NCBI GenBank assembly: GCA_913778495.1
Contig: CAJYVD010000013.1
Coordinates: 293,832 to 357,831 of the forward strand
Reading direction: 5' to 3'
Length of the DNA stretch: 64,000 nt
DNA from: an uncultured Pantoea sp.
GTDB lineage: Bacteria; Pseudomonadota; Gammaproteobacteria; Enterobacterales; Enterobacteriaceae
Positions 1-64,000 of the stretch are shown in pieces. Numbering within the stretch: position 1 is the stretch's first letter; each line of letters starts with the position of its first letter. A model generated the notes under the pieces. That model worked only from the letters and a program-made list of their open reading frames with translations, made no database searches and was not told where the DNA came from. A program made the position numbers and the translations under genes.

Positions 1-170
1 TTAATGGCAAACAGGCTGCCGTCCTTCTCACACGTCAGCATCACCTCTTCACGGGTAAAAGGCCACTTGTCTTTACCGATCTCGAAACGGCTTACGGTGA
101 TAATTTGTGCCGCCATCGCCTGGCCGCACAGCGCCAGCAGAACGCAGGCGGGAATGACTTTTTTCAGCAA
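1..170 (-). CDS. yebY: YebY-like DUF2511 periplasmic protein, C-terminus cut by window edge
   Basis: Only about the first 56 residues lie in the window. They show a signal peptide ([16 protein letters not shown], then AMA|A) followed by an [15 protein letters not shown] stretch that closely matches what I remember of E. coli YebY. No ATG fits; the frame opens with TTG at 170, behind a purine-rich AGAGGG. It lies just downstream of copD on the same strand, as yebY follows yebZ in E. coli, so a role in the same copper-linked operon is likely. The biochemical function of the family is not known to me. Confidence 0.8.
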
Positions 171-197
171 AATCTTGCCCTCTTTCTCAGTGAATCC

Positions 198-1079
198 TCA
201 GGCTGGTGACAACGTGGCAAGCACGCTGACCAGCCCGACAACAATCATGGCCAGTAGCAGTTCACACTGCGTAAGGCGAATAAACAGTCGCGCCGCCCGA
301 CCGCCAGCTAAGTGAAAGCGCGGTACTAACAGATAACGATTCACCAGCGCAACGGCCACCATGGCGCCCACCAGCAGCACTTTAATCCACAGCAGCAAGC
401 TCCACAGTGAGCGCTGCCAATGCAGGGGACTTCCCGCAATAAGCACGCCATTGACGATGCCGGTCAGCAAAACCAGCGCCACGGCCAGATGCCCATAGCG
501 AGAGAAGCGCATCATGGCGCGGATCGCGTCCGCGCGAAAAGCAATCTGCCGGGCTTCGCGCATGAGCAGAAGCACCGGAAACAACCCGCCCCCCCAAAAA
601 GCAACGCCGATCAAATGTAGCGCATGGTTACTCTGTTGCAGCCACCCCAGCCACCCTTCACGCATTGCGGCATGCCCGACGCCCGCCATCAGAATCAGTT
701 GAATAAGGCCGGTCAGCAGTAAAAGACGTTGTCGCCGTACGCCGTGCCATCGCCACGCCAGCATACTCAGCAACGCGGCGCCGATGACGGCACACCATAC
801 ATGCCCCCAGCGCGTCGACAGCACGGCCAGCCACGTCGTGATATCGCCGATATTGCGCCAGTCACCGCTCATCAAACCGCTCTGCGCGCTTAGCATCAGA
901 ACCGCACTGATGGCGCTGAGCGCAGCGGCCCCCACCATCATGGTGTTTAAACGTTGGGCTAAGCGCGGGCGATAGCCACGCGGCGCGAGCAATGCGGTAT
1001 AGAAAGCGCTACCGGTGAGCAGCAGCACAGCAAAAAAATGCACCGCGCGCAGAACGATCCACAGCGTCGCTAACATCAC
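198..1079 (-). CDS. copD: CopD family copper resistance membrane protein (YebZ)
   Basis: A 293-residue, strongly hydrophobic protein with about eight predicted membrane helices, beginning with an ATLWIVLRAVHFFAVLLLTG helix. Length and composition match the CopD/PcoD family (E. coli YebZ, about 290 residues), which is thought to move copper across the inner membrane with periplasmic CopC. It overlaps the end of copC by four bases (ATGA), so the two are translationally coupled, and yebY follows. No metal-sensing operator was recognised upstream of the operon. Family assignment is firm; transport direction is not evident from sequence. Confidence 0.93.
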   Translation of the reverse strand: MMLATLWIVLRAVHFFAVLLLTGSAFYTALLAPRGYRPRLAQRLNTMMVGAAALSAISAVLMLSAQSGLMSGDWRNIGDITTWLAVLSTRWGHVWCAVIGAALLSMLAWRWHGVRRQRLLLLTGLIQLILMAGVGHAAMREGWLGWLQQSNHALHLIGVAFWGGGLFPVLLLMREARQIAFRADAIRAMMRFSRYGHLAVALVLLTGIVNGVLIAGSPLHWQRSLWSLLLWIKVLLVGAMVAVALVNRYLLVPRFHLAGGRAARLFIRLTQCELLLAMIVVGLVSVLATLSPA

Positions 1080-1453
1080 TTCACGCTGAAGCGATAGCTG
1101 CCCTGCGTTTTATGACCATCAACCGACAGCACATGCCATTTCACGTGATACTCACCCGCTACCAAAGGCTGGCTTATCGGCACGATCAACTGCGCGGGCT
1201 GCTTAGGGTTAACGGCCGCTTTTTTCAGCGCCACAGGCTGCTGGTGGTCATTCAGCAATTCGACGCCGCTGAAGGCAGGCTCGATATCTTCGCTGAATGT
1301 CAGCGTCAGCGACGTCGGCGAGGACGTTAATTGCGCATTGTCGGCAGGGGACGGCGTTTTCAGATGGGCATGCGCCAACGCAAGCCCACTAAAAAGCAGA
1401 GAGAACGTCGTCAGCATCAGCGCGCCTGCGCGAAATATCGCCTTTTTATTCAT
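1076..1453 (-). CDS. copC: CopC-type periplasmic copper-binding protein (YobA)
   Basis: A 125-residue exported protein. Residues 1-27 form a Sec signal peptide ending ALA; cleavage leaves mature His28, and an N-terminal His is the usual copper(II) ligand of CopC. The second hallmark, [13 protein letters not shown] near the C-terminus (His114), is intact. The fold expected is a small cupredoxin-like beta barrel in the periplasm that hands copper to CopD. It is the first gene of the copC-copD-yebY unit and is divergent from holE. It has few of the Met-rich motifs of plasmid-borne PcoC, so it resembles the chromosomal YobA form. Confidence 0.93.
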
Positions 1454-1604
1454 CGCTTTCCCCTCATTTCATTGGCACCGGGCCGTAATGTGGCAGCAGG
1501 ATACGCCGCTGGTTGGGCCCTGTCGAGCCTTGCGGTGCGATCCAATCTCCTTGATCCGCAACGGCGAAACCATTACTTTTGCGCCTGATTGTCAGGAGAA
1601 AAAT

Positions 1605-1835
1605 ATGTCTCATAACCTTGCCCTGCTGCCGCAGGAAGAGAAAGATAAAATCAATGTGGATCTGGCGGCCGCCGGTGTGGCGTTCAAAGAGCGCTACAAT
1701 ATGCCGGTGGTGGCTGAGATGGTTGAGCGCGAGCAGCCCGAAGCGCTGCGCGACTGGTTCCGCCAACGCCTGATGACCTATCGCCAGGCGTCGCTCGGTC
1801 TCTCTCGTCTGCCCTACGAACCCAAACAGAAGTAA
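1605..1835 (+). CDS. holE: DNA polymerase III theta subunit
   Basis: A 76-residue protein, the same length as E. coli HolE. Theta binds the epsilon proofreading subunit in the Pol III core (alpha-epsilon-theta) and stabilises it. I set the start at the ATG at 1605, preceded by CAGGAGAAAAAT, instead of a longer upstream opening that runs antisense into copC; the HolE N-terminus [20 protein letters not shown] begins exactly there. exoX follows after three bases, so the two are probably co-transcribed, as their neighbouring position in E. coli also suggests. Confidence 0.96.
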
Positions 1836-1838
1836 TTT

Positions 1839-2507
1839 ATGTTACGTGTAATCGATACTGAAACGTGCGGCCTTCAGGGTGGCGTGGTTGAAGTGGCCTC
1901 TGTCGATGTCATTGACGGCCAGATTGTTAACCCCATGAGCGACTTGATCTGTCCCGATCGGCCTATCAGCCGTCAGGCGATGGCCGTGCATCGCATCACC
2001 GAAGCCATGGTGGCGGATAAACCCAGCATTGAAGAAGCCATCGGTCGCTACCACGGCAGTCCGCATTACGTGGCTCACAACGCCAGTTTTGATCGCCGCA
2101 TGCTGCCCGCCCTGCCCGGAGAGTGGATCTGTACTATGACGCTGGCGCGCCAACTGTGGCCCGGCATTCGATACGGCAACCAGGCGCTGCGTCAGAGTCT
2201 GAAGCTTGACGTGACGCCACCGGCCGATCTCCATGCGCACCGCGCGCTCTATGATTGCTATGTCACCGCCGCGCTGCTGATTCGCATTATGGAAACCTCC
2301 GGCTGGAGCGTGAGTGAAATGGTGGTCCGCTGTCAGCCCGCCGAAGTCAGCGGCGATATTTTCCCTTTCGGCAAATATCGGGGACAAAGTATTGGCAGTA
2401 TCGCGCGCAAAGATCCGGGCTATTTACGCTGGGTGCTGGAAAATGTGCGCGATCTGCGCCCACCGCTGCGGCAGGCGCTGCGCAAATACGTGAAAAGCGA
2501 TCAGTGA
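1839..2507 (+). CDS. exoX: Exodeoxyribonuclease X (DEDDh 3'-5' exonuclease)
   Basis: A 222-residue DnaQ-fold exonuclease (E. coli ExoX has 220). The active-site residues are visible: Asp6 and Glu8 in IDTETCG, Asp85 in AHNASFD, and His134 with Asp139 in HRALYD, giving the DEDDh set. A C-terminal extension with [15 protein letters not shown] is the usual ExoX tail. The enzyme degrades single-stranded DNA 3'-5' and takes part in mismatch repair excision. It lies three bases after holE and its 3' end overlaps that of convergent ptrB by seven bases. Confidence 0.96.
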
Positions 2508-4564
2508 CCGCTTTCGCTGGTTAAGCTGCCTTGGGCGAGCCCAATCAAAAACGCGTACTCCAACGCCACCCCTTCATACGATTTAAAGCGTCCCGACTTG
2601 CCACCGTGGCCGGAGTCCATGTCGGTACACAGCAACAGCAGCGCGTCATTGGTTTTTTGCTCGCGTAACTTCGCCACCCATTTCGCAGGCTCCCAGTACT
2701 GGACCTGCGAATCATGCAAGCCGGTGGTCACCAACAAGTGCGGATACGCTTTGGCTGCGACGTTATCATAGGGGCTGTATTGGCGAATATAGCGATAAAA
2801 CTCGGCTTCCTCTGGGTTTCCCCATTCGTCGTATTCGCCGGTGGTGAGCGGGATGCTGGGATCCAGCATCGTGGTCACGACATCCACAAAAGGCACCTGC
2901 GCAACGACGCCGTTAAACAGAGACGGCGCCAAATTGATGACGCTGCCCATCAGCAATCCGCCGGCGCTGCCGCCCATGGCGTACAGCTGCTGCGGATGGC
3001 CATATCCTTTTGCCACCAGTGCTTCGGTCACGTCGATAAAGTCGGTAAAGCTGTTCATTTTTGCAAGCAGCCGCCCATCGTCATACCACTGCTGACCCAG
3101 TTCTCCTCCGCCCCGTACGTGAACAATGGCGTAGACAAAACCGCGCTCCAGCAGGCTCAGGCGGCTGGTGCCAAAGCTTGCATCCAGGCTGCTGCCGTAA
3201 GCGCCATAGCCGTACACCAGCAGCGGATTCTTGCCGCGCTGAAAATGCTTGCGGTGATAGACCAGCGAAACCGGCACCTCGGTGCCGTCGCGCACGGTGA
3301 TCCACAGGTGCTCACTTTTATACTCTTCAGAAGCAAACCCCGGCACCGGCGTCTGTTTCAGCACGCGGCGTTCTCCGGTTTCCATGTTTAGCTCAAACAG
3401 CGTAGTGGGCGTGGTCATGGACGAGTAGCCATAGCGCACGGTGTCGCTTTCAGGTGTCGGATTATAAGCCAGCCAGGTGACATAGGCAGGATCGTCAAAG
3501 GCAATACCAAAGCTCTCGCCGGTTTGCCAGTTAATTTGGCGCAGCGTGCTTACGCCGCGCTGGCGCTCCTCCACCACCAGCCAGTGACGAAACAGCTGGA
3601 AGTCCTCCATCACCACGTGATCGCGCGGCGCGATAAGCGTCTCCCAGCGCGCTTCGGCCAGCCACTGGCTGCGGTAAAGGCCAAAATTTTTACCGTCGCG
3701 ATTAGATCGAATGTAAAACTGATGGTCGTAGTGATCGATGCTGTATTCATGGTCACGGCGGCGTGGACAAAACACCTGGGGCTGTGCGTCTGGATAAGCC
3801 GCATCGATAAGCATGATCTCGCTGGTTGTGGTGCTATAAAGCGCGATCAGGATAAAGTGCTCCGAGGTGGTTTTATGCACACTCAGGTGAAAACTCTCAT
3901 CCTTTTCTTCATAGACCAGCTGGTCGTCAGATTGGGGATGGCCCAGTTCGTGTCGCCAAACCTGGTACGCCAGCAGCGTTTTCGGGTGTTTGCGCACATA
4001 GTAAAGCGTGCGCGAATCGTTAGCCCACGCCACGCTGGATGAGGCGTCAATCAGCACCTCAGGATACCAACTGCCGCTGCTTAGATTACGAAAACGAATG
4101 CCGTACTGGCGGCGTGACAAGAAATCCTCTGCCAGCGCCATCACCTGATTATCGGGCGACACGGTCAGCGCGCCCATGGTGTAAAAATCGCTGTGCGCCG
4201 CGCGCTGATTGCCATCCAGCAGCAGTTGCCACGGTTCGTTGTCAGGCGCATCGACACGCTGACGAAAATAGCCCGGATATTCATTGCCCTGCTCATAGCG
4301 GCTTTGATACCAGTAGCCATTTTTTGCATACGGCACCGAGTGATCCTGCTGCGGGATGCGATCAACGATCTCTTGCATCACCCGCTCTTGCAGGTGTTCC
4401 AGCGGCGCCATGACCGCCTTACCATAGTCGTTCTCCGCGTTCAGGTAAGCCAGCACGTCCGGGTTTTGTCGATCGTCATCGCGCAGCCAGTAGTAGTTGT
4501 CAATGCGCGTCTCGCCATGCAGCGTTAGGGCATGGGGGATTTTTTTTGCCTGCGGCTGTTTCAT
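2501..4564 (-). CDS. ptrB: Oligopeptidase B (prolyl oligopeptidase family)
   Basis: A 687-residue cytoplasmic serine peptidase (E. coli PtrB has 686) that cuts peptides after Lys or Arg. The N-terminal beta-propeller occupies about the first 400 residues, then an alpha/beta-hydrolase domain. The nucleophile Ser is near residue 531 in GGSAGG, the acid residue lies in the TTGLHDSQV region, and the His near 651 is in [10 protein letters not shown] start at 4564, where AAGGAC precedes MKQPQAKK; an in-frame ATG 24 bases earlier adds residues with no family match. It is transcribed alone and converges on exoX. Confidence 0.95.
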
Positions 4565-4675
4565 AAAAAGTCCTTGGCTATCAAACAATCTATTGCAAGC
4601 GTGGCACCGGACGCGCGGGTTGACAAGCCATAAACGCGATGCGCCAAGACGTTTTGCGTGGTCCTAAAAGGGATA

Positions 4676-4707
4676 ACGCGCCGGTGCTGCGAGGTGCAAC
4701 GGCGCGT
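4676..4707. other. Inverted repeat in the yebE-ptrB gap
   Basis: Arms ACGCGCCG and CGGCGCGT (8 bp, perfect) are separated by 16 bases, 42 bases past the end of yebE. No thymidine run follows on either strand, so terminator function is uncertain; it may simply mark the end of the yebE transcript. Confidence 0.35.
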
Positions 4708-4749
4708 CATCAGGAGAAACGACGAAGGGGTGGCTGTTAACCGCGATGA

Positions 4750-5391
4750 TTACGCGGCTTGCTCGGCTGCAATGTCGCGTTGAATGTCAGCCTGAACGTC
4801 CGGCGGGATTTTCAGGGCTTCACCCAATGCCGCGAGATAACTGCGCTCCATGAAATGGTCGATATCGATCGCCGCACAGCTGAGAAAATAGAGTTCAAGC
4901 GCCTCCTGCTCGTTTTTGACGTCAGCCGCCAGCGCGTGCGGATCGAGCGGACGCGACAGCGCCTGCTGGATCAGCGCTTCCGCCTGTGCGCCATACCCCG
5001 TCTGATGAATGGCGTCATCAAGATGCTGACGTTCCTTGGCATCAATGTGCCCGTCGCTTTTCGCAGCGAAGACCAGCGCGGTAACCAAGCGCGCTGCACG
5101 TTGGTCCGGCGGCGTTTCTTGCTGAGCAAACCCCGGTTCATCCTGATGCGATTCGCGTATCCGCTGTTGATATTTGCGCCACAGCACGGTTCCCGCTGCG
5201 GCGCCGCCGCCGATAATCAGGGCCTTACCGCCGTATTTCGTCAGCAGCTTACGCGCCGATTTGCTGGACACCAGCAAGCCGGCCAAGCCGCCCAACGCGC
5301 CTGGCGCCAACATGTCGCTGAGACCGCCCGCATTATGGGTGCCGCCGTTCTTAGCCAACAAGGATTGAATCTGTTGCAGCCAGTGGCTCAT
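4750..5391 (-). CDS. yebE: YebE family inner-membrane protein with TerB-like (DUF533) domain
   Basis: A 213-residue protein. Residues about 20-75 contain glycine- and alanine-rich hydrophobic stretches ([28 protein letters not shown]) that probably form a membrane segment or hairpin. The C-terminal part (from about 95) is helical and acidic, with [19 protein letters not shown], the TerB/tellurite-resistance-like signature of DUF533. In E. coli yebE is linked to envelope stress; no operator for that was identified here. yebF and yebG, which lie between yebE and purT in E. coli, are absent. Molecular function is unknown. Confidence 0.88.
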
Positions 5392-5498
5392 CGTTTACCT
5401 CCCGTTTACTTTTCCGCCACCTATGCTGCCGCACGCTTTGTCAGATAACGTCAGAGGCAGCAAAGTACAGAAAAGCCACCGTCAGGATAAAGGTGAGC

Positions 5499-5514
5499 AT
5501 GCAAACGTTTTCGT
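5499..5514 (+). promoter_or_regulatory. PurR operator upstream of purT
   Basis: The 16 bases ATGCAAACGTTTTCGT match the PurR consensus ACGCAAACGTTTTCGT at 15 of 16 positions. It ends 38 bases before the purT start and is followed at once by a TATACT-like -10 element, so a repressor bound there would block the promoter. Seen in sequence; PurR control of purine genes is established. Confidence 0.88.
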
Positions 5515-5552
5515 ATATACTGCGCGCGCATTTTGACTGCTAAGGTGAAATT

Positions 5553-6731
5553 ATGACAACACTGGGAACCGCGCTGCGCCCTGCAGCCACGCGCGTGATG
5601 CTGTTAGGATCGGGCGAATTGGGGAAAGAGGTCGCTCTGGAGTGCCAACGTTTGGGTGTCGAGGTCATTGCGGTGGACCGCTACGCCGATGCGCCTGCGA
5701 TGCACGTCGCGCACCGTCGCCATGTGATCAACATGCTCGACGGTGATGCACTGGCCGCGCTCATCACCCAGGAGAAACCTGATTTCGTCGTGCCGGAGAT
5801 TGAAGCGATTGCCACCGATACCCTGCTGGCGCTCGAAGCCCAGGGCCAGAAAGTGGTGCCCACCGCGCGCGCCGCGCGGCTGACCATGAACCGCGAGGGC
5901 ATTCGCCGCCTGGCGGCCGAGACGCTGTCACTGCCCACCTCCACCTACCAGTTTGCCGACAGCAAAGCGGCCTTTATTGAAGCCGCGCAGCAGATTGGTT
6001 TTCCCTGCATTGTAAAACCGGTGATGAGCTCGTCGGGCAAAGGGCAAAGCTTTATCCGCGATGCCAGCCAGCTGGACCACGCGTGGGACTACGCGCAGCA
6101 AGGCGGACGCGCCGGCGCAGGCCGCGTGATTGTGGAAGGCGTGGTGAAATTTGATTTCGAAATTACCCTGCTGACCATCAGCGCCGTTGATGGCGTGCAT
6201 TTTTGTGCGCCGATTGGTCACCGCCAAGAGGATGGCGACTACCGCGAATCGTGGCAACCGCAGCAGATGAGCGCCATTGCTCTAGCGCGCGCGCAGGCGA
6301 TTGCCGCTGAAGTGGTAAAGGCGCTGGGCGGCTTCGGGCTGTTTGGTGTAGAGCTGTTTGTCTGCGGCGACGAAGTCATCTTCAGCGAAGTTTCGCCGCG
6401 TCCGCATGACACGGGCATGGTGACGCTGATTTCACAGGATCTGTCCGAGTTTGCCCTGCACGTGCGGGCGTTTTTGGGCTTACCGATTGGGGGGATTCGT
6501 CAATACGGTCCGTCTGCGTCGGCGGTTATTCTGCCGCAGCTGGAGAGCCAGAACGTTCGCTTTACGCATGTCGAAGCTGCACTGGGCGCGGGATTGCAGC
6601 TACGGCTGTTCGGCAAACCGGAAATTGCAGGCCAGCGCCGTCTTGGTGTTGCGCTGGCCACGGGCGACAGCATCGATGACGCCGTAGCCAGAGCGATCGC
6701 CAGCGCTGCGGCGGTGAAAGTTCAAGGGTAA
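5553..6731 (+). CDS. purT: Formate-dependent phosphoribosylglycinamide formyltransferase 2
   Basis: A 392-residue ATP-grasp ligase, the same length as E. coli PurT. It makes formyl-GAR from GAR, formate and ATP, the folate-independent alternative to PurN in purine synthesis. The N-terminal Rossmann-like domain carries [20 protein letters not shown] (about residues 16-35), and the ATP-grasp core carries [14 protein letters not shown] and [15 protein letters not shown]. It starts at an ATG behind AAGGTGAAATT. A near-consensus PurR box overlaps its probable promoter. It is monocistronic and convergent with eda. Confidence 0.97.
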
Positions 6732-6738
6732 TAACTTC

Positions 6739-6762
6739 CAGGGCGCCCGTCGCGGCGCCCTG
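6739..6762. terminator. Hairpin between convergent purT and eda
   Basis: Arms CAGGGCGCC and GGCGCCCTG (9 bp, GC-rich) with a six-base loop lie between the two stops. There is no clear T-run, so it may act as a weak or Rho-assisted bidirectional terminator. Confidence 0.5.
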
Positions 6763-6771
6763 TCCCACTTC

Positions 6772-7413
6772 TCACGACGCCGCGCCGGCCACCGCCTCAC
6801 GCGCCAGCTGCGTAATGCGCCCCCAGTCGCCGCTTTCCAGCGCCTCATGGGGTACCAGCCACGAACCGCCAATACACAGTACGCTTTTCAAGGCCAGATA
6901 GTCGCGATAGTTAGCGGGCGTGATCCCGCCGGTGGGGCAAAATCGAACCTGTGGGAATGGCCCCCCGATGGCTGACAGCGCTTTTACGCCGCCATTGGCC
7001 TCTGCGGGAAAAAATTTAAACTCGCGTAAACCGTAATCCATCCCGGTCATCAATTCCGACACCGTGCTGATGCCGGGGATCAATGGCACCGACCCCTCTA
7101 CCGCCGCCTTGAGCAAAGGCTCGGTCAGTCCCGGACTGATCGCGAACTGCGCCCCCGCGTCGGTTACCTCTTTGAGCTGCTGCGTGTTGATGACCGTACC
7201 GGCGCCAACGATCGCCTCCGGCACCTCGCGGATCATCGCGCGCAGCGCATCCATTGCCACCGGCGTACGCAGCGTCACTTCCAGCACGCGTACTCCCCCT
7301 TCCACCAGCGCGCGCGCCATGGGTACCGCATGCTCCAGTTTATTGATCACAATCACCGGTACCACCGGTCCGGTGGTGAGGATCTGTTCAGCACTCGTTT
7401 TCCAGTTTTTCAT
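6772..7413 (-). CDS. eda: KDPG/KHG aldolase
   Basis: A 213-residue class I aldolase (E. coli Eda has 213) that splits 2-keto-3-deoxy-6-phosphogluconate into pyruvate and glyceraldehyde 3-phosphate, and also acts on 2-keto-4-hydroxyglutarate. The catalytic Glu lies in [10 protein letters not shown] and the Schiff-base Lys in [12 protein letters not shown]; the phosphate-binding CPTGGI is present. In E. coli the order is zwf-edd-eda; here zwf ends only 181 bases upstream and no edd lies between, so at this locus eda cannot be fed by the Entner-Doudoroff dehydratase. It may serve uronate catabolism or hydroxyketoglutarate turnover instead. Confidence 0.96.
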
Positions 7414-7558
7414 TGCATTTCCTTAGGCAAATTCGGCGCGGCTGCCGCCCGGGACAAGAGAGGGATCTACCATACAAGATTGGCAGGCGTGACGTCCATC
7501 GGCCTCTTTCTGTTTTTGAAACCCCGGTTCAATTTTTATTTGGGCAGACACCAGATAC

Positions 7559-7586
7559 AAAAAAGCCCGCTCGCTGGCGGGCTTTT
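7559..7586 (-). terminator. Rho-independent terminator of zwf
   Basis: Stem GCCCGC/GCGGGC extended by A-T pairs, with a six-base TCGCTG loop, then six T on the minus strand. It lies nine bases beyond the zwf stop and separates zwf from eda. Confidence 0.85.
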
Positions 7587-7594
7587 GGGACGGT

Positions 7595-9070
7595 TTACTC
7601 GAATTCGTTCCAGGAACGTCCATCGCGCGTAATCATCGCCACGGACGCCACCGGCCCCCATGTGCCTGCCTGATACGGCTTCGACGCGTCGCCGTCTGCT
7701 CCCCACGCTTCAATGATGGAATCCACGTAGGCCCACGCCGCTTCCACTTCATCGCGGCGGACAAACAGCGCCTGAATCCCGCGCATGCTTTCCAGCAGCA
7801 GGCGCTCGTAAGCGTCCGCCAGGTGCGACTGGTTGAACGTTTCGGAATAGCTCAGGTCAAGCTTGGTGGTTTGCAGCTTGTGTTTGTGATCCAGCCCTGG
7901 CACTTTGTTCAGGATCTCGATATCTACGCCTTCGTCCGGCTGCAGGCGAATGGTCAGCTTGTTCTGCGGCAGTTCTGAGTAAGAATCTTTAAACAGGTTC
8001 ATTTCCGGGTTTTTGAAGTACACCACCACTTCTGAACATTTGGTCGGCAAACGCTTACCGGTGCGCAAATAAAAAGGCACGCCAGCCCAGCGCCAGTTGT
8101 CGATATCTACGCGAATGGCGACAAATGTTTCTGTGGCGCTCTGCTTGTTGGCCCCCTCTTCTTCCAGATAGCCCGGCACTTTTTTGCCCTGCACGAATCC
8201 GGCGGTGTACTGACCACGCACGGTTTTTTCGCGCACGTTAGTCTGGTCGATGCGGCGCAGCGAACGCAGCACTTTGACTTTCTCATCGCGAATCGCATCG
8301 GCGGAGAGGTCAGACGGTGGGGACATGGCAATCATGGTCAGAATTTGCAACAGGTGATTCTGAATCATATCGCGCATCTGGCCTGCTTTATCAAAGTAGC
8401 CCCAGCGGCCCTCGATGCCGACCTCTTCGGCCACGGTGATCTGCACGTGGTCGATGGTGCGGTTGTCCCAGTTGTTGACGAAGATCGAGTTAGCAAAACG
8501 CAGCGCCAGCAGATTCAGTACCGTCTCTTTACCCAGGTAGTGATCAATGCGGAACACCTGGCTTTCATCAAAGAATTTGCCCACGCTGTCGTTGATCTCG
8601 CGCGACGTTTCCAGCGAGGTGCCGAGCGGCTTCTCCATTACCACGCGAGCAGGTTTCGCATTGAGTTTTGCCGCACCCAATCCTTCACAGATGGCACCAA
8701 ACGTGCTGGGTGGCATGGCGAAGTAGTTAATGGTCACGCGCTCTTTTTGATCGAGCATTTTGCCCAATTTGGTGAAGTGCGACGTGTCGTTCACATCGAG
8801 GTTGCAGAAGTCGAGACGGCCGCTGAGCGTATCCCACAGCGCTTCATCAATCTTCTCTTTCATGAAGGTTTCCAACGCTTCACGCACTACCTTGGTGTAC
8901 GCCGCTTTATCCCAATCCGCACGTCCTACGCCGATAATGCGCGTATTGGCGTGAATCTGGCCGGCTTTTTCCAGTTGATACAGCGAAGGCAGCAGTTTCC
9001 GGCGAGCAAGATCGCCTTTGGCACCGAAAATCACCAGATCGCATGCCTGGGCTGTTTGTGTTACCGCCAT
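7595..9070 (-). CDS. zwf: Glucose-6-phosphate 1-dehydrogenase
   Basis: A 491-residue enzyme, exactly the E. coli length, which oxidises glucose 6-phosphate with NADP+ at the entry to the pentose phosphate pathway. The nucleotide-binding GAKGDL is at residues 16-21, and the substrate-binding RIDHYLGKE is intact. The start at 9070 follows GAGGAGAGGAAA and gives the family N-terminus; the frame stays open 59 codons further upstream but without similarity. It is followed by a strong terminator and separated from pykA by a long gap that lacks hexR. Confidence 0.96.
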
Positions 9071-9225
9071 TTTCCTCTCCTCGTTGCAGGATGGTCCCGG
9101 TTTGAGCGTCCTCATCATTCCGGGTCCTGATTGTATTTTTGTTACGGCACAATGTACTTTTTTCCCCGCACCGGAACAACCCGGATAGGGTGTGGCTTTC
9201 TCTATAACTATGAATAAGATGGCGT

Positions 9226-9262
9226 AAAAAGCGGCATGTCGGCACATATCGCGCCGCTTTTT
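9226..9262. terminator. Terminator-like hairpin with no adjacent gene end
   Basis: Arms AAAAAGCGGC and GCCGCTTTTT (10 bp, perfect) around a 17-base loop give a T-run on both strands. It stands 156 bases upstream of the zwf start, pointing at no visible gene end. It could be the relic terminator of a lost hexR, the end of a small RNA, or a leader attenuator. Confidence 0.55.
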
Positions 9263-9696
9263 CTGTATCGATGTTTGTCAGGTTGGACATTCGCCGCCCG
9301 CGAAGTATGACAAAAACCGCTGACAAGCATTTATCCAGCGTTGCGCTTCAGTGGGTCGCGTCGCGCATCGACTGGCAGCCCATCAGGTTTCATCGCCCGC
9401 CCCATGGCACTTTGGGTATTTTTTGTTCGCGCTTAATCATAGTGTGATCCAGCGCATGAGATGCATAAATAGTGCATCAAATGACGTGTTTGTTCTCACC
9501 GCGCATATTGGTCGTAAGAAAAATATGATAGAACTGGCTCGCCCAGCGAATGTAACCGCTTTCACGAAGCCGTCAATGTGCTGCACTTTATCTGAACGGC
9601 GATTGTCGCCAGATAACGCTTTCTGCCCGTGCGACGCGACAAACCTGGGCGCTATGCATGACTGCGCAGCAGAAAAAGTTACTATCACATTCATCA

Positions 9697-9712
9697 TGTG
9701 AGTCGAATCACA
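9697..9712 (+). promoter_or_regulatory. CRP-type site upstream of pykA
   Basis: TGTGA-GTCGAA-TCACA carries both perfect CRP half-sites with the canonical six-base spacer. Its centre lies about 86 bases before the pykA start codon. Binding by CRP is inferred; whether it activates or represses depends on the unmapped start site. Confidence 0.75.
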
Positions 9713-9790
9713 GCCTATCAATCAGATAGAATAGGCGACCACACCGTGTCCCCGTGAGCGCGACACGATACTTAGTAAACGGAGTCCTTC

Positions 9791-11233
9791 ATGTCCAGAC
9801 GTCTCAGAAGAACCAAGATCGTGACAACCCTCGGCCCAGCTACCGATCGTGATAATAATCTTGAAAAAATCATCGCGGCAGGTGCCAACGTTGTTCGACT
9901 TAACTTCTCACACGGTACCCCGGAAGATCATCAGCAGCGCGCAGACAAAGTGCGCGAAATCGCGGCCAAATTAGGTCGTCATGTCGCTATCCTGGGCGAT
10001 CTGCAGGGCCCAAAAATTCGCGTTTCAACTTTTAAGGAAGGCAAAGTATTTCTGAACGTTGGCGACCGCTTTCTGCTTGATGCCAACCTGAGCAAAGGCG
10101 AAGGCGATAAAGAAAAAGTCGGTATCGATTACAAAGGCTTGCCTGAAGATGTGGTGCCGGGCGATATCCTGCTGCTGGACGATGGCCGCGTACAGCTCAA
10201 AGTGCTGAGCGTAGAAGGCGTAAAAGTGTTCACGGAAGTGACGGTGGGCGGCCCGCTCTCCAATAACAAAGGCATTAATAAGTTGGGCGGTGGTTTGTCT
10301 GCAGAAGCGCTGACCGAAAAAGACAAGCTGGATATTGTCACCGCCGCGAAAATTGGCGTGGATTACCTGGCCGTCTCCTTCCCGCGCAACGGCGAAGACA
10401 TGAATTATGCGCGTCGCCTGGCGCGTGATGCAGGCTGCGACGCAAAACTGGTGGCCAAGGTAGAACGCGCTGAGGCGGTGGCGACGCAAGAAGCCATGGA
10501 TGATATTATCCTCGCCTCTGACGTGGTGATGGTTGCCCGTGGCGATTTAGGCGTTGAGATTGGCGATCCTGAACTGGTGGGTATCCAGAAAGCGCTGATT
10601 CGCCGCGCGCGTCAGCTAAACCGCACGATCATCACCGCTACGCAAATGATGGAGTCGATGATCACCAACCCGATGCCTACACGCGCCGAAGTGATGGACG
10701 TGGCCAACGCCGTGCTGGATGGTACCGATGCGGTGATGCTTTCTGCTGAAACCGCTGCGGGTCAATACCCTGCGGAAACCGTTTCCGCGATGGCAAAAGT
10801 GTGCCTGGGCGCGGAAAAAATTCCTAGCGTGAATGTCTCCAAGCACCGTCTTGACGTGCAGTTCGATAATATCGAGGAGGCGATTGCGATGTCGGCGATG
10901 TACGCGGCCAACCATCTGCAAGGGGTTTCCGCGATTATCACCATGACGGAGTCAGGCCGCACGGCGCTGATGACCTCGCGCATTACTTCGGGCTTGCCGA
11001 TTTTCGCGATGTCGCGTCATGAACGCACTCTGAACCTGACCGCGCTGTATCGGGGCGTGACGCCGGTGTTCTTCGATAGCAACAATGACGGCGTGGCCGC
11101 CGCGCACGATGCGGTGAATCTGCTGCGCGACAAAGGTTTCCTGGTATCGGGCGATCTGGTGATCGTGACCCAAGGCGACGTGATGGCTACCACGGGCACC
11201 ACCAACACCAGCCGTGTTTTACGCGTCGATTAA
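9791..11233 (+). CDS. pykA: Pyruvate kinase II (AMP-activated type)
   Basis: A 480-residue pyruvate kinase, the same length as E. coli PykA, converting phosphoenolpyruvate and ADP to pyruvate and ATP. The N-terminus [15 protein letters not shown] and the KIR and [11 protein letters not shown] blocks of the TIM barrel are present, and the C-terminal allosteric domain is complete. PykA rather than PykF is chosen from its N-terminal sequence and its place beside zwf. The ATG follows GGAGTCCTTC. A perfect CRP-type site lies upstream, and a hairpin terminator follows. Confidence 0.96.
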
Positions 11234-11273
11234 CCGTCACGCTTCTTTCACAGCGGCTGTACACCATGGACAA

Positions 11274-11300
11274 ACGCGACTGCCTGCCAGTCGCGTTTTC
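11274..11300 (+). terminator. Rho-independent terminator of pykA
   Basis: Arms ACGCGACT and AGTCGCGT (8 bp, perfect), loop GCCTGCC, followed by TTTTC. It lies between pykA and the MdfA-type gene, 40 bases after the pykA stop. Confidence 0.8.
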
Positions 11301-11321
11301 ATTTACTGACAAGGAGGCCAG

Positions 11322-12557
11322 ATGGCCCGCTATCGTCCTCTCTCACAGCTCACCGGGCGCGCCCTGCTGTTTCCTCTCGCGCTGGTGCTGTTTGAATTTG
11401 CGACCTACATCGCGCATGACATGATCCAGCCGGGTATGCTGCAGGTGACCACGGAATTTCAGGTGGGGCCTGAGTGGGTTTCTACTTCGCTTACCGCCTA
11501 TCTTATGGGCGGCGTGGTGCTGCAATGGCTGCTGGGTCCACTTTCGGACAAATATGGTCGCCGCCCTGTGCTGCTGTTGGGTATCGTTTTTTTTGCCGCC
11601 GCCTGTCTGCTCACCAATTGGGTCCAGACCATTGAGCAGTTTGTCGCCCTGCGCTTTATGCAGGGCATCAGCCTGTGCTTTATCGGTGCGGTGGGGTATG
11701 CCGCAATACAAGAGGCGTTTGAAGAGGCGCTGGCGGTACGCATGATGGCGCTGATGGCAAACGTGGCGCTTTTGGCGCCGCTGGCTGGCCCGCTAGCGGG
11801 CGCCGCGTGGCTCACGGTGGGTGACTGGCGCAGCATGTTCTGGCTGTTTGCTGCGTGTAGTCTGGTGGCGTTTGTGGTGCTGTGGCGCATCATGCCCGAG
11901 ACCGCGGGCGATCGTCATCATTCGGTTGCGCTACCCAACCTGGCGCGGGCCTATCTGCGTCTGGCGCGCGACCGGCAGATCATGTACGGCTCATTCGCCA
12001 TTGGCTTGGTGTTTATTCCCATTTTGACGTGGGTCGCGCTCTCGCCAGTGATCCTGATTCACGATGAAGGGTTATCGCGCATGCAGTACGCGCTGCTGCA
12101 GCTGCCGGTATTTCTGGCCATGATTGGCGGCAATATTACCCTGAGTAAACTCGCGGGCCGCGTACCCATTGAACAGCCGGTGAAGTTTGCCGCCTGGCCC
12201 ATTCTCCTCGGTTTAAGCATTGCGCTCATCGCAAACCTGCTGGACAGCCATACCTATTTACTGCTGACCGCCGGTCTGAGCCTTTACGCATTTGGCGCGG
12301 GCATGGTGAACGCCGGACTCTACCGGCTGACGCTTTACGCCAGCAGCGAAGGCAAAGGCAGCATCGCGGCCATGTTGGGCATGATCAGCATCCTGACGCT
12401 GGCGCTGGGCATCGAATTGGCCAAGAGCGGCTATTTCAGCGGCGGAACACCGTGGTTCAGCGCTATCAATTTTACGGCGGGTATTCTGTGGTTCGGGCTG
12501 GTCACGCTGTTCTTGCGCGAGCGTAAACGACGCAGCCACGTCGCGAGCGTCGAATAA
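11322..12557 (+). CDS. mdfA: MFS multidrug exporter of the MdfA family
   Basis: A 411-residue, 12-helix major facilitator (E. coli MdfA has 410). MdfA exports cationic and neutral drugs in exchange for protons. The key membrane-embedded acid (Glu25, in LFEFATYI) and Arg111 (in LRFMQGIS) are both kept, as are GPLSDKYGRRP (motif A) and an IGAVGYAAIQEAFEE stretch almost identical to MdfA. It follows the AAGGAGG ribosome site and the pykA terminator and is monocistronic. In E. coli mdfA lies elsewhere and pykA is next to lpxM, so this is a moved or extra copy. Substrates cannot be read from sequence. Confidence 0.9.
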   Translation: MARYRPLSQLTGRALLFPLALVLFEFATYIAHDMIQPGMLQVTTEFQVGPEWVSTSLTAYLMGGVVLQWLLGPLSDKYGRRPVLLLGIVFFAAACLLTNWVQTIEQFVALRFMQGISLCFIGAVGYAAIQEAFEEALAVRMMALMANVALLAPLAGPLAGAAWLTVGDWRSMFWLFAACSLVAFVVLWRIMPETAGDRHHSVALPNLARAYLRLARDRQIMYGSFAIGLVFIPILTWVALSPVILIHDEGLSRMQYALLQLPVFLAMIGGNITLSKLAGRVPIEQPVKFAAWPILLGLSIALIANLLDSHTYLLLTAGLSLYAFGAGMVNAGLYRLTLYASSEGKGSIAAMLGMISILTLALGIELAKSGYFSGGTPWFSAINFTAGILWFGLVTLFLRERKRRSHVASVE

Positions 12558-12559
12558 TA

Positions 12560-12582
12560 AAGGGGCCCTTGGCCCCTTTTTG
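12560..12582. terminator. Bidirectional terminator, mdfA / lpxM
   Basis: AAAGGGGCC and GGCCCCTTT around a CTT loop, with T-runs on both strands, between the two convergent stops. It can end both transcripts. Confidence 0.88.
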
Positions 12583-12583
12583 C

Positions 12584-13558
12584 TTAGTTGCGCGGAAATA
12601 ACTCTTTGCGCTTGTAGGGCTCTATATCCCCGTCTTTACGCGTTTTCAGCAGTTTTAAAATCCAGGTGTACTGCTCGGGATGCGGACGCACAAAAATCTC
12701 CACTTCCTCGTTCATGCGGCGCGCCAGCGTAACGTCGTCCGCATCCAGCAGATCGTCCATAGGCGGGCGAACGTAAATTTCCAGGCGATGCGTGGTGCTG
12801 TTATAGACCGGGAACAGAGGAACCACGCGGGCACGGCACACTTTCATCAGTCGGCCTACCGCAGGCAGCGTGGCCTTGTAGGTGGCAAAGAAATCCACAA
12901 ACTCACTGTGCTCCGCGCCGTGATCCTGATCGGGGAGATAGTAGCCGTAATAGCCTTGACGCACCGAGGCGATAAACGGTTTGATACCGTCGTTGCGCGC
13001 GTGCATCCGCCCGCCAAACCGACGGCGTACGGTATTCCAGACGTAGTCCATTAGCGGATCGCTCTGGTTGTGGAACATCGCGGCCATCTTCTGCCCTTCC
13101 GAAGCCAGCAGCATCGCCGGAATGTCCACCCCCCAACCGTGCGGCACCAGAAAAATCACGTTTTCCTGATTCGCCTGTAAGGTGTCGATGATCTCGCGGC
13201 CATGCCACTCGACGCGCTCGCGGACGCGCGCCGGATCGCGCATGCCCAATTCCGCCATCATCGCCATGGCCTGCGGCGCGGTAGCAAACATACGATCAGC
13301 AATCTCTTCTCGCTGCGCATCGCTGAGTTCCGGCAGGCAATAGTAAAGATTGATCAGCGCACGACGGCGCGCACTTTTCGCCAGCCTGCCAGCAAACTTA
13401 CCCAGTCCGCCCAGCACGGGATCGCGGACTTTCGCAGGTAACATCGCCATGCCCGCCAGCGCCCCAATCGCCAGCCAGCTGCCCCAGTATTTCGGCTTGA
13501 GAAAAGAACGTTGAAAAACGGGAATGAACTCACTGTTATTTTTTTTTCGGGTTTCCAT
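12584..13558 (-). CDS. lpxM: Lipid A biosynthesis myristoyltransferase
   Basis: A 324-residue inner-membrane acyltransferase (E. coli LpxM/MsbB has 323) that adds the second secondary acyl chain to Kdo2-lipid A. A membrane anchor is seen near residues 24-42 ([16 protein letters not shown]). The catalytic HX4D is His140-Asp145 (HGWGVD). The start ATG follows GAGGCGAGTGC. It is transcribed alone, towards the mdfA terminator. The acyl chain preference cannot be told from sequence. Confidence 0.95.
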
Positions 13559-13632
13559 GCACTCGCCTCTGAAAATGACGGCTCAATGATAGTGACGACG
13601 GTTAAATTTGCAATCATCCAGCCGCAGATAGC

Positions 13633-13662
13633 AAAAAACCGACGTTTTTCGCGTCGGTTTTT
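13633..13662 (-). terminator. Rho-independent terminator of znuA-mepM
   Basis: Stem AAAACCGACG/CGTCGGTTTT with loop TTTTTCG and six T on the minus strand, 24 bases beyond the mepM stop. Confidence 0.88.
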
Positions 13663-13685
13663 GCACTTACAGCGGCGTCAGACTG

Positions 13686-15014
13686 TTATTTGAACGTAAG
13701 CTGAGGCAGATAATTTTTCACCTGCGTCAGATAGGTGCTGCGCTCTTTGCCGGTCAAGCCTTCCATGCGTGGCAGCTTGGCGGTGAGCGGATTAACCGCC
13801 TGATTGTTGATCCACACTTCGTAGTGCAGATGGGGGCCGGTTGAGCGTCCTGTGTTGCCCGAAAGCGCAATGCGATCGCCACGCTTCACTTTTTGACCCG
13901 GCTTCACCAACGCCTTGCTGAGGTGCATATAGCGCGTCATGTACTGGCGACCATGGCGAATCGCCACATAGTTGCCGGCGGCCCCGCCGTTTTTCGCCAT
14001 CACCACTTCGCCATCGCCAACCGCCAGCACGGGCGTGCCAATCGGTAGCGCAAAGTCCACGCCGCGGTGCGGTGCAATACGACCGGTGACAGGATTGAGG
14101 CGACGCGGATTAAAGTTCGACGATACGCGATACTGCTTCACCGTTGGGAAACGCATAAATCCGCGCGCCAGGCCTGAGCCGTTGCGATCGTAGAATTTGC
14201 CATCTTCCGCCCGGAACGCGTAATAGTCTTTACCGCCGGTGCGCAAGCGCACGCCAAGTAGCTGACTCTGCGCACTTTTACCGTCCAACATCTCACGCGA
14301 CATCAACACGCTAAATTCATCACCGGCACGCAGCTTACGGAAGTCCATCTGCCACTGCATCGCCTTGATGACGCTACTGGCTTCAGCGCCGGTCAAACCT
14401 GCACGCTGAGCGCTGGCGGCAAAACTGCCTCGTACTTCGCCTTTCAAAACGCTGTTTTGCCACTCGCCCTTCTGCATCTGCTGCTGCATAGTGAAGGTGC
14501 CATTCGGCTGACGCGTATAAACGCGCGTTTCGCGGCGGTCAATTTCCCAGGTGAAATCCTGCAGTTGCCCCTGCTCACTGAGCGTCCAACTTAACTGCTG
14601 GCCAATACGCAGCGTACGGAGATCTTTGTCACTGCTAACCAGCGCATTGATATCACTGAGGTCAATACCATACTGATTAAGCGCACTGCTGAGGGTATCA
14701 CCCGCTGAAACGGTGTAATCATGTGCGTCAGGCGCGTCAGGAACATCGTTATCGATGTCATCAGCGGGAATGTCATCTTCGGGTGCCGCCGTGGTTTGAT
14801 CCAACGGCTCACTGGCTTCCGGGAGCAGATTACGCAGGGCGTTTTTGTCTAGCGTAATGTCTTTGACGATCGGTGCGACGTCGCGTGGATGATAAACATA
14901 AGGCCGCCAAACAGCGACGGCTAACGTAACGACGGTTAATGACCCCAGCATAACGCGGTGGGGGCGCGGCAAATTATTAAATGCGAGGGCGACAGAGCGG
15001 GCTATCTGCTGCAC
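13686..15014 (-). CDS. mepM: Murein DD-endopeptidase MepM (LysM + M23)
   Basis: A 442-residue cell-wall hydrolase (E. coli MepM/YebA has 440) that cuts D-Ala-mDAP cross-links so new glycan can be inserted. A membrane anchor lies near residues 20-40, then a LysM-type domain (VSAGDTLSSALNQYG, about 100-145) and a C-terminal M23 domain with HRGVDFALP and GPHLHYEVWINNQAVNPL zinc ligands. The start is GTG at 15014, behind AGGAATAGGT. It lies 14 bases after znuA on the same strand, so this zinc enzyme is likely co-expressed with the zinc-binding protein from the Zur-controlled promoter. Confidence 0.95.
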   Translation of the reverse strand: MQQIARSVALAFNNLPRPHRVMLGSLTVVTLAVAVWRPYVYHPRDVAPIVKDITLDKNALRNLLPEASEPLDQTTAAPEDDIPADDIDNDVPDAPDAHDYTVSAGDTLSSALNQYGIDLSDINALVSSDKDLRTLRIGQQLSWTLSEQGQLQDFTWEIDRRETRVYTRQPNGTFTMQQQMQKGEWQNSVLKGEVRGSFAASAQRAGLTGAEASSVIKAMQWQMDFRKLRAGDEFSVLMSREMLDGKSAQSQLLGVRLRTGGKDYYAFRAEDGKFYDRNGSGLARGFMRFPTVKQYRVSSNFNPRRLNPVTGRIAPHRGVDFALPIGTPVLAVGDGEVVMAKNGGAAGNYVAIRHGRQYMTRYMHLSKALVKPGQKVKRGDRIALSGNTGRSTGPHLHYEVWINNQAVNPLTAKLPRMEGLTGKERSTYLTQVKNYLPQLTFK

Positions 15015-15028
15015 TTTTACCTATTCCT

Positions 15029-16000
15029 CTATGCTCCATTCAGACAGCTCGCATACTGGCTCGACAGCTGTGAGAGGAAGGTCACATAGCTGTCTTTGGT
15101 TAAGCTGATCCCCATGCCCAGCGGATCAAGCGTACCTTTGCGTACGTTTGTTCCGCGTGACACAGCATCGATAACGGCTGGTCTGAATTGTGGTTCAGCG
15201 AAAACGCACACGGCTTTCTGCTCAACCAACTGTGTTCGTATTTGATGTAAACGCTGGGCGCCCGGTTGGATCTCAGGGTTGACGGTGAAATGACCTAATG
15301 GTGACAAACCGTAATGTTTCTCAAAGTAGCTGTAAGCATCGTGAAAAACGAAATAGCCCTTACTTCTTACCGGCGCAAGCTGCGCGCCAATGTGCTTATC
15401 TGCGTCCGCTAAGGCTGCTTCAAAGTGCTGCAGGTTGGCGTCCAGTTTGGCTTTGCTTTGCGGCATAAGTTCCAATAATTTTCCATGGATTGCAACCGCA
15501 GATTGTTTCGCGATCTCGGGAGACATCCATAAATGCATGTTAAATTCGCCGTGATGGTGATGTTCATGAGACACGTCTGGTTGTTCGGAAATTTCCGATT
15601 TCGCTTCATTAGCGTGATCGTGCTCATGGTCGTCGTCATCTTCAGCACCGCTAATCAATTGCGATTTCACCTCGGGCATGGCCGCAATCTCCAGATTTTT
15701 CGCGGCCGGGAGCGCAGCGGCGGGCCGGGTCAGAAAGGCTTCCATTTCCGGGCCAACCCACACCACTAAGTCTGCGTTTTTAATACGTTTTACATCGGAG
15801 GGGCGCAGCGCGTAATCATGTTCTGATGCGCCATCGGGCAGCAGTACGTCCACGGGCGTGACGCCATCGGCAATCGCGGCAGCAATGAACCCGAGGGGTT
15901 TAATCGACGCGACCACGTCAGCACGGGCGGACAACGAAAAAGTGGTCGCCAACGCGGCGGTAGCAACAGTGAAAGCAAGGCGGGGGTTAATATGTAACAT
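15029..16000 (-). CDS. znuA: Zinc ABC transporter periplasmic binding protein
   Basis: A 323-residue SBP of cluster A-I. Residues 1-27 are a signal peptide. The first domain holds the zinc His in SEHDYAL, then a His/Asp-rich loop at about 123-152 ([11 protein letters not shown] and [13 protein letters not shown]), which is typical of ZnuA and thought to gather zinc. It delivers Zn2+ to ZnuBC. It is divergent from znuC, with a Zur box in the 76-base gap, and mepM follows on the same strand. Confidence 0.96.
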
Positions 16001-16030
16001 AATGCGTCATTCCATCGTGACCGGTTGATG

Positions 16031-16051
16031 GAATGTGATATTATAACATTC
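16031..16051. promoter_or_regulatory. Zur operator between znuA and znuC
   Basis: GAATGT-N9-ACATTC, an AT-rich palindrome (GAATGTGATATTATAACATT plus C), closely matches the enterobacterial znu Zur box. It sits centrally in the divergent gap, so zinc-loaded Zur can repress both znuA-mepM and znuCB at once. Confidence 0.88.
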
Positions 16052-16076
16052 GAAATTCAATGCAACCGTAAATCTT

Positions 16077-16832
16077 ATGTCGCCACTTGTTACACTTGAA
16101 AACATTTCCGTGCAGTTTGCACAGCGTCAGGTGCTGAGTAAGGTCAGCTTGTCGCTGATGCCGGGCAAAATCCTTACGCTGCTTGGCCCCAATGGTGCTG
16201 GCAAATCGACGCTGGTGCGCACGGTGCTGGGCCTGCTGCCCCCCACCAGCGGTAGCGTGAAGCGTCTGCCCGGCTTACGAATTGGCTATGTCCCCCAAAA
16301 GCTGCATATCGATCCCACTTTGCCAATCAGCGTCGAGCGCTTTATGCGCCTGTCCCGCGGTACCGCGCGCAGCGCTATCCTCCCAGCGCTGAACCGCGTT
16401 CAGGCGGGGCATTTACTGCATGCGCCACTGCAAAAGCTCTCCGGTGGCGAAACGCAACGCGTGCTGCTGGCGCGCGCCTTGCTCAATCAGCCTCAATTGC
16501 TGGTGCTCGACGAGCCCACGCAAGGTGTGGATGTCAACGGCCAGGTGGCGCTCTATGATCTGATCGATCAGCTACGGCAAGAGCTTCACTGCGGCGTGCT
16601 GATGGTGTCGCACGACCTGCATTTAGTGATGGCCAAAACCGATGAGGTGCTGTGTCTCAATCACCATATTTGTTGTTCAGGCACGCCAGAAGCGGTCTCT
16701 CAGCATCCAGAATTTATTGCGATGTTTGGTCCGCGTGGCGCCCAACAGCTCGCCATTTACCGCCATCACCATAATCACCGTCACGATTTACAGGGACGCA
16801 TCGTTCTGCGCAAAGGAAAGGCTTCGTCATGA
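16077..16832 (+). CDS. znuC: Zinc ABC transporter ATPase
   Basis: A 251-residue ABC ATPase (E. coli ZnuC has 251). Walker [10 protein letters not shown] is at residues 37-45, the LSGGETQR signature and the LVLDEPT Walker B are intact, and the switch His is in MVSHDLHLV. The tail is His-rich ([10 protein letters not shown]), a feature of ZnuC that may sense or bind zinc. It drives Zn2+ uptake through ZnuB. Its stop overlaps the znuB start by four bases, so the two are coupled, and Zur control acts from the shared upstream gap. Confidence 0.96.
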
Positions 16833-17614
16833 TTGAACTGTTACTTCCCGGCTGGCTCGGCGGCGTTTTGCTCGCGCTGGCCGCCGGTCCGCTGGGTTCG
16901 TTTGTGGTGTGGCGCCGCATGTCTTATTTCGGCGACACCCTCGCCCACGCCTCGCTGCTCGGCGTGGCCTTTGGGCTTCTGCTCAACGTCAATCCGGGGT
17001 ATGCGGTGATTGCGGTGACCGTTTGCCTGGCACTGGGCTTAGTGTGGCTGGAGCGGCGCCCGCATCTGGCCATCGATACGCTGCTGGGCATCATGGCACA
17101 TAGCGCGCTGTCGCTGGGGCTGGTCGTGGTAAGTTTGATGCAAGGCGTTCGCGTCGATCTGATGGCTTACCTGTTTGGTGATTTGCTGGCCATCACGCCG
17201 CAGGATTTAGCGATCATGAGCGGCGGTGTGGCCGTGGTATTGGCGGTGATGGCATGGCAGTGGCGCGCCTTGCTTGCCATGACCATTAGCCCTGAACTGG
17301 CTCAGGTGGACGGCGTCAACTTACACCGCACCCGCATGCTCCTGATGCTGGTCACGGCGGTCACGATTGGCGTAGCCATGAAGTTTGTCGGCGCGCTGAT
17401 CATCACCTCGCTGCTGATCATACCCGCCGCTACCGCACGCCGCTTCGCCCGATCGCCGGAGCAGATGGCAGGCGTGGCGGTGCTGGCGGGCGTGATCGCG
17501 GTGACAGGCGGCCTGGCTTTCTCTGCCAGCTACGATACGCCTGCCGGCCCGTCGGTAGTGCTGTGCGCAGCGCTGCTGTTTGCCGCCAGTATGGTGAAGA
17601 AACCGGCGGTATGA
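16829..17614 (+). CDS. znuB: Zinc ABC transporter permease
   Basis: A 261-residue membrane protein of the ABC-3 family with about eight helices (E. coli ZnuB has 261). The early [20 protein letters not shown] block is the conserved family start and presumably contacts ZnuC. It forms the inner-membrane channel for Zn2+. It overlaps znuC by four bases and ends facing ruvB, with a perfect eight-base inverted repeat across the two stops. Confidence 0.95.
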
Positions 17615-17622
17615 CGCCGGTT
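17601..17622. terminator. Inverted repeat spanning the znuB and ruvB stops
   Basis: AACCGGCG and CGCCGGTT (8 bp, perfect) with a six-base loop containing the znuB stop; the second arm runs into the ruvB stop. No T-run follows, so it is only a possible terminator. Confidence 0.4.
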
Positions 17623-18625
17623 AGCCTTCGCGGGTAATGCCAAAATGCTGATAGGCATGCTGCGTGGCCATACGACCGCGTGGCGTGCGCTGAATGAATC
17701 CTTGCTGGATGAGGAAGGGTTCAATCACATCCTCAATGGTTTCCCGCTCCTCACCGATGGCCGCCGCCAGATTATCCAGCCCTACCGGTCCGCCCATGAA
17801 CTTATCGATGATGGCGAGCAACAGTTTGCGATCCATATAGTCGAAGCCTTGGCTGTCAACGTTGAGCATATCCAGCGCGCTGGCGGCCACTTCACCGCTC
17901 ATATTGCCATTGGCACGGACTTCTGCGAAATCGCGCACGCGTCGCAGCAGGCGGTTGGCGATACGCGGCGTACCGCGCGCGCGGCATGCCACTTCCCGCG
18001 CGCCCTCTTCGCTCAGCACCAGCCCTAGGCAAGCGGCGCTGCGGCTCACGATATGCTGCAGATCGGCCACGTTGTAAAATTCGAGACGCTGCACGATGCC
18101 AAAGCGATCGCGCAGCGGGGAAGTAAGCGATCCCGCGCGCGTGGTAGCGCCGATCAACGTGAACGGCGGCAGATCAAGTTTGATAGAGCGCGCCGCCGGC
18201 CCTTCGCCGATCATAATATCCAGCTGATAGTCTTCCATCGCTGGATAGAGCACCTCTTCCACCACGGGCGACAGGCGATGAATTTCATCAATGAACAGGA
18301 CGTCGTGAGGTTCAAGATTGGTGAGCATGGCGGCCAAATCGCCCGCCTTCTCCAGCACCGGCCCGGATGTCGTGCGCAGATTTACGCCCATTTCATTGGC
18401 CACGATGTTCGCCAGCGTGGTTTTGCCCAGACCGGGTGGACCAAAAATCAGCAGATGATCCAGCGCATCCCCGCGCAGTTTGGCCGCCTTGATGAAAATC
18501 TCCATCTGCTCGCGCACCTGGGGCTGCCCGACATATTCCGTCAGCAATTTAGGGCGGATGGCGCGATCCAGGCTCTCTTCTTCCGTGTAAGCGCTGCCCG
18601 ACACCAGACGATCGGCTTCTATCAT
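17621..18625 (-). CDS. ruvB: Holliday junction branch migration ATPase RuvB
   Basis: A 334-residue AAA+ motor (E. coli RuvB has 336) that pumps DNA through the RuvA-bound junction. Walker A GPPGLGKT is at residues 62-69, Walker B is LFIDEIHRL, and the sensor and arginine-finger region [18 protein letters not shown] is present. A C-terminal winged helix includes [10 protein letters not shown]. It follows ruvA after seven bases, and both should be induced by DNA damage from the LexA-box promoter upstream of ruvA. Confidence 0.97.
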
Positions 18626-18632
18626 GATGACC

Positions 18633-19247
18633 TCAAATAGCTGCGCGCAGCGCTTCGCGAATCAGCGTTTCGCAATCTGCATCCGGTTTGCCTACTTTAC
18701 TGACCATGCGGCTGGCTTCTTGCGGTTTATAGCCCAGTGCCACCAGCGCCGCTACCGCCTCAGACTCAGCATCGTTGCTCTCCGGCGCGGCTGAAGGCGT
18801 GCTCAGCGTGAAGGTCGAGTCGCCGCCAAACAGATCGCCGTGCATACCTTTAAAGCGGTCTTTCATTTCGACCACCAGACGCTCTGCGGTCTTTTTACCC
18901 ACGCCGGGCAGTTTCACCAGCGAGGCAATCTCTTCGCGCTCAACGGCCGTTACAAACTGCTGCGCTGACATGCCGGAAAGAATCGCCAGCGCGAGTTTAG
19001 GCCCTACGCCGTTGACTTTGATCAGCTCGCGAAACAGCGCTCGCTCCTGTTTGCTGTTAAAACCAAACAGGAGCTGGGCGTCCTCACGCACCACAAACTG
19101 CGTGAAAATGATGGCTTCCTGCTGAATGTCGGGCAGCTCATAAAAGCAGGTCATGGGCATGTGCACTTCATAACCGACGCCATTTGCCTCAATCAGCACC
19201 AGCGGCGGCTGTTTTTCCAGAATATAGCCTCGTAAGCGACCAATCAC
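18633..19247 (-). CDS. ruvA: Holliday junction recognition protein RuvA
   Basis: A 204-residue protein (E. coli RuvA has 203) that forms the tetramer seating four-way junctions. The OB domain is N-terminal, two helix-hairpin-helix motifs follow ([13 protein letters not shown] and [13 protein letters not shown]), and domain III at the C-terminus ([16 protein letters not shown]) binds RuvB. The start codon is GTG at 19247, chosen because AAGGAG lies seven bases upstream and the family N-terminus MIGRLRG starts there. The promoter region contains a LexA box. E. coli yebB, which lies between ruvC and ruvA, is missing here. Confidence 0.97.
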
Positions 19248-19290
19248 CGAGCAGCTCCTTAATCGTTGAATCAGCGACGTTATATACCAT

Positions 19291-19316
19291 AAAAAAGGCT
19301 GGATGAATATCCAGCC
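19291..19316 (-). terminator. ruvC terminator
   Basis: Arms GGCTGGAT and ATCCAGCC (8 bp) with a GAAT loop, followed by six T on the minus strand, 18 bases after the ruvC stop. The same bases contain the LexA box of ruvAB. Confidence 0.82.
19299..19314. promoter_or_regulatory. LexA (SOS) box of ruvAB, embedded in the ruvC terminator
   Basis: CTGGATGAATATCCAG has the required CTG-N10-CAG and an AT-rich centre, and resembles the known E. coli ruv operator. It lies about 50 bases upstream of the ruvA GTG. LexA control of ruvAB is established in E. coli; here it is inferred from the site. Confidence 0.82.
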
Positions 19317-19333
19317 TCGAAAACGTGCGTGAT

Positions 19334-19864
19334 TTATCCGCCCGACCGTAATCGCCCGCGCGTCATCACCAGCTTGGTATCGCTCATGCGCGCCGTGTTT
19401 TGGCTAAGATGACAGTGCGTAATGGCAATCGCCAACGCATCCGCAGCATCCGCCTGCGGGTTGGCCGGCAGTTTCAGTAAGGTGCGCACCATGTGCTGTA
19501 CCTGACTTTTTTCTGCACCGCCGGTGCCGGTCACGGTTTGTTTCACCTGACGCGCCGCGTACTCAAACACCGGCAGATCAAGGTTCACCGCCGCCACAAT
19601 CGCTGCGCCGCGCGCCTGGCCCAGCTTGAGCGCAGAGTCAGCGTTTTTGGCCATGAACACCTGCTCGATGGCGAAATAATCGGGCGAGAACTGCGTGATA
19701 ATCTCGCTCACGCCTGCATAGATAAGTTTGAGACGGGAAGGAAGATCGGTGACGCTCGTGCGGATACAGCCGCTGCCGAGGTACGTCAGCTGGCGGCCCA
19801 CCTGACGAATCACGCCATAGCCGGTGACGCGCGAGCCGGGATCGATCCCGAGAATAACGGTCAT
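19334..19864 (-). CDS. ruvC: Holliday junction resolvase RuvC
   Basis: A 176-residue RNase H-fold nuclease (E. coli RuvC has 173) that cuts junctions symmetrically in the RuvABC complex. The four acidic catalytic residues are all visible: Asp8 (GIDPGS), Glu67 (AIEQVF), Asp139 and Asp142 ([10 protein letters not shown]). It lies 37 bases downstream of yebC on the same strand, and a terminator separates it from ruvA, so it is probably not SOS-induced with ruvAB. Confidence 0.97.
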
Positions 19865-19901
19865 AGCGCGTCTCCGGCTTGGTTTTTTTCAGGACACGCC
19901 A

Positions 19902-20645
19902 TTACAGCGTTTCCGCGACCTCGTCAGAAATTTCACCGTTGTGGTAAACCTCCTGCACATCGTCGCAATCTTCCAACATGTCGATCAGGCGCAGCAGTTT
20001 CGGAGCGGTTTCCGCATCCAGTTCGGCTTTGGTTGACGGGATCATGGAAACTTCTGCGGTGTCAGCTTTCAGCCCCGCGGCTTCGAGCGCATCACGGACG
20101 CTGCCCAGCTCTTCCCACGCGGTAAACACATCGATCGCACCGTCGTCGTAGCTCATCACATCTTCTGCACCAGCTTCCAGCGCCGCTTCCATCACCGCAT
20201 CTTCGTCCTGACCTGGCGCAAAGGAGATAACGCCTTTCTTGCTGAAGAGGTAGGCTACGGAGCCGTCAGTGCCGAGATTGCCGCCGGTTTTCGTAAAGGC
20301 GTGACGCACTTCACCCACGGTGCGGTTACGGTTATCACTCAGGCATTCCACCATGACCGCGGAGCCGCCCGGGCCGTAACCTTCGTAAATGATGGTTTCC
20401 ATGTTGGAGTCGTCTTCACCGCCCACGCCGCGAGCAATGGCGCGGTTCATGGTGTCACGCGTCATGTTGTTAGACAGCGCTTTGTCCATCGCTGCGCGCA
20501 GACGTGGGTTCGAACCCGGATCGCCACCGCCTAGCTTCGCCGCCGTCACCAGCTCACGAATGATCTTGGTAAAGATTTTGCCGCGTTTGGCGTCCTGCGC
20601 CGCTTTACGGTGTTTGGTGTTTGCCCATTTACTGTGTCCAGCCAT
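19902..20645 (-). CDS. yebC: YebC/PmpR family DNA-binding regulator
   Basis: A 247-residue protein (E. coli YebC has 246) with the family start [18 protein letters not shown] and the highly conserved [20 protein letters not shown] segment. Members bind DNA or act on the ribosome during difficult translation, depending on species; the sequence does not decide between these roles. It lies upstream of ruvC, as in E. coli, and 214 bases from nudB. That gap has no obvious hairpin-T terminator. Confidence 0.94.
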
Positions 20646-20859
20646 CTTACTTTCTCTCCGATCTTTTACGGGTTTCAGGCTACCTTAGCTGCCGCGCTGT
20701 GTCCGGTGGCCTACGCCGAGGGCGCTGTGCACAGGGAACACGCTGCAGCGCACAAATGGCGCCTGACTGTTCAACAGGGATGGGGCACGCGCTGGCCCGA
20801 CATCCTAAATCTTTTGGGTTGTTAACTCGCGGCAGTAAAAACGGGTCTGCGCGCCGCCG

Positions 20860-21291
20860 CTAAATAAACTCTTCTATCGCCTGCCGGTTGCTCCAGGACT
20901 TGGTCAGCGCGGCAGCGGCAGCAGGCGCCAGCCACTGCGCGGCCAAATGCTCGCTCAGCTGCGGTTCCCACTCGCCCGGCAGCGCCAGGCGGAACCAGTG
21001 TTCGTGATTGTGCGTGACCTCTGGCGCATAGCGATGACGATATTGCGGGAAGATTTCGAACGCAATCTGCTTGTGACAATCTTCCAGCTGTAAGCCCTCG
21101 CCGGCGATGTCGATAGCCAACTCCTCTGCAACCTCACGCAGGGCTGCCTGGGCGGGCGTTTCGCCCGGCTCAAGGCTGCCGGTCACCGACTGCCAGAAAG
21201 TTGCATCATCCCGTCGCTGCAGCATCAACACCCGGCCAGTGTCGCGGGCAAAGATGACCACCAGCACCGAAACCGGATGTTTGTAACGCAT
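20860..21291 (-). CDS. nudB: Dihydroneopterin triphosphate diphosphatase
   Basis: A 143-residue Nudix hydrolase (E. coli NudB has 150). The Nudix box runs from about Gly38 (GSLEPGETP...LREVAEEL), with the metal-binding REVAEE. It removes pyrophosphate from dihydroneopterin triphosphate in folate synthesis. The C-terminus stops at ALTKSWSNRQAIEEFI, about four residues shorter than in E. coli. Its start shares one base with the aspS stop (TAATG), indicating coupled translation. Confidence 0.94.
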   Translation of the reverse strand: MRYKHPVSVLVVIFARDTGRVLMLQRRDDATFWQSVTGSLEPGETPAQAALREVAEELAIDIAGEGLQLEDCHKQIAFEIFPQYRHRYAPEVTHNHEHWFRLALPGEWEPQLSEHLAAQWLAPAAAAALTKSWSNRQAIEEFI

Positions 21292-23072
21292 TACTTCGTC
21301 TCTGGCTTTTCTTTTTTCGGGGCCAGCTGAATGCCCAGATCCGCCAGCGCCGCCGGATTTGCCTCGCTCGGTGCTTCCGTCATCATACAGGCGGCCGCCG
21401 TGGTTTTCGGGAAGGCAATGACATCACGAATGTTTTCGGTACCGGTCAGCAGCATGGTCAGGCGATCCAAACCAAACGCGAGGCCCGCGTGTGGCGGTGT
21501 GCCATATTTCAGGGCATCCAGCAGGAAGCCAAACTTCTCGCGCTGCTCCTCTTCGGTGATACCGAGGATGCTGAATACCGTTTGCTGCATGCTGCCGTTG
21601 TGGATACGCACTGACCCGCCGCCCACTTCATAGCCGTTGATGACCATGTCATACGCGTTTGCAACCGCCTGCGTGGGATCGGCTGCCAGTTGTTCAGCAC
21701 TCAGCGCCTTCGGCGCGGTGAACGGGTGGTGCATGGCAGCCAGACCGCCCTCGTCATCCTCTTCAAACATCGGGAAGTCGATCACCCACAGCGGTGCCCA
21801 CGCTTTTTCATCCGTAATGGCTAAATCACGGCCCGCTTTCAGACGTAGCGCACCCAGCGCATCCGCCACGATCTTCGCCCGATCGGCGCCAAAGAAGATC
21901 AGATCGCCATCTTGCGCGCCCGTGCGCGTAAGAATGGCTTCAACAATTTCCGGCGTCAGGAATTTAGCTACCGGACTTTGCACACCCTCGAAACCGTTCG
22001 CGCGCTGATTGATTTTCATCCACGCCAGGCCTTTCGCCCCGTAAATTTCAACAAATTTGCCGTATTCGTCAATTTGCTTGCGCGTTAGCGTCGCGCCGCC
22101 CGGAACGCGCAGGGCCGCCACGCGACCTTTGGTGTCGTTTGCCGGACCGGCGAAGACCTGAAACTCCACCTGCTTCAGCAGATCGCCAACGTCAACCAGT
22201 TCCATTGGGTTACGCAGGTCGGGTTTATCGGAGCCGTAACGGTGCATCGCTTCAGCAAAGGTCATTTGAGGGAATGCGCCGAGATCGACCCCTTTCACGT
22301 CAAGCCACAGTTCGCGAATCAGGCGCTCCATTTTTTCGCGCACCTGCTCAGCCGTCATAAACGAGGTTTCGACGTCGATTTGGGTAAATTCTGGCTGGCG
22401 GTCGGCACGTAAATCTTCATCGCGGAAGCATTTGACGATCTGATAGTAGCGGTCAAAGCCTGACATCATCAGCAGCTGCTTAAACAGCTGCGGCGACTGC
22501 GGCAGCGCGTAAAACTTGCCTTTGTGCACGCGGCTCGGCACCAGATAGTCACGCGCGCCCTCTGGCGTGGCTTTGGTTAACATCGGCGTTTCGATGTCGA
22601 GGAACCCTTCATTGTCCATAAAGCGACGGACAAAGCTGGTGATTTTTGCGCGCGTTTTCAGACGCTGCGCCATCTCTGGGCGACGTAAATCCAGATAGCG
22701 GTAAGTCAGACGCGCCTCTTCGCTGTTGGTCTGGTTCGAGTCCAGCGGCAGCGGTTCTGAGCGGTTGATGATGGTCAGCGCGTGGGCGAACACTTCGACG
22801 TCGCCAGTCGCCATATCGCTATTGCGGTTTTTCTCGTCGCGCGCGCGCACGGTACCGGTGATCTGGATACAGAATTCGTTGCGCAGCTCAGAGGCCAGCT
22901 GGAAAGCATCCTGATGGTCGGCGTCGAAAAACACCTGTGCGATCCCTTCGCGGTCGCGCATATCAATAAAAATCAGGCTACCCAGATCGCGACGGCGATT
23001 GACCCAGCCGCAGAGAGTGACTTGCTGACCTACGTGGGACAGATTGAGCTGTCCGCAATATTCTGTACGCAT
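21291..23072 (-). CDS. aspS: Aspartyl-tRNA synthetase
   Basis: A 593-residue class IIb synthetase (E. coli AspS has 590). It has an N-terminal OB-fold anticodon-binding domain ([20 protein letters not shown]), motif 2 with [18 protein letters not shown], the bacterial GAD insertion in the middle, and motif 3 [13 protein letters not shown] near the C-terminus. It charges tRNA-Asp. nudB overlaps its stop. Its promoter should lie in the 170-base divergent gap with yecE. Confidence 0.97.
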
Positions 23073-23252
23073 AACGTATCCTTTTAACTTCGCCGCTGCT
23101 GCCAGACAACATCAGGCCGCGTAACCTTCTAAGATGCTGTCGCAAAAAGGCGACTATTATAATGTAAAATCCCAGGCAGGATAAGTGGAGCCCGCGCAAA
23201 GCGGACAATTCATCGGCAATTATTCGCCGCAATCGACGTCAGGAGCTTGGGT

Positions 23253-25842
<2,590 letters not shown>

Positions 25843-26074
25843 GTTCCATCGCCGCGACAGCGTTAGCTGCGCGGCAAAACCAATAAACATGCAGTCCTTG
25901 AGCCGATCCAACATTTCCAGTACGCCAGCGGAGCGCAGCACGCGCGCAGTCTCAATCAAGGCGTTAGCGTTAACAGGGTAATGGCGAAAAAAGAATAGAA
26001 GCCTGTTATAACCTGTCCCTGTCATACCGCTAAACAGGGATCGTCTTGTTCAGGTGGCCGCCGCCCCGAGCCGG
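25843..26074. other. Gap after cmoB, no gene called
   Basis: No known gene was recognised. On the minus strand an open frame from 26025 runs through the gap and on into cmoB antisense; its first 50 or so residues (such as ALIETARVLRSAGVLEMLD) look protein-like, but it has no ribosome site. A TCCCTGT/ACAGGGA inverted repeat (7 bp) lies near 26023-26043 without a T-run. Confidence 0.4.
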
Positions 26075-26923
26075 TTAATTGTCGCCGTCAGCAGAGCGAT
26101 CCCAATACTGATATTTATAAGCCGTAGTGAGATGCCGTTCGAGCGTGCCTTTGGCAAAAGTTTCCGTTTCGTGCAGATAACTCAGCGTGCAGTTTCCCAC
26201 GTCATCCCAGAGCTGGCACTCATCCACCGAACGCAGCGTACTGACCGGCGTGGTCGAGGTGCCGTCAAGGCGCTTTTCGCGCCACTGCGCGTCATAGGTA
26301 TAGGTATCTTTGCCGCGCGTGGTGCTGGCGGTTGTTACCTGTCCCTGCTGATTCCAGCGCCAGCTGCTTACGCCATTGCTGGTTTCATCGCTGCCGCGCG
26401 CCACGCTCTTTTCAAGCTGAAAGTGTCTGTCGTAGTGAAAAGTGGTCTCGGTGGCGCCCGCTTTACCCATGCTGGTAAAGGTGTCGGATGCGCTGAGAAT
26501 GTTTCCTTGCGGACCGATACGCCAGCTAATGGTGCCCTGACGATTGTCGATAACCTGCGCCTGGCCGTCTTTGAGCACTTTAACCAACCACGCATACTCA
26601 GCAACCCAACCACGCTGTACGCGCGCAATGTGCTGCTCCATGCTTAAGATGACGCTGCCTTCGTTTTTGTCGTAGGTGATATCCGCCACTAACAGCCTGC
26701 CACAGCGGTCAAACTGCCCCAGCACGCGCTTTTGGGAATCAACGTCTTTGCCGAACTCGCCGGCGACGACCTGACGAACGGCGCCTTTGGCATCACCGCC
26801 CAGAATGATCCAATTGTTACTGCTGGCAATCGCAGCGCTTTGCGGCGGACAGGCTGTGCCTGCGGCCAAAGCGACGTTCGCGGCGGGAAGGAGAAGCGCG
26901 CAAATCAAAGAGAGGGTTTTCAT
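26075..26923 (-). CDS. Exported protein with YD-repeat-like strands, function unknown
   Basis: A 282-residue protein with a clear signal peptide (MKTLSLICALLLPAANVALA, then AG). The mature part is rich in short Tyr/Trp/Gly beta-strand units such as TTFHYDRHFQ, SSWRWNQQGQ and DTYTYDAQWRE, which resemble YD/RHS strands but are too few and irregular for a toxin shell. It recalls the YnfC-like enterobacterial lipoproteins, but no lipobox Cys follows the signal. Cysteines (CPPQ, DRCGR, ECQLWDDVGNC) could form disulfides. An in-frame ATG at 26947 is possible, but the signal peptide favours 26923. It stands alone between cmoB and cutC; I do not recognise a function. Confidence 0.75.
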   Translation of the reverse strand: MKTLSLICALLLPAANVALAAGTACPPQSAAIASSNNWIILGGDAKGAVRQVVAGEFGKDVDSQKRVLGQFDRCGRLLVADITYDKNEGSVILSMEQHIARVQRGWVAEYAWLVKVLKDGQAQVIDNRQGTISWRIGPQGNILSASDTFTSMGKAGATETTFHYDRHFQLEKSVARGSDETSNGVSSWRWNQQGQVTTASTTRGKDTYTYDAQWREKRLDGTSTTPVSTLRSVDECQLWDDVGNCTLSYLHETETFAKGTLERHLTTAYKYQYWDRSADGDN

Positions 26924-27008
26924 GTCGGGATTTCCGCACTTAATCATGCATTAATCAAAGCACCGTTTAAGATCTTCTGCCATGTCCCGCTGAATAACAG
27001 GCAAAAAG

Positions 27009-27031
27009 AACCCCAGCAAGAGACTGGGGTT
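27009..27031 (-). terminator. Terminator of cutC
   Basis: AACCCCAG and CTGGGGTT (8 bp) with a seven-base loop, followed on the minus strand by TTCTTTTT, about 60 bases beyond the cutC stop. Confidence 0.75.
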
Positions 27032-27090
27032 TGGTACTTGCAAGCATCGCGTCGCTAGGCTCGACGCGCTGCGCGGCAAAATCGGTATCA

Positions 27091-27843
27091 TCAGGCGACG
27101 CGCACGGCGCTCATTTCCATCATGGTTTTCATGGCTTCAACGACATCACCATCTACGCAATAGCGGCTAAATTCGTCGGTTTCCGGTTCACCACACATCG
27201 ACACGCCCGCTTTGCGGTAGCGCATCGGAGAAGCAATCAGGCGGCTGGCGGAGCTGTGAACTTCCTGCAACCCGCTTTCGATGAACTTTTGCAGGTTACT
27301 TAATCGAACACCTGCACCGGCCATAATGATTGGACCGGTGCTCTGTTCATTTAGTTCCCGCAATAATGCAATTCCTGCTTCCGCATTCTGCTGTTGACCC
27401 GAGGTGAGAATGCGACGGACACCCAGATCGGTCAGAATTTGCAGCGCTCTGTTGGGACTGTGGCAGAGATCAAAGGCGCGATGAAATGTCACCGCCATGT
27501 CACCACACAGCGCCATGATTTGCTGCATGCGTGTGACATCGACGTGCGCATCCTCATCTAACATCCCGATCACCACGCCCGGAAACCCCATGTCGCGGAT
27601 AAAGGCGACATCAGATTTCATTACTTCGAATTCATGGGCGGTATAGCAAAAATCACCGCCACGAGGACGCACAATGGGATGTACCGGAATGGATAGCTGA
27701 CGCTGGGCGGCTTCGAGTACCCCCGGTGAAGGCGTTAAGCCCCCCTCACGCGGCGCGCTACAGAGCTCAACGCGGTCAGCTCCGGCCTGCTCTGCCGCCA
27801 GCGCACAGTCAATGCCATAACAACAAATTTCCAGTTTCGTCAT
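27091..27843 (-). CDS. cutC: CutC family protein (copper homeostasis)
   Basis: A 250-residue TIM-barrel protein (E. coli CutC has 248). Family blocks [29 protein letters not shown] and VTFHRAFD are all present. CutC was named for copper tolerance in E. coli, but its enzymatic role is unsettled and the copper phenotype there has been questioned. It is divergent from the PLP-enzyme gene and ends in its own terminator. Confidence 0.94.
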
Positions 27844-27928
27844 CCTCGACTCCTTTTCACGACTTCTGGCTCGGAGAGATTACATAAGTTAGTCTGCTTA
27901 ATGGATCAGTTTACGTGGAAACCGCACA

Positions 27929-29068
27929 ATGACATTCGATTTTGATCAAGGGATAGACCGTCGTCACAGCGATAGTTTGAAATGGCACAAATATCGCGAT
28001 AGCGATGTCCTGCCGCTGTGGGTGGCAGACACGGATTTTCGCTCGCCGGCCTGCGTTATTGAGGCCATTCAAAAGCGTGTTGCACACGGCGTATTTGGCT
28101 ATGGCGCGCCGCCCGCTGGGCTTATCAACACCCTTGTTTCTCGTTTAGCGACGCGTTATCAGTGGCATATTCAACCTGAATGGGTTGTGGTGCTGCCCGG
28201 CGTGGTCAGTGGCCTGAACCTGGCGGTGCGCGCCTTCACCGAAGCGGGGCAAGGCACGGTGGCACCTACGCCCATTTACCCCCCTTTCCGCTCAGCGGCC
28301 CGGCTGGCGAACCGCACACAAGTTAATTTTCCAATGCAGCACGTGGAGAACCGTTGGCTGCCGGACCTGGACGCGGCTGAGCTCAACGGGAACGCGCGCT
28401 TGTTGATGTTATGCAATCCGCACAATCCCGGGGGCACCGTATACACGCGAGCCGAACTGGAAACGCAGTTGGCTTTTGCGCAGCAGCATGACTTGCTGGT
28501 GTGTTCGGACGAGATCCATTGTGATTTATTACTCACGCCCGGCATCACGCATATTCCGTTTGCCAGCCTGAACGACGATGCCGCCCAGCGCAGCATTACG
28601 CTGCTGTCGCCCTCAAAAACCTTCAATATCGCGGGATTGGGCGCATCGGTTGCGATTATCCCAAATGCCGCGCTGCGCAAGCGCTTTAGTCAGGTGCGTG
28701 AAGGTATCGTGCCGAGCGTCGATATTTTGGCGCTGGTGGCGGCTGAGGCCGCGTGGCGCGATGGCGATCCGTGGTTGGAAGCGCAGCTAACTTATCTGCG
28801 CGCAAACCGCGATGCGCTTTGCGCCACAATAAATAGCCTGCCCGGCTTACAGATGGTCTGCCCGGAAGCCACCTATCTTGGCTGGATCGATGCCAGCGGA
28901 CTCAACCTCGCCAACCCGACGCACTATTTCGAAACGCACGGCCTCGGTTTTTCACCGGGGCGCGACTTTGGCAACGACCAGTTTGTACGTTTCAATTTTG
29001 GTTGTACCCGCGCCACGCTGGATGAGGCCCTCATGCGCCTGCATCGGGCGGTAGAGGCATGCCATTAA
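27929..29068 (+). CDS. MalY/PatB family PLP-dependent C-S lyase / aminotransferase
   Basis: A 379-residue fold-type I PLP enzyme. The family N-terminus DSLKWHKY and LPLWVADTDF is present, with CNPHNPGGTVYTRAEL, CSDEIHCDLLL and the Schiff-base Lys in SPSKTFNIAGLG; the C-terminal Arg is in QFVRFNFGCTRATL. Relatives (MalY, PatB) cleave cystathionine or other C-S bonds, and some act as aminotransferases; the substrate cannot be read from sequence. It is divergent from cutC, and its 3' end overlaps convergent yecM by four bases. This gene is absent from the same place in E. coli. Confidence 0.9.
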   Translation: MTFDFDQGIDRRHSDSLKWHKYRDSDVLPLWVADTDFRSPACVIEAIQKRVAHGVFGYGAPPAGLINTLVSRLATRYQWHIQPEWVVVLPGVVSGLNLAVRAFTEAGQGTVAPTPIYPPFRSAARLANRTQVNFPMQHVENRWLPDLDAAELNGNARLLMLCNPHNPGGTVYTRAELETQLAFAQQHDLLVCSDEIHCDLLLTPGITHIPFASLNDDAAQRSITLLSPSKTFNIAGLGASVAIIPNAALRKRFSQVREGIVPSVDILALVAAEAAWRDGDPWLEAQLTYLRANRDALCATINSLPGLQMVCPEATYLGWIDASGLNLANPTHYFETHGLGFSPGRDFGNDQFVRFNFGCTRATLDEALMRLHRAVEACH

Positions 29069-29625
29069 GCGCGTTCGCTCGCCACAATCTCTTCTATTGA
29101 CCACGGGTGAAATTTGACGGTGGTCTGCCCGTCTGTTACCGCCAGAGTGGGATTGGGTAACCGCTCTTGCGCGCCTTGAGGCGTGCTGGTTTTGAACGAT
29201 ATGCCCTGTTGCGTGAGAGCTTCATCCGCCAGCAGGGTCATCGCGCGTACGCCCAGCGTCTCAGGCTCACCGCGCAATACGATTTCAATGTGCTCCCATC
29301 CCTCGTGGCGGTACCTTTTTTCGCCTGGCCACGGTAGCTCCACCACATCAACCTGCCACCCGGCAAACTGCAGCGGTTCATGTAATTTAAAGAGATAAAT
29401 GGGACGTCCATTAATCATTGCTTCGGAAAAGGCCGTGCCAATCTGCATTAAGCCACTTTTCCAGCGTTCCGCCGTGGTCAACTGATGACAGCGCACCGCA
29501 ATGTGATCAACTTCATGTTGCGTTATTTTGATACCTAACCGCGCGGCGAACGCGCTCAAGGCGCCGTCAAAACGAGACAGATCCTGTTCTAAGTCGCTCA
29601 GTTCAGTAGGAAAATTTTTATTCAT
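29065..29625 (-). CDS. yecM: YecM family protein (VOC-like metal-binding fold)
   Basis: A 186-residue protein. The strongly conserved blocks AERWKSG, MINGRPIYLFKLHEP, VELPWPGEKRYRHEGWEHIE and the C-terminal KFHPWSIEEIV match E. coli YecM. The fold is related to the vicinal-oxygen-chelate metalloenzymes; the reaction is unknown. I start at 29625, ten bases after AGAGG; earlier in-frame ATGs would add residues not seen in the family. It lies between cutC and argS, as in E. coli. Confidence 0.92.
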   Translation of the reverse strand: MNKNFPTELSDLEQDLSRFDGALSAFAARLGIKITQHEVDHIAVRCHQLTTAERWKSGLMQIGTAFSEAMINGRPIYLFKLHEPLQFAGWQVDVVELPWPGEKRYRHEGWEHIEIVLRGEPETLGVRAMTLLADEALTQQGISFKTSTPQGAQERLPNPTLAVTDGQTTVKFHPWSIEEIVASERA

Positions 29626-29937
29626 TGCGGGCATGCCTCTGGAACAATTCATTTATTTTGAGATGTCGAAACGCAAAAGAAACTGCACAATCCTTAATCA
29701 AATCGTCAGATTCATCCTATTTAGGCCAAAAAAACGCTGAAAACCGCATAAATCGCTTAATCATTTCAGATTAATCGCCTTACCAGTACCATCTTTTACT
29801 TTATGAAAACACCTTAACTTTATGTTTTAATTGGTTAAAATTAATACAATAAGATAAATCTCATTTAAAAAGCAAACAATTGCAGCCTGAAACTCTTTCT
29901 TATAAATTTGTGATTCACAACCACAAGGAACGGCCTT
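29626..29937. other. AT-rich gap before the small membrane peptide
   Basis: About 310 bases that are much richer in A and T than the neighbouring genes, especially 29690-29920. No gene, RNA or repeat was recognised. It should hold the promoters of yecM (minus) and of the small ORF (plus). Confidence 0.5.
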
Positions 29938-30060
29938 ATGTCTATGCTCATTGTTGTCGCAGTCCTGATTGCATTAATGGGATTTGCCATTTCCCGCCAT
30001 TGGAAGGTGCGTGAAGACAAAAGCGTTAAAAATCCACGCCGCCCTCTGCGTCGCCGTTAA
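29938..30060 (+). CDS. Small membrane peptide, 40 residues, function unknown
   Basis: An ATG behind ACAAGGAACGGCCTT (AAGGA ribosome site, eight-base spacing) opens 40 codons. Residues 3-18 (MLIVVAVLIALMGFAI) are one hydrophobic helix; the tail is strongly basic, ending NPRRPLRRR, which predicts an inner-membrane peptide with a cytoplasmic positive tail. It is followed by a possible hairpin. I do not recognise the family. It is separate from argS, whose promoter lies further downstream. Confidence 0.65.
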   Translation: MSMLIVVAVLIALMGFAISRHWKVREDKSVKNPRRPLRRR

Positions 30061-30062
30061 TC

Positions 30063-30080
30063 GGTGCCCTTGGGGGCGCC
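30063..30080 (+). terminator. Possible terminator after the small peptide gene
   Basis: GTGCCC and GGGCGC (one G-T pair) with a short loop, then CCTTCTTGCCTTTT. It lies immediately after the stop; the T-run is interrupted. Confidence 0.35.
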
Positions 30081-30102
30081 CTTCTTGCCTTTTCGCGAAG
30101 TG

Positions 30103-30131
30103 CTGACGCACCTTATCATTTCACGTATACT
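30103..30131 (+). promoter_or_regulatory. Sigma-70 promoter of argS
   Basis: CTGACG (-35, three bases short of TTGACA at positions 1, 6 and none else strong) and TATACT (-10) with a 17-base spacer. Transcription would start near 30138, just before a perfect hairpin in the leader. Confidence 0.6.
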
Positions 30132-30148
30132 TCCCGTCTTATTTTTTC

Positions 30149-30171
30149 GTCCCGCCCGGCAGTGGCGGGAC
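30149..30171 (+). other. Hairpin in the argS leader
   Basis: GTCCCGCC and GGCGGGAC (8 bp, perfect), loop CGGCAGT, lie 56 bases upstream of the argS start and just after the predicted transcription start. No T-run follows, so it is not a terminator; a stabilising or regulatory leader stem is possible. Confidence 0.6.
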
Positions 30172-30226
30172 AGTGACATCGGCTCGACGCTTTTAGCGGG
30201 CCTTTTCAGCAAATGAAGGTAAAGCG

Positions 30227-31957
30227 GTGAATATTCAGGCTCTTCTTACCGATAAAGTCGGTCAGGCGATGGTAGCAGCGGGCGCGCCTGCTGAATGCGA
30301 ACCTCAGGTTCGTCAATCTGCCAAAGTCCAGTTTGGTGACTATCAGGCGAACGGCATCATGGCGGCAGCGAAAAAGCTGGGTCTGGCGCCTCGTCAATTG
30401 GCTGAGCAGGTGATCCAGCATCTCGACCTCACCGATATCGCCAGCAAAGTGGAAATTGCCGGTCCCGGCTTTATCAATATTTTCCTCGATAGCGCCTGGC
30501 TCGCTGCGCAAGCCGCTGAAGCGCTGCGCCTGCCGCGCCTCGGCGTTGGGACGCTCACGCCGCAAACCATTGTGGTGGATTACTCCGCACCCAACGTGGC
30601 AAAAGAGATGCACGTGGGTCACGTGCGCTCCACCATCATCGGTGACGCGGCGGTCCGCACGCTTGAGTTTCTCGGTCACAACGTGATTCGTGCCAACCAC
30701 GTCGGCGATTGGGGCACGCAGTTCGGCATGCTGATTGCGTTTCTTGAAAAACAGCAAAATGAGCATCACGAAGCGATCGCGCTGGCCGATCTTGAGGCGT
30801 TCTATCGCGAGGCCAAGCGGACTTACGATGAGGATGAAGCCTTTGCGGAGCGCGCGCGCAGCTACGTGGTGAAACTGCAGGGCGGCGATACCTATTGCCG
30901 TGACATGTGGAAAAAGCTGGTCGACATCACCATGAGTCAAAATCAGCTGGTTTACGACCGCCTGAACGTCACGCTGACGCGTGACGATGTCATGGGCGAA
31001 AGCCTGTATAACGACATGCTGCCCGGCATCGTGGCCGATCTGCGTGAAAAAGGGTTGGCAGTGACCAGCGAAGGCGCCACCGTGGTTTTCCTTGATGAAT
31101 ACAAAAACAAGGAAGGCGAACCGATGGGCGTCATCATCCAGAAAAAGGATGGCGGTTACCTCTATACCACCACTGACATTGCCTGCGCCAAATACCGTTA
31201 TGAGACGCTGGGTGCCGACCGCGTGCTGTATTACATCGATTCGCGTCAGCATCAGCATCTGCAACAAGCCTGGACTATCGTGCGTAAAGCGGGTTACGTG
31301 CCGGAATCGGTGCCGTTAGAACACCATGCATTTGGCATGATGCTCGGCAAAGATGGCCGCCCGTTCAAAACGCGCAGCGGCGGCACTATCAAGTTGGCTG
31401 ACCTGCTCGACGAGGCGGTTGAGCGCGCGCATACGCTGGTAAGCGAAAAGAATCCTGAGATGTCTGCTCAGGAGCTGAACGATCTGGCGGAAGTGGTGGG
31501 CATCGGTGCCGTGAAGTACGCCGATCTCTCTAAAAGTCGTACCACCGACTACGTGTTCGACTGGGATAACATGCTGGCCTTTGAAGGTAATACTGCGCCG
31601 TACATGCAGTACGCCTACACGCGTGTGCTCTCAGTCTTCCGTAAGGCCGGCATTGAGCCAGAAAGCCTTAAGGGCAACATCGTGTTGACGGAGGCGCGTG
31701 AGGCGCAGCTGGCCGCGCGTCTGCTGCAGTTTGAAGAGACCATCACTCAGGTCGCGCGTGACGGTACGCCGCACGTAATGTGCGCCTATCTTTACGACCT
31801 GGCGGGACTGTTCTCAGGCTTTTATGAGCACTGCCCTATTCTGTCTGCCGACGATGAACAAATACGCAACAGCCGACTGCAGTTGGCCGCGCTGACGGCG
31901 AAAACCCTCAAACAAGGGCTTGATACGCTGGGCATTAAAACCGTGCAGCGTATGTAA
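30227..31957 (+). CDS. argS: Arginyl-tRNA synthetase
   Basis: A 576-residue class Ia synthetase (E. coli ArgS has 577). The N-terminal ADD1 domain begins [11 protein letters not shown], the HIGH-type signature reads [12 protein letters not shown] (about residue 130), and a C-terminal helical DALR anticodon domain with [17 protein letters not shown] is present. The KMSKS loop is degenerate ([18 protein letters not shown]), as in many ArgRS. The start follows GGTAAAGCG and matches the known N-terminus. A terminator follows. Confidence 0.97.
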
Positions 31958-31980
31958 GCTGAACGAAAGACGCGCTTAGT

Positions 31981-32008
31981 AAAAAACCCGCTGCGGCGGG
32001 TTTTTTTA
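31981..32008 (+). terminator. Terminator of argS (and of flhBAE in reverse)
   Basis: AACCCGC/GCGGGTT stem with a four-base loop, flanked by A6 and T7. It lies between convergent argS and flhE and should stop transcripts both ways. Confidence 0.88.
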
Positions 32009-32011
32009 TGG

Positions 32012-32419
32012 CTACTGATAGTTCACGGTGACAGTACTGCTGATCACCCGCAGTCCGGGAGGCAAAGGCCCGCGCCCCTGGAAGCCAAACGCCAGATGCA
32101 GCGTGTCTTCCGCCGTAATATTCGCCAGCCCGCGCGTACTGCCGCTTTCGCCCTCAATTTCTACGCAGCGCGTGGTCGCACAGAGCCGCACGACCAGCCC
32201 CGAGGGTGCGGGACGGCTTAGCTCATAGCGCCAGTAAATCTCACTAATGGCACCCGCAGCGGCGGAAGGCGCTTTCAGCGCAGGCGTGACCAGCCAGTTG
32301 CCGCGCACCCCAAGCGTCGGGCCACTGGCCTGCGCCGTCCAGGCACCGCCCCCGGCGCTTGCCAGTAGCGGTAACGCCAGCAGCATTCCCAATAAACATC
32401 CCTGCCCTGTACGCCGCAT
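32012..32419 (-). CDS. flhE: Flagellar protein FlhE
   Basis: A 135-residue exported protein (E. coli FlhE has 130) with a signal peptide ending LASAGG. The mature part contains the paired Cys of CATTRCVEIEGE and the family ending GLRVISSTVTVNYQ. FlhE is periplasmic and helps keep protons from leaking through the flagellar export gate. It shares one base with the flhA stop (TAATG), and is the last gene of flhBAE. Confidence 0.9.
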   Translation of the reverse strand: MRRTGQGCLLGMLLALPLLASAGGGAWTAQASGPTLGVRGNWLVTPALKAPSAAAGAISEIYWRYELSRPAPSGLVVRLCATTRCVEIEGESGSTRGLANITAEDTLHLAFGFQGRGPLPPGLRVISSTVTVNYQ

Positions 32420-34506
32420 TATTTACCTCCGATGGTGGCGGTCATGCGGATCTGGCGGTTATCAGACAGCTCCATATTGGACAACACCACCAGCTGCGGC
32501 AGGTTACGGCGCAGGAAGCGCGCCAGCAGCGCACGCAGCGGATGGTTCACCAGCAGCACCGGCGGCGCACCGCTCATCTCTTGCTGCTGCAGCGCGGATT
32601 GCGTTTGTACCAGCAAACGGTCAGCCAGGCCCGGCTCCAGCCCGCCACCGCCCTGCAGCGCCTGCAGCAGCAGGCGTTCGAGAGTGGCGTCCAGACCAAT
32701 CACCTGCACTTCGCCGTTGCCCGGGAACCACTGCTGTGTGATAGCCCGACCCAGCGCCACGCGTACGACGCTGGTCAACTCCTGCGGATCGTTTTGCACC
32801 GGCGCATGTTCTGCCAGCGTTTCGATAATGGTGCGCATATCGCGAATTGAAACGCGCTCCACCAGCAGGTTTTGCAGCACTTTGTGCAGGGTGGTCAGCG
32901 TGATGACGCCCGGCACCAAATCTTCTGTGAGCTTCGGCATCTCTTGGGTAACGCGATCCAGCAGCTGCTGCGCCTCCTGGCGACCAAACAGTTCGCTGGC
33001 GTATTGACCAATCAGGTGATTAAGATGCGTGGCGACCACGGTACTGGCTTCCACCACCGTGAAGCCCTGAATCTGCGCCTGCTCTTTTAATGCGCTGTCA
33101 ATCCAGATCGCCGCCAGACCAAAGGCGGGATCAACCGTTGGCTCACCCGGCAGCGATCCCGCCGCCGTGCCCGGGTTAATGGCCATCCAGCGCCCTGGAT
33201 AGGCGTCACCGCTGCCAATCTCCACTCCTTTCATCAGAATGCGGTAGCGCGCGGGCGGCAGCTCCATATTGTCACGAATGTGCACCACCGGCGGTAGAAA
33301 ACCGACTTCTTGCGCCACTTTCTTACGAATGCTGCGAATACGGCCCAGCAGTTCGCCATTTTGCATATGGTCAACCATCGGGATCAGGCGATAGCCCACC
33401 TCCATGCCCAACGAGTCTTCCAGCTGAACATCCGTCCAGGAGGCTTCCGTGTTGGCGGGGGTTTCCTGCGTTTTTACCATGCTTGCGCTGGGCACTGCGG
33501 CTTTGGGCTTCATTTCGCGCCCGCGCAGCCACCACGCCAGTCCTAATAAGGCGGCGGTAAACAGCAGGAATACCAGGTTTGGCATGCCCGGCACCAGGCC
33601 AAGCAAGCCGATCACCCCGCCGCTTAACATCAGGACGCGCGGATTGTTGAACAGCTGGCCGACCATCTGCTCACCGACATCCTGGTCAGTGGCTACACGC
33701 GTGACGATCACGCCGGCTGCGGTGGAGATCACCAGCGCGGGGATCTGCGCCACCAGTCCGTCACCGATGGTTAACAGGGTATAGGTTTCACCCGCGTGGC
33801 CGAGATCCATGCCGTGCTGAACCACACCGACCAACAATCCGCCGATGACGTTAATCACCATGATCAAAATGCCGGCCACTGCATCGCCGCGCACAAATTT
33901 ACTGGCACCGTCCATGGAGCCATAGAAATCGGCCTCTTGCGTCACTTCGCTGCGGCGTTTCTTAGCTTCCTCTTCGCCAATCAGGCCCGCATTTAAATCG
34001 GCATCGATCGCCATCTGCTTACCGGGCATGCCGTCCAGCACAAAGCGCGCGCCCACTTCGGCGATACGGCCGGCACCTTTGGTGATAACCATAAAGTTGA
34101 TGATCACCAGGATGATAAACACCACGATGCCGATGGCGAAGTTACCGCCGACCAGGAAGTGGCCGAAGGCTTCAACCACGCGTCCTGCGGCATCTGCCCC
34201 GGTATGTCCTTCCAGCAAGATGATACGGGTCGAGGCGACGTTAAGTGCGAGTCGTAGCAAGGTGGAAAACAGCAGAATCGTCGGGAAAGCGGCAAACTCT
34301 AGCGTGCGCTGGGTAAACATCGCGACGAGCAGCACCATAATGGACAGTGCAATATTAAAGGTAAAAAGCAGGTCGAGGATGAAGGCGGGCAACGGCAACA
34401 CCATCATCGACAGAATGAGCATGATCAGTACCGGCCCAGCCAGTACCTGCCACTGCGTATCTTTGAAATTGCCCGGTAAACGCAGCTTTTCGGCCAAATT
34501 AGCCAT
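32419..34506 (-). CDS. flhA: Flagellar export gate protein FlhA
   Basis: A 695-residue protein (E. coli FlhA has 692). About eight membrane helices fill the first 330 residues, including FHIPEP-type family blocks such as KGAGRIAEVGARFVLDGMPG; a large cytoplasmic domain follows with the docking ring. It is the proton-driven export gate of the flagellar type III system. The start is ATG at 34506, behind GGAGAG; a TTG seven codons earlier overlaps flhB more deeply and does not fit the family. It overlaps flhB by eight bases. Confidence 0.97.
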   Translation of the reverse strand: MANLAEKLRLPGNFKDTQWQVLAGPVLIMLILSMMVLPLPAFILDLLFTFNIALSIMVLLVAMFTQRTLEFAAFPTILLFSTLLRLALNVASTRIILLEGHTGADAAGRVVEAFGHFLVGGNFAIGIVVFIILVIINFMVITKGAGRIAEVGARFVLDGMPGKQMAIDADLNAGLIGEEEAKKRRSEVTQEADFYGSMDGASKFVRGDAVAGILIMVINVIGGLLVGVVQHGMDLGHAGETYTLLTIGDGLVAQIPALVISTAAGVIVTRVATDQDVGEQMVGQLFNNPRVLMLSGGVIGLLGLVPGMPNLVFLLFTAALLGLAWWLRGREMKPKAAVPSASMVKTQETPANTEASWTDVQLEDSLGMEVGYRLIPMVDHMQNGELLGRIRSIRKKVAQEVGFLPPVVHIRDNMELPPARYRILMKGVEIGSGDAYPGRWMAINPGTAAGSLPGEPTVDPAFGLAAIWIDSALKEQAQIQGFTVVEASTVVATHLNHLIGQYASELFGRQEAQQLLDRVTQEMPKLTEDLVPGVITLTTLHKVLQNLLVERVSIRDMRTIIETLAEHAPVQNDPQELTSVVRVALGRAITQQWFPGNGEVQVIGLDATLERLLLQALQGGGGLEPGLADRLLVQTQSALQQQEMSGAPPVLLVNHPLRALLARFLRRNLPQLVVLSNMELSDNRQIRMTATIGGK

Positions 34507-35650
34507 CGTTTCTGTTCTCTCCTGCAAAGTCCATGTCTGCCGGGACCGGCAGCTGTTTTGGTTTGGTTGGGATCAGGCCGCCTTCGCGTTTCCAGCGACG
34601 CAGTTGCCAAACCCATGCCAGCACTTCCGCGACCGCCGAATAGAGCGCGCCGGGAATGAACTGACCAATTTCTGTATGCCGATAAAGCGCACGCGCCAGC
34701 GGTGGCGCCTCAAGGATCGGAATACGATGCTCTTTCGCGAGTTCACGTATCTTGAGGGCAATATCCCCGGCACCTTTGGCAATGACTTTTGGCGCGCTCA
34801 TCTTGCCTTCCTGATACTGCAGCGCGACCGAATAGTGCGTTGGGTTAGTGACAATCACATCGGCTTTGGGCACGTCAGCCATCATGCGCCGACGTGCGGC
34901 GGCACGCATCGCCTGACGAATACGCCCTTTTACGTGGGGATCACCTTCGTTCTGTTTATGCTCGTCGCGCACTTCCTGACGCGTCATGCGCAGCTTTTTA
35001 AAATGGCTATAAAGCTGCCAGAACACGTCAAAGCCGACCATCGGTATCAAGCTCATCATGATTAACGCGCAGCTTACCGCGATGAGGGTCAACCCGTGGT
35101 GCAGCGCCGTCACCGGCGATTCGCTGATCAGGCGCAGCATCTCCTGCCAATGCGACCAGATGTACCACCCACCGACGATGCCGACCATCGCCGCTTTAAT
35201 CACTGCTTTTAGCAGTTCAACCCAGGTTTGCGCTGAAACCATGCGCTTAATGCCGGGCAGCGGATTGAGTTTATTAAAATCGACTTTCAGTGACTTACTG
35301 CTGAAGTTGATACCCCCCAGCAGCATCGGCGCGGCAAGCGCCACGATCACCAGCCCTGCCATCAGCGGCAGCAGCGCGAGGACCGCTTGACCAATCAAAT
35401 TACCGATGTGCCCAACAATCAGTTTGTCATCGGAAACCATGCTGTGATCAAAGCGAAAACCCGTGGCGAGCATGCCCGCAAGCCGATCGGCCATATTGCT
35501 GCCGCCGAGCCACAGGATCAGCAAACCCGCCAGTAACATCAATACCGATGTCAGCTCGCGCGATCGCGGAATCTGCCCATCCTCACGCGCTTTTTGCAAT
35601 CGGTGGGGCGAGGGCGATTCTGTTTTGTCCTCATCACTCTGTTCTGACAC
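34499..35650 (-). CDS. flhB: Flagellar export switch protein FlhB
   Basis: A 383-residue protein (E. coli FlhB has 382). Four membrane helices precede a cytoplasmic domain with the self-cleaving NPTH (in VTNPTHYSVALQY), needed to switch export from rod-hook to filament substrates. The start is GTG at 35650, behind TGAGGTATGGC; it gives VSEQSDEDKTESPSPHRL, which aligns with the E. coli N-terminus. In E. coli cheZ lies directly upstream; here a hairpin terminator and then the type VI-like island take its place. Confidence 0.96.
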   Translation of the reverse strand: MSEQSDEDKTESPSPHRLQKAREDGQIPRSRELTSVLMLLAGLLILWLGGSNMADRLAGMLATGFRFDHSMVSDDKLIVGHIGNLIGQAVLALLPLMAGLVIVALAAPMLLGGINFSSKSLKVDFNKLNPLPGIKRMVSAQTWVELLKAVIKAAMVGIVGGWYIWSHWQEMLRLISESPVTALHHGLTLIAVSCALIMMSLIPMVGFDVFWQLYSHFKKLRMTRQEVRDEHKQNEGDPHVKGRIRQAMRAAARRRMMADVPKADVIVTNPTHYSVALQYQEGKMSAPKVIAKGAGDIALKIRELAKEHRIPILEAPPLARALYRHTEIGQFIPGALYSAVAEVLAWVWQLRRWKREGGLIPTKPKQLPVPADMDFAGENRNDG

Positions 35651-36295
35651 GCCATACCTCAGCCGGCAGGAATCTTGTGCATAGCATGCCAAAAGCGTGC
35701 GGCGCTAAAGCGTGGATTAAGCGCATTAAAAGCGAGTTTATTTAGCCATAAGTGAAATTAATTTCCTTACGGGTCGCCTTACTACGCGTTATTAGGAGGG
35801 GCTGGAACAAAAAAGCGCGCCGCTCAGCACGCCACCGCGATTGCGGCTGCCAGCAAAAGGCATGCCGACATCACACAGAGCAGAGGAAAAATCGTCTGGG
35901 AAAGTCCTAAACTGATAAATTTGTTTCATTGCAGATGCTTTTTTTACGCCGCTAAATAGATTAACATTGCTAACGATTAATTCGCACTCTGCTCGGCAAA
36001 TGATGGACTATTTAGGACTTGTTTATTCGACCTGTTTTTTATAAATCAATTTGCCTTATGTGTTGGAATTAAGCCTGTATTATCAGGCCCGTTTTCACCC
36101 CTTTTTCCGCCTTCTAGCATGGCTTTTCCTTTGATGCAATGGATTGAATTCTCAAAAGTCTTAGGTAGACTGAGTACAGCACTATCTTTCTGTAATCTGT
36201 CTGTTTTTTTGATGGCTTTCTCGCTGCCCTGCCCGCTCGCAATACCGCGTATCGGGTAAATTACTCTGCAGCTAATCTGATGAAATTTGAGGAAC
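35651..36295. other. 645-base gap between flhB and the type VI-like cluster
   Basis: No gene is called. It holds the flhB promoter region, an orphan minus-strand terminator (35809-35835), and the promoter of the lipoprotein gene. A 112-codon minus frame (36046-36384) runs antisense into the lipoprotein gene and looks like chance. A 45-codon minus frame starting near 35929 overlaps the terminator and has no ribosome site. Confidence 0.6.
35809..35835 (-). terminator. Orphan minus-strand terminator upstream of flhB
   Basis: GCGTGC and GCGCGC (one G-T pair) with a six-base loop, followed by six T on the minus strand. It would stop a transcript coming from above flhB, but no gene ends there. In E. 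coli the cheZ operon ends at this place, so it may be a relic of that end. Confidence 0.6.
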
Positions 36296-36787
36296 ATGGT
36301 GAATAAGAGTCTCGTGCTAACGCTGTTCGCAGTGTTAACGTTGGCGGGTTGTAAAACGCCTCCGCCGTCGGTTACTGATGACACGCTGGTAACCAGTGAA
36401 GTGAATGGCGTTAAGCTGGTTCACCGTCATGCGGTGGCAGCACCGGGCGAGTTCACGCCGATTAATGCCAGCTATCGCGCACTGTATGCCGCCTCCGTTA
36501 TGACGACACCGGATTACGGCGGTAAAGTCGTGCGCTATTTGGATAATGCCCAATCGTTTCAGGTATTGGGACGCGTCGAGCACAGCTGGTTAGCCATTGC
36601 GGACGAGCCAGACGGTCAACTTATTGGGTACATTCCTCCTAAAGCCGGCGTTGAGAGCACCCGCTACGATGCCACCCTTCGCAGCGATCGCCCGCGCCCG
36701 CGCCGCGCTAAACAGGTTTGTGTTGCCGTTGGAGGCGCCAGCAAAGCCTGCCGTGCCAACGACACGGCGACCTGGATTCTGGATTAA
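36296..36787 (+). CDS. Lipoprotein with SH3-like domain, first gene of type VI-like cluster
   Basis: A 163-residue protein. Residues 1-22 form a lipoprotein signal (SLVLTLFAVLTLAGC) with lipobox LAGC, and the residues after Cys (KTPPPS) suit outer-membrane sorting. The middle part (ASYRALYAASVMTTPDYGG, VLGRVEHSWLAIA, GYIPPKAG) reads like a bacterial SH3 fold. The C-terminus has a Cys pair (QVCVAVGGASKAC). It takes the place a TssJ lipoprotein would hold before tssL-tssM but does not resemble TssJ. GTG at 36299 is an equally good start (GAGG six bases away). A long nested hairpin separates it from tssL. Confidence 0.72.
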   Translation: MVNKSLVLTLFAVLTLAGCKTPPPSVTDDTLVTSEVNGVKLVHRHAVAAPGEFTPINASYRALYAASVMTTPDYGGKVVRYLDNAQSFQVLGRVEHSWLAIADEPDGQLIGYIPPKAGVESTRYDATLRSDRPRPRRAKQVCVAVGGASKACRANDTATWILD

Positions 36788-36791
36788 AGAT

Positions 36792-36852
36792 GCAATACGG
36801 CATCGCCTGTCTGCAGCAATGTGACGCTGCAGACAACGCACGATGCCGTTGC
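36792..36852 (+). other. Nested 60-base inverted repeat before tssL
   Basis: An inner stem of ten perfect pairs (TGTCTGCAGC at 36808-36817 with GCTGCAGACA at 36826-36835) sits inside an outer stem CGGCATCG/CGATGCCG extended by GCAA/TTGC with a two-base bulge. There is no T-run; the tssL ribosome site GCAAGGAA begins at its edge. Confidence 0.75.
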
Positions 36853-36870
36853 AAGGAATAGTTAGATTCA

Positions 36871-38082
36871 ATGACACCGGATACGGTTGTTCGCGAAGGC
36901 ATTGTCGCGAGCAACGATAATCTCTTGCTTAATGCCGCCGCACCTATTCTGAATGCCGTTGTTCGCATCCGGCAGGCCGGCACGCACGACGATCCCGCCG
37001 GGCTGCGCCACTCCCTTATTGAAGAGATTCGTCAATTTGAGCAACGCTGCAAGCAGGCGGGCTTGCCGTTTGAAATGATCATCGGCGCCCGCTACTGCCT
37101 GTGCAGCGTGCTGGATGAGGCCGCCGCGCAAACACCGTGGGGCACGCGCGGCGTCTGGTCTGGCAACGGGATGCTGGTCACTTTCCATAACGAAAGTTGG
37201 GGCGGCGAAAAAGTGTTTCAGCTACTTTCCCGCGTCTCGCAGAGTCCTCAGCAGCATCTTTGGCTGCTGGAAATTATTCATTACTGTCTGCTGCTGGGTT
37301 ACGAAGGCCGCTATCGCGGCAGTGACAGCGGTCGCGCGCAGTGTGAAGGCATCCGCAAACGTCTGGCGCAGTTGATTGCCGAAACGCGGCCCGCTCACCA
37401 ATCCAGTACACCGTTGGTCGAAGTGCATCCGCTGGTAAGCAGCCTGACGCGCCCCATGGTGCCGCTGTGGGCGTGCATGACGCTCGCCACCCTGATTGCC
37501 TGTCTGGTGTACAGCGGGCTCAACTGGCGGCTGGGCAATGCCGCCGAACCGCTGCTGCGGGATATCTATGAAATGCCGCTGCCACAAATCATGCCAGGCC
37601 GCCGCCCTACTTCACCGCAGGCGCTGCTGGATATGCATCAGCGCCTGAACGATGTGATTGCCGCCGGTCAGCTTGAAGTTAGCGACGGCGCGTTTGGCAG
37701 TAAAGTGATCATTCCAGCCGATAAGCTTTTCGCCGCCGATGGCACCGTCGTGAATCAGGTGGGGCGCGCGCTACTGGCGCATGTGGCGAGCGCGATGAAA
37801 ACCGTCAAAGGCACGGTGCTGGTTTCCGTTTATACCGACAATAGCCCGGTGGACGGTCGCTTCGCCTCAAGCTATGAGTTCTCGCTGGCGCGAGCGCGGG
37901 CAGTGACTCAGCTCCTGAATCCTCAGCTCTCCGACGGCCACAGCGTAAAAGCTGAAGGGCGCGGCGACAGCAATCCTTTACTGCCCAACGACAGCAATGA
38001 GAACCGCGCCCGCAATCGCCGGGTTGAAATTACCTTATTTGCGGCCCCCGAAACCCTCAGTAATCATCCGGGAGGTCAGTGA
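36871..38082 (+). CDS. tssL: TssL/DotU-type protein with C-terminal OmpA peptidoglycan-binding domain
   Basis: A 403-residue fusion. Residues about 1-180 are DotU-like: NAAAPILNAVVRIRQAG, a central ARYCLCSVLDEAAAQTPWG and a LGYEGRYRG motif typical of TssL. One membrane helix follows near 195-218 (MVPLWACMTLATLIACLVYSG). From about 277 an OmpA-like domain ends in the GRGDSNPLLPNDSNENRARN peptidoglycan-binding signature. In type VI systems TssL joins TssM and TssJ in the envelope-spanning complex and the OmpA part anchors it to the wall. It shares one base with tssM (TGATG). Confidence 0.92.
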   Translation: MTPDTVVREGIVASNDNLLLNAAAPILNAVVRIRQAGTHDDPAGLRHSLIEEIRQFEQRCKQAGLPFEMIIGARYCLCSVLDEAAAQTPWGTRGVWSGNGMLVTFHNESWGGEKVFQLLSRVSQSPQQHLWLLEIIHYCLLLGYEGRYRGSDSGRAQCEGIRKRLAQLIAETRPAHQSSTPLVEVHPLVSSLTRPMVPLWACMTLATLIACLVYSGLNWRLGNAAEPLLRDIYEMPLPQIMPGRRPTSPQALLDMHQRLNDVIAAGQLEVSDGAFGSKVIIPADKLFAADGTVVNQVGRALLAHVASAMKTVKGTVLVSVYTDNSPVDGRFASSYEFSLARARAVTQLLNPQLSDGHSVKAEGRGDSNPLLPNDSNENRARNRRVEITLFAAPETLSNHPGGQ

Positions 38083-40196
38083 TGCGCGCATCGCTGCAAC
38101 ATGCCTTAACTCACCGTCTTCTGTGGAGCTTGATTGGCGTCACCGCGCTGAGCTGCGTGCTGTGGATGCTGGGTCCGCTCTGGACGTGGGGCGACACCCG
38201 CCCGCTTGAGCCGACGCTGCCACGCCAACTGCTGGTGGGTCTGCTGTTTTTGTGTTGGGTACTTTTCCAGTTTATCCCTGCCCTGTGGCGCGGTTGGTTT
38301 AACAGTAAAATGCTGACCCAGCTGCAAGCCTCCGGCAGTGACGAACTCTCTGACCGTCAAGCCACGGAAACCTTGTTAGCCCAGCGTTTTAGCGAAGCCG
38401 CACTGCGGCTCAAGCGTACCCAGTTTGGGCGCCAGCACCAAAAAAGTTGGCTGGCTCGCTTCCAGAGTCACTACCTGTACCAGCTACCGTGGTACGTGAT
38501 CATCGGCGCGCCAGGCGCGGGTAAAACCACGGCGCTGCTCAATGCGGGCCTCTCTTTTCCTGTGACCGACAGCTCAGGTAACGCAGCGATTCGCGGCGTC
38601 GGTGGCACGCGCCACTGCGACTGGTGGTTTACCGACGATGCCGTGCTGATCGATACCGCTGGGCGCTACGCGTTGCAAGAGAGCCAGCGCGCGCGCGACG
38701 GTGCGGAGTGGCAAGGCTTTATCAATCTGCTGAAGCGCTATCGTACCCGTCAGCCGATCAATGGCGTGATCATGACCATCAGCGTGGCCGATCTGCTCAC
38801 CGATTCCGCTGAGGCGCGCCATGCGCAAGCGAGCGCGCTGCGGCAACGCATGCTTGAGCTGCATCAGCAGACCGGCATTCATTTTCCGGTGTATGTGATG
38901 GTGACCAAAACCGATCTGCTGAAGGGCTTTATGAGTTTTCACGCCGGTTTAAACAAAACCCAGCGCGATGCGATTTGGGGCTTCACGTTTCCCTGGGAAC
39001 CCGGTAAACCTCACAAAGAGGACTGGCACCAGAGCTTTCGCCAGCGCTATCACCGCCTGGAGCAGCAACTGTATCAGCAGCTCACGGGCATCATGGCGCA
39101 GGAGCGCGATCTTACTCGCCGTGCCGACAGCTTTCTGTTTCCGCAAGAGTTTGGCTCACTGCGTCCGCTGTTAAATGAATATCTGGATGTGGTTTTTTCA
39201 CGTCGCGACGACGATATTGCATGGGCGGCGCGCGGGCTGTTCTTTACCAGTGGCACCCAGGAAGGCTTGCCGTTTGACCGCATCATGGGTGAGCTAAACC
39301 GCAAATTGCAATTGCCGCACACCGGCGAAAACAGTCTCGCCGCGTGGGACAGCGTCAATCGCAATAACCCTATTCCCGGCAGCAAAGGCCAGAGCTATTT
39401 CATCCGTGATTTACTCAGCGATCTGGTGTTTCGCGAAAGCGGACTGGCCGGAAGTAATCGCCTGTGGGAGTACCGCAACCGACTGTTCCACTGGATCGGT
39501 TACGGCGTGCTGACCGGCGCCCTGTTGCTGCTATCAGGATTGTGGATCACCAGCTACTACCAAAATCAGCGCTACCTGCATCAAGTCGAGGCACGCATTG
39601 CGCCATTGACGCAACAAAGTCAGCAGGTGATTCATCAGCCAGCCGATAATATCTTTGATCTGCTACCCTTCTTAAATAGCCTGGTGAAATTGCCGCTGTC
39701 GGAGCGTTTTTCCCTCGACAATCCGCCGCTTACCATGCGGGCTGGGTTATACCGTGGCAGTCAGGTGAGTGATGCAGCTTGGGTGCTTTATCAAAATGCG
39801 CTTAAGTCTTTGTTGCTTCCGCGCGTCGCGCAGCAGATCACCAATTTTCTGCGTGACGACCCCGGTACAGACAATGAATACAGCCGTAACGCGTTACGCG
39901 CTTATCAAATGCTCTACCAGCCGCGCAACTACGACGGGGAGTTTTTACGCAGTTGGCTGATGCAAAATTTACAGCGCAAACTGCCCGACAACGTTAGCGT
40001 GCGCGATTTACAACAGCTCGACTGGCATCTCAGCCAGCTGCTGGACCAGCAAATACAGTCATCACCCTATGCGCGTGACAACGCACTAATGATGCGCAAG
40101 CTGGCAGAAAACTTGAAAAATGCCGGTAATGAGAGCGACACGTTCGGCGTGGTGCCGCAAGCTGTTTCCCAGCGATTAACCGGACAACGTGAGTAA
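38082..40196 (+). CDS. tssM: TssM/IcmF-type protein, C-terminally short
   Basis: A 704-residue protein; typical TssM has about 1100-1200. Two N-terminal helices (LLWSLIGVTALSCVLWMLG; LLVGLLFLCWVLFQF) are followed by a cytoplasmic GTPase-like domain with Walker A GAPGAGKTT near residue 142, DAVLIDTAGRY near 190 and VMVTKTDLL. A third helix lies near 470-493 (IGYGVLTGALLLLSGLWI). Only about 210 residues follow in the periplasm, so the usual C-terminal half with the TssJ-binding region is missing. No frameshift is seen and tagF follows at once, so this looks like a stable short form. Start is ATG at 38082 behind GGAGG. Confidence 0.9.
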   Translation: MRASLQHALTHRLLWSLIGVTALSCVLWMLGPLWTWGDTRPLEPTLPRQLLVGLLFLCWVLFQFIPALWRGWFNSKMLTQLQASGSDELSDRQATETLLAQRFSEAALRLKRTQFGRQHQKSWLARFQSHYLYQLPWYVIIGAPGAGKTTALLNAGLSFPVTDSSGNAAIRGVGGTRHCDWWFTDDAVLIDTAGRYALQESQRARDGAEWQGFINLLKRYRTRQPINGVIMTISVADLLTDSAEARHAQASALRQRMLELHQQTGIHFPVYVMVTKTDLLKGFMSFHAGLNKTQRDAIWGFTFPWEPGKPHKEDWHQSFRQRYHRLEQQLYQQLTGIMAQERDLTRRADSFLFPQEFGSLRPLLNEYLDVVFSRRDDDIAWAARGLFFTSGTQEGLPFDRIMGELNRKLQLPHTGENSLAAWDSVNRNNPIPGSKGQSYFIRDLLSDLVFRESGLAGSNRLWEYRNRLFHWIGYGVLTGALLLLSGLWITSYYQNQRYLHQVEARIAPLTQQSQQVIHQPADNIFDLLPFLNSLVKLPLSERFSLDNPPLTMRAGLYRGSQVSDAAWVLYQNALKSLLLPRVAQQITNFLRDDPGTDNEYSRNALRAYQMLYQPRNYDGEFLRSWLMQNLQRKLPDNVSVRDLQQLDWHLSQLLDQQIQSSPYARDNALMMRKLAENLKNAGNESDTFGVVPQAVSQRLTGQRE

Positions 40197-40209
40197 AAGT
40201 GAGGTAACC

Positions 40210-40908
40210 ATGGCGACACAGACCACGCCGGGTTGGTACGGCAAGTTACCGGCAACCGGTGATTTTCTCCGCCAGCGCCTGAGTGAGCAGATCGTGACGC
40301 CCTGGAGCCACTGGTTTCAGCAGGGATTACTGCAGTGGCAGCAGCAGCGCGATGCGTCGACGCCGCTGTTTCTGCGCGCGCCAGTATGGAACTTTGTCTT
40401 ACCGCTCTCGCCCCTCCGACCGCAGATCCAGATGGGCTGTTTACTGCCCTCCTGCGATCGCGTCGGGCGCTGTTGGCCGCTGCTGGCGCTGCGCAGTTTT
40501 CACTTAAGCCAGTGGCATCGTGCGCAGCTGGCGATTTCCGGTGACTGGTTTCAGGATCTGGGCGCCGTCATGCTGCAGGCGGTACGTGGTCGTCTTTCAC
40601 CGGATATACTGGAGCAACAGATCCAGGCGCTTTCGCCCCTGATGGTGCCTGAACCGCGCGGCAGCGACATCATGGAGATCATTGGATTCGATGACTTGCC
40701 CTGTACCTTGAGCTGGCGCGAAGTGGCGGAAAGTTTCGATCCCCAGCAGCATATTAGCTACTGGTGGAGCAATCGCAGCGACGGGTTTACACACGCAACT
40801 CACAAACACAGTGGGCCGCTTACCGCGCAACTTTTTTCGTTATTGTTTAACCCGGCGGCAGGTGCACAGCCGGGACGCAACGGCCTCTATCCACCGATGT
40901 TTGAGTAG
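40210..40908 (+). CDS. tagF: TagF-type type VI accessory protein
   Basis: A 232-residue protein with the family start GWYGKLPATGDFLRQRLS and the CDRVGRCWPLLAL block of TagF/ImpM (DUF2094). In Pseudomonas, TagF represses type VI assembly through the FHA protein until threonine phosphorylation relieves it. It starts at ATG 40210, four bases after GAGGT; the frame opens earlier inside tssM. It lies 13 bases after tssM. In some species TagF is fused to PppA; here they are separate genes with the FHA gene between. Confidence 0.88.
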   Translation: MATQTTPGWYGKLPATGDFLRQRLSEQIVTPWSHWFQQGLLQWQQQRDASTPLFLRAPVWNFVLPLSPLRPQIQMGCLLPSCDRVGRCWPLLALRSFHLSQWHRAQLAISGDWFQDLGAVMLQAVRGRLSPDILEQQIQALSPLMVPEPRGSDIMEIIGFDDLPCTLSWREVAESFDPQQHISYWWSNRSDGFTHATHKHSGPLTAQLFSLLFNPAAGAQPGRNGLYPPMFE

Positions 40909-40941
40909 GCCGCCGCGTTTTCCTTGTTAACGGGATGACTC

Positions 40942-42057
40942 ATGCAATTTACCATTGTCCAAAGCAATACGGATGTGCCCGCCACAACCGTCACGTTTAA
41001 ACCGCCGGGAGGACGTATCGGTCGTAGCCCTGACAATGACCTGGTGCTACCGGATACGTCACGCGCGATTTCGCGTTTGCAGGCACTGGTGCATCTTTCT
41101 CATGAGGGTGAGTGCCGCCTGACCAACCAGGGCAGCGTGACCGCCGTGGTGGTGAACGGCGAAGTGCTGCCGCGGGGCGTGCAGATCAGGCTGCAGCACG
41201 GGGATACGATTGCCATTGGTGAGTATGGTCTGGAAGTGCGCGACCCGGCCCATCATGATAGCCGCCACGACGATCCGCTGGCCTTCTTCGCCGACAGCAG
41301 TAGCGACCCTTTGGGGCTTACGCTTCCTCCAGAGCAGGTATCAGACGTGATATCCCCGCGAGCAGAAAAACGCAGCGACCCACGTCTGGATATCGATCCT
41401 GCCGAAGATACCACCGCTGCGCTCGCGCCGCTGGCTGATACCGACCGCGACAAGCTCATTGCCGCCCTGTTTGAGGGCATGGGGCTAAATAATCGTCAAT
41501 CCGCCGCCATTACCGAAGAGCAGATGCGGGTGACGGGACGGATGCTTAGCCTGTTTTCACAGGGTACGGTCGCCCTGCTTTCATCCCGCTCGATTCTCAA
41601 GCGCGGCGTGAAAGCCGACATGACCATGATTCTTAACGAAGCCAACAATCCCTTCAAAATTCTGCCTTCGGGCAAAACCGTGCTTATGCAAATTTACCAA
41701 AGCCAAATGCCGGGCTTTATGCCGCCCGAGGCTGCGGTGCGCGACGCGCTGGTGGACCTCCAGGCGCATCAGCTGGGTATGATTGCCGGCATCCGCGCCA
41801 TCATTGCCGCCATGTTGCAATCTTTTAATCCCCAGCGCCTTGAAGACGTCGCTCGGGAAGAAGGCGTATTGCCCAAGCTGCATTTCAGTAGCGGACGCAA
41901 GGCGGCGCTGTGGGACTATTTTTCCCGGCATTACCAGCGCACCGCTGGCGAAATTGAAGATGATTTCCATACGCTGTTTGGCGAAGCCTTCCTGCATGCT
42001 TACGATATGGAAGTTAATCAGTACAAAGACTCACAAACGCGGACCGAAGACGCATGA
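40942..42057 (+). CDS. FHA-domain protein of type VI type (TagH/Fha-like)
   Basis: A 371-residue protein. Residues 1-95 are a forkhead-associated domain with GGRIGRSPDNDLVLPD and SRAISRLQALV; the phosphothreonine-contact Arg and Ser are kept although the usual His of SRxHA is Gln. A linker of about 95 residues, rich in Asp, leads to the type VI FHA C-terminal domain from about 170 (DKLIAALFEGMGL...EVNQYKDSQTRTEDA). FHA proteins bind the phosphorylated form produced by PpkA. Its stop overlaps pppA by four bases. Confidence 0.9.
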   Translation: MQFTIVQSNTDVPATTVTFKPPGGRIGRSPDNDLVLPDTSRAISRLQALVHLSHEGECRLTNQGSVTAVVVNGEVLPRGVQIRLQHGDTIAIGEYGLEVRDPAHHDSRHDDPLAFFADSSSDPLGLTLPPEQVSDVISPRAEKRSDPRLDIDPAEDTTAALAPLADTDRDKLIAALFEGMGLNNRQSAAITEEQMRVTGRMLSLFSQGTVALLSSRSILKRGVKADMTMILNEANNPFKILPSGKTVLMQIYQSQMPGFMPPEAAVRDALVDLQAHQLGMIAGIRAIIAAMLQSFNPQRLEDVAREEGVLPKLHFSSGRKAALWDYFSRHYQRTAGEIEDDFHTLFGEAFLHAYDMEVNQYKDSQTRTEDA

Positions 42058-42830
42058 AAATGATGTTTTCCAGCCGGTGTCAGCAGGGCATGCGTAATGA
42101 AAATCAGGATCGCACCGGCATTGAGTTAAATGAGCATACCGCCTGTTTTCTGGTCTGTGACGGCGTCGCGAGCTTGCCCGGAGGAGAGTTAGCCGCTCAA
42201 ATTGTTCGCGATTCGCTGCTTGAGCAGCTGCGCGACAGCGAAGGCTTTACCCCCGCGATGACCCAGGCGGCGATAGAACAGTGTCAACAAACGCTACTGG
42301 CGGCACAGGGAACAAATCCGAAATATGCCCGCATGAGCACCACGCTAGCAGCCCTGTTTATTGACCGAAAACAGCAACAGGCATGGTGGGCGCATGCAGG
42401 CGACAGTAGGGTTTATCACTTCCGGCACGGGGTGCTTTATCAGGTCACTCGCGACCACAGTCTGGCGCAGCAGTTACATGAAGCAGGCTATGAAAATGCC
42501 GGAATTAACAGTAATTTACTTTATAATGCTCTCGGCGTAGAACCCGCGCAGCCGGTGACGTTTAGCGACGTAATTACCCTGACTGACGGCGATGCTTTTT
42601 TGGTCTGTACCGACGGATTCTGGCTTAACTTGACCACGCAAGAAATGGAACACGCTTTGCGCATGGTCAACGCCTGTGAAGAGTGGCTTACGCTTATGGA
42701 GCAGGCCATCAATCGCAGCGTGAAAAGTGACAATCTTAGCGCCCTCGCGGTGTGGATTGGCGAACCGCAGGAAGCAACGCTGTTTTATTCTCAGGCGGAT
42801 GTGGCACGTTTTCTGCCGACCCGTTATTGA
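42054..42830 (+). CDS. PP2C-type Ser/Thr phosphatase (PppA-like)
   Basis: A 258-residue PPM phosphatase. Metal-binding motifs are visible: RNENQDR at the N-terminus, LVCDGVASLPGGE (the DG motif), WAHAGDSRVYHFR, LVCTDGFW and the C-terminal SDNLSALAVWIG. In type VI post-translational control PppA removes the phosphate that PpkA places on the FHA protein. It overlaps the FHA gene by four bases and precedes an exported unknown protein. Confidence 0.92.
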   Translation: MKMMFSSRCQQGMRNENQDRTGIELNEHTACFLVCDGVASLPGGELAAQIVRDSLLEQLRDSEGFTPAMTQAAIEQCQQTLLAAQGTNPKYARMSTTLAALFIDRKQQQAWWAHAGDSRVYHFRHGVLYQVTRDHSLAQQLHEAGYENAGINSNLLYNALGVEPAQPVTFSDVITLTDGDAFLVCTDGFWLNLTTQEMEHALRMVNACEEWLTLMEQAINRSVKSDNLSALAVWIGEPQEATLFYSQADVARFLPTRY

Positions 42831-42844
42831 TTCCAAGGATCCCT

Positions 42845-43795
42845 ATGAAAGTGTGGTTGTCGGGCTTAGCAATCTTGTTGCTGGCTCTGAATGCGCAAGC
42901 GGATGATTATCGTGTGGTTTACTCACCCAGTCTCTCACTGGAGGTGTATATCGATGATGTCGCGAGCAACGCGCCTGACGCTTGGTGTAAAGAGACGCTG
43001 CCGCTGCGCATTGTGTCGGGCAAAAGCACCGACGCTGCCATACTCACCAGTTTTCTGCCGCGCGTAGGTACGTTGCTGGCCAATCAGTGCGGCTTGCTGG
43101 ATGAAATCCCCTGGCAACTGACCAACAAAGACGGTGCCGTATTAGCCAACGGCAGCGCAGCAAAACTGCAAAATTGGCGTCCGATCATCCTGAACGACGC
43201 CAAAGATCTCGTACGCGCCGACGGTGGCGCTGCGGCCGCGCAATCCGCGCCTGCAGATACCACGCCGCTGCCCCATTTTGCGCTGCCCGCGGGCTGTCAC
43301 TTCCGCACTTGGTGGGATGAAAAAGGTGAATCGCTGTTTATTCCTGATACCCCTCAGCAGCACTGCTCTACCGAAGGCTGGCTGGAGGGGGCAAGCACCA
43401 TGACGCTGACCGGCACCAAAGGTGCGCGTTCCCTCAATGTCATTTTTTATCAGGGCTACCCGCTGGCGGGATTAGCCCTCGGCACGACCCCGTTGGACGT
43501 GGTCTCGGTCAACAACCAGCGCATGATTCTTACCCGCGCAGATGCGACCGGCAGCTGGCTGGTCCTGCCTTTTGATGCGCAGCAGCACGTGTGGCGCTTT
43601 GACGGCACGCTGTTGATTAGCATGAATAAAGGTGCGGCTCAGGATCCTCAGTCCATGCAAAAACGTATTGAAACCTTACGCGGTGCCTGGTCACCGATAT
43701 TTATGCCACAGCAAAAAGTGACAGTGTTACTGATTGACACTCTGCATGCGGATCGCGCCGATCCCACGGTGGGTGCCTGGCGTAACATTAATTAA
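42845..43795 (+). CDS. Exported protein of unknown function in the type VI-like cluster
   Basis: A 316-residue protein with a signal peptide (KVWLSGLAILLLALNAQA, then DDY) starting at ATG 42845 behind AAGGA. The mature part begins YRVVYSPSLSLEVYIDDV and contains several Cys (DAWCKETLPLR, NQCGLLDE, GCHFRTWWDE, QHCSTEGW) that could form disulfides in the periplasm. The C-terminus is QQKVTVLLIDTLHADRADP. I do not recognise the family. It sits 14 bases after the phosphatase and 65 before the kinase, so it may be a periplasmic partner of the kinase's external domain. Confidence 0.7.
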   Translation: MKVWLSGLAILLLALNAQADDYRVVYSPSLSLEVYIDDVASNAPDAWCKETLPLRIVSGKSTDAAILTSFLPRVGTLLANQCGLLDEIPWQLTNKDGAVLANGSAAKLQNWRPIILNDAKDLVRADGGAAAAQSAPADTTPLPHFALPAGCHFRTWWDEKGESLFIPDTPQQHCSTEGWLEGASTMTLTGTKGARSLNVIFYQGYPLAGLALGTTPLDVVSVNNQRMILTRADATGSWLVLPFDAQQHVWRFDGTLLISMNKGAAQDPQSMQKRIETLRGAWSPIFMPQQKVTVLLIDTLHADRADPTVGAWRNIN

Positions 43796-43860
43796 TTAGC
43801 GGTCGTTGCCTGCCGTCACCCCGTGACGCGGCGTTACAGGACGTGTTCAGAGAGTTCACT

Positions 43861-45273
43861 ATGTCGGCAAACGAAAACCATATACCTCACGCCCTCCCTG
43901 CGGGCTACCGGTTTAATGAATTTGAAATCAAGGAAGTGATTGGCGGCGGCGGCTTTGGCATCGTCTACCGTGCATGGGATCATCAACTTGAACGCACCAT
44001 TGCTATCAAAGAGTACATGCCCGTTTCGCTGGCGATGCGCGGCGAAGATCTCTCTCTGGAACTGCGCGGTGACCGTTTTCAAAAACTGTTCAACGCCGGG
44101 CGTAATAGCTTTATCCAGGAAGCGCGCTTACTGGCGCGCTTCAACCACCCCGGCCTGTTGCATGTATTGCGCTTTTGGGAAGAGAACGGCACCGCCTACA
44201 TGGGGACGCTTTACTACAGCGGCATGACGCTGAAAGAGTGGCAAGCCACCCAGCCTGAGAGCATTGAGGAAGCGTGGATCCGCCGCCTGCTTCCCCCGCT
44301 GTTTGGTGCCATTAACACCATCCATACAGCAGGTTATCTCCACCGCGATATCTCGCTCGACAACATTCAGATTCAGGATAATCAGCTGCCGGTATTACTC
44401 GACTTTGGCTCTGCTCGCAAAGAGATCGGTAACCTGTCGGATGAAACCGAGATCATGCTGAAGCCGGGCTTTGCGCCTATTGAGCAATACAGTGAAGAGG
44501 GCGAAATCGAACAAGGCCCGTGGACAGACATCTACGCCTTAGGCGCCGTGCTGCACAGCCTTATCGTAGGGCATGCCCCGCCGGTTAGCGTGGTGCGCTG
44601 CATTGAAGATAATTATCAGCCGCTGGTTGAACGTAAGCCAGCAGGCTATTCGCTGCCGCTGCTGCACGCCATTGATTCGGCATTAGCCATGGCGCCCGGC
44701 GATCGCCCGCAAAGCATCGACGCCTTTGCTCAACTGATCGATTTGCCGGTGAGCGATGTTGAAGCGCTGGTGACCCGAATTCCTCCGGTTGAGGCGCCGT
44801 TACCGGTGGCGGAACCGGTGATGTCGGTGCCGGAACCCCATGTCATTACGGTGAATCATGGTTCCCCCGTGCCAGAGCCGGTGACGACGCGCCATGCGCG
44901 ACGTCTGTCCCCGCCACTGCTGGCTGCCGCCGCCATTGCCCTGCTGGCTGTGGTCGTGGTGGTGTGGAAAAGCCATCGCCCGGCCAACGCGCCGCCCGTG
45001 GCCATCGCTCCCGCGTCAAGTCTGCCTGCAGACGCGCCCGCTGGCGCAGCAACAGCGCCTACTGTGGCCACGGTTTATCTGCGCCTACAGGGTGGCGAGA
45101 ATATTGTCCTGAACGGTGTGGCTAAAGACGTGAAGCCCGCCAGCAGCGGGTTCGCATCGCTAAATTTGGCAGCAGGCAGTTACCGTATTGAAGTGCATCA
45201 GGGTAGCCAGGTGCGCAGTCAATCCTTAACTATTGACCACCCCGGCACCTGGCTGATTAACCCCGGTAATTAA
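43861..45273 (+). CDS. Transmembrane Ser/Thr protein kinase (PpkA-like)
   Basis: A 470-residue protein. The kinase domain (about 17-290) has the glycine loop GGGGFGIVYRA, catalytic Lys50 (AIKEYMP), HRDISLDNIQI from His161 and DFGSAR from Asp181, so it should be active. A Pro-rich linker and one membrane helix (about 352-372, LLAAAAIALLAVVVVVW) lead to a periplasmic domain of about 95 residues with YRIEVHQGSQVRS. In type VI systems PpkA phosphorylates the FHA protein when an envelope signal is sensed. ATG 43861 follows GAGAG; it is the last gene of the cluster and converges on chaC. Confidence 0.92.
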   Translation: MSANENHIPHALPAGYRFNEFEIKEVIGGGGFGIVYRAWDHQLERTIAIKEYMPVSLAMRGEDLSLELRGDRFQKLFNAGRNSFIQEARLLARFNHPGLLHVLRFWEENGTAYMGTLYYSGMTLKEWQATQPESIEEAWIRRLLPPLFGAINTIHTAGYLHRDISLDNIQIQDNQLPVLLDFGSARKEIGNLSDETEIMLKPGFAPIEQYSEEGEIEQGPWTDIYALGAVLHSLIVGHAPPVSVVRCIEDNYQPLVERKPAGYSLPLLHAIDSALAMAPGDRPQSIDAFAQLIDLPVSDVEALVTRIPPVEAPLPVAEPVMSVPEPHVITVNHGSPVPEPVTTRHARRLSPPLLAAAAIALLAVVVVVWKSHRPANAPPVAIAPASSLPADAPAGAATAPTVATVYLRLQGGENIVLNGVAKDVKPASSGFASLNLAAGSYRIEVHQGSQVRSQSLTIDHPGTWLINPGN

Positions 45274-45277
45274 GCCG

Positions 45278-45955
45278 TCAGCGCGCTGCAGACTGGGATT
45301 GTTGCTGCAGCGCCCTGACTTCCGCCGCAAGGCGCGTCAGCGCCTCTTCCTGCATTCCTCGTTTGCCCAGCTCCTGCTCCAGCGAGAACAGATATTGCGC
45401 ATTGGTGCCTAACGGACCGCTGGCCTGGGCTATGAGCGGTGCAATGGTCTGACGGCAAGAATCGGTTTCATAGAGCGGATGGCGCGGGTCCATAATAAAG
45501 ACTAACGCCGTCACGTTGCGCCCATCTTCCAGCGCCAGTTCACACCACGTGGGCAGATAACAGCCGGTGATCATTTCACGTTTCCAGAGCAGCGTCAGCT
45601 CGTCGTGCAGCCGCGCTTCGGGCAGACGAAACGCCAGACCGCTGGTGGTTCCGCCCTCTTTCAGCGCCAGCATGCGTCCGGGGGCGGTCGCAGTGCCTCG
45701 GCCGGCTGTGAGGCGCAGGCAGAATGCGCGGTGCCAGCCCTCAAGCCGCCCGGTTGCAACCTCTTCTGCTTCGAACACCGGATTCCACATCAGTGACCCA
45801 TAGCCAAAAATCCACACCGGACTTTGATCGGGACGGCAAGCCAGCGTGGCGGCCAGCGATGCCGCACGCTGCTCACAGCTCCAGAGCAGGGCATCGTCGA
45901 TATCGCCAAATGAGGTTTTACAATCTGCCTTGAGCAGAAATTCACGGGTTAGCAA
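45278..45955 (-). CDS. chaC: Glutathione-specific gamma-glutamylcyclotransferase ChaC
   Basis: A 225-residue protein of the GGCT fold (E. coli ChaC has 231). The substrate-binding YGSLMWNP motif and the following helix are present, and a conserved acidic residue expected to be catalytic lies in the LTLLWKREM region. ChaC enzymes split glutathione into Cys-Gly and 5-oxoproline in the cytoplasm. It is 230 bases from chaB on the same strand and ends four bases from the kinase stop. Confidence 0.93.
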   Translation of the reverse strand: MLTREFLLKADCKTSFGDIDDALLWSCEQRAASLAATLACRPDQSPVWIFGYGSLMWNPVFEAEEVATGRLEGWHRAFCLRLTAGRGTATAPGRMLALKEGGTTSGLAFRLPEARLHDELTLLWKREMITGCYLPTWCELALEDGRNVTALVFIMDPRHPLYETDSCRQTIAPLIAQASGPLGTNAQYLFSLEQELGKRGMQEEALTRLAAEVRALQQQSQSAAR

Positions 45956-46160
45956 TGCGACCTCCTCAACTGCGCCAGCATCCTCTCGGTCCGATTTGCG
46001 TGTTTAAGGTGAAATAAGCGCGGCGTACGCCGCTAAAGCAGACATTAATGCATTTTTAACAAAAATTTCAACATTGAGCCTGCTCACAGAAAGCAAATAC
46101 TTTGTAAGTAGCATCGGCGATCGCAGGGAGATCTTGAATTGTGCGCGGATAATTTGCGAA

Positions 46161-46179
46161 GCGGGCCACACAGGCCCGC
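46161..46179 (-). terminator. Possible terminator of chaB
   Basis: GCGGGCC and GGCCCGC (7 bp) with a five-base loop, eight bases after the chaB stop; only TT and an AT-rich tail follow on the minus strand. Confidence 0.45.
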
Positions 46180-46186
46180 GATGGGA

Positions 46187-46417
46187 TTAGCGTTTAGGGT
46201 GCCATTTATCGTCGTCACCCTTTTCATACTCGTGTTTTACCGCCGCCCAGGCGACTTTATGCGCCACCTGCTCGCGCGATTCATTACCGCGGCGATCTTC
46301 AGCATCTTTATATTCATCCCAGGCGCTGTTAAACGCGCTTTGATAAATGGTCTGCGCATGTGCGGGCAAAACGTGACGTACGCTATCTGGCAGGTCGTGC
46401 GTTGATGAATAAGGCAT
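46187..46417 (-). CDS. chaB: ChaB family protein
   Basis: A 76-residue protein, the same length as E. coli ChaB, with the family sequence LPDSVRHVLPAHAQTIYQSA and HKVAWAAVKHEYEKGDDDKW. ChaB was named as a regulator of the ChaA cation antiporter; the mechanism is not settled. I start at ATG 46417, behind GGAGG, instead of a longer frame that runs into untypical sequence. It is divergent from chaA across a 357-base gap. Confidence 0.95.
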   Translation of the reverse strand: MPYSSTHDLPDSVRHVLPAHAQTIYQSAFNSAWDEYKDAEDRRGNESREQVAHKVAWAAVKHEYEKGDDDKWHPKR

Positions 46418-46774
46418 ATTTCCTCCGTTTGCGATAACACACATCAAGTTTGGTCAAGGTAGACAAGAATGCAAACAGTGATTTTAATGAGCATTCAACC
46501 TTAAGATTGCTCAAGACAGCCTTTGCGATACTTATTCCTGCCCAATAGCGGCGAATAAAATGGGTTTTATAAAAAATATGAAAAAGCAATTAGCTGAAAT
46601 TATTCGATTAATTGTAAAAATATAAACTATATAACGATTTCAACCGGAAAACGCCATTCAGTAAAAAATCGTAAAAAGTCGGCAGGGAGTATGTTGAAAA
46701 GTTACACTGGTTAACGCGATGCCTTTGTTCTGTCACAGGTGCCTGAATTTGAAATTTTCCATAGGGGATGGTGA
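46418..46774. other. 357-base AT-rich divergent gap chaB / chaA
   Basis: No gene, RNA or repeat recognised. The central part (46540-46640) is strikingly AT-rich (TTTTATAAAAAATATGAAAA). It should hold the promoters of both genes. Confidence 0.5.
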
Positions 46775-47860
46775 ATGCCTACACATGAGAAAACCCGTCA
46801 CACCGAATACTCACTGATATTTCCCGTTATTGCGCTGGCAATCCTCTACTTTTTTGGTGGCCAAACCTCGCTGCTGCCGGTAATTGGCATTAATGCGCTG
46901 GCCTTGGTGGCCATCCTGAGCAGCGCGTTTAGCGTGGTGCGCCACGCGGACGTGCTGGCGCACCGGCTGGGTGAACCCTACGGTTCGCTAATCCTCAGCC
47001 TGTCAGTGGTGATTTTGGAAGTGAGCCTGATCTCCGCCCTTATGGCAACCGGCGACGCCGCGCCTGCTCTGATGCGCGATACACTCTACTCCATCATTAT
47101 GATTGTTACCGGCGGTTTGGTCGGTTTCGCGCTGTTGCTGGGCGGACGTAAATTCGCCACCCAGTACGTGAATCTGGCAGGCGTAAAGCAGTATATGATC
47201 GCCATTTTTCCGCTCGCCATTCTGGTACTGGTGTTCCCAAATGCGTTACCCGGCGGGAATTTCTCCACGGCTCAGGCGTTGATGATCGCCGCACTCTCCG
47301 CAGCAATGTACGGTGTCTTTTTGCTGATCCAAACCAAGACCCATCAAAGTTTGTTCGTGTATGAGCATGAAGATGATGGCGATGATCCTCACCACGGCAA
47401 GCCGTCTGCCCATAGCTCACTGTGGCATACAGCATGGCTGATTGTGCATTTGGTGGCCGTGATCAGCGTGACCAAAATGAACGCGAACCCGCTGGAGTTT
47501 TTACTGACGCAGCTCAATGCGCCACAGCAGTTCACGGGCTTCCTGGTGGCACTACTGATCCTGTCGCCCGAAGGGCTCGGGGCAATTAAAGCGGTGCTCA
47601 TGAACCAAGTGCAACGCGCCATGAACCTGTTTTTTGGTTCCGTGCTGGCCACCATCTCGCTCACCGTACCGGCGGTTTCGATTATCGCCACCTTAACGCA
47701 TCAAGAGCTGATCTTCGGCCTCGAGCCGCCGCAGATGGTGATCATGGCGGCGGCGCTGATCCTGTGCCATATCTCGTTCTCCACCGGCAGAACCAATGTG
47801 CTCAACGGTGCGGCGCATCTGGCGCTGTTTGTCGGCTATCTGATGACCATCATGCTTTAG
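46775..47860 (+). CDS. chaA: Sodium-potassium/calcium:proton antiporter ChaA
   Basis: A 361-residue CaCA-family antiporter (E. coli ChaA has 366) with about ten membrane helices. The paired family motifs are seen: GEPYGSLILSLSVVILEVSL in the first half and LSPEGLGAIKAV in the second, each with the acidic residue that binds the cation. The cytoplasmic loop between halves is very acidic (YEHEDDGDDPHHG). It exports Na+, K+ or Ca2+ at high pH or salt. It starts at ATG 46775 after AGGGGATGGTGA and ends in a shared terminator with kdsA. Confidence 0.93.
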   Translation: MPTHEKTRHTEYSLIFPVIALAILYFFGGQTSLLPVIGINALALVAILSSAFSVVRHADVLAHRLGEPYGSLILSLSVVILEVSLISALMATGDAAPALMRDTLYSIIMIVTGGLVGFALLLGGRKFATQYVNLAGVKQYMIAIFPLAILVLVFPNALPGGNFSTAQALMIAALSAAMYGVFLLIQTKTHQSLFVYEHEDDGDDPHHGKPSAHSSLWHTAWLIVHLVAVISVTKMNANPLEFLLTQLNAPQQFTGFLVALLILSPEGLGAIKAVLMNQVQRAMNLFFGSVLATISLTVPAVSIIATLTHQELIFGLEPPQMVIMAAALILCHISFSTGRTNVLNGAAHLALFVGYLMTIML

Positions 47861-47876
47861 CCACGTACCGCACACA

Positions 47877-47904
47877 AAAAAGGCGCCGTTTTGGCGCCTT
47901 TTCC
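47877..47904. terminator. Bidirectional terminator, chaA / kdsA operon
   Basis: AAAAGGCGCC and GGCGCCTTTT (10 bp) with a four-base GTTT-type loop, with A- and T-runs on both sides, between the convergent stops. Confidence 0.88.
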
Positions 47905-47920
47905 TTTATGACGTTAACGC

Positions 47921-48799
<879 letters not shown>

Positions 48800-49609
48800 T
48801 TAGTGCAGCGTCACCTGTTTTTGTTCAATTGCGTGAATTTGCACTTTGATCATTTCGCTGACCGGGTCTTCGGGACACTGCTCAACGAAGTAAGTGAGAT
48901 CGGTTAGCGCGATATGCTCGCACTCAAGCTGGGCATAGATCAGCCCGCGATCGCGGATTTCATAGGGATCGTCCGGGTCAATCTGCAACAGCACCTGGCT
49001 AACATTGAGCGCCAGCTCCATTTGCTTCTCTTCCATAAGAGCGGCTTTCAGCGTATCCAGCAGCTTGCGCATGACGTGGACCGTTTGCGCTTCATCCAGA
49101 TCGTCATTATAAAGTTTGGCGGTGGGGCTGATGTTGCCTTTCAGCCACACTTCCAGAGTATGGGTATCCAGCGTTTCGCCGTTAAACGGATTGATCAGCC
49201 ACATTTCCCCATCCAGCCAGTCAGCACGCAGGATCAGCTGCGTGGGAAAAATCACTGGCATCAGCGGCAGAGCCAGCTCTTCAGCAATATGCAGCAGGAT
49301 GACCCCCAGCGACACCGCTGTGCCCTGACGCGTGCTTAAAACTTTATCAATCCATAACGTATCGGACAAATTGTAGACGCCGCTGGCGCCGCCAAATCCC
49401 CATTCGCGATAAAACAGCTCAAGCAGCTTTTCCAGCTGCAAATCGGCATCCTGTTCGCTACTTACATATTCACGAGCTTGTTCAACCATGTCGGCCAGCT
49501 GTTGCTGTACAGAAGGCGCAGAAAAATCATGGCGTATGGCGCAGGTCGCGCCAATCACCGCTTCACTGAGCGGCGTAGTACTGTAGTCAATTTGCTCTGA
49601 CGAGGTCAT
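48800..49609 (-). CDS. sirB1: SirB1 family transglutaminase-like protein
   Basis: A 269-residue protein (E. coli YchA/SirB1 has 269) with a transglutaminase-like core (LLELFYREWGFGGASGVYNL...RQGTAVSLGVILLHIAEEL) and C-terminal TPR-like helices. The core lacks an obvious catalytic Cys, so a structural role is likely. Function is unknown. Its start overlaps the sirB2 stop by four bases. Confidence 0.93.
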   Translation of the reverse strand: MTSSEQIDYSTTPLSEAVIGATCAIRHDFSAPSVQQQLADMVEQAREYVSSEQDADLQLEKLLELFYREWGFGGASGVYNLSDTLWIDKVLSTRQGTAVSLGVILLHIAEELALPLMPVIFPTQLILRADWLDGEMWLINPFNGETLDTHTLEVWLKGNISPTAKLYNDDLDEAQTVHVMRKLLDTLKAALMEEKQMELALNVSQVLLQIDPDDPYEIRDRGLIYAQLECEHIALTDLTYFVEQCPEDPVSEMIKVQIHAIEQKQVTLH

Positions 49610-50004
49610 ACAATCCCCAATGTCGGCATTTTGGTTATCGCCAGCCTAATCACTATCAGAGCGACAATGAAAGCGATGAGCGCGGCGATCCAACGGGTCC
49701 CCTTCTTACGCGGGCGACGGCTTAATGCCATGGAACCTAAGGCGATGTAGATGATAACGCCTAACAGCTTCTCAGTCAGCCAGCTTCCTTGCACGGAGAA
49801 AGGATAAAAGTGCGTAATCATTACTAACAGCACGCCGCTCAGCAACAGTACGCTGTCAATAACGTGCGGCACAATGCGCACCCAGCGACGATAAAGCATG
49901 GCTGAATCAGCCATTAACCAGTAAAAACGCAGTAAAAACAGGCTGAGGGTTAGCGCCACCGTTATCAGATGAACGTCCTTGATCAGCGGATACCAGCTGG
50001 CCAT
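49606..50004 (-). CDS. sirB2: SirB2 family inner-membrane protein
   Basis: A 132-residue protein with four membrane helices and the family motifs HLITVALTLSLFLLRFYWL and RIVPHVIDSVLLLSGVLL. Function unknown; conserved next to prmC in enterobacteria. It begins nine bases after prmC and overlaps sirB1 by four bases. Confidence 0.92.
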   Translation of the reverse strand: MASWYPLIKDVHLITVALTLSLFLLRFYWLMADSAMLYRRWVRIVPHVIDSVLLLSGVLLVMITHFYPFSVQGSWLTEKLLGVIIYIALGSMALSRRPRKKGTRWIAALIAFIVALIVIRLAITKMPTLGIV

Positions 50005-50013
50005 GTATCTTCC

Positions 50014-50844
50014 TTAACTATGTTGTCCCAGCGTCACACGCGGGTTACCGCCGTAATCCTTGACGCTGTTTATCTGTTGCAGACCCTGCATTGCCATGAG
50101 ATCGCGCACGGCGCTATCTTGCTGCCAGCCGTGTTCAAGCAGCAACCAGCCGCCCGGTGCCAGCCACTGCGAAGCGTGCTGAATAATAAAACGCAAATCC
50201 GCCAGGCCGGCATCATCAGCCACCAGCGCGCTGCGCGGTTCAAAGCGTACGTCACCCTGCTGCAGGTGGCTGTCTGCGGCATCGATATAAGGAGGATTGC
50301 TGACGATCATATCGAAACGCTGAGCGGGCAGCGCCGCAAACCAGTGGCTAAGGTGAAAAGTCACATTTTGGATGTGCAGGCGTTCGGCGTTTTCTTGCGC
50401 CAACTGGACGGCAGCGGCGATACGATCGCATCCCGTCACCTCACAGTCGGGCCGCTCGCTGGCGATGGCCAGCGCAATGGCGCCGGTGCCCGTGCCCAAA
50501 TCCAGAATCCGCGCGGGTGCTGCGGGCAGATTCTGAAGCGCCTGCTCAACCAGCACTTCGGTATCGGGACGCGGAATCAGGGTCGCCTCGCTGACCCGCA
50601 GCGGCAGCGACCAAAATTCACGCTCACCCACCAGATGAGCAATAGGCTCACCCTGCGCGCGCCGCTCAACCAGCCGCGCAAACCGTTCGGCTTGGTCGGC
50701 TGGCAGTTCGGCGTCATCGAACGCCACCAGCCAACTGCGCGTTTTGCCCGTCACAAAGCCCAATAAAATTTCGGCATCCCGCTTGGGGCTTTCACCGCCT
50801 GCCAGCCGCGCAGTCGCCTGCTGCAACCCCTGCCGAATTTGCAT
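50014..50844 (-). CDS. prmC: Release factor glutamine methyltransferase PrmC (HemK)
   Basis: A 276-residue SAM-dependent methyltransferase (E. coli PrmC has 277) that methylates the Gln of the GGQ motif in release factors. The SAM-binding ILDLGTGTGAIALAI and the glutamine-holding NPPYI are intact, after an N-terminal helical domain that grips the release factor. It overlaps prfA by one base, coupling the enzyme to its substrate. Confidence 0.97.
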   Translation of the reverse strand: MQIRQGLQQATARLAGGESPKRDAEILLGFVTGKTRSWLVAFDDAELPADQAERFARLVERRAQGEPIAHLVGEREFWSLPLRVSEATLIPRPDTEVLVEQALQNLPAAPARILDLGTGTGAIALAIASERPDCEVTGCDRIAAAVQLAQENAERLHIQNVTFHLSHWFAALPAQRFDMIVSNPPYIDAADSHLQQGDVRFEPRSALVADDAGLADLRFIIQHASQWLAPGGWLLLEHGWQQDSAVRDLMAMQGLQQINSVKDYGGNPRVTLGQHS

Positions 50845-51926
50845 TATTCCTGACCAGCCAGCGCGGCAAGCTGATCGGCTTGATATTCCTGCACGATCGG
50901 CTCAATCAGCGTATCGAGCTTGCCTTCCATGGTTTCGTCTAAGCGGTAAAGTGTGAGGTTGATACGGTGATCCGTCACGCGGCCCTGCGGGAAGTTATAC
51001 GTCCGAATGCGGTCGGAGCGATCGCCGCTGCCAAGCAAGTTACGGCGGGTTGACGCTTCGGCGGCTTGTCGCTTTGCCATTTCCGCCGCACGAATGCGCG
51101 CGCCCAGCACCGCCAAGGCTTTGGCTTTGTTTTTGTGTTGCGAACGCTCATCCTGACACTCCACCACGATGCCGGTGGGCAGGTGCGTGATACGGATCGC
51201 CGAGTCGGTGGTGTTGACGTGCTGACCGCCTGCGCCGGAGGAGCGGAAGGTGTCGATTTTGAGGTCGCCAGCGTTGATGTCCGGCAGCTCCGCTTCCGGC
51301 AGTTCGGGCATCACGGCCACCGTGCAGGCGGACGTATGAATGCGCCCCTGCGACTCGGTTTCAGGCACGCGCTGCACGCGATGTCCGCCCGATTCAAACT
51401 TCATGCGCCCATAGGCGCCCTCACCGGTGATACGCGCGATGACCTCTTTGTAACCGCCATGCTCGCCCTCGTTGGCGCTCATGATCTCTACCTGCCAGCG
51501 GCGCCCTTCAGCATAGCGGCTGTACATGCGGAACAGATCGCCCGCAAAGATTGCGGCTTCGTCGCCGCCGGTGCCGGCGCGCACTTCCACAAAACAGGGG
51601 CGCTCATCGTCAGGATCTTTGGGTAGCAACAGCACTTGCAGCTGCTGCTCCAGCGTCTCACGCTTTTCGCGTGAAAGTTTCAACTCTTCCTGCGCCATGT
51701 CGCGCATCTCAGGATCGTCGAGCAGCATCTCAGCGGTCTCCACGTCCTCCTGCACCTGCTGCCATTCGCGGAAGCAACGGGTTACGTCGCTGAGCTGAGC
51801 ATATTCGCGTGACAACGCGCGGAAACGGTCCTGATCGCCAATCACGCCGGCATCGCCCAATAACGCTTCAACTTCCTCATGGCGTTCCTGGAGCGCTTCC
51901 AGCTTGGCAATAATAGAGCTCTTCAT
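50844..51926 (-). CDS. prfA: Peptide chain release factor 1
   Basis: A 360-residue class I release factor, the E. coli length, reading UAA and UAG. The catalytic GGQ is in [16 protein letters not shown], and the codon-reading region lies around [14 protein letters not shown] (PXT-type anticodon mimic, here PET). It lies 41 bases after hemA and is coupled to prmC. Confidence 0.97.
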
Positions 51927-51967
51927 GTAATAGCGGGTATCCCAGTGGTAGATCGTGACAGACGAGA

Positions 51968-53224
51968 TTACTCTAAACCGAGGCTGTCACGTAAGATCTG
52001 CAGGCGTTCGCTGTCGCCATCGCGCGCGGCCTGCTGAAGTGATTTGGTGGGTGCGTGAATCAAGCGGTTCGTCAGTTTGTGCGCGAACTCTTGCAGCACT
52101 TTTTCGGCGTCTGCGCCCTGACGCAAAGCGGCCAGCGCCCGCGCCTGTAATTCTGCGCGCACATCGTCTGCCTGCGCGCGGTATTCCCGGATGGACTCGC
52201 CAGCACTTTGCGCGCGCAGCCAGGCCATAAATTCGCCGCTCTCCTGCACAACAATGCTTTCTGCCTGCACGGCAGCGGCTTTGCGCTGCGCCATATTCTG
52301 CTCAATGATGGCTTGCAGATCATCAACGCTGTAAAGGTAGGCGTTCGCAAGTTTGCCCACTTCTGGCTCAACATCGCGCGGCACGGCGATGTCCACTAGC
52401 AGCATGGGCTTGTTACGACGCGCTTTTAACGCGCGTTCAACCATCCCTTTGCCAATGATCGGCAGCGGGCTGGCGGTAGAAGAGATGATGATGTCCGCAT
52501 CCGCGAGGCGAGTTTCAATGTCCGCCAGGCCAATCACCTCTGCGCCCACTTCATCGCCAAGCAGCTGGGCGCGCTCACGAGTGCGGTTGGCAATCATCAG
52601 CTTCTGCACCTGATGCTCGCGTAAATGGCGCGCCACCAGCTCGATGGTTTCGCCCGCGCCCACCAGCAACACGTTGACGCTACTGAGTGACTCGAAAATC
52701 TGCCGGGCCAGCGAGCAGGCAGCGAAAGCCACGGAGACCGCGCTGCTGCCAATTTCCGTTTCGGTGCGCACGCGTTTCGCGACCGAGAAGGTCTTCTGGA
52801 ACATCCGCTCCAGCTCGCTGCTCAGCGCCTGATCGCGTGATGAGTCGGCGAACGCTTTTTTTACTTGTCCTAAAATCTGGGGCTCGCCGAGCACCAGCGA
52901 GTCCAGCCCGCTGGCGACGCGCATGAGATGACTCACCGCCGCATTGTCCTGATGCCAATACAGGCTATTGCGCACATCGTCTTCGCGTAAACCGTGATAT
53001 TCGCACAGCCAGTGCACCAGTTTTTCCTGCAAATCGGCCTGCTGCTCTACGCTGAGGTAGAGTTCAGTGCGGTTACAGGTGGAAAGCACCACGCCGCTCT
53101 GCACCATTGGCTGGGCAAGCAGACTTTCCAGCGCCTGGGTAAGCGTGTCTGGCGCAAACGAAACACGTTCACGCAGCGCAACAGGGGCGGTTTTGTGGTT
53201 GATTCCAAGTGCAAGCAAGGTCAT
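51968..53224 (-). CDS. hemA: Glutamyl-tRNA reductase
   Basis: A 418-residue enzyme, the E. coli length, reducing Glu-tRNA-Glu to glutamate semialdehyde, the first step of heme synthesis. The catalytic Cys50 is in [11 protein letters not shown], the NADPH-binding [17 protein letters not shown] is present, and the long dimerisation helix is C-terminal. The ATG at 53224 is chosen by family length; the frame opens 22 codons earlier. It leads the prfA-prmC-sirB-kdsA operon and is divergent from lolB. Confidence 0.97.
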
Positions 53225-53440
53225 GGCGATTCGGGTTGGGATGTCCCAATGTTTGTCAGGTTTTGTGATGCGCATTCTACAAGATGCCACAGATCATGAA
53301 AAGCCATACAAAGGCTATGACTGTAATAAGATTAAACTGATCGTGCGCAATTTTACTGATATGTACATTGACGATAGCGTCGGCTGTGGTTAGCGTTATC
53401 GGTTACGAATTAAAAACGTGTCTGAGGAGACGACCACGTG

Positions 53441-54064
53441 ATGCATCTGCCCCCGCGCAACCTATTGCGCCTTTTGCCGCTTGCCAGCGTCCTGCTGGCT
53501 GCCTGTAGCATCAACAAACCGCAAGGTCTGGGTCCCAGCACCACCGCACCGCAGTGGCAGCAACATCAGCAGGCCGTAGCCAACATCACCCACTACCAGA
53601 CGCGCGGCGCGTTTGCCTATCTCTCCGATAAGCAGAAAGTCTATGCCCGCTTTAACTGGCAGCAGACCGCGAGCGATCGCTATCGCCTGCTGCTCACTAA
53701 CCCGCTGGGCAGCACCGAGCTGCAACTCGATGCGCAAGGCTCCGTTGTCCAGATTGTGGATAACAAAGGCAAACGCTATGTCAGCAATGATGCAGAGAAA
53801 ATGATTTCCCAGCTTACCGGCATGGACATTCCTTTGGCGAATCTGCGCCAGTGGATGATGGGGCTGCCCGGCGACGCGACGGATTATCAGCTCAACAACC
53901 AATACCAGCTGCAAAGCCTGAATTACAGCCGCAACGGGCAACAGTGGAAAGTGAAGATCGCTGACTACGACACTAAAACCACCCCACCGCTGCCTGCCAA
54001 CCTTGAACTCACTGAAGGCGATCAGCGTATTAAGCTGCGTATGGATAGCTGGACCACCCAATGA
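53441..54064 (+). CDS. lolB: Outer-membrane lipoprotein receptor LolB
   Basis: A 207-residue lipoprotein (E. coli LolB has 207). The lipobox LLAAC puts the lipidated Cys at residue 22, followed by SINKP, suitable for the outer membrane. LolB takes lipoproteins from LolA and inserts them. The conserved [18 protein letters not shown] and [14 protein letters not shown] blocks are seen. GTG at 53438 has better spacing from GAGGAG and may be the true start. It overlaps ispE by four bases. Confidence 0.95.
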
Positions 54065-54918
54065 TCACCACCTGGCCTGCGCCCGCAAAACTGAATCTGT
54101 TCCTTTACATCACCGGCCGTCGTCCTGACGGCTATCACACTCTCCAGACGCTGTTTCAGTTTCTGGATTACGGCGACACGCTCACTATTGAGCCCGATAC
54201 AAGCGGCAGCGTGTCGCTCACGACACCGCTATCGGGCGTAAAGCCTGACGAGAACTTGATTGTACGTGCTGCCGAAGCGTTAAAGCATGCGGCAGCCGCG
54301 CGAGGCACGTTACCCGCGCAGGCCGGGGCGAAGATCGCCTTGACGAAACGCCTACCGATGGGCGGCGGGCTCGGCGGAGGCTCGTCTGATGCTGCCACCG
54401 TGCTGGTAGCGCTGAACCACCTGTGGCGATGCCAGCTTAGCGTGGATCACCTCGCCGACATCGGCGTGACGCTGGGCGCCGACGTGCCGGTGTTTGTTCG
54501 AGGCCATGCGGCTTTTGCCGAAGGGGTGGGCGAACAGTTGACACCGGCGGATCCTGCCGAGAAGTGGTATCTGGTAGCACATCCCGGCGTCAGCATTGCC
54601 ACGCCGGATCTATTCCGCGATACGGATTTGACGCGGAATTCGCCAATACGCACACTTGATGAGCTGCTGCAGCGCCCTTTTCACAATGATTGCGAAGCGG
54701 TAGCAAGAAAACGTTTTCGCGAGGTTGATGCGCTGCTTTCCTGGCTGCTAGAATACGCGCCGTCGCGCCTGACAGGTACCGGAGCTTGCGTGTTTGCTGA
54801 ATTTAACACCGAATCCGAAGCCCGTGAGGTGCTGGAGCTTGCCCCGAAATGGTGTAGTGGATTTGTCGCGCGCGGAGTTAATACGTCGCCGCTCCAACAT
54901 ACCCTTTCCGGGCTCTAA
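54061..54918 (+). CDS. ispE: 4-diphosphocytidyl-2-C-methylerythritol kinase
   Basis: A 285-residue GHMP kinase (E. coli IspE has 283) in the MEP isoprenoid pathway. The N-terminal [20 protein letters not shown] and the ATP loop [17 protein letters not shown] are intact, and the C-terminal [12 protein letters not shown] block is present. It overlaps lolB by four bases (ATGA) and precedes prs by 135 bases. Confidence 0.97.
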
Positions 54919-55014
54919 GCGTTTACGTGACAGCGTCACACTGTTCCAGACGCTGCACGAACGCGTTAACACACCCGTATGAACAGCCCTAAAGTCTGCG
55001 CCGGTGACTTTTGA

Positions 55015-56001
<987 letters not shown>

Positions 56002-56010
56002 TTTTTACTG

Positions 56011-56037
56011 AACCGGGCGCTAAGCCCGGTTTTTTTC
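56011..56037 (+). terminator. Rho-independent terminator of prs
   Basis: AACCGGGC and GCCCGGTT with a five-base loop, then seven T, ten bases after the prs stop. Confidence 0.9.
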
Positions 56038-56215
56038 GCCTGCGACTCCCCCAGCCCGCTATTGCACGCACTTTTCCCCTTTCCTCACGATAAAAGCCTG
56101 TATATCACCCGCTGCACACTGACCTTATCTTGTTTTCATTTCTGTGCAGCATGGCACTTTAGCCCTAAAGCAATTAGTGGTATTTTTCAGCACCTTTTTT
56201 CAGAGCGCCATCACG

Positions 56216-57391
56216 ATGACTCTCGACATCTACACGCTGTTTGTTTGTGAGCTTTTTGTGCTGGGGTTCTTAAGCATCATTATGGTATTTGCCTGGATAG
56301 GGGCGCAGTACCATCCGGTGCTCGGCTTCACTACCTTGACGCTGATACTCGCCTTTTTCTCCGTGCTGTTGAGTAGCTTACGCAGCAGCGGGCTACAATT
56401 TATGCCAATCGCCGTGGGAAATGTCACGATGCTCCTTGCCTACGGCTGCCTGCTTAATGCGTTTCGCATTTTTTTCGCTAAACCGCTCGGATATGGTTGG
56501 TGCATGGGTGCCGCGCTTTGGGCGCTGCTCTGCGTTATTCCCGCCTTTTATTATCATCAGCCGGTGCGTGTGTGGGTGATGTGCCTGCTCTGCATCCTGT
56601 ATACCGGCGCAATTATTCAGTTGCTGCACCGTGGCCGCGTCGCGCTGCGGGCGACATTCTGGCCTGCACAAGTGCTGCTGTGTATTCATCTGTTGTTCCA
56701 CGTCGCGCGCGCCTTGCTGGATAATGCGGTGCCTGTCGCAACACCCGGCGCCGTTGGCGGCTCCAACTTTTCGGTATACGTGATCTTGGAATCCATCTTC
56801 TTTGTCATTGGCTTATCGTTCACGCTACTGGCGATTGTCAACGAACGCGCGCAAATTGCACATAAAACCGCCTCGCTGCACGATCCGCTCACTCTGGTAT
56901 GGAATCGCCGTGCGCTGTTTGAGCAGGCTGAGCGACTGTTATTGCGCCATGCGCGTCGCACGCCCCCCTTCATTTACACCGCTGTACTCTTCGATCTCGA
57001 CCATTTCAAGAGCATCAATGACCGCTACGGACACCAGCAGGGTGACCGCGTGCTGATTGACTTTTGCGCGGTCGTAAAGCGCTTAATTCCACCTGGCGGA
57101 CATTTCGCGCGGTTAGGTGGCGAAGAGTTTGCGGCAATACTGCCGGGAGACGGTGAGGATGCGCAGCGGGTGTGCGAGCGCATTCGCGAGGCAACACAAC
57201 GCTCTGAACCTGACAACATTATTTATACCGTCAGTATTGGGATGGCCACGGCGCATGCCACTGAGCAGCGCTTCACCGTGCTGCTGGCGTGGGCAGATGA
57301 AGCGCTTTACCGCGCCAAGGCAAGCGGTCGCAATCGTACTGAACGCCACGCCAAGGACGTCGGAGCGACCGAGACCACAGTGTTAATTTAA
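56216..57391 (+). CDS. Membrane-bound diguanylate cyclase (GGDEF)
   Basis: A 391-residue protein. About seven N-terminal helices (from YTLFVCELFVLGFLSIIMVF to SIFFVIGLSFTLLAIV, residues about 5-225) form a sensor of MASE type. The GGDEF domain (about 230-385) has DPLTLVWNRRALFEQ, LFDLDHFKSINDRYGHQQGD and an intact GGEEF at 301-305, so it should make c-di-GMP. The RxxD inhibitory site upstream of GGEEF is absent (PPGGHFARL). A frame 24 codons longer exists, but the helices start at 56216. It replaces dauA of E. coli at this place and overlaps convergent ychH by four bases. Confidence 0.9.
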   Translation: MTLDIYTLFVCELFVLGFLSIIMVFAWIGAQYHPVLGFTTLTLILAFFSVLLSSLRSSGLQFMPIAVGNVTMLLAYGCLLNAFRIFFAKPLGYGWCMGAALWALLCVIPAFYYHQPVRVWVMCLLCILYTGAIIQLLHRGRVALRATFWPAQVLLCIHLLFHVARALLDNAVPVATPGAVGGSNFSVYVILESIFFVIGLSFTLLAIVNERAQIAHKTASLHDPLTLVWNRRALFEQAERLLLRHARRTPPFIYTAVLFDLDHFKSINDRYGHQQGDRVLIDFCAVVKRLIPPGGHFARLGGEEFAAILPGDGEDAQRVCERIREATQRSEPDNIIYTVSIGMATAHATEQRFTVLLAWADEALYRAKASGRNRTERHAKDVGATETTVLI

Positions 57392-57666
57392 TGGCCGCTG
57401 GGATGATGGCGACGGCAGCGTTTATCGCCGTAATGCCGTAGCCAATAATAGCGGTCTTCTACGCGCTCCCGGCCGCTCACGCGCGCGCCCACGAGCCACA
57501 TCAGCGCCCCCACGAAAATGGCGAACATCGCTGCTTGCGCCAAAAACTGCGGCCAGTTCACCGCAGGAAGCTGATTGATAATGGAATAGCCCACGCCAGA
57601 TACCATCACCATTAATCCAACACACATCAGTCCATTGCCCAGTAAGCGACACTGTTGACGTTTCAT
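57388..57666 (-). CDS. ychH: YchH family inner-membrane protein
   Basis: A 92-residue protein with two membrane helices (LLGNGLMCVGLMVMVSGVGY; AMFAIFVGALMWLVGA) and the conserved VGYSIINQLP and DRYYWLRHY blocks of DUF2583 (E. coli YchH, 92 residues). In E. coli it is linked to stress tolerance; mechanism unknown. It lies divergent from pth. A weak CRP-like sequence (TGCGT-N6-TCACA, 57751-57766) is upstream. Confidence 0.92.
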   Translation of the reverse strand: MKRQQCRLLGNGLMCVGLMVMVSGVGYSIINQLPAVNWPQFLAQAAMFAIFVGALMWLVGARVSGRERVEDRYYWLRHYGDKRCRRHHPSGH

Positions 57667-57750
57667 CGTGCACCTCCGTCTTTAACGCAATGCTGAAACA
57701 GCACGGAATGTTAACCTGTCATAAGTTTAGGCAATGGCTGGCGGTTAAGA

Positions 57751-57766
57751 TGCGTAGGGGATCACA
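57751..57766. promoter_or_regulatory. Weak CRP-like site between ychH and pth
   Basis: TGCGT-AGGGGA-TCACA has one perfect and one poor CRP half-site with the right spacing, 85 bases upstream of ychH. Low confidence. Confidence 0.3.
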
Positions 57767-57921
57767 CATTACAGACAATCATTGACCGAAATTTACGCTC
57801 ACCAGATTGATTTCTATAGAAAATGAGTAATCACGCACCGCCATTAGTCCTACTACGCCCCTTTGTCATCCCTGCGCGCAGGCAGTAAACTAACGCCCTT
57901 TCACAGCAACGCAGGATAGAG

Positions 57922-58512
57922 ATGGTGAGCAGCATTAAACTGATTGTCGGATTGGCCAATCCAGGCGCTGAGTACGCCGCCACGCGCCATAACGCGGGCG
58001 CATGGTACGTCGATATGCTGGCCGATCGTTATAATCAGCCATTGAAAGAGGAGCCAAAGTTCTTTGGCTACACTGCCCGCCTTTCGCTGGCAGGCAACGA
58101 TGTCCGCCTGCTGGTGCCGACAACCTTTATGAATCTGAGCGGCAAAGCGGTGGCGGCAATGGCCACGTTTTATCGCATTACCCCGGAAGAGATTTTGGTG
58201 GCACATGATGAAATGGATTTGCCGCCTGGCGTGGCAAAACTCAAACAGGGCGGCGGACACGGCGGCCATAATGGCCTGAAAGACATCATCAGCAAGCTGG
58301 CCAACAACAACAATTTCCATCGCTTGCGCGTGGGGATTGGCCATCCGGGCGACCGTAACAAAGTCACGGGTTTTGTGCTGGGTAAACCACCAGCCAGCGA
58401 ACAAAAACTGATTGATGAGGCCGTGGATGAAGCCGTGCGCTGCACCGAACTGTGGCTGAAAGAGGACATACTTAAAGCCATGAACCGCCTTCACGCGTTC
58501 AAGGCGGGCTAA
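57922..58512 (+). CDS. pth: Peptidyl-tRNA hydrolase
   Basis: A 196-residue enzyme (E. coli Pth has 194) that frees tRNA from stalled peptidyl-tRNA. Catalytic residues are in the family blocks [20 protein letters not shown] (Asn and His), FMNLSGKAV and [11 protein letters not shown] (Asp). [13 protein letters not shown] is intact. It lies 108 bases upstream of ychF on the same strand. Confidence 0.97.
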
Positions 58513-58620
58513 GGCAATTCCCGCGCCGCAGAGGGCAATTCTGTGTATAATGCGCGAAATTTTCGAATCAGTGCGCGCTCATTAAAAGCGTCACACACTC
58601 AGTGAGAAAGGTAATCAGTC

Positions 58621-59712
58621 ATGGGATTTAAATGCGGTATTGTGGGCCTGCCGAACGTCGGTAAATCCACCCTGTTCAACGCGCTGACCAAAGCGGGTAT
58701 CGAAGCAGCCAACTTTCCGTTCTGCACCATCGAACCTAACACCGGCGTGGTGCCCATGCCCGATCTGCGTCTCGATCAGCTGAGCGAAATCGTTAAGCCG
58801 CAGCGCGTGGTGCCAACCACCATGGAGTTTGTGGATATCGCGGGTCTGGTGAAGGGCGCGTCCAAAGGTGAAGGCCTGGGCAACCAGTTTTTGACCAACA
58901 TCCGTGAAACCGAAGCCATCGGTCACGTAGTGCGCTGCTTTGAGAATGACAATATCATTCACGTTTCGGGCAAGGTTAATCCAGCAGAAGATATCGACGT
59001 TATCAATACCGAGCTGGCTCTCTCCGATCTCGATACCTGCGAGCGCGCCATTCAGCGCTGCCAGAAAAAAGCCAAAGGCGGCGATAAAGATGCCAAAGCC
59101 GAGCTGGCGGCCCTGGAAAAGTGCCTACCGCACCTTGAAAACGCGGGCATGTTGCGTGCGCTAAAGCTGGACGCTGATGAGAAAGCCGCGATCCGCTATC
59201 TGAGCTTCTTAACGCTTAAGCCCACCATGTACATTGCGAACGTCAACGAAGATGGCTTCGAAAACAATCCGTATCTGGATCAGGTGCGCGCCATTGCCGA
59301 AGCTGAAGGTTCTGTCGTGGTACCGGTGTGTGCCGCGGTTGAATCAGATATCGCTGAGCTGGAAGATGAAGAACGCGATGAGTTTATGGCAGAGCTGGGT
59401 CTGGAAGAGCCCGGTCTTAACCGCGTAATTCGCGCGGGCTACGCTCTGCTCAACCTGCAGACCTATTTCACCGCGGGTGTGAAAGAAGTCCGTGCGTGGA
59501 CCATTCCTGTGGGCGCGACCGCGCCGCAGGCCGCCGGTAAAATCCACACCGATTTTGAAAAAGGCTTTATCCGCGCGCAGACCATCGCCTTTGATGATTT
59601 TATCGCTTATAAGGGCGAGCAAGGCGCGAAAGAAGCCGGCAAAATGCGTTCAGAAGGCAAAGACTACATCGTCAAAGATGGCGATGTGATGAACTTCTTG
59701 TTTAACGTCTAA
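58621..59712 (+). CDS. ychF: Redox-regulated ATPase YchF (EngD)
   Basis: A 363-residue OBG-family P-loop NTPase, the E. coli length. G1 is GLPNVGKST (about residues 8-16), with a coiled-coil insertion and a C-terminal TGS domain ([18 protein letters not shown]). YchF prefers ATP because its G4 motif is NVNE, seen here as IANVNED. It binds ribosomes and is tied to oxidative stress. A terminator follows. Confidence 0.97.
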
Positions 59713-59756
59713 TGCCGTTGCGCTGCCCACGGTAGCGCATCTATCACTAAAGGTAT

Positions 59757-59788
59757 AAATCCACGCTCCGGCGTGGATTTTTTTTCCT
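59757..59788 (+). terminator. Rho-independent terminator of ychF
   Basis: AAATCCACGC and GCGTGGATTT (10 bp) with loop TCCG, then a run of T, 44 bases after the ychF stop. Confidence 0.9.
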
Positions 59789-60003
59789 CTAACCGGACCG
59801 CAACCGTTGCTGCGCAAATCGGCGTTGATGAAAGATCGCCCAGCTTCCAGCCCACTCACCCGATGGCTTCCTTAAGCGTCTTGTCTATTTATGCACCGTG
59901 ACTTGCTGCGTTTCTGTCTTGAGTTGTCGAATAGCGCATTAGTGAAAATCGTCGTAACGTGCAACACTGCTGGCACGTTTTAACGATAGGTACACTTTAC
60001 GCC

Positions 60004-60984
60004 ATGCGTTCATTCCTACTGATAGTTCCCGAAGGCGGCATGTTGTTTGAAGCTGCGGGCATCGCTGACATCGTGATGCGTGCCAATCAGTATTGTGGGG
60101 CCAAAGACGAGACGCCGCGCTACCAAGTTAAACTCGCCACGACGCAGTCTCACGCCGTTATTCACGGGCAATCAGGCCTGAATCTTCTCGCAGATCTCAA
60201 ACTGGCCGAACTTGACCCGCGCACCGCCTGGGACACCGTTATGATCGTCGGACGCAGCCGGGATCCCGATGAAACCGCGCTGGTGGTGGATTTTCTTCGA
60301 CTCGCCTCTACGCGGGCGCGTCGCATGGTATCGATCTGTGCTGGCGCCATGCTGCTGGCCGAAGCGGGCCTGTTGAATGGCCGACGCGCCACTACGCACT
60401 GGCAACTGCTTGATACGTTACAGGCGCGCTTTCCAAAGGTTCAGGTCGAGCGCGGCCCGCTGTTCGTTCAGGATGGGTGCGTCTGGACGTCCGGAGGGGT
60501 GAGTTCAGGTTTTGATTTAACGCTGGCGCTGATTGAGGCGGATTGCGGTTACAGCATCGCCCGCGACGTGGCTCAAGACATGGTGATGTATCTGCATCGT
60601 CCCGGCGGGCAAATGCAGTTCAGTCGCTATCCCCTGCCTGCGCCGACGTCCAATGGACCGCTGGGCGAGCTGCAGCGCTGGATTTGCGATCAGCTCGCGG
60701 AGGACCTAAGCGTGGAAGCGCTGGCCGCGCAAGTTGCGATGAGCCCGCGTAATTTCACCCGCGTTTTTACCCGTGAAGTTGGCACCTCACCGGCGCGCTA
60801 TGTAGAACAGATGAGGCTAAATGCCGCACGAGAACGTTTGGAACAGACGCGGGATTCCGTGGAGCGTATTGCGCGTGAGACCGGATTTGTCACCAGCGTG
60901 AACCTACGACGCTGCTTTGAGCGCCAGCTGCACCTCACGCCGGGCGAATATCGCCAGCGATTCACACGGCGAAGATTGGCCTAA
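60004..60984 (+). CDS. GlxA family AraC-type regulator with DJ-1/PfpI domain
   Basis: A 326-residue regulator. Residues about 1-190 are a DJ-1/PfpI (class I glutamine amidotransferase-like) domain with Cys112 in SICAGAMLLAEAG and the following RRATTHW; the C-terminal 100 residues are an AraC helix-turn-helix pair (LSVEALAAQVAMSPRNFTRV and RIARETGFVTSVNLRRCF). GlxA-type proteins usually control nearby metabolic or detoxification genes. I start at 60004 (MRSFLLIVPEGG); an earlier opening at 59959 adds untypical residues. The GAPDH gene follows after 78 bases and may be its target. Confidence 0.9.
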   Translation: MRSFLLIVPEGGMLFEAAGIADIVMRANQYCGAKDETPRYQVKLATTQSHAVIHGQSGLNLLADLKLAELDPRTAWDTVMIVGRSRDPDETALVVDFLRLASTRARRMVSICAGAMLLAEAGLLNGRRATTHWQLLDTLQARFPKVQVERGPLFVQDGCVWTSGGVSSGFDLTLALIEADCGYSIARDVAQDMVMYLHRPGGQMQFSRYPLPAPTSNGPLGELQRWICDQLAEDLSVEALAAQVAMSPRNFTRVFTREVGTSPARYVEQMRLNAARERLEQTRDSVERIARETGFVTSVNLRRCFERQLHLTPGEYRQRFTRRRLA

Positions 60985-61062
60985 AGTGATCGTTTAATGT
61001 CATTTACGCCCACCCCCCCTCAGCTTAGTGTATTGATCATCACGTAATCACCGGAGAGTAAG

Positions 61063-62073
61063 ATGATCACACTCGGCATTAACGGCTTTGGCCGTATCGG
61101 ACGCAACGTATTACGCGCTGCCATGGGCAACGAGTCGGTACAAATCGTCGGCATTAACGACCTCACCGACAGCAGCACCCTTGCCCACCTGTTGAAACAC
61201 GATTCCTTATTAGGGCGCTTTCCCGGTGAGGTAACGGCGCATAATAATGACCTGCAAATCAATGGCAATACGGTTCGCGTTTTTAGCGAACGCGATCCGG
61301 CGAAGATCCCATGGCGAGAAGTGGGCGTGGATGTCGTAATTGAAGCCACAGGCTTCTTTACCGACCGTGATAAAGCTGCGCTGCACATCTCCCACGGGGG
61401 CGCGAAACGCGTCATCATTTCTGCGCCCGGCAAAAACGACGACCTGACGATCGTGATGGGCGTTAACGACCACCGTTACGATCCCAATCTGCATACCGTT
61501 GTGAGCAATGGCAGCTGTACGACCAACGCGCTGGCACCGGCGGCACATGTGCTACATCAGGCATTCGGTATTGAACACGGTCTAATGAACACCACGCACG
61601 CTTATACCAACAGCCAGGCGCTGCACGATCAACCTGAAAAAGATTTGCGCGGAGCCCGTGCCGCCGCACTCTCAATTGTCCCCTACTCCAGCGGGGCGGC
61701 AAAAGCGCTGGGACGCGTTATTCCTGCGCTGGAAGGCAAATTAACCGGTTATTCATTGCGCGTGCCGGTGCCCGTGGTCTCCATCGTGGATTTAACCGTG
61801 ACGCTTAGATGCGAAGTGACGGCGGAACAGGTCAATGACGCCTTCAGGGCCGCTGCGGCGAGCGGCACGCTGAAGGGGATATTGGGCTATAGCGATGAAC
61901 CATTGGTATCAGCCGATTATCAGTGCGATCCACGCTCATCGATCATCGATGGGCTCTCAACCTTGGTTATTGGCGGTAATTTAGTGAAGATCCTGGCTTG
62001 GTATGACAACGAATGGGGATTTTCCAATCGCTTGGTGGATCTGGCGTGCCTGATGGATCAGAAAGGCATCTAG
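61063..62073 (+). CDS. Type I glyceraldehyde-3-phosphate dehydrogenase paralogue
   Basis: A 336-residue GAPDH. The Rossmann motif INGFGRIGRNVLRA is N-terminal; the Asp in INDLTD suggests NAD+ preference by analogy with Bacillus GapA. The nucleophile Cys152 lies in SNGSCTTN (Gly replaces the common Ala), and the phosphate-binding ATGFFTDRDKA and AWYDNEWGFSNRLVDL blocks are intact. Length and motifs show a complete enzyme. It is more like Gram-positive-type or GapC-like forms than E. coli GapA, so it may be an acquired second copy. It lies 78 bases after the GlxA-type regulator. Confidence 0.88.
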   Translation: MITLGINGFGRIGRNVLRAAMGNESVQIVGINDLTDSSTLAHLLKHDSLLGRFPGEVTAHNNDLQINGNTVRVFSERDPAKIPWREVGVDVVIEATGFFTDRDKAALHISHGGAKRVIISAPGKNDDLTIVMGVNDHRYDPNLHTVVSNGSCTTNALAPAAHVLHQAFGIEHGLMNTTHAYTNSQALHDQPEKDLRGARAAALSIVPYSSGAAKALGRVIPALEGKLTGYSLRVPVPVVSIVDLTVTLRCEVTAEQVNDAFRAAAASGTLKGILGYSDEPLVSADYQCDPRSSIIDGLSTLVIGGNLVKILAWYDNEWGFSNRLVDLACLMDQKGI

Positions 62074-62082
62074 CTCCGATCT

Positions 62083-62113
62083 CCCGCGCCAGCATGTACT
62101 GCGCTGGCGCGGG
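62083..62113. terminator. GC-rich hairpin between convergent gap and phoA
   Basis: CCCGCGCCAGC and GCTGGCGCGGG (11 bp, perfect) with a nine-base loop, between the stops of both genes; no T-run follows. Confidence 0.55.
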
Positions 62114-62152
62114 TCAGACGTTCGTGAGAACCTCGAGTCATTCACAGAAAGG

Positions 62153-63559
62153 CTATTGGATGCCCATCGCCTCTTTCAAGGTGAAAAACAGATCGGTTTG
62201 ATCGGTCAAGCCAACAACGTTTGCTGCGTGAGGGCCATAAGCGGCAATGCGCAACTGCGAACCGGTATGCTCTTGCGACTCCTCTTCAGAATTGCCATAG
62301 CTAATGGTCATCACGGCGCCATCCTTGGTATTGAGCGCCTGCGTCAGACCTGGAGCTTTAGTGCCATTTTCAACAATCTGGCTGCTGTGCGCGTGGTCGG
62401 CGGTGACAACCACCAGCGTGTCGCCATGCTCACGGGCAAAGGACAGCGCTTGCTGTACGGCTTCATCGAGATCTACAGTTTCACCAATTTGACCACAGGG
62501 ATTAGCCGCGTGATCCTGCTTATCAATCGATGCGCCTTCCACCTGAAGGAAGAAACCTTTTTCGTTAGTGCTCAGCAGATCCAGTGCTTTTTTAGTCATT
62601 TGCGCTAGCGTTGGCACCGACGCCGGACGACCTTTATTCACTTCACAGGTCACCACCGGCTTATCAATATTGCCGTGATAGCTTGCTTTTGGTCCCTGCC
62701 AGCGTACCGGCATGTTGCCATCAGCAAACAGGCCGATCACCGGTTTACGCTGATCAGCCTGCTGCAGCGCATTCATTTGCTCTAGGTTGCTCACCCATTG
62801 ATAACCCAACGCTTGCGCCTGTTGACGCAACGTTTTGCCTTGGTACTCACCGGCCTTGGCAGTTCCATTGAAAGTCTTGGCGCCTCCGCCAAGCATGATG
62901 TCGGGCCGGGTTATCAGCATCTGTTCGCTAATTGAGCCTTTACCGCCCAGTTCCAATGCATTGGTGGGGCACAGCTCAGTGGTTTTTTCAGGTCCATAAC
63001 ATTTGCGCGAGGTCACGTGCGCCATCAATGCGGCGGGCGTCGCATCCTGCAATTCAGCGGTAGAAACGTTACCTGTCGCTTTCCCAGCCGCTTTTGCCAG
63101 CTCCAGGATTGTGCGCTGATCGTGGCCATTCACATCCACACCGATGGCACCATTATACGATTTGGTCCCCGTGGCCCACGCCGTGGCCGATGCAGCAGAA
63201 TCCGTAACGTAATTAGGCTTGTGGGTTTTCTTATCCAGCGAGTAGTGCGTGTATTGGCCGGTTAACGGCAGCGCGTCAATCCCCGGAAAAAAGCCGCCTG
63301 CGCCCATGGCAAGGTTTCGCGCCGCAGTGATTTCCGAATCACCCATCCCGTCGCCAATAAGTAAAATGACATTCTTGGCAGGGGTGTTAATTAATGAGGC
63401 TTTCAGCGCCTCGGTTTGGTCGCGGCTCAAACGACGAGCGCCACCGTGTTCAGTGATGTCGCCGCTCGCCGCGCGGGAATATGATGCCACTTCCGCCACT
63501 GCCGTCGTCGCCGTAAGTGAAGCCAGCAGTGAAACCGTTAAAAGAGGTAAGCGTTTCAT
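62153..63559 (-). CDS. phoA: Alkaline phosphatase
   Basis: A 468-residue periplasmic phosphomonoesterase (E. coli PhoA has 471). Signal peptide is residues 1-22 (ending AVA). The nucleophile Ser121 is in [11 protein letters not shown], Asp70 in [11 protein letters not shown] binds metal, and zinc/magnesium ligands are in [25 protein letters not shown] and [14 protein letters not shown]. Cys pairs expected for disulfides ([18 protein letters not shown]...NPCGQ) are present. A Pho-box-like repeat lies upstream on the minus strand. Its short Gly-rich hinge and length suit a secreted dimer. Confidence 0.97.
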
Positions 63560-63622
63560 TTATAACCATCCTTATTAATAAATTTGGCTAAATGTTTCAG
63601 CGGGCAAGTCTGCGACAATGGC

Positions 63623-63640
63623 GTTTCACTTTTGTGACAC
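63623..63640 (-). promoter_or_regulatory. Pho-box-like site upstream of phoA
   Basis: Read on the minus strand, GTGTCACAAAAGTGAAAC fits the tandem CTGTCAT-A4 pattern with an 11-base period; a further TGTCA unit (63658-63662) stands two periods upstream. It lies about 65 bases before the phoA start. PhoB control of phoA is established; the site is inferred. Confidence 0.6.
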
Positions 63641-63736
63641 TACGAAGGTGGTTTGATGACATTGCGAACAGTTTGATCAGAGTTGCAGCAAGATGAACAG
63701 AGGTTAAGCGAATAGAAAAAAAGGAGAAAATAGCGC

Positions 63737-63765
63737 TTGACCCTTTTGAGCTTACTCCCTATAGT
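63737..63765 (+). promoter_or_regulatory. Sigma-70 promoter of tRNA-Ser
   Basis: TTGACC (-35) and TATAGT (-10) with a 17-base spacer, followed by the GC-rich discriminator AGCGCCCCG typical of stringently controlled stable RNA genes. Confidence 0.82.
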
Positions 63766-63804
63766 AGCGCCCCGTTGACCCAGCGCGGTCAGCGAAAAAA
63801 ATGT

Positions 63805-63892
63805 GGTGAGGTGTCCGAGTGGCTGAAGGAGCACGCCTGGAAAGTGTGTATACGGCAACGTATCGGGGGTTCGAATCCCCCTCTCACCGCCA
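63805..63892 (+). tRNA. serW: tRNA-Ser (anticodon GGA), CCA encoded
   Basis: An 88-base class II tRNA with GGTGAGG acceptor, TCCGAGTGGC D-arm, anticodon loop CTGGAAA (anticodon GGA, reading UCC/UCU), a long variable arm (TATACGGCAACGTATC), GGTTCGAATCC T-arm and encoded CCA. It is nearly identical to E. coli serW/serX; the last acceptor pair is G-T rather than G-C. Own promoter and terminator flank it. The serW/serX name is by similarity only. Confidence 0.96.
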
Positions 63893-63905
63893 TATTTTGA
63901 AGAAG

Positions 63906-63935
63906 AGTCTGAACTTACGTTCAGACTTTTTTTTT
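63906..63935 (+). terminator. Terminator of tRNA-Ser
   Basis: AGTCTGAAC and GTTCAGACT (9 bp, perfect) with a TTAC loop, then nine T, beginning 14 bases after the CCA end. Confidence 0.92.
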
Positions 63936-64000
63936 GACCGCTGCTCCGGCATGAGGGGGATGAGAAGCCCCGACCGGGTTCGACTACCGGCGACAGCCGG
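63936..64000. repeat. Hairpin-rich stretch at the window end, possible repeat
   Basis: GC-rich sequence with GGGG...CCCC and CCGG...CCGG / CCGGCGACAGCCGG pairings and no coding frame. It resembles intergenic palindromic elements of enterobacteria, but only one copy is in view and the window cuts it off. Confidence 0.35.

Follow-up and report, generated by a model that had tools for sequence, protein, structure and literature searches.

A window of 64,000 nucleotides from an uncultured Pantoea sp. contains a locus of eight genes that is an orthologue of the published T6SS-2; the locus itself was thus already known. As a secretion system it is incomplete, and lacks the tail genes, TssJ and the end of TssM that binds TssJ. 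Judged from its sequences the module looks actively maintained, and so it probably still has a job. We regard it as evenly balanced whether that job is that of an envelope-sensing regulatory complex, incompetent for secretion and not dependent on one particular tail. What is new here is the recognition of the RtkS and TagV-like proteins, the mapping of the TssM shortening, the tests of selection, the conserved upstream block and the presence of the module both with and without tails.

The eight genes and the short TssM

Eight open reading frames run in one direction on the + strand between positions 36296 and 45273, and all are open (Table 1). Genes 2 and 3 overlap by 4 bp, genes 3 and 4 by 8 bp and genes 5 and 6 by 4 bp, while the spacers are 83 bp between genes 1 and 2 (the largest), 33 bp between 4 and 5, 14 bp between 6 and 7, and 47-65 bp between 7 and 8 depending on the choice of start. 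This agrees with the initial annotation, which had described overlaps or gaps below 90 bases. The same eight genes recur in the same order in named loci of related genera, and the arrangement is therefore more than chance. A profile search found no match to the TssJ family among the eight.

Table 1. Features of the locus in window coordinates.
Feature	Position	Strand	Basis
28-bp conserved block, TTGAAT - 16 bp - TAGACT	36144..36171	+	begins 152 bp upstream of gene 1
Gene 1, TagV-like lipoprotein, SH3b domain, 163 aa	36296..36787	+	NF041850 TagV 205.7 bits; SH3_3 below Pfam cut-off
Gene 2, TssL, DotU + OmpA domains, 403 aa	36871..38082	+	PF09850 212.7 bits; PF00691 32.4 bits
Gene 3, short TssM, 705 aa	38079..40196	+	PF14331; PF06761, first 144 of 308 positions; without PF06744
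Gene 4, TagF, 239 aa	40189..40908	+	PF09867 120 bits; TIGR03373 113.4 against cut-off 41.2
Gene 5, Fha/TagH, FHA + T6SS_FHA_C, short linker, 371 aa	40942..42057	+	PF00498, PF20232; TIGR03354 over cut-off
Gene 6, PppA, PP2C phosphatase, 258 aa	42054..42830	+	PF13672 55.8 bits; conserved motifs
Gene 7, RtkS (316 aa), the activator of PpkA in the periplasm	42845..43795	+	paralogy and structure match
Gene 8, PpkA, transmembrane Ser/Thr kinase, periplasmic domain of RtkS-binding type	43843..45273, first ATG about 43861	+	PF00069 77.4 bits

Gene 1 aligns with nearly the whole of the NCBIfam TagV model, with a score below the equivalog cut-off of 300, and its sequence is assigned as TagV-like only and not as a full TagV. 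A paralogue of this gene heads a T6SS-1. Gene 7 exceeds the cut-off of no family in the profile search. It lies between pppA and ppkA, and its T6SS-1 paralogue is 30-37% identical. Its AF2 model matches the RtkS crystal structures 9k1u, 9k0l and 9k1p (best E = 4.3e-21, TM 0.93 on the target, 39% identity), with a profile match to RtkS at E = 5.5e-53. On its modelled fold, sequence and gene position we assign gene 7 as RtkS. The exported unknown of the initial annotation is thus the PpkA activator known from Serratia. The last 77 amino acids of gene 8 match 9k1u_D, the chain of the kinase (E = 6.2e-17).

All four proteins of the threonine phosphorylation pathway (PpkA, PppA, Fha and TagF) are present, with their catalytic and binding residues conserved. 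The claim that the activity motifs are kept holds across 43-48 sequences per gene for seven genes, TagF being checked separately. The linker of Fha is short, the T6SS-1 paralogue having 623 amino acids. Its phosphosite could not be located, and the canonical site was rejected because a conserved linker threonine shared with T6SS-1 is absent. Thr198 (window numbering) is invariant in the 48 T6SS-2 rows found among the best 80 stretches, and is Phe in the T6SS-1 paralogue.

TssM retains its Walker A motif (GAPGAGKTT) and lacks the later periplasmic part together with the IcmF_C domain (PF06744), where a T6SS-1 TssM has PF14331, PF06761 and PF06744. It exceeds the cut-off of the TssM model TIGR03348 (633.7 against 388.15 bits), over model positions 1-630 of 1168 only. 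It had been called short from the outset, and this is correct: in G392, a different Pantoea, the T6SS-1 paralogue has 1209 amino acids. The protein has 687-707 amino acids in 47 of the 48 T6SS-2 loci among the best 80 stretches by TssM similarity. The short TssMs form a single clade in a tree with flagged long branches that meet, with support of 100/100 and broadly following the genera. L027, a 716-aa frame, lies within this clade, and the two length changes on the tree stem from its being labelled long. Homology to long TssM stops near residue 676, and tagF begins at once. Because tagF overlaps the end of tssM, no C-terminal domain follows, and rescue of the C-terminus by frameshifting was rejected. 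The AF2 model has a mean pLDDT of 63.5 and its fold search gave no match at E ≤ 0.001; a sequence search against the PDB gave no match.

Maintenance of the genes and a conserved upstream block

Similarity to TssM gathered 77 loci from the best 80 stretches. Our census covers the 48 named loci that form the T6SS-2 subset, the other 29, which are T6SS-1-like or more distant, being left out. Genes 1 to 8 are intact in 46, 46, 47, 48, 47, 45, 46 and 42 of these 48 loci, respectively. Nine of the 17 misses are contig ends (L048, L059, L063 and L089), and damage or loss is found at L040 (tssL), L057 (ppkA), L061 (tssM), L064 (tagV) and L077 (several genes).

The comparison of conservation and dN/dS across relatives that had been suggested points to purifying selection. 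Pairwise Nei-Gojobori values, taken from non-independent pairs with dS of 0.1-0.9, have medians of 0.068-0.142 across all eight genes, with none above 0.142. Those for six flanking genes are 0.030-0.12; flhA and flhB were recovered in just 7 and 8 loci. In P. eucrina Russ (G397, L050) the eight genes have dN/dS of 0.03-0.13 against L046. Decay was rejected on dN/dS and the open-frame census across loci.

The 28-bp block upstream of gene 1 is exact at 27 of the 48 orthologous loci among the best 80 stretches, and is present with six mismatches or fewer at 45. In its own genome it is the single site at up to three mismatches, the reversed control giving none, and it was not found at the six T6SS-1-type loci compared. 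From this pattern of sequence conservation it is a probable promoter or operator. A sigma-70 scan did not have the block in its list, and a promoter and terminator scan gave two promoter-like sites where 5.2 were expected.

Tail genes and the role of the module

The proposed genome search for tssB, tssC and hcp was made. TssC, TssB, TssF, TssK and Hcp give one match each, all on contig C4 and none in the window, as had been stated; vgrG and clpV are also seen on C4. This is the one tail locus of the genome. It has a full-length TssM of its own, in a frame of 1151 aa, which the window TssM does not match at E ≤ 1e-20. When the eight proteins were compared with positions 15000-54999 of C4, only an OmpA-domain match was found, and no relative of Fha, TagF, PppA or PpkA was detected near the tail in these 40 kb. 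The module was thus rejected as the missing half of the C4 locus. Of the Pantoea genomes, 61 in number, 55 have an intact short TssM, and a long TssM of T6SS-1 type is lacking from 23 of these 55. Together with the separate TssM on C4 this means that the module is something other than one system's missing half. Of the two readings offered at the start, the one with a tail encoded elsewhere thus fails in its form of a missing half; an independent sensing complex is favoured but not proven.

Genomes that keep the module have T6SS-1, only other types of tail, both of these, or none that the searches found. P. eucrina Russ, whose genome is 99% complete, has all eight genes intact, and TssB, TssC, TssF, TssK and Hcp were searched for there and none found. 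TssM is broken in G413, G421 and G432. It is broken or missing in five of nine tail-less genomes compared with one of 52 other Pantoea genomes (Fisher p = 1.2e-4), and broken in two of six compared with one of 52 (p = 0.026), both values being uncorrected for ancestry and genome reduction. These tables judge the module by TssM, and P. stewartii (L064), which is tail-less and whose tagV is degraded, is scored as intact. Genomes were labelled tail-less on TssB, TssC and TssF, with TssK and Hcp searched in six of the nine; G400 (TssF but no TssB or TssC) and G394 (TssB and half a TssC) count as tail-bearing, and the completeness of G441 is only 91%. P. latae (G411) is among the tail-less but retains five hcp genes, so that the loss of its tail may be recent. 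In a wider family sample, with at most two candidates scored per genome, a short TssM was found in 20 genomes, every one of which has one TssC or more.

Independence from any one tail is favoured by the purifying selection, the private upstream block and a module that is intact where the search gave no tail gene, and falls short of proof because tail-less genomes more often have a damaged module. The single short-TssM clade, the near-constant TssM length, the conserved catalytic and binding residues and the intact short TssM of most Pantoea genomes are counted for it too. T6SS-2 would then derive, mostly by vertical inheritance, from the type VI membrane and threonine-phosphorylation block and would be incompetent for secretion. 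TagV and TssL-OmpA would anchor the inner-membrane complex of TssL and TssM to the cell wall, and RtkS would detect the state of the envelope and activate PpkA, for which we count the match of the RtkS and PpkA sensor domains to the solved RtkS-PpkA complex. PpkA would phosphorylate Fha or TssL and PppA would reverse this; Fha would assemble on TssL/TssM, with TagF counteracting. Since the TssJ-binding end of TssM is missing no trans-envelope channel should form, and the output would be the phospho-state or the complex itself. Somewhat more doubtfully, the ancestor of Pantoea, Mixta, Winslowiella and Erwinia may have made the type VI base and phospho-switch into an independent envelope sensor with its own promoter that outlived the injector; it would have been retained across several genera, and in certain lineages where the searches gave no tail gene at all. 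Counted against the envelope-sensing complex are the damage bias in tail-less genomes, the tagV of P. stewartii, the hcp genes of P. latae, the TssC in all 20 genomes of the wider sample, a deletion without effect and the four-gene Erwinia loci (both below), and the lack of an Fha phosphosite.

A possible, if less probable, role is that of regulator or subunit donor for a co-resident T6SS, which the kinase, phosphatase and TagF would tune or whose full-length TssM would mix with the short one. In Citrobacter rodentium CTS1 secretion requires a full-length TssM as well as a truncated one of 807 aa (PMC4256274). The cytoplasmic domains of TssL and TssM are well conserved, and likeness to the T6SS-1 paralogues is high in the kinase domain (77%) and FHA_C (74%) and much lower in the RtkS C-domain (33%) and the periplasmic domain of PpkA (42%); like cytoplasmic domains with divergent sensors would agree with a single switch that has a second input. 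The excess of damage in tail-less genomes points the same way. Yet the module is kept whatever tail accompanies it or none, the only tail in its own genome has its own TssM and no detected relatives of the switch proteins in the region compared, and when its orthologous cluster was deleted from P. ananatis LMG 2665 (L065), onion pathogenicity and competition reportedly stayed unchanged, as cited second-hand in PMC9837560. That null phenotype is also counted for a decaying, functionless remnant of a partial T6SS-1 duplication, as T6SS-2 was read in 2011, when it was called 'partial and potentially non-functional' (De Maayer 2011, PMC3235180). The conserved T6SS set includes just four of its proteins, E. 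amylovora and E. pyrifoliae have it in a form cut down to four genes (PMC3235180), and there are the three broken TssMs. But the low dN/dS of every gene, the census of intact loci, the conserved upstream block and the retention of one shortened TssM across several genera make a remnant very unlikely, and we strongly disfavour it. More improbable still is a locally distinct secretion or transport device, in which TagV replaces TssJ and the short TssM passes a borrowed tail or other substrate. TagV is reported to support residual TssJ-independent firing in Serratia, but not to interact with TssL or TssM (PMC7614798); the module has neither TssJ, TssK nor tail genes, the part of TssM that meets TssJ is gone, and in P. 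eucrina Russ, which keeps the module, none of the tail genes searched for was found.

The selection and distribution data indicate that T6SS-2 does something in most Pantoea, though it was set aside in 2011. If it is an independent sensor, then the type VI membrane base and kinase switch are useful apart from the firing of a tail, and Pantoea such as P. eucrina Russ would offer a setting for TssL/TssM/Fha signalling without a confounding tail. If it regulates resident tails, the control of T6SS in Pantoea has an unrecognised second input.

Comparison with known systems

That reduced type VI loci occur in Pantoea and Erwinia, as the initial annotation had it, proved correct, these being T6SS-2 (PMC3235180). 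T6SS-2 and 'PA T6SS-3' of P. ananatis (Shyntum 2014, PMC3942780) are the same kind of locus, with eight syntenous genes in about 9 kb conserved in Pantoea. The window locus has eight such genes of the kinds described, and differs from T6SS-2 in no matter of kind, being the orthologue in another Pantoea species. The label 'T6SS-2' denotes other loci in some papers. The accessible part of a quorum-sensing transcriptome paper makes no mention of the locus.

In the T6SS-1 of Pantoea G392 the eight genes follow one another in the same relative order, and aligned pieces are 37-62% identical to the window proteins, with TssJ, TssK, TssB, TssC, TssF and Hcp lying between these genes. C. rodentium CTS1 demonstrates that a TssM without its TssJ-binding end is functional (PMC4256274). 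However, that short form is a slippage product of one gene beside the long form, whereas in the window homology ends near residue 676 with tagF following at once, so there is no downstream TssM sequence to reach. The block of Serratia marcescens Db10 has the same membrane and regulatory proteins as the window, i.e. TagV, TssL, TssM, TagF, Fha, PppA, RtkS and PpkA (PMC6082577, PMC7614798), and gene 7 and the sensor domain of gene 8 match the RtkS-PpkA complex 9k1u, whose source organism is not given in the match. The T6SS of Serratia is functional and antibacterial and has both a tail and TssJ, whereas in the window these are absent and TssM is short.

Identity of the locus and of its seventh gene

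The eight open genes overlap by 4-8 bp or are separated by gaps of 14-83 bp, and the coordinates and gene list of the initial annotation proved correct against the open reading frames, Pfam and NCBIfam; its observation is confirmed. Among the matches listed, from which records of the same genome were possibly excluded, the closest named locus is that of Pantoea sp. Mb-10, with a TssM that is 96% identical, and the window has the look of Pantoea DNA.

Features of the module and of the tail locus on contig C4 of the same genome (L002 is a stretch of C4)
Feature	Positions	Strand	Source
Upstream block, TTGAATTCTCAAAAGTCTTAGGTAGACT	window 36144-36171		alignment
Eight-gene module	window 36296-45273	+	ORFs
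Gene 1, TagV-like SH3 lipoprotein		+	Pfam, NCBIfam
Gene 2, TssL with OmpA domain		+	Pfam, NCBIfam
Gene 3, TssM		+	Pfam, NCBIfam
Gene 4, TagF		+	Pfam, NCBIfam
Gene 5, Fha		+	Pfam, NCBIfam
Gene 6, PP2C phosphatase (PppA)		+	Pfam, NCBIfam
Gene 7, exported protein		+	Pfam, NCBIfam
Gene 8, Ser/Thr kinase (PpkA)		+	Pfam, NCBIfam
clpV/tssH of C4	L002 10776-13598		
Tli1a-family immunity and Tla1 chaperone genes of C4	L002 2188-4240		

The locus itself is already known. The reduced loci of Pantoea and Erwinia mentioned in the initial annotation match T6SS-2, in excerpts of De Maayer et al. 2011 (PMC3235180) a syntenous set of eight genes shared by Pantoea and E. billingiae. That paper calls it 'partial and potentially non-functional' and possibly a partial duplication of the complete paralogous system T6SS-1; E. 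amylovora and E. pyrifoliae have four genes only, with icmF frameshifted in the latter. In the sections available, Shyntum et al. 2014 (PMC3942780) use the name PA T6SS-3 for the version in P. ananatis, which spans 9 kb, and Kamber et al. 2017 (PMC5561584) set the four-gene version aside. The name T6SS-2 is ambiguous, denoting a complete plasmid-borne cluster in P. ananatis (PMC3942780, in part) and a 10-78 kb locus in P. allii that is apparently another one (PMC12873547, in part). Since the numbering differs, statements on T6SS-2 in papers need comparison with the gene list. A literature search of limited depth found no selection analysis of T6SS-2, and no account of it in genomes lacking matches to TssB, TssC and TssF (tail-less genomes).

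Gene 7, which lies between pppA and ppkA, matches no Pfam or NCBIfam family above the curated cut-off. Its AlphaFold2 model (mean pLDDT 82.5) matched the RtkS crystal structures 9k1u, 9k0l and 9k1p (best E 4.3e-21, TM 0.93 on target, 39% identity), a profile from 30 orthologues led to RtkS as well (E 5.5e-53), and the T6SS-1 counterpart is 30-37% identical. The formerly unknown gene 7 is RtkS. The C-terminal 77 residues of the kinase match PpkA as solved in complex with RtkS (chain 9k1u_D, E 6.2e-17), so that conservation of the phospho-switch extends to its sensing end. In Serratia, RtkS resides in the periplasm, where it binds PpkA and stabilises it; proper phosphorylation of Fha requires RtkS (PMC6082577, in part).

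Conservation and selection

TssM similarity fetched 77 named loci, of which 48 are orthologous T6SS-2 loci and form the basis of our census; they come from Pantoea, Mixta, Winslowiella and Erwinia, with a few labelled Enterobacter or uncultured. Intact copies of genes 1-8 occur in 46, 46, 47, 48, 47, 45, 46 and 42 loci, respectively, contig ends accounting for nine of the 17 misses, and chaC lies downstream in 42. The short TssMs form a single clade (support 100/100) that broadly tracks genera, indicating one old origin and mostly vertical descent thereafter. In the eight genes dN/dS has medians of 0.068-0.142, compared with 0.030-0.12 in six genes that flank them. The signature residues of TssM, kinase, phosphatase and Fha, which we take to be those of the Walker A, kinase, PP2C and FHA motifs, are conserved across orthologues. 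The statement of the initial annotation that activity motifs are kept is borne out, and its argument against decay is supported; the widespread frameshifts expected of a relic are not seen, each gene being intact in at least 42 of 48 loci. Dismissal of T6SS-2 as a relic is not supported.

When 18 upstream regions were aligned, the block at the head of the table and a few bases around it were kept, and little else. Of the 48 loci, 27 carry this 28-bp non-coding block without a mismatch and 45 carry it with no more than six; L074, L076 and L078 lack it. The block occurs once in its own genome at up to three mismatches, and was not found at six T6SS-1-type loci (L081, L082, L084-L086, L114). We read it as a putative promoter plus operator.

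Tail genes and the role of the module

The genome (4.09 Mb, 41 contigs, 93% complete) has one match each to TssC, TssB, TssF, TssK and Hcp, all on C4, which agrees with the earlier finding of no such genes in the window. It has two TssMs, the short one in the window and a full-length one on C4 (1151-aa frame). Compared with C4:15000-54999, the eight proteins gave a sole match, the OmpA domain. With its own TssM on C4, and no switch copy in the part compared, the tail locus is not one that lacks exactly these genes; the module as its missing half, a possibility raised initially, is ruled out.

The C4 clpV/tssH consists of two same-frame ORFs covering TIGR03345 positions 1-327 and 344-850; this implies an in-frame stop or an assembly error between them, and the only tail of the genome may be impaired. 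Near vgrG, the Tli1a and Tla1 genes adjoin an 843-aa ORF with no NCBIfam match at E 1e-10.

Short TssM is found in 58 of 61 Pantoea genomes. It is intact in 55, broken in G413, G421 and G432, and absent from G418, G429 and G431, which are reduced genomes of 1.4-2.9 Mb. A long TssM of T6SS-1 type (at least 49% identity) accompanies it in 32 of the 55; the other 23 have other TssC types or no TssC. Matches to tssC are partial or split in G367, G394, G398, G434 and G447, some perhaps being decayed tails or contig ends. In a wider family sample short TssM occurs in 20 of 392 genomes, all 20 with at least one TssC.

Among the 61 Pantoea genomes TssB, TssC and TssF are all unmatched in nine (G397, G411, G413, G432, G440, G441, G418, G429, G431). 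The cleanest case of an intact module without tail genes that we found is P. eucrina Russ (G397, L050 by position; eight contigs, 99% complete), where all eight genes are intact with dN/dS of 0.03-0.13 against P. eucrina LMG 5346, and no TssB, TssC, TssF, TssK or Hcp was matched. P. latae (G411, L054) has eight intact genes and keeps five hcp genes, while TssB, TssC, TssF and TssK were not found. G441 (L063, 91% complete) has no match to these four or to Hcp, and five intact module genes before the contig end. In P. stewartii (G440, L064) tagV is degraded.

Given the parts, order, conservation and absences that we observe, work in Serratia, Agrobacterium and Pseudomonas (PMC6082577, PMC5995506, both in part) suggests how the module could act. 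RtkS would activate PpkA, which would phosphorylate Fha or TssL, reversed by PppA; Fha would then join TssL/TssM, and TagF binding to Fha would block assembly. TagV and TssL-OmpA would sit on the cell wall. Without TssJ, baseplate and tail, such a complex might still form at the inner membrane yet is not expected to fire, which favours signalling over service to resident tails. On this analysis we consider a signalling role about evenly probable. Service to resident tails is possible but clearly less probable. Some results speak against an independent module. TssM is broken or absent in 5/9 tail-less genomes against 1/52 others (p 1.2e-4), and broken in 2/6 against 1/52 (p 0.026), both ignoring ancestry; the excess may stem from decay of these genomes at large or from a true association with the presence of some tail. 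P. stewartii, also tail-less, has the degraded tagV, and deletion of the cluster in P. ananatis LMG 2665 reportedly left onion pathogenicity and competition unchanged, with no visible phenotype (second-hand, PMC9837560, in part).

That the module is a relic seems improbable in view of its dN/dS medians and intact genes, and a transport device is improbable too.

Comparison with T6SS-1

Similarity to the T6SS-1 paralogues is highest in the kinase (77%) and FHA_C (74%) domains, against 33% for the RtkS C-domain and 42% for the PpkA periplasmic domain; this weighs for neither signalling nor service, because the same constraint pattern holds within T6SS-2. The module TssM has 705 aa compared with 1209 aa in the T6SS-1 of another Pantoea, G392. 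It retains PF14331 and 144 of the 308 positions of PF06761; in Pfam searches the rest of PF06761 and IcmF_C are absent, both being present in the long form. The last 150 residues of TssM make the TssJ contact (PMC4256274, in part). Homology to long TssM ends at the same point in all six T6SS-2 sequences displayed, 47 of the 48 loci have a TssM of 687-707 aa, and since tagF overlaps the end of tssM no lost domain lies downstream. Fha is likewise 371 aa against 623 aa, with most of the linker gone and FHA and T6SS_FHA_C retained. The T6SS-1 of G392 carries the eight genes in the same order as the window, but there TssJ, TssK, TssB, TssC, TssF and Hcp, which the module lacks, are interspersed among them.
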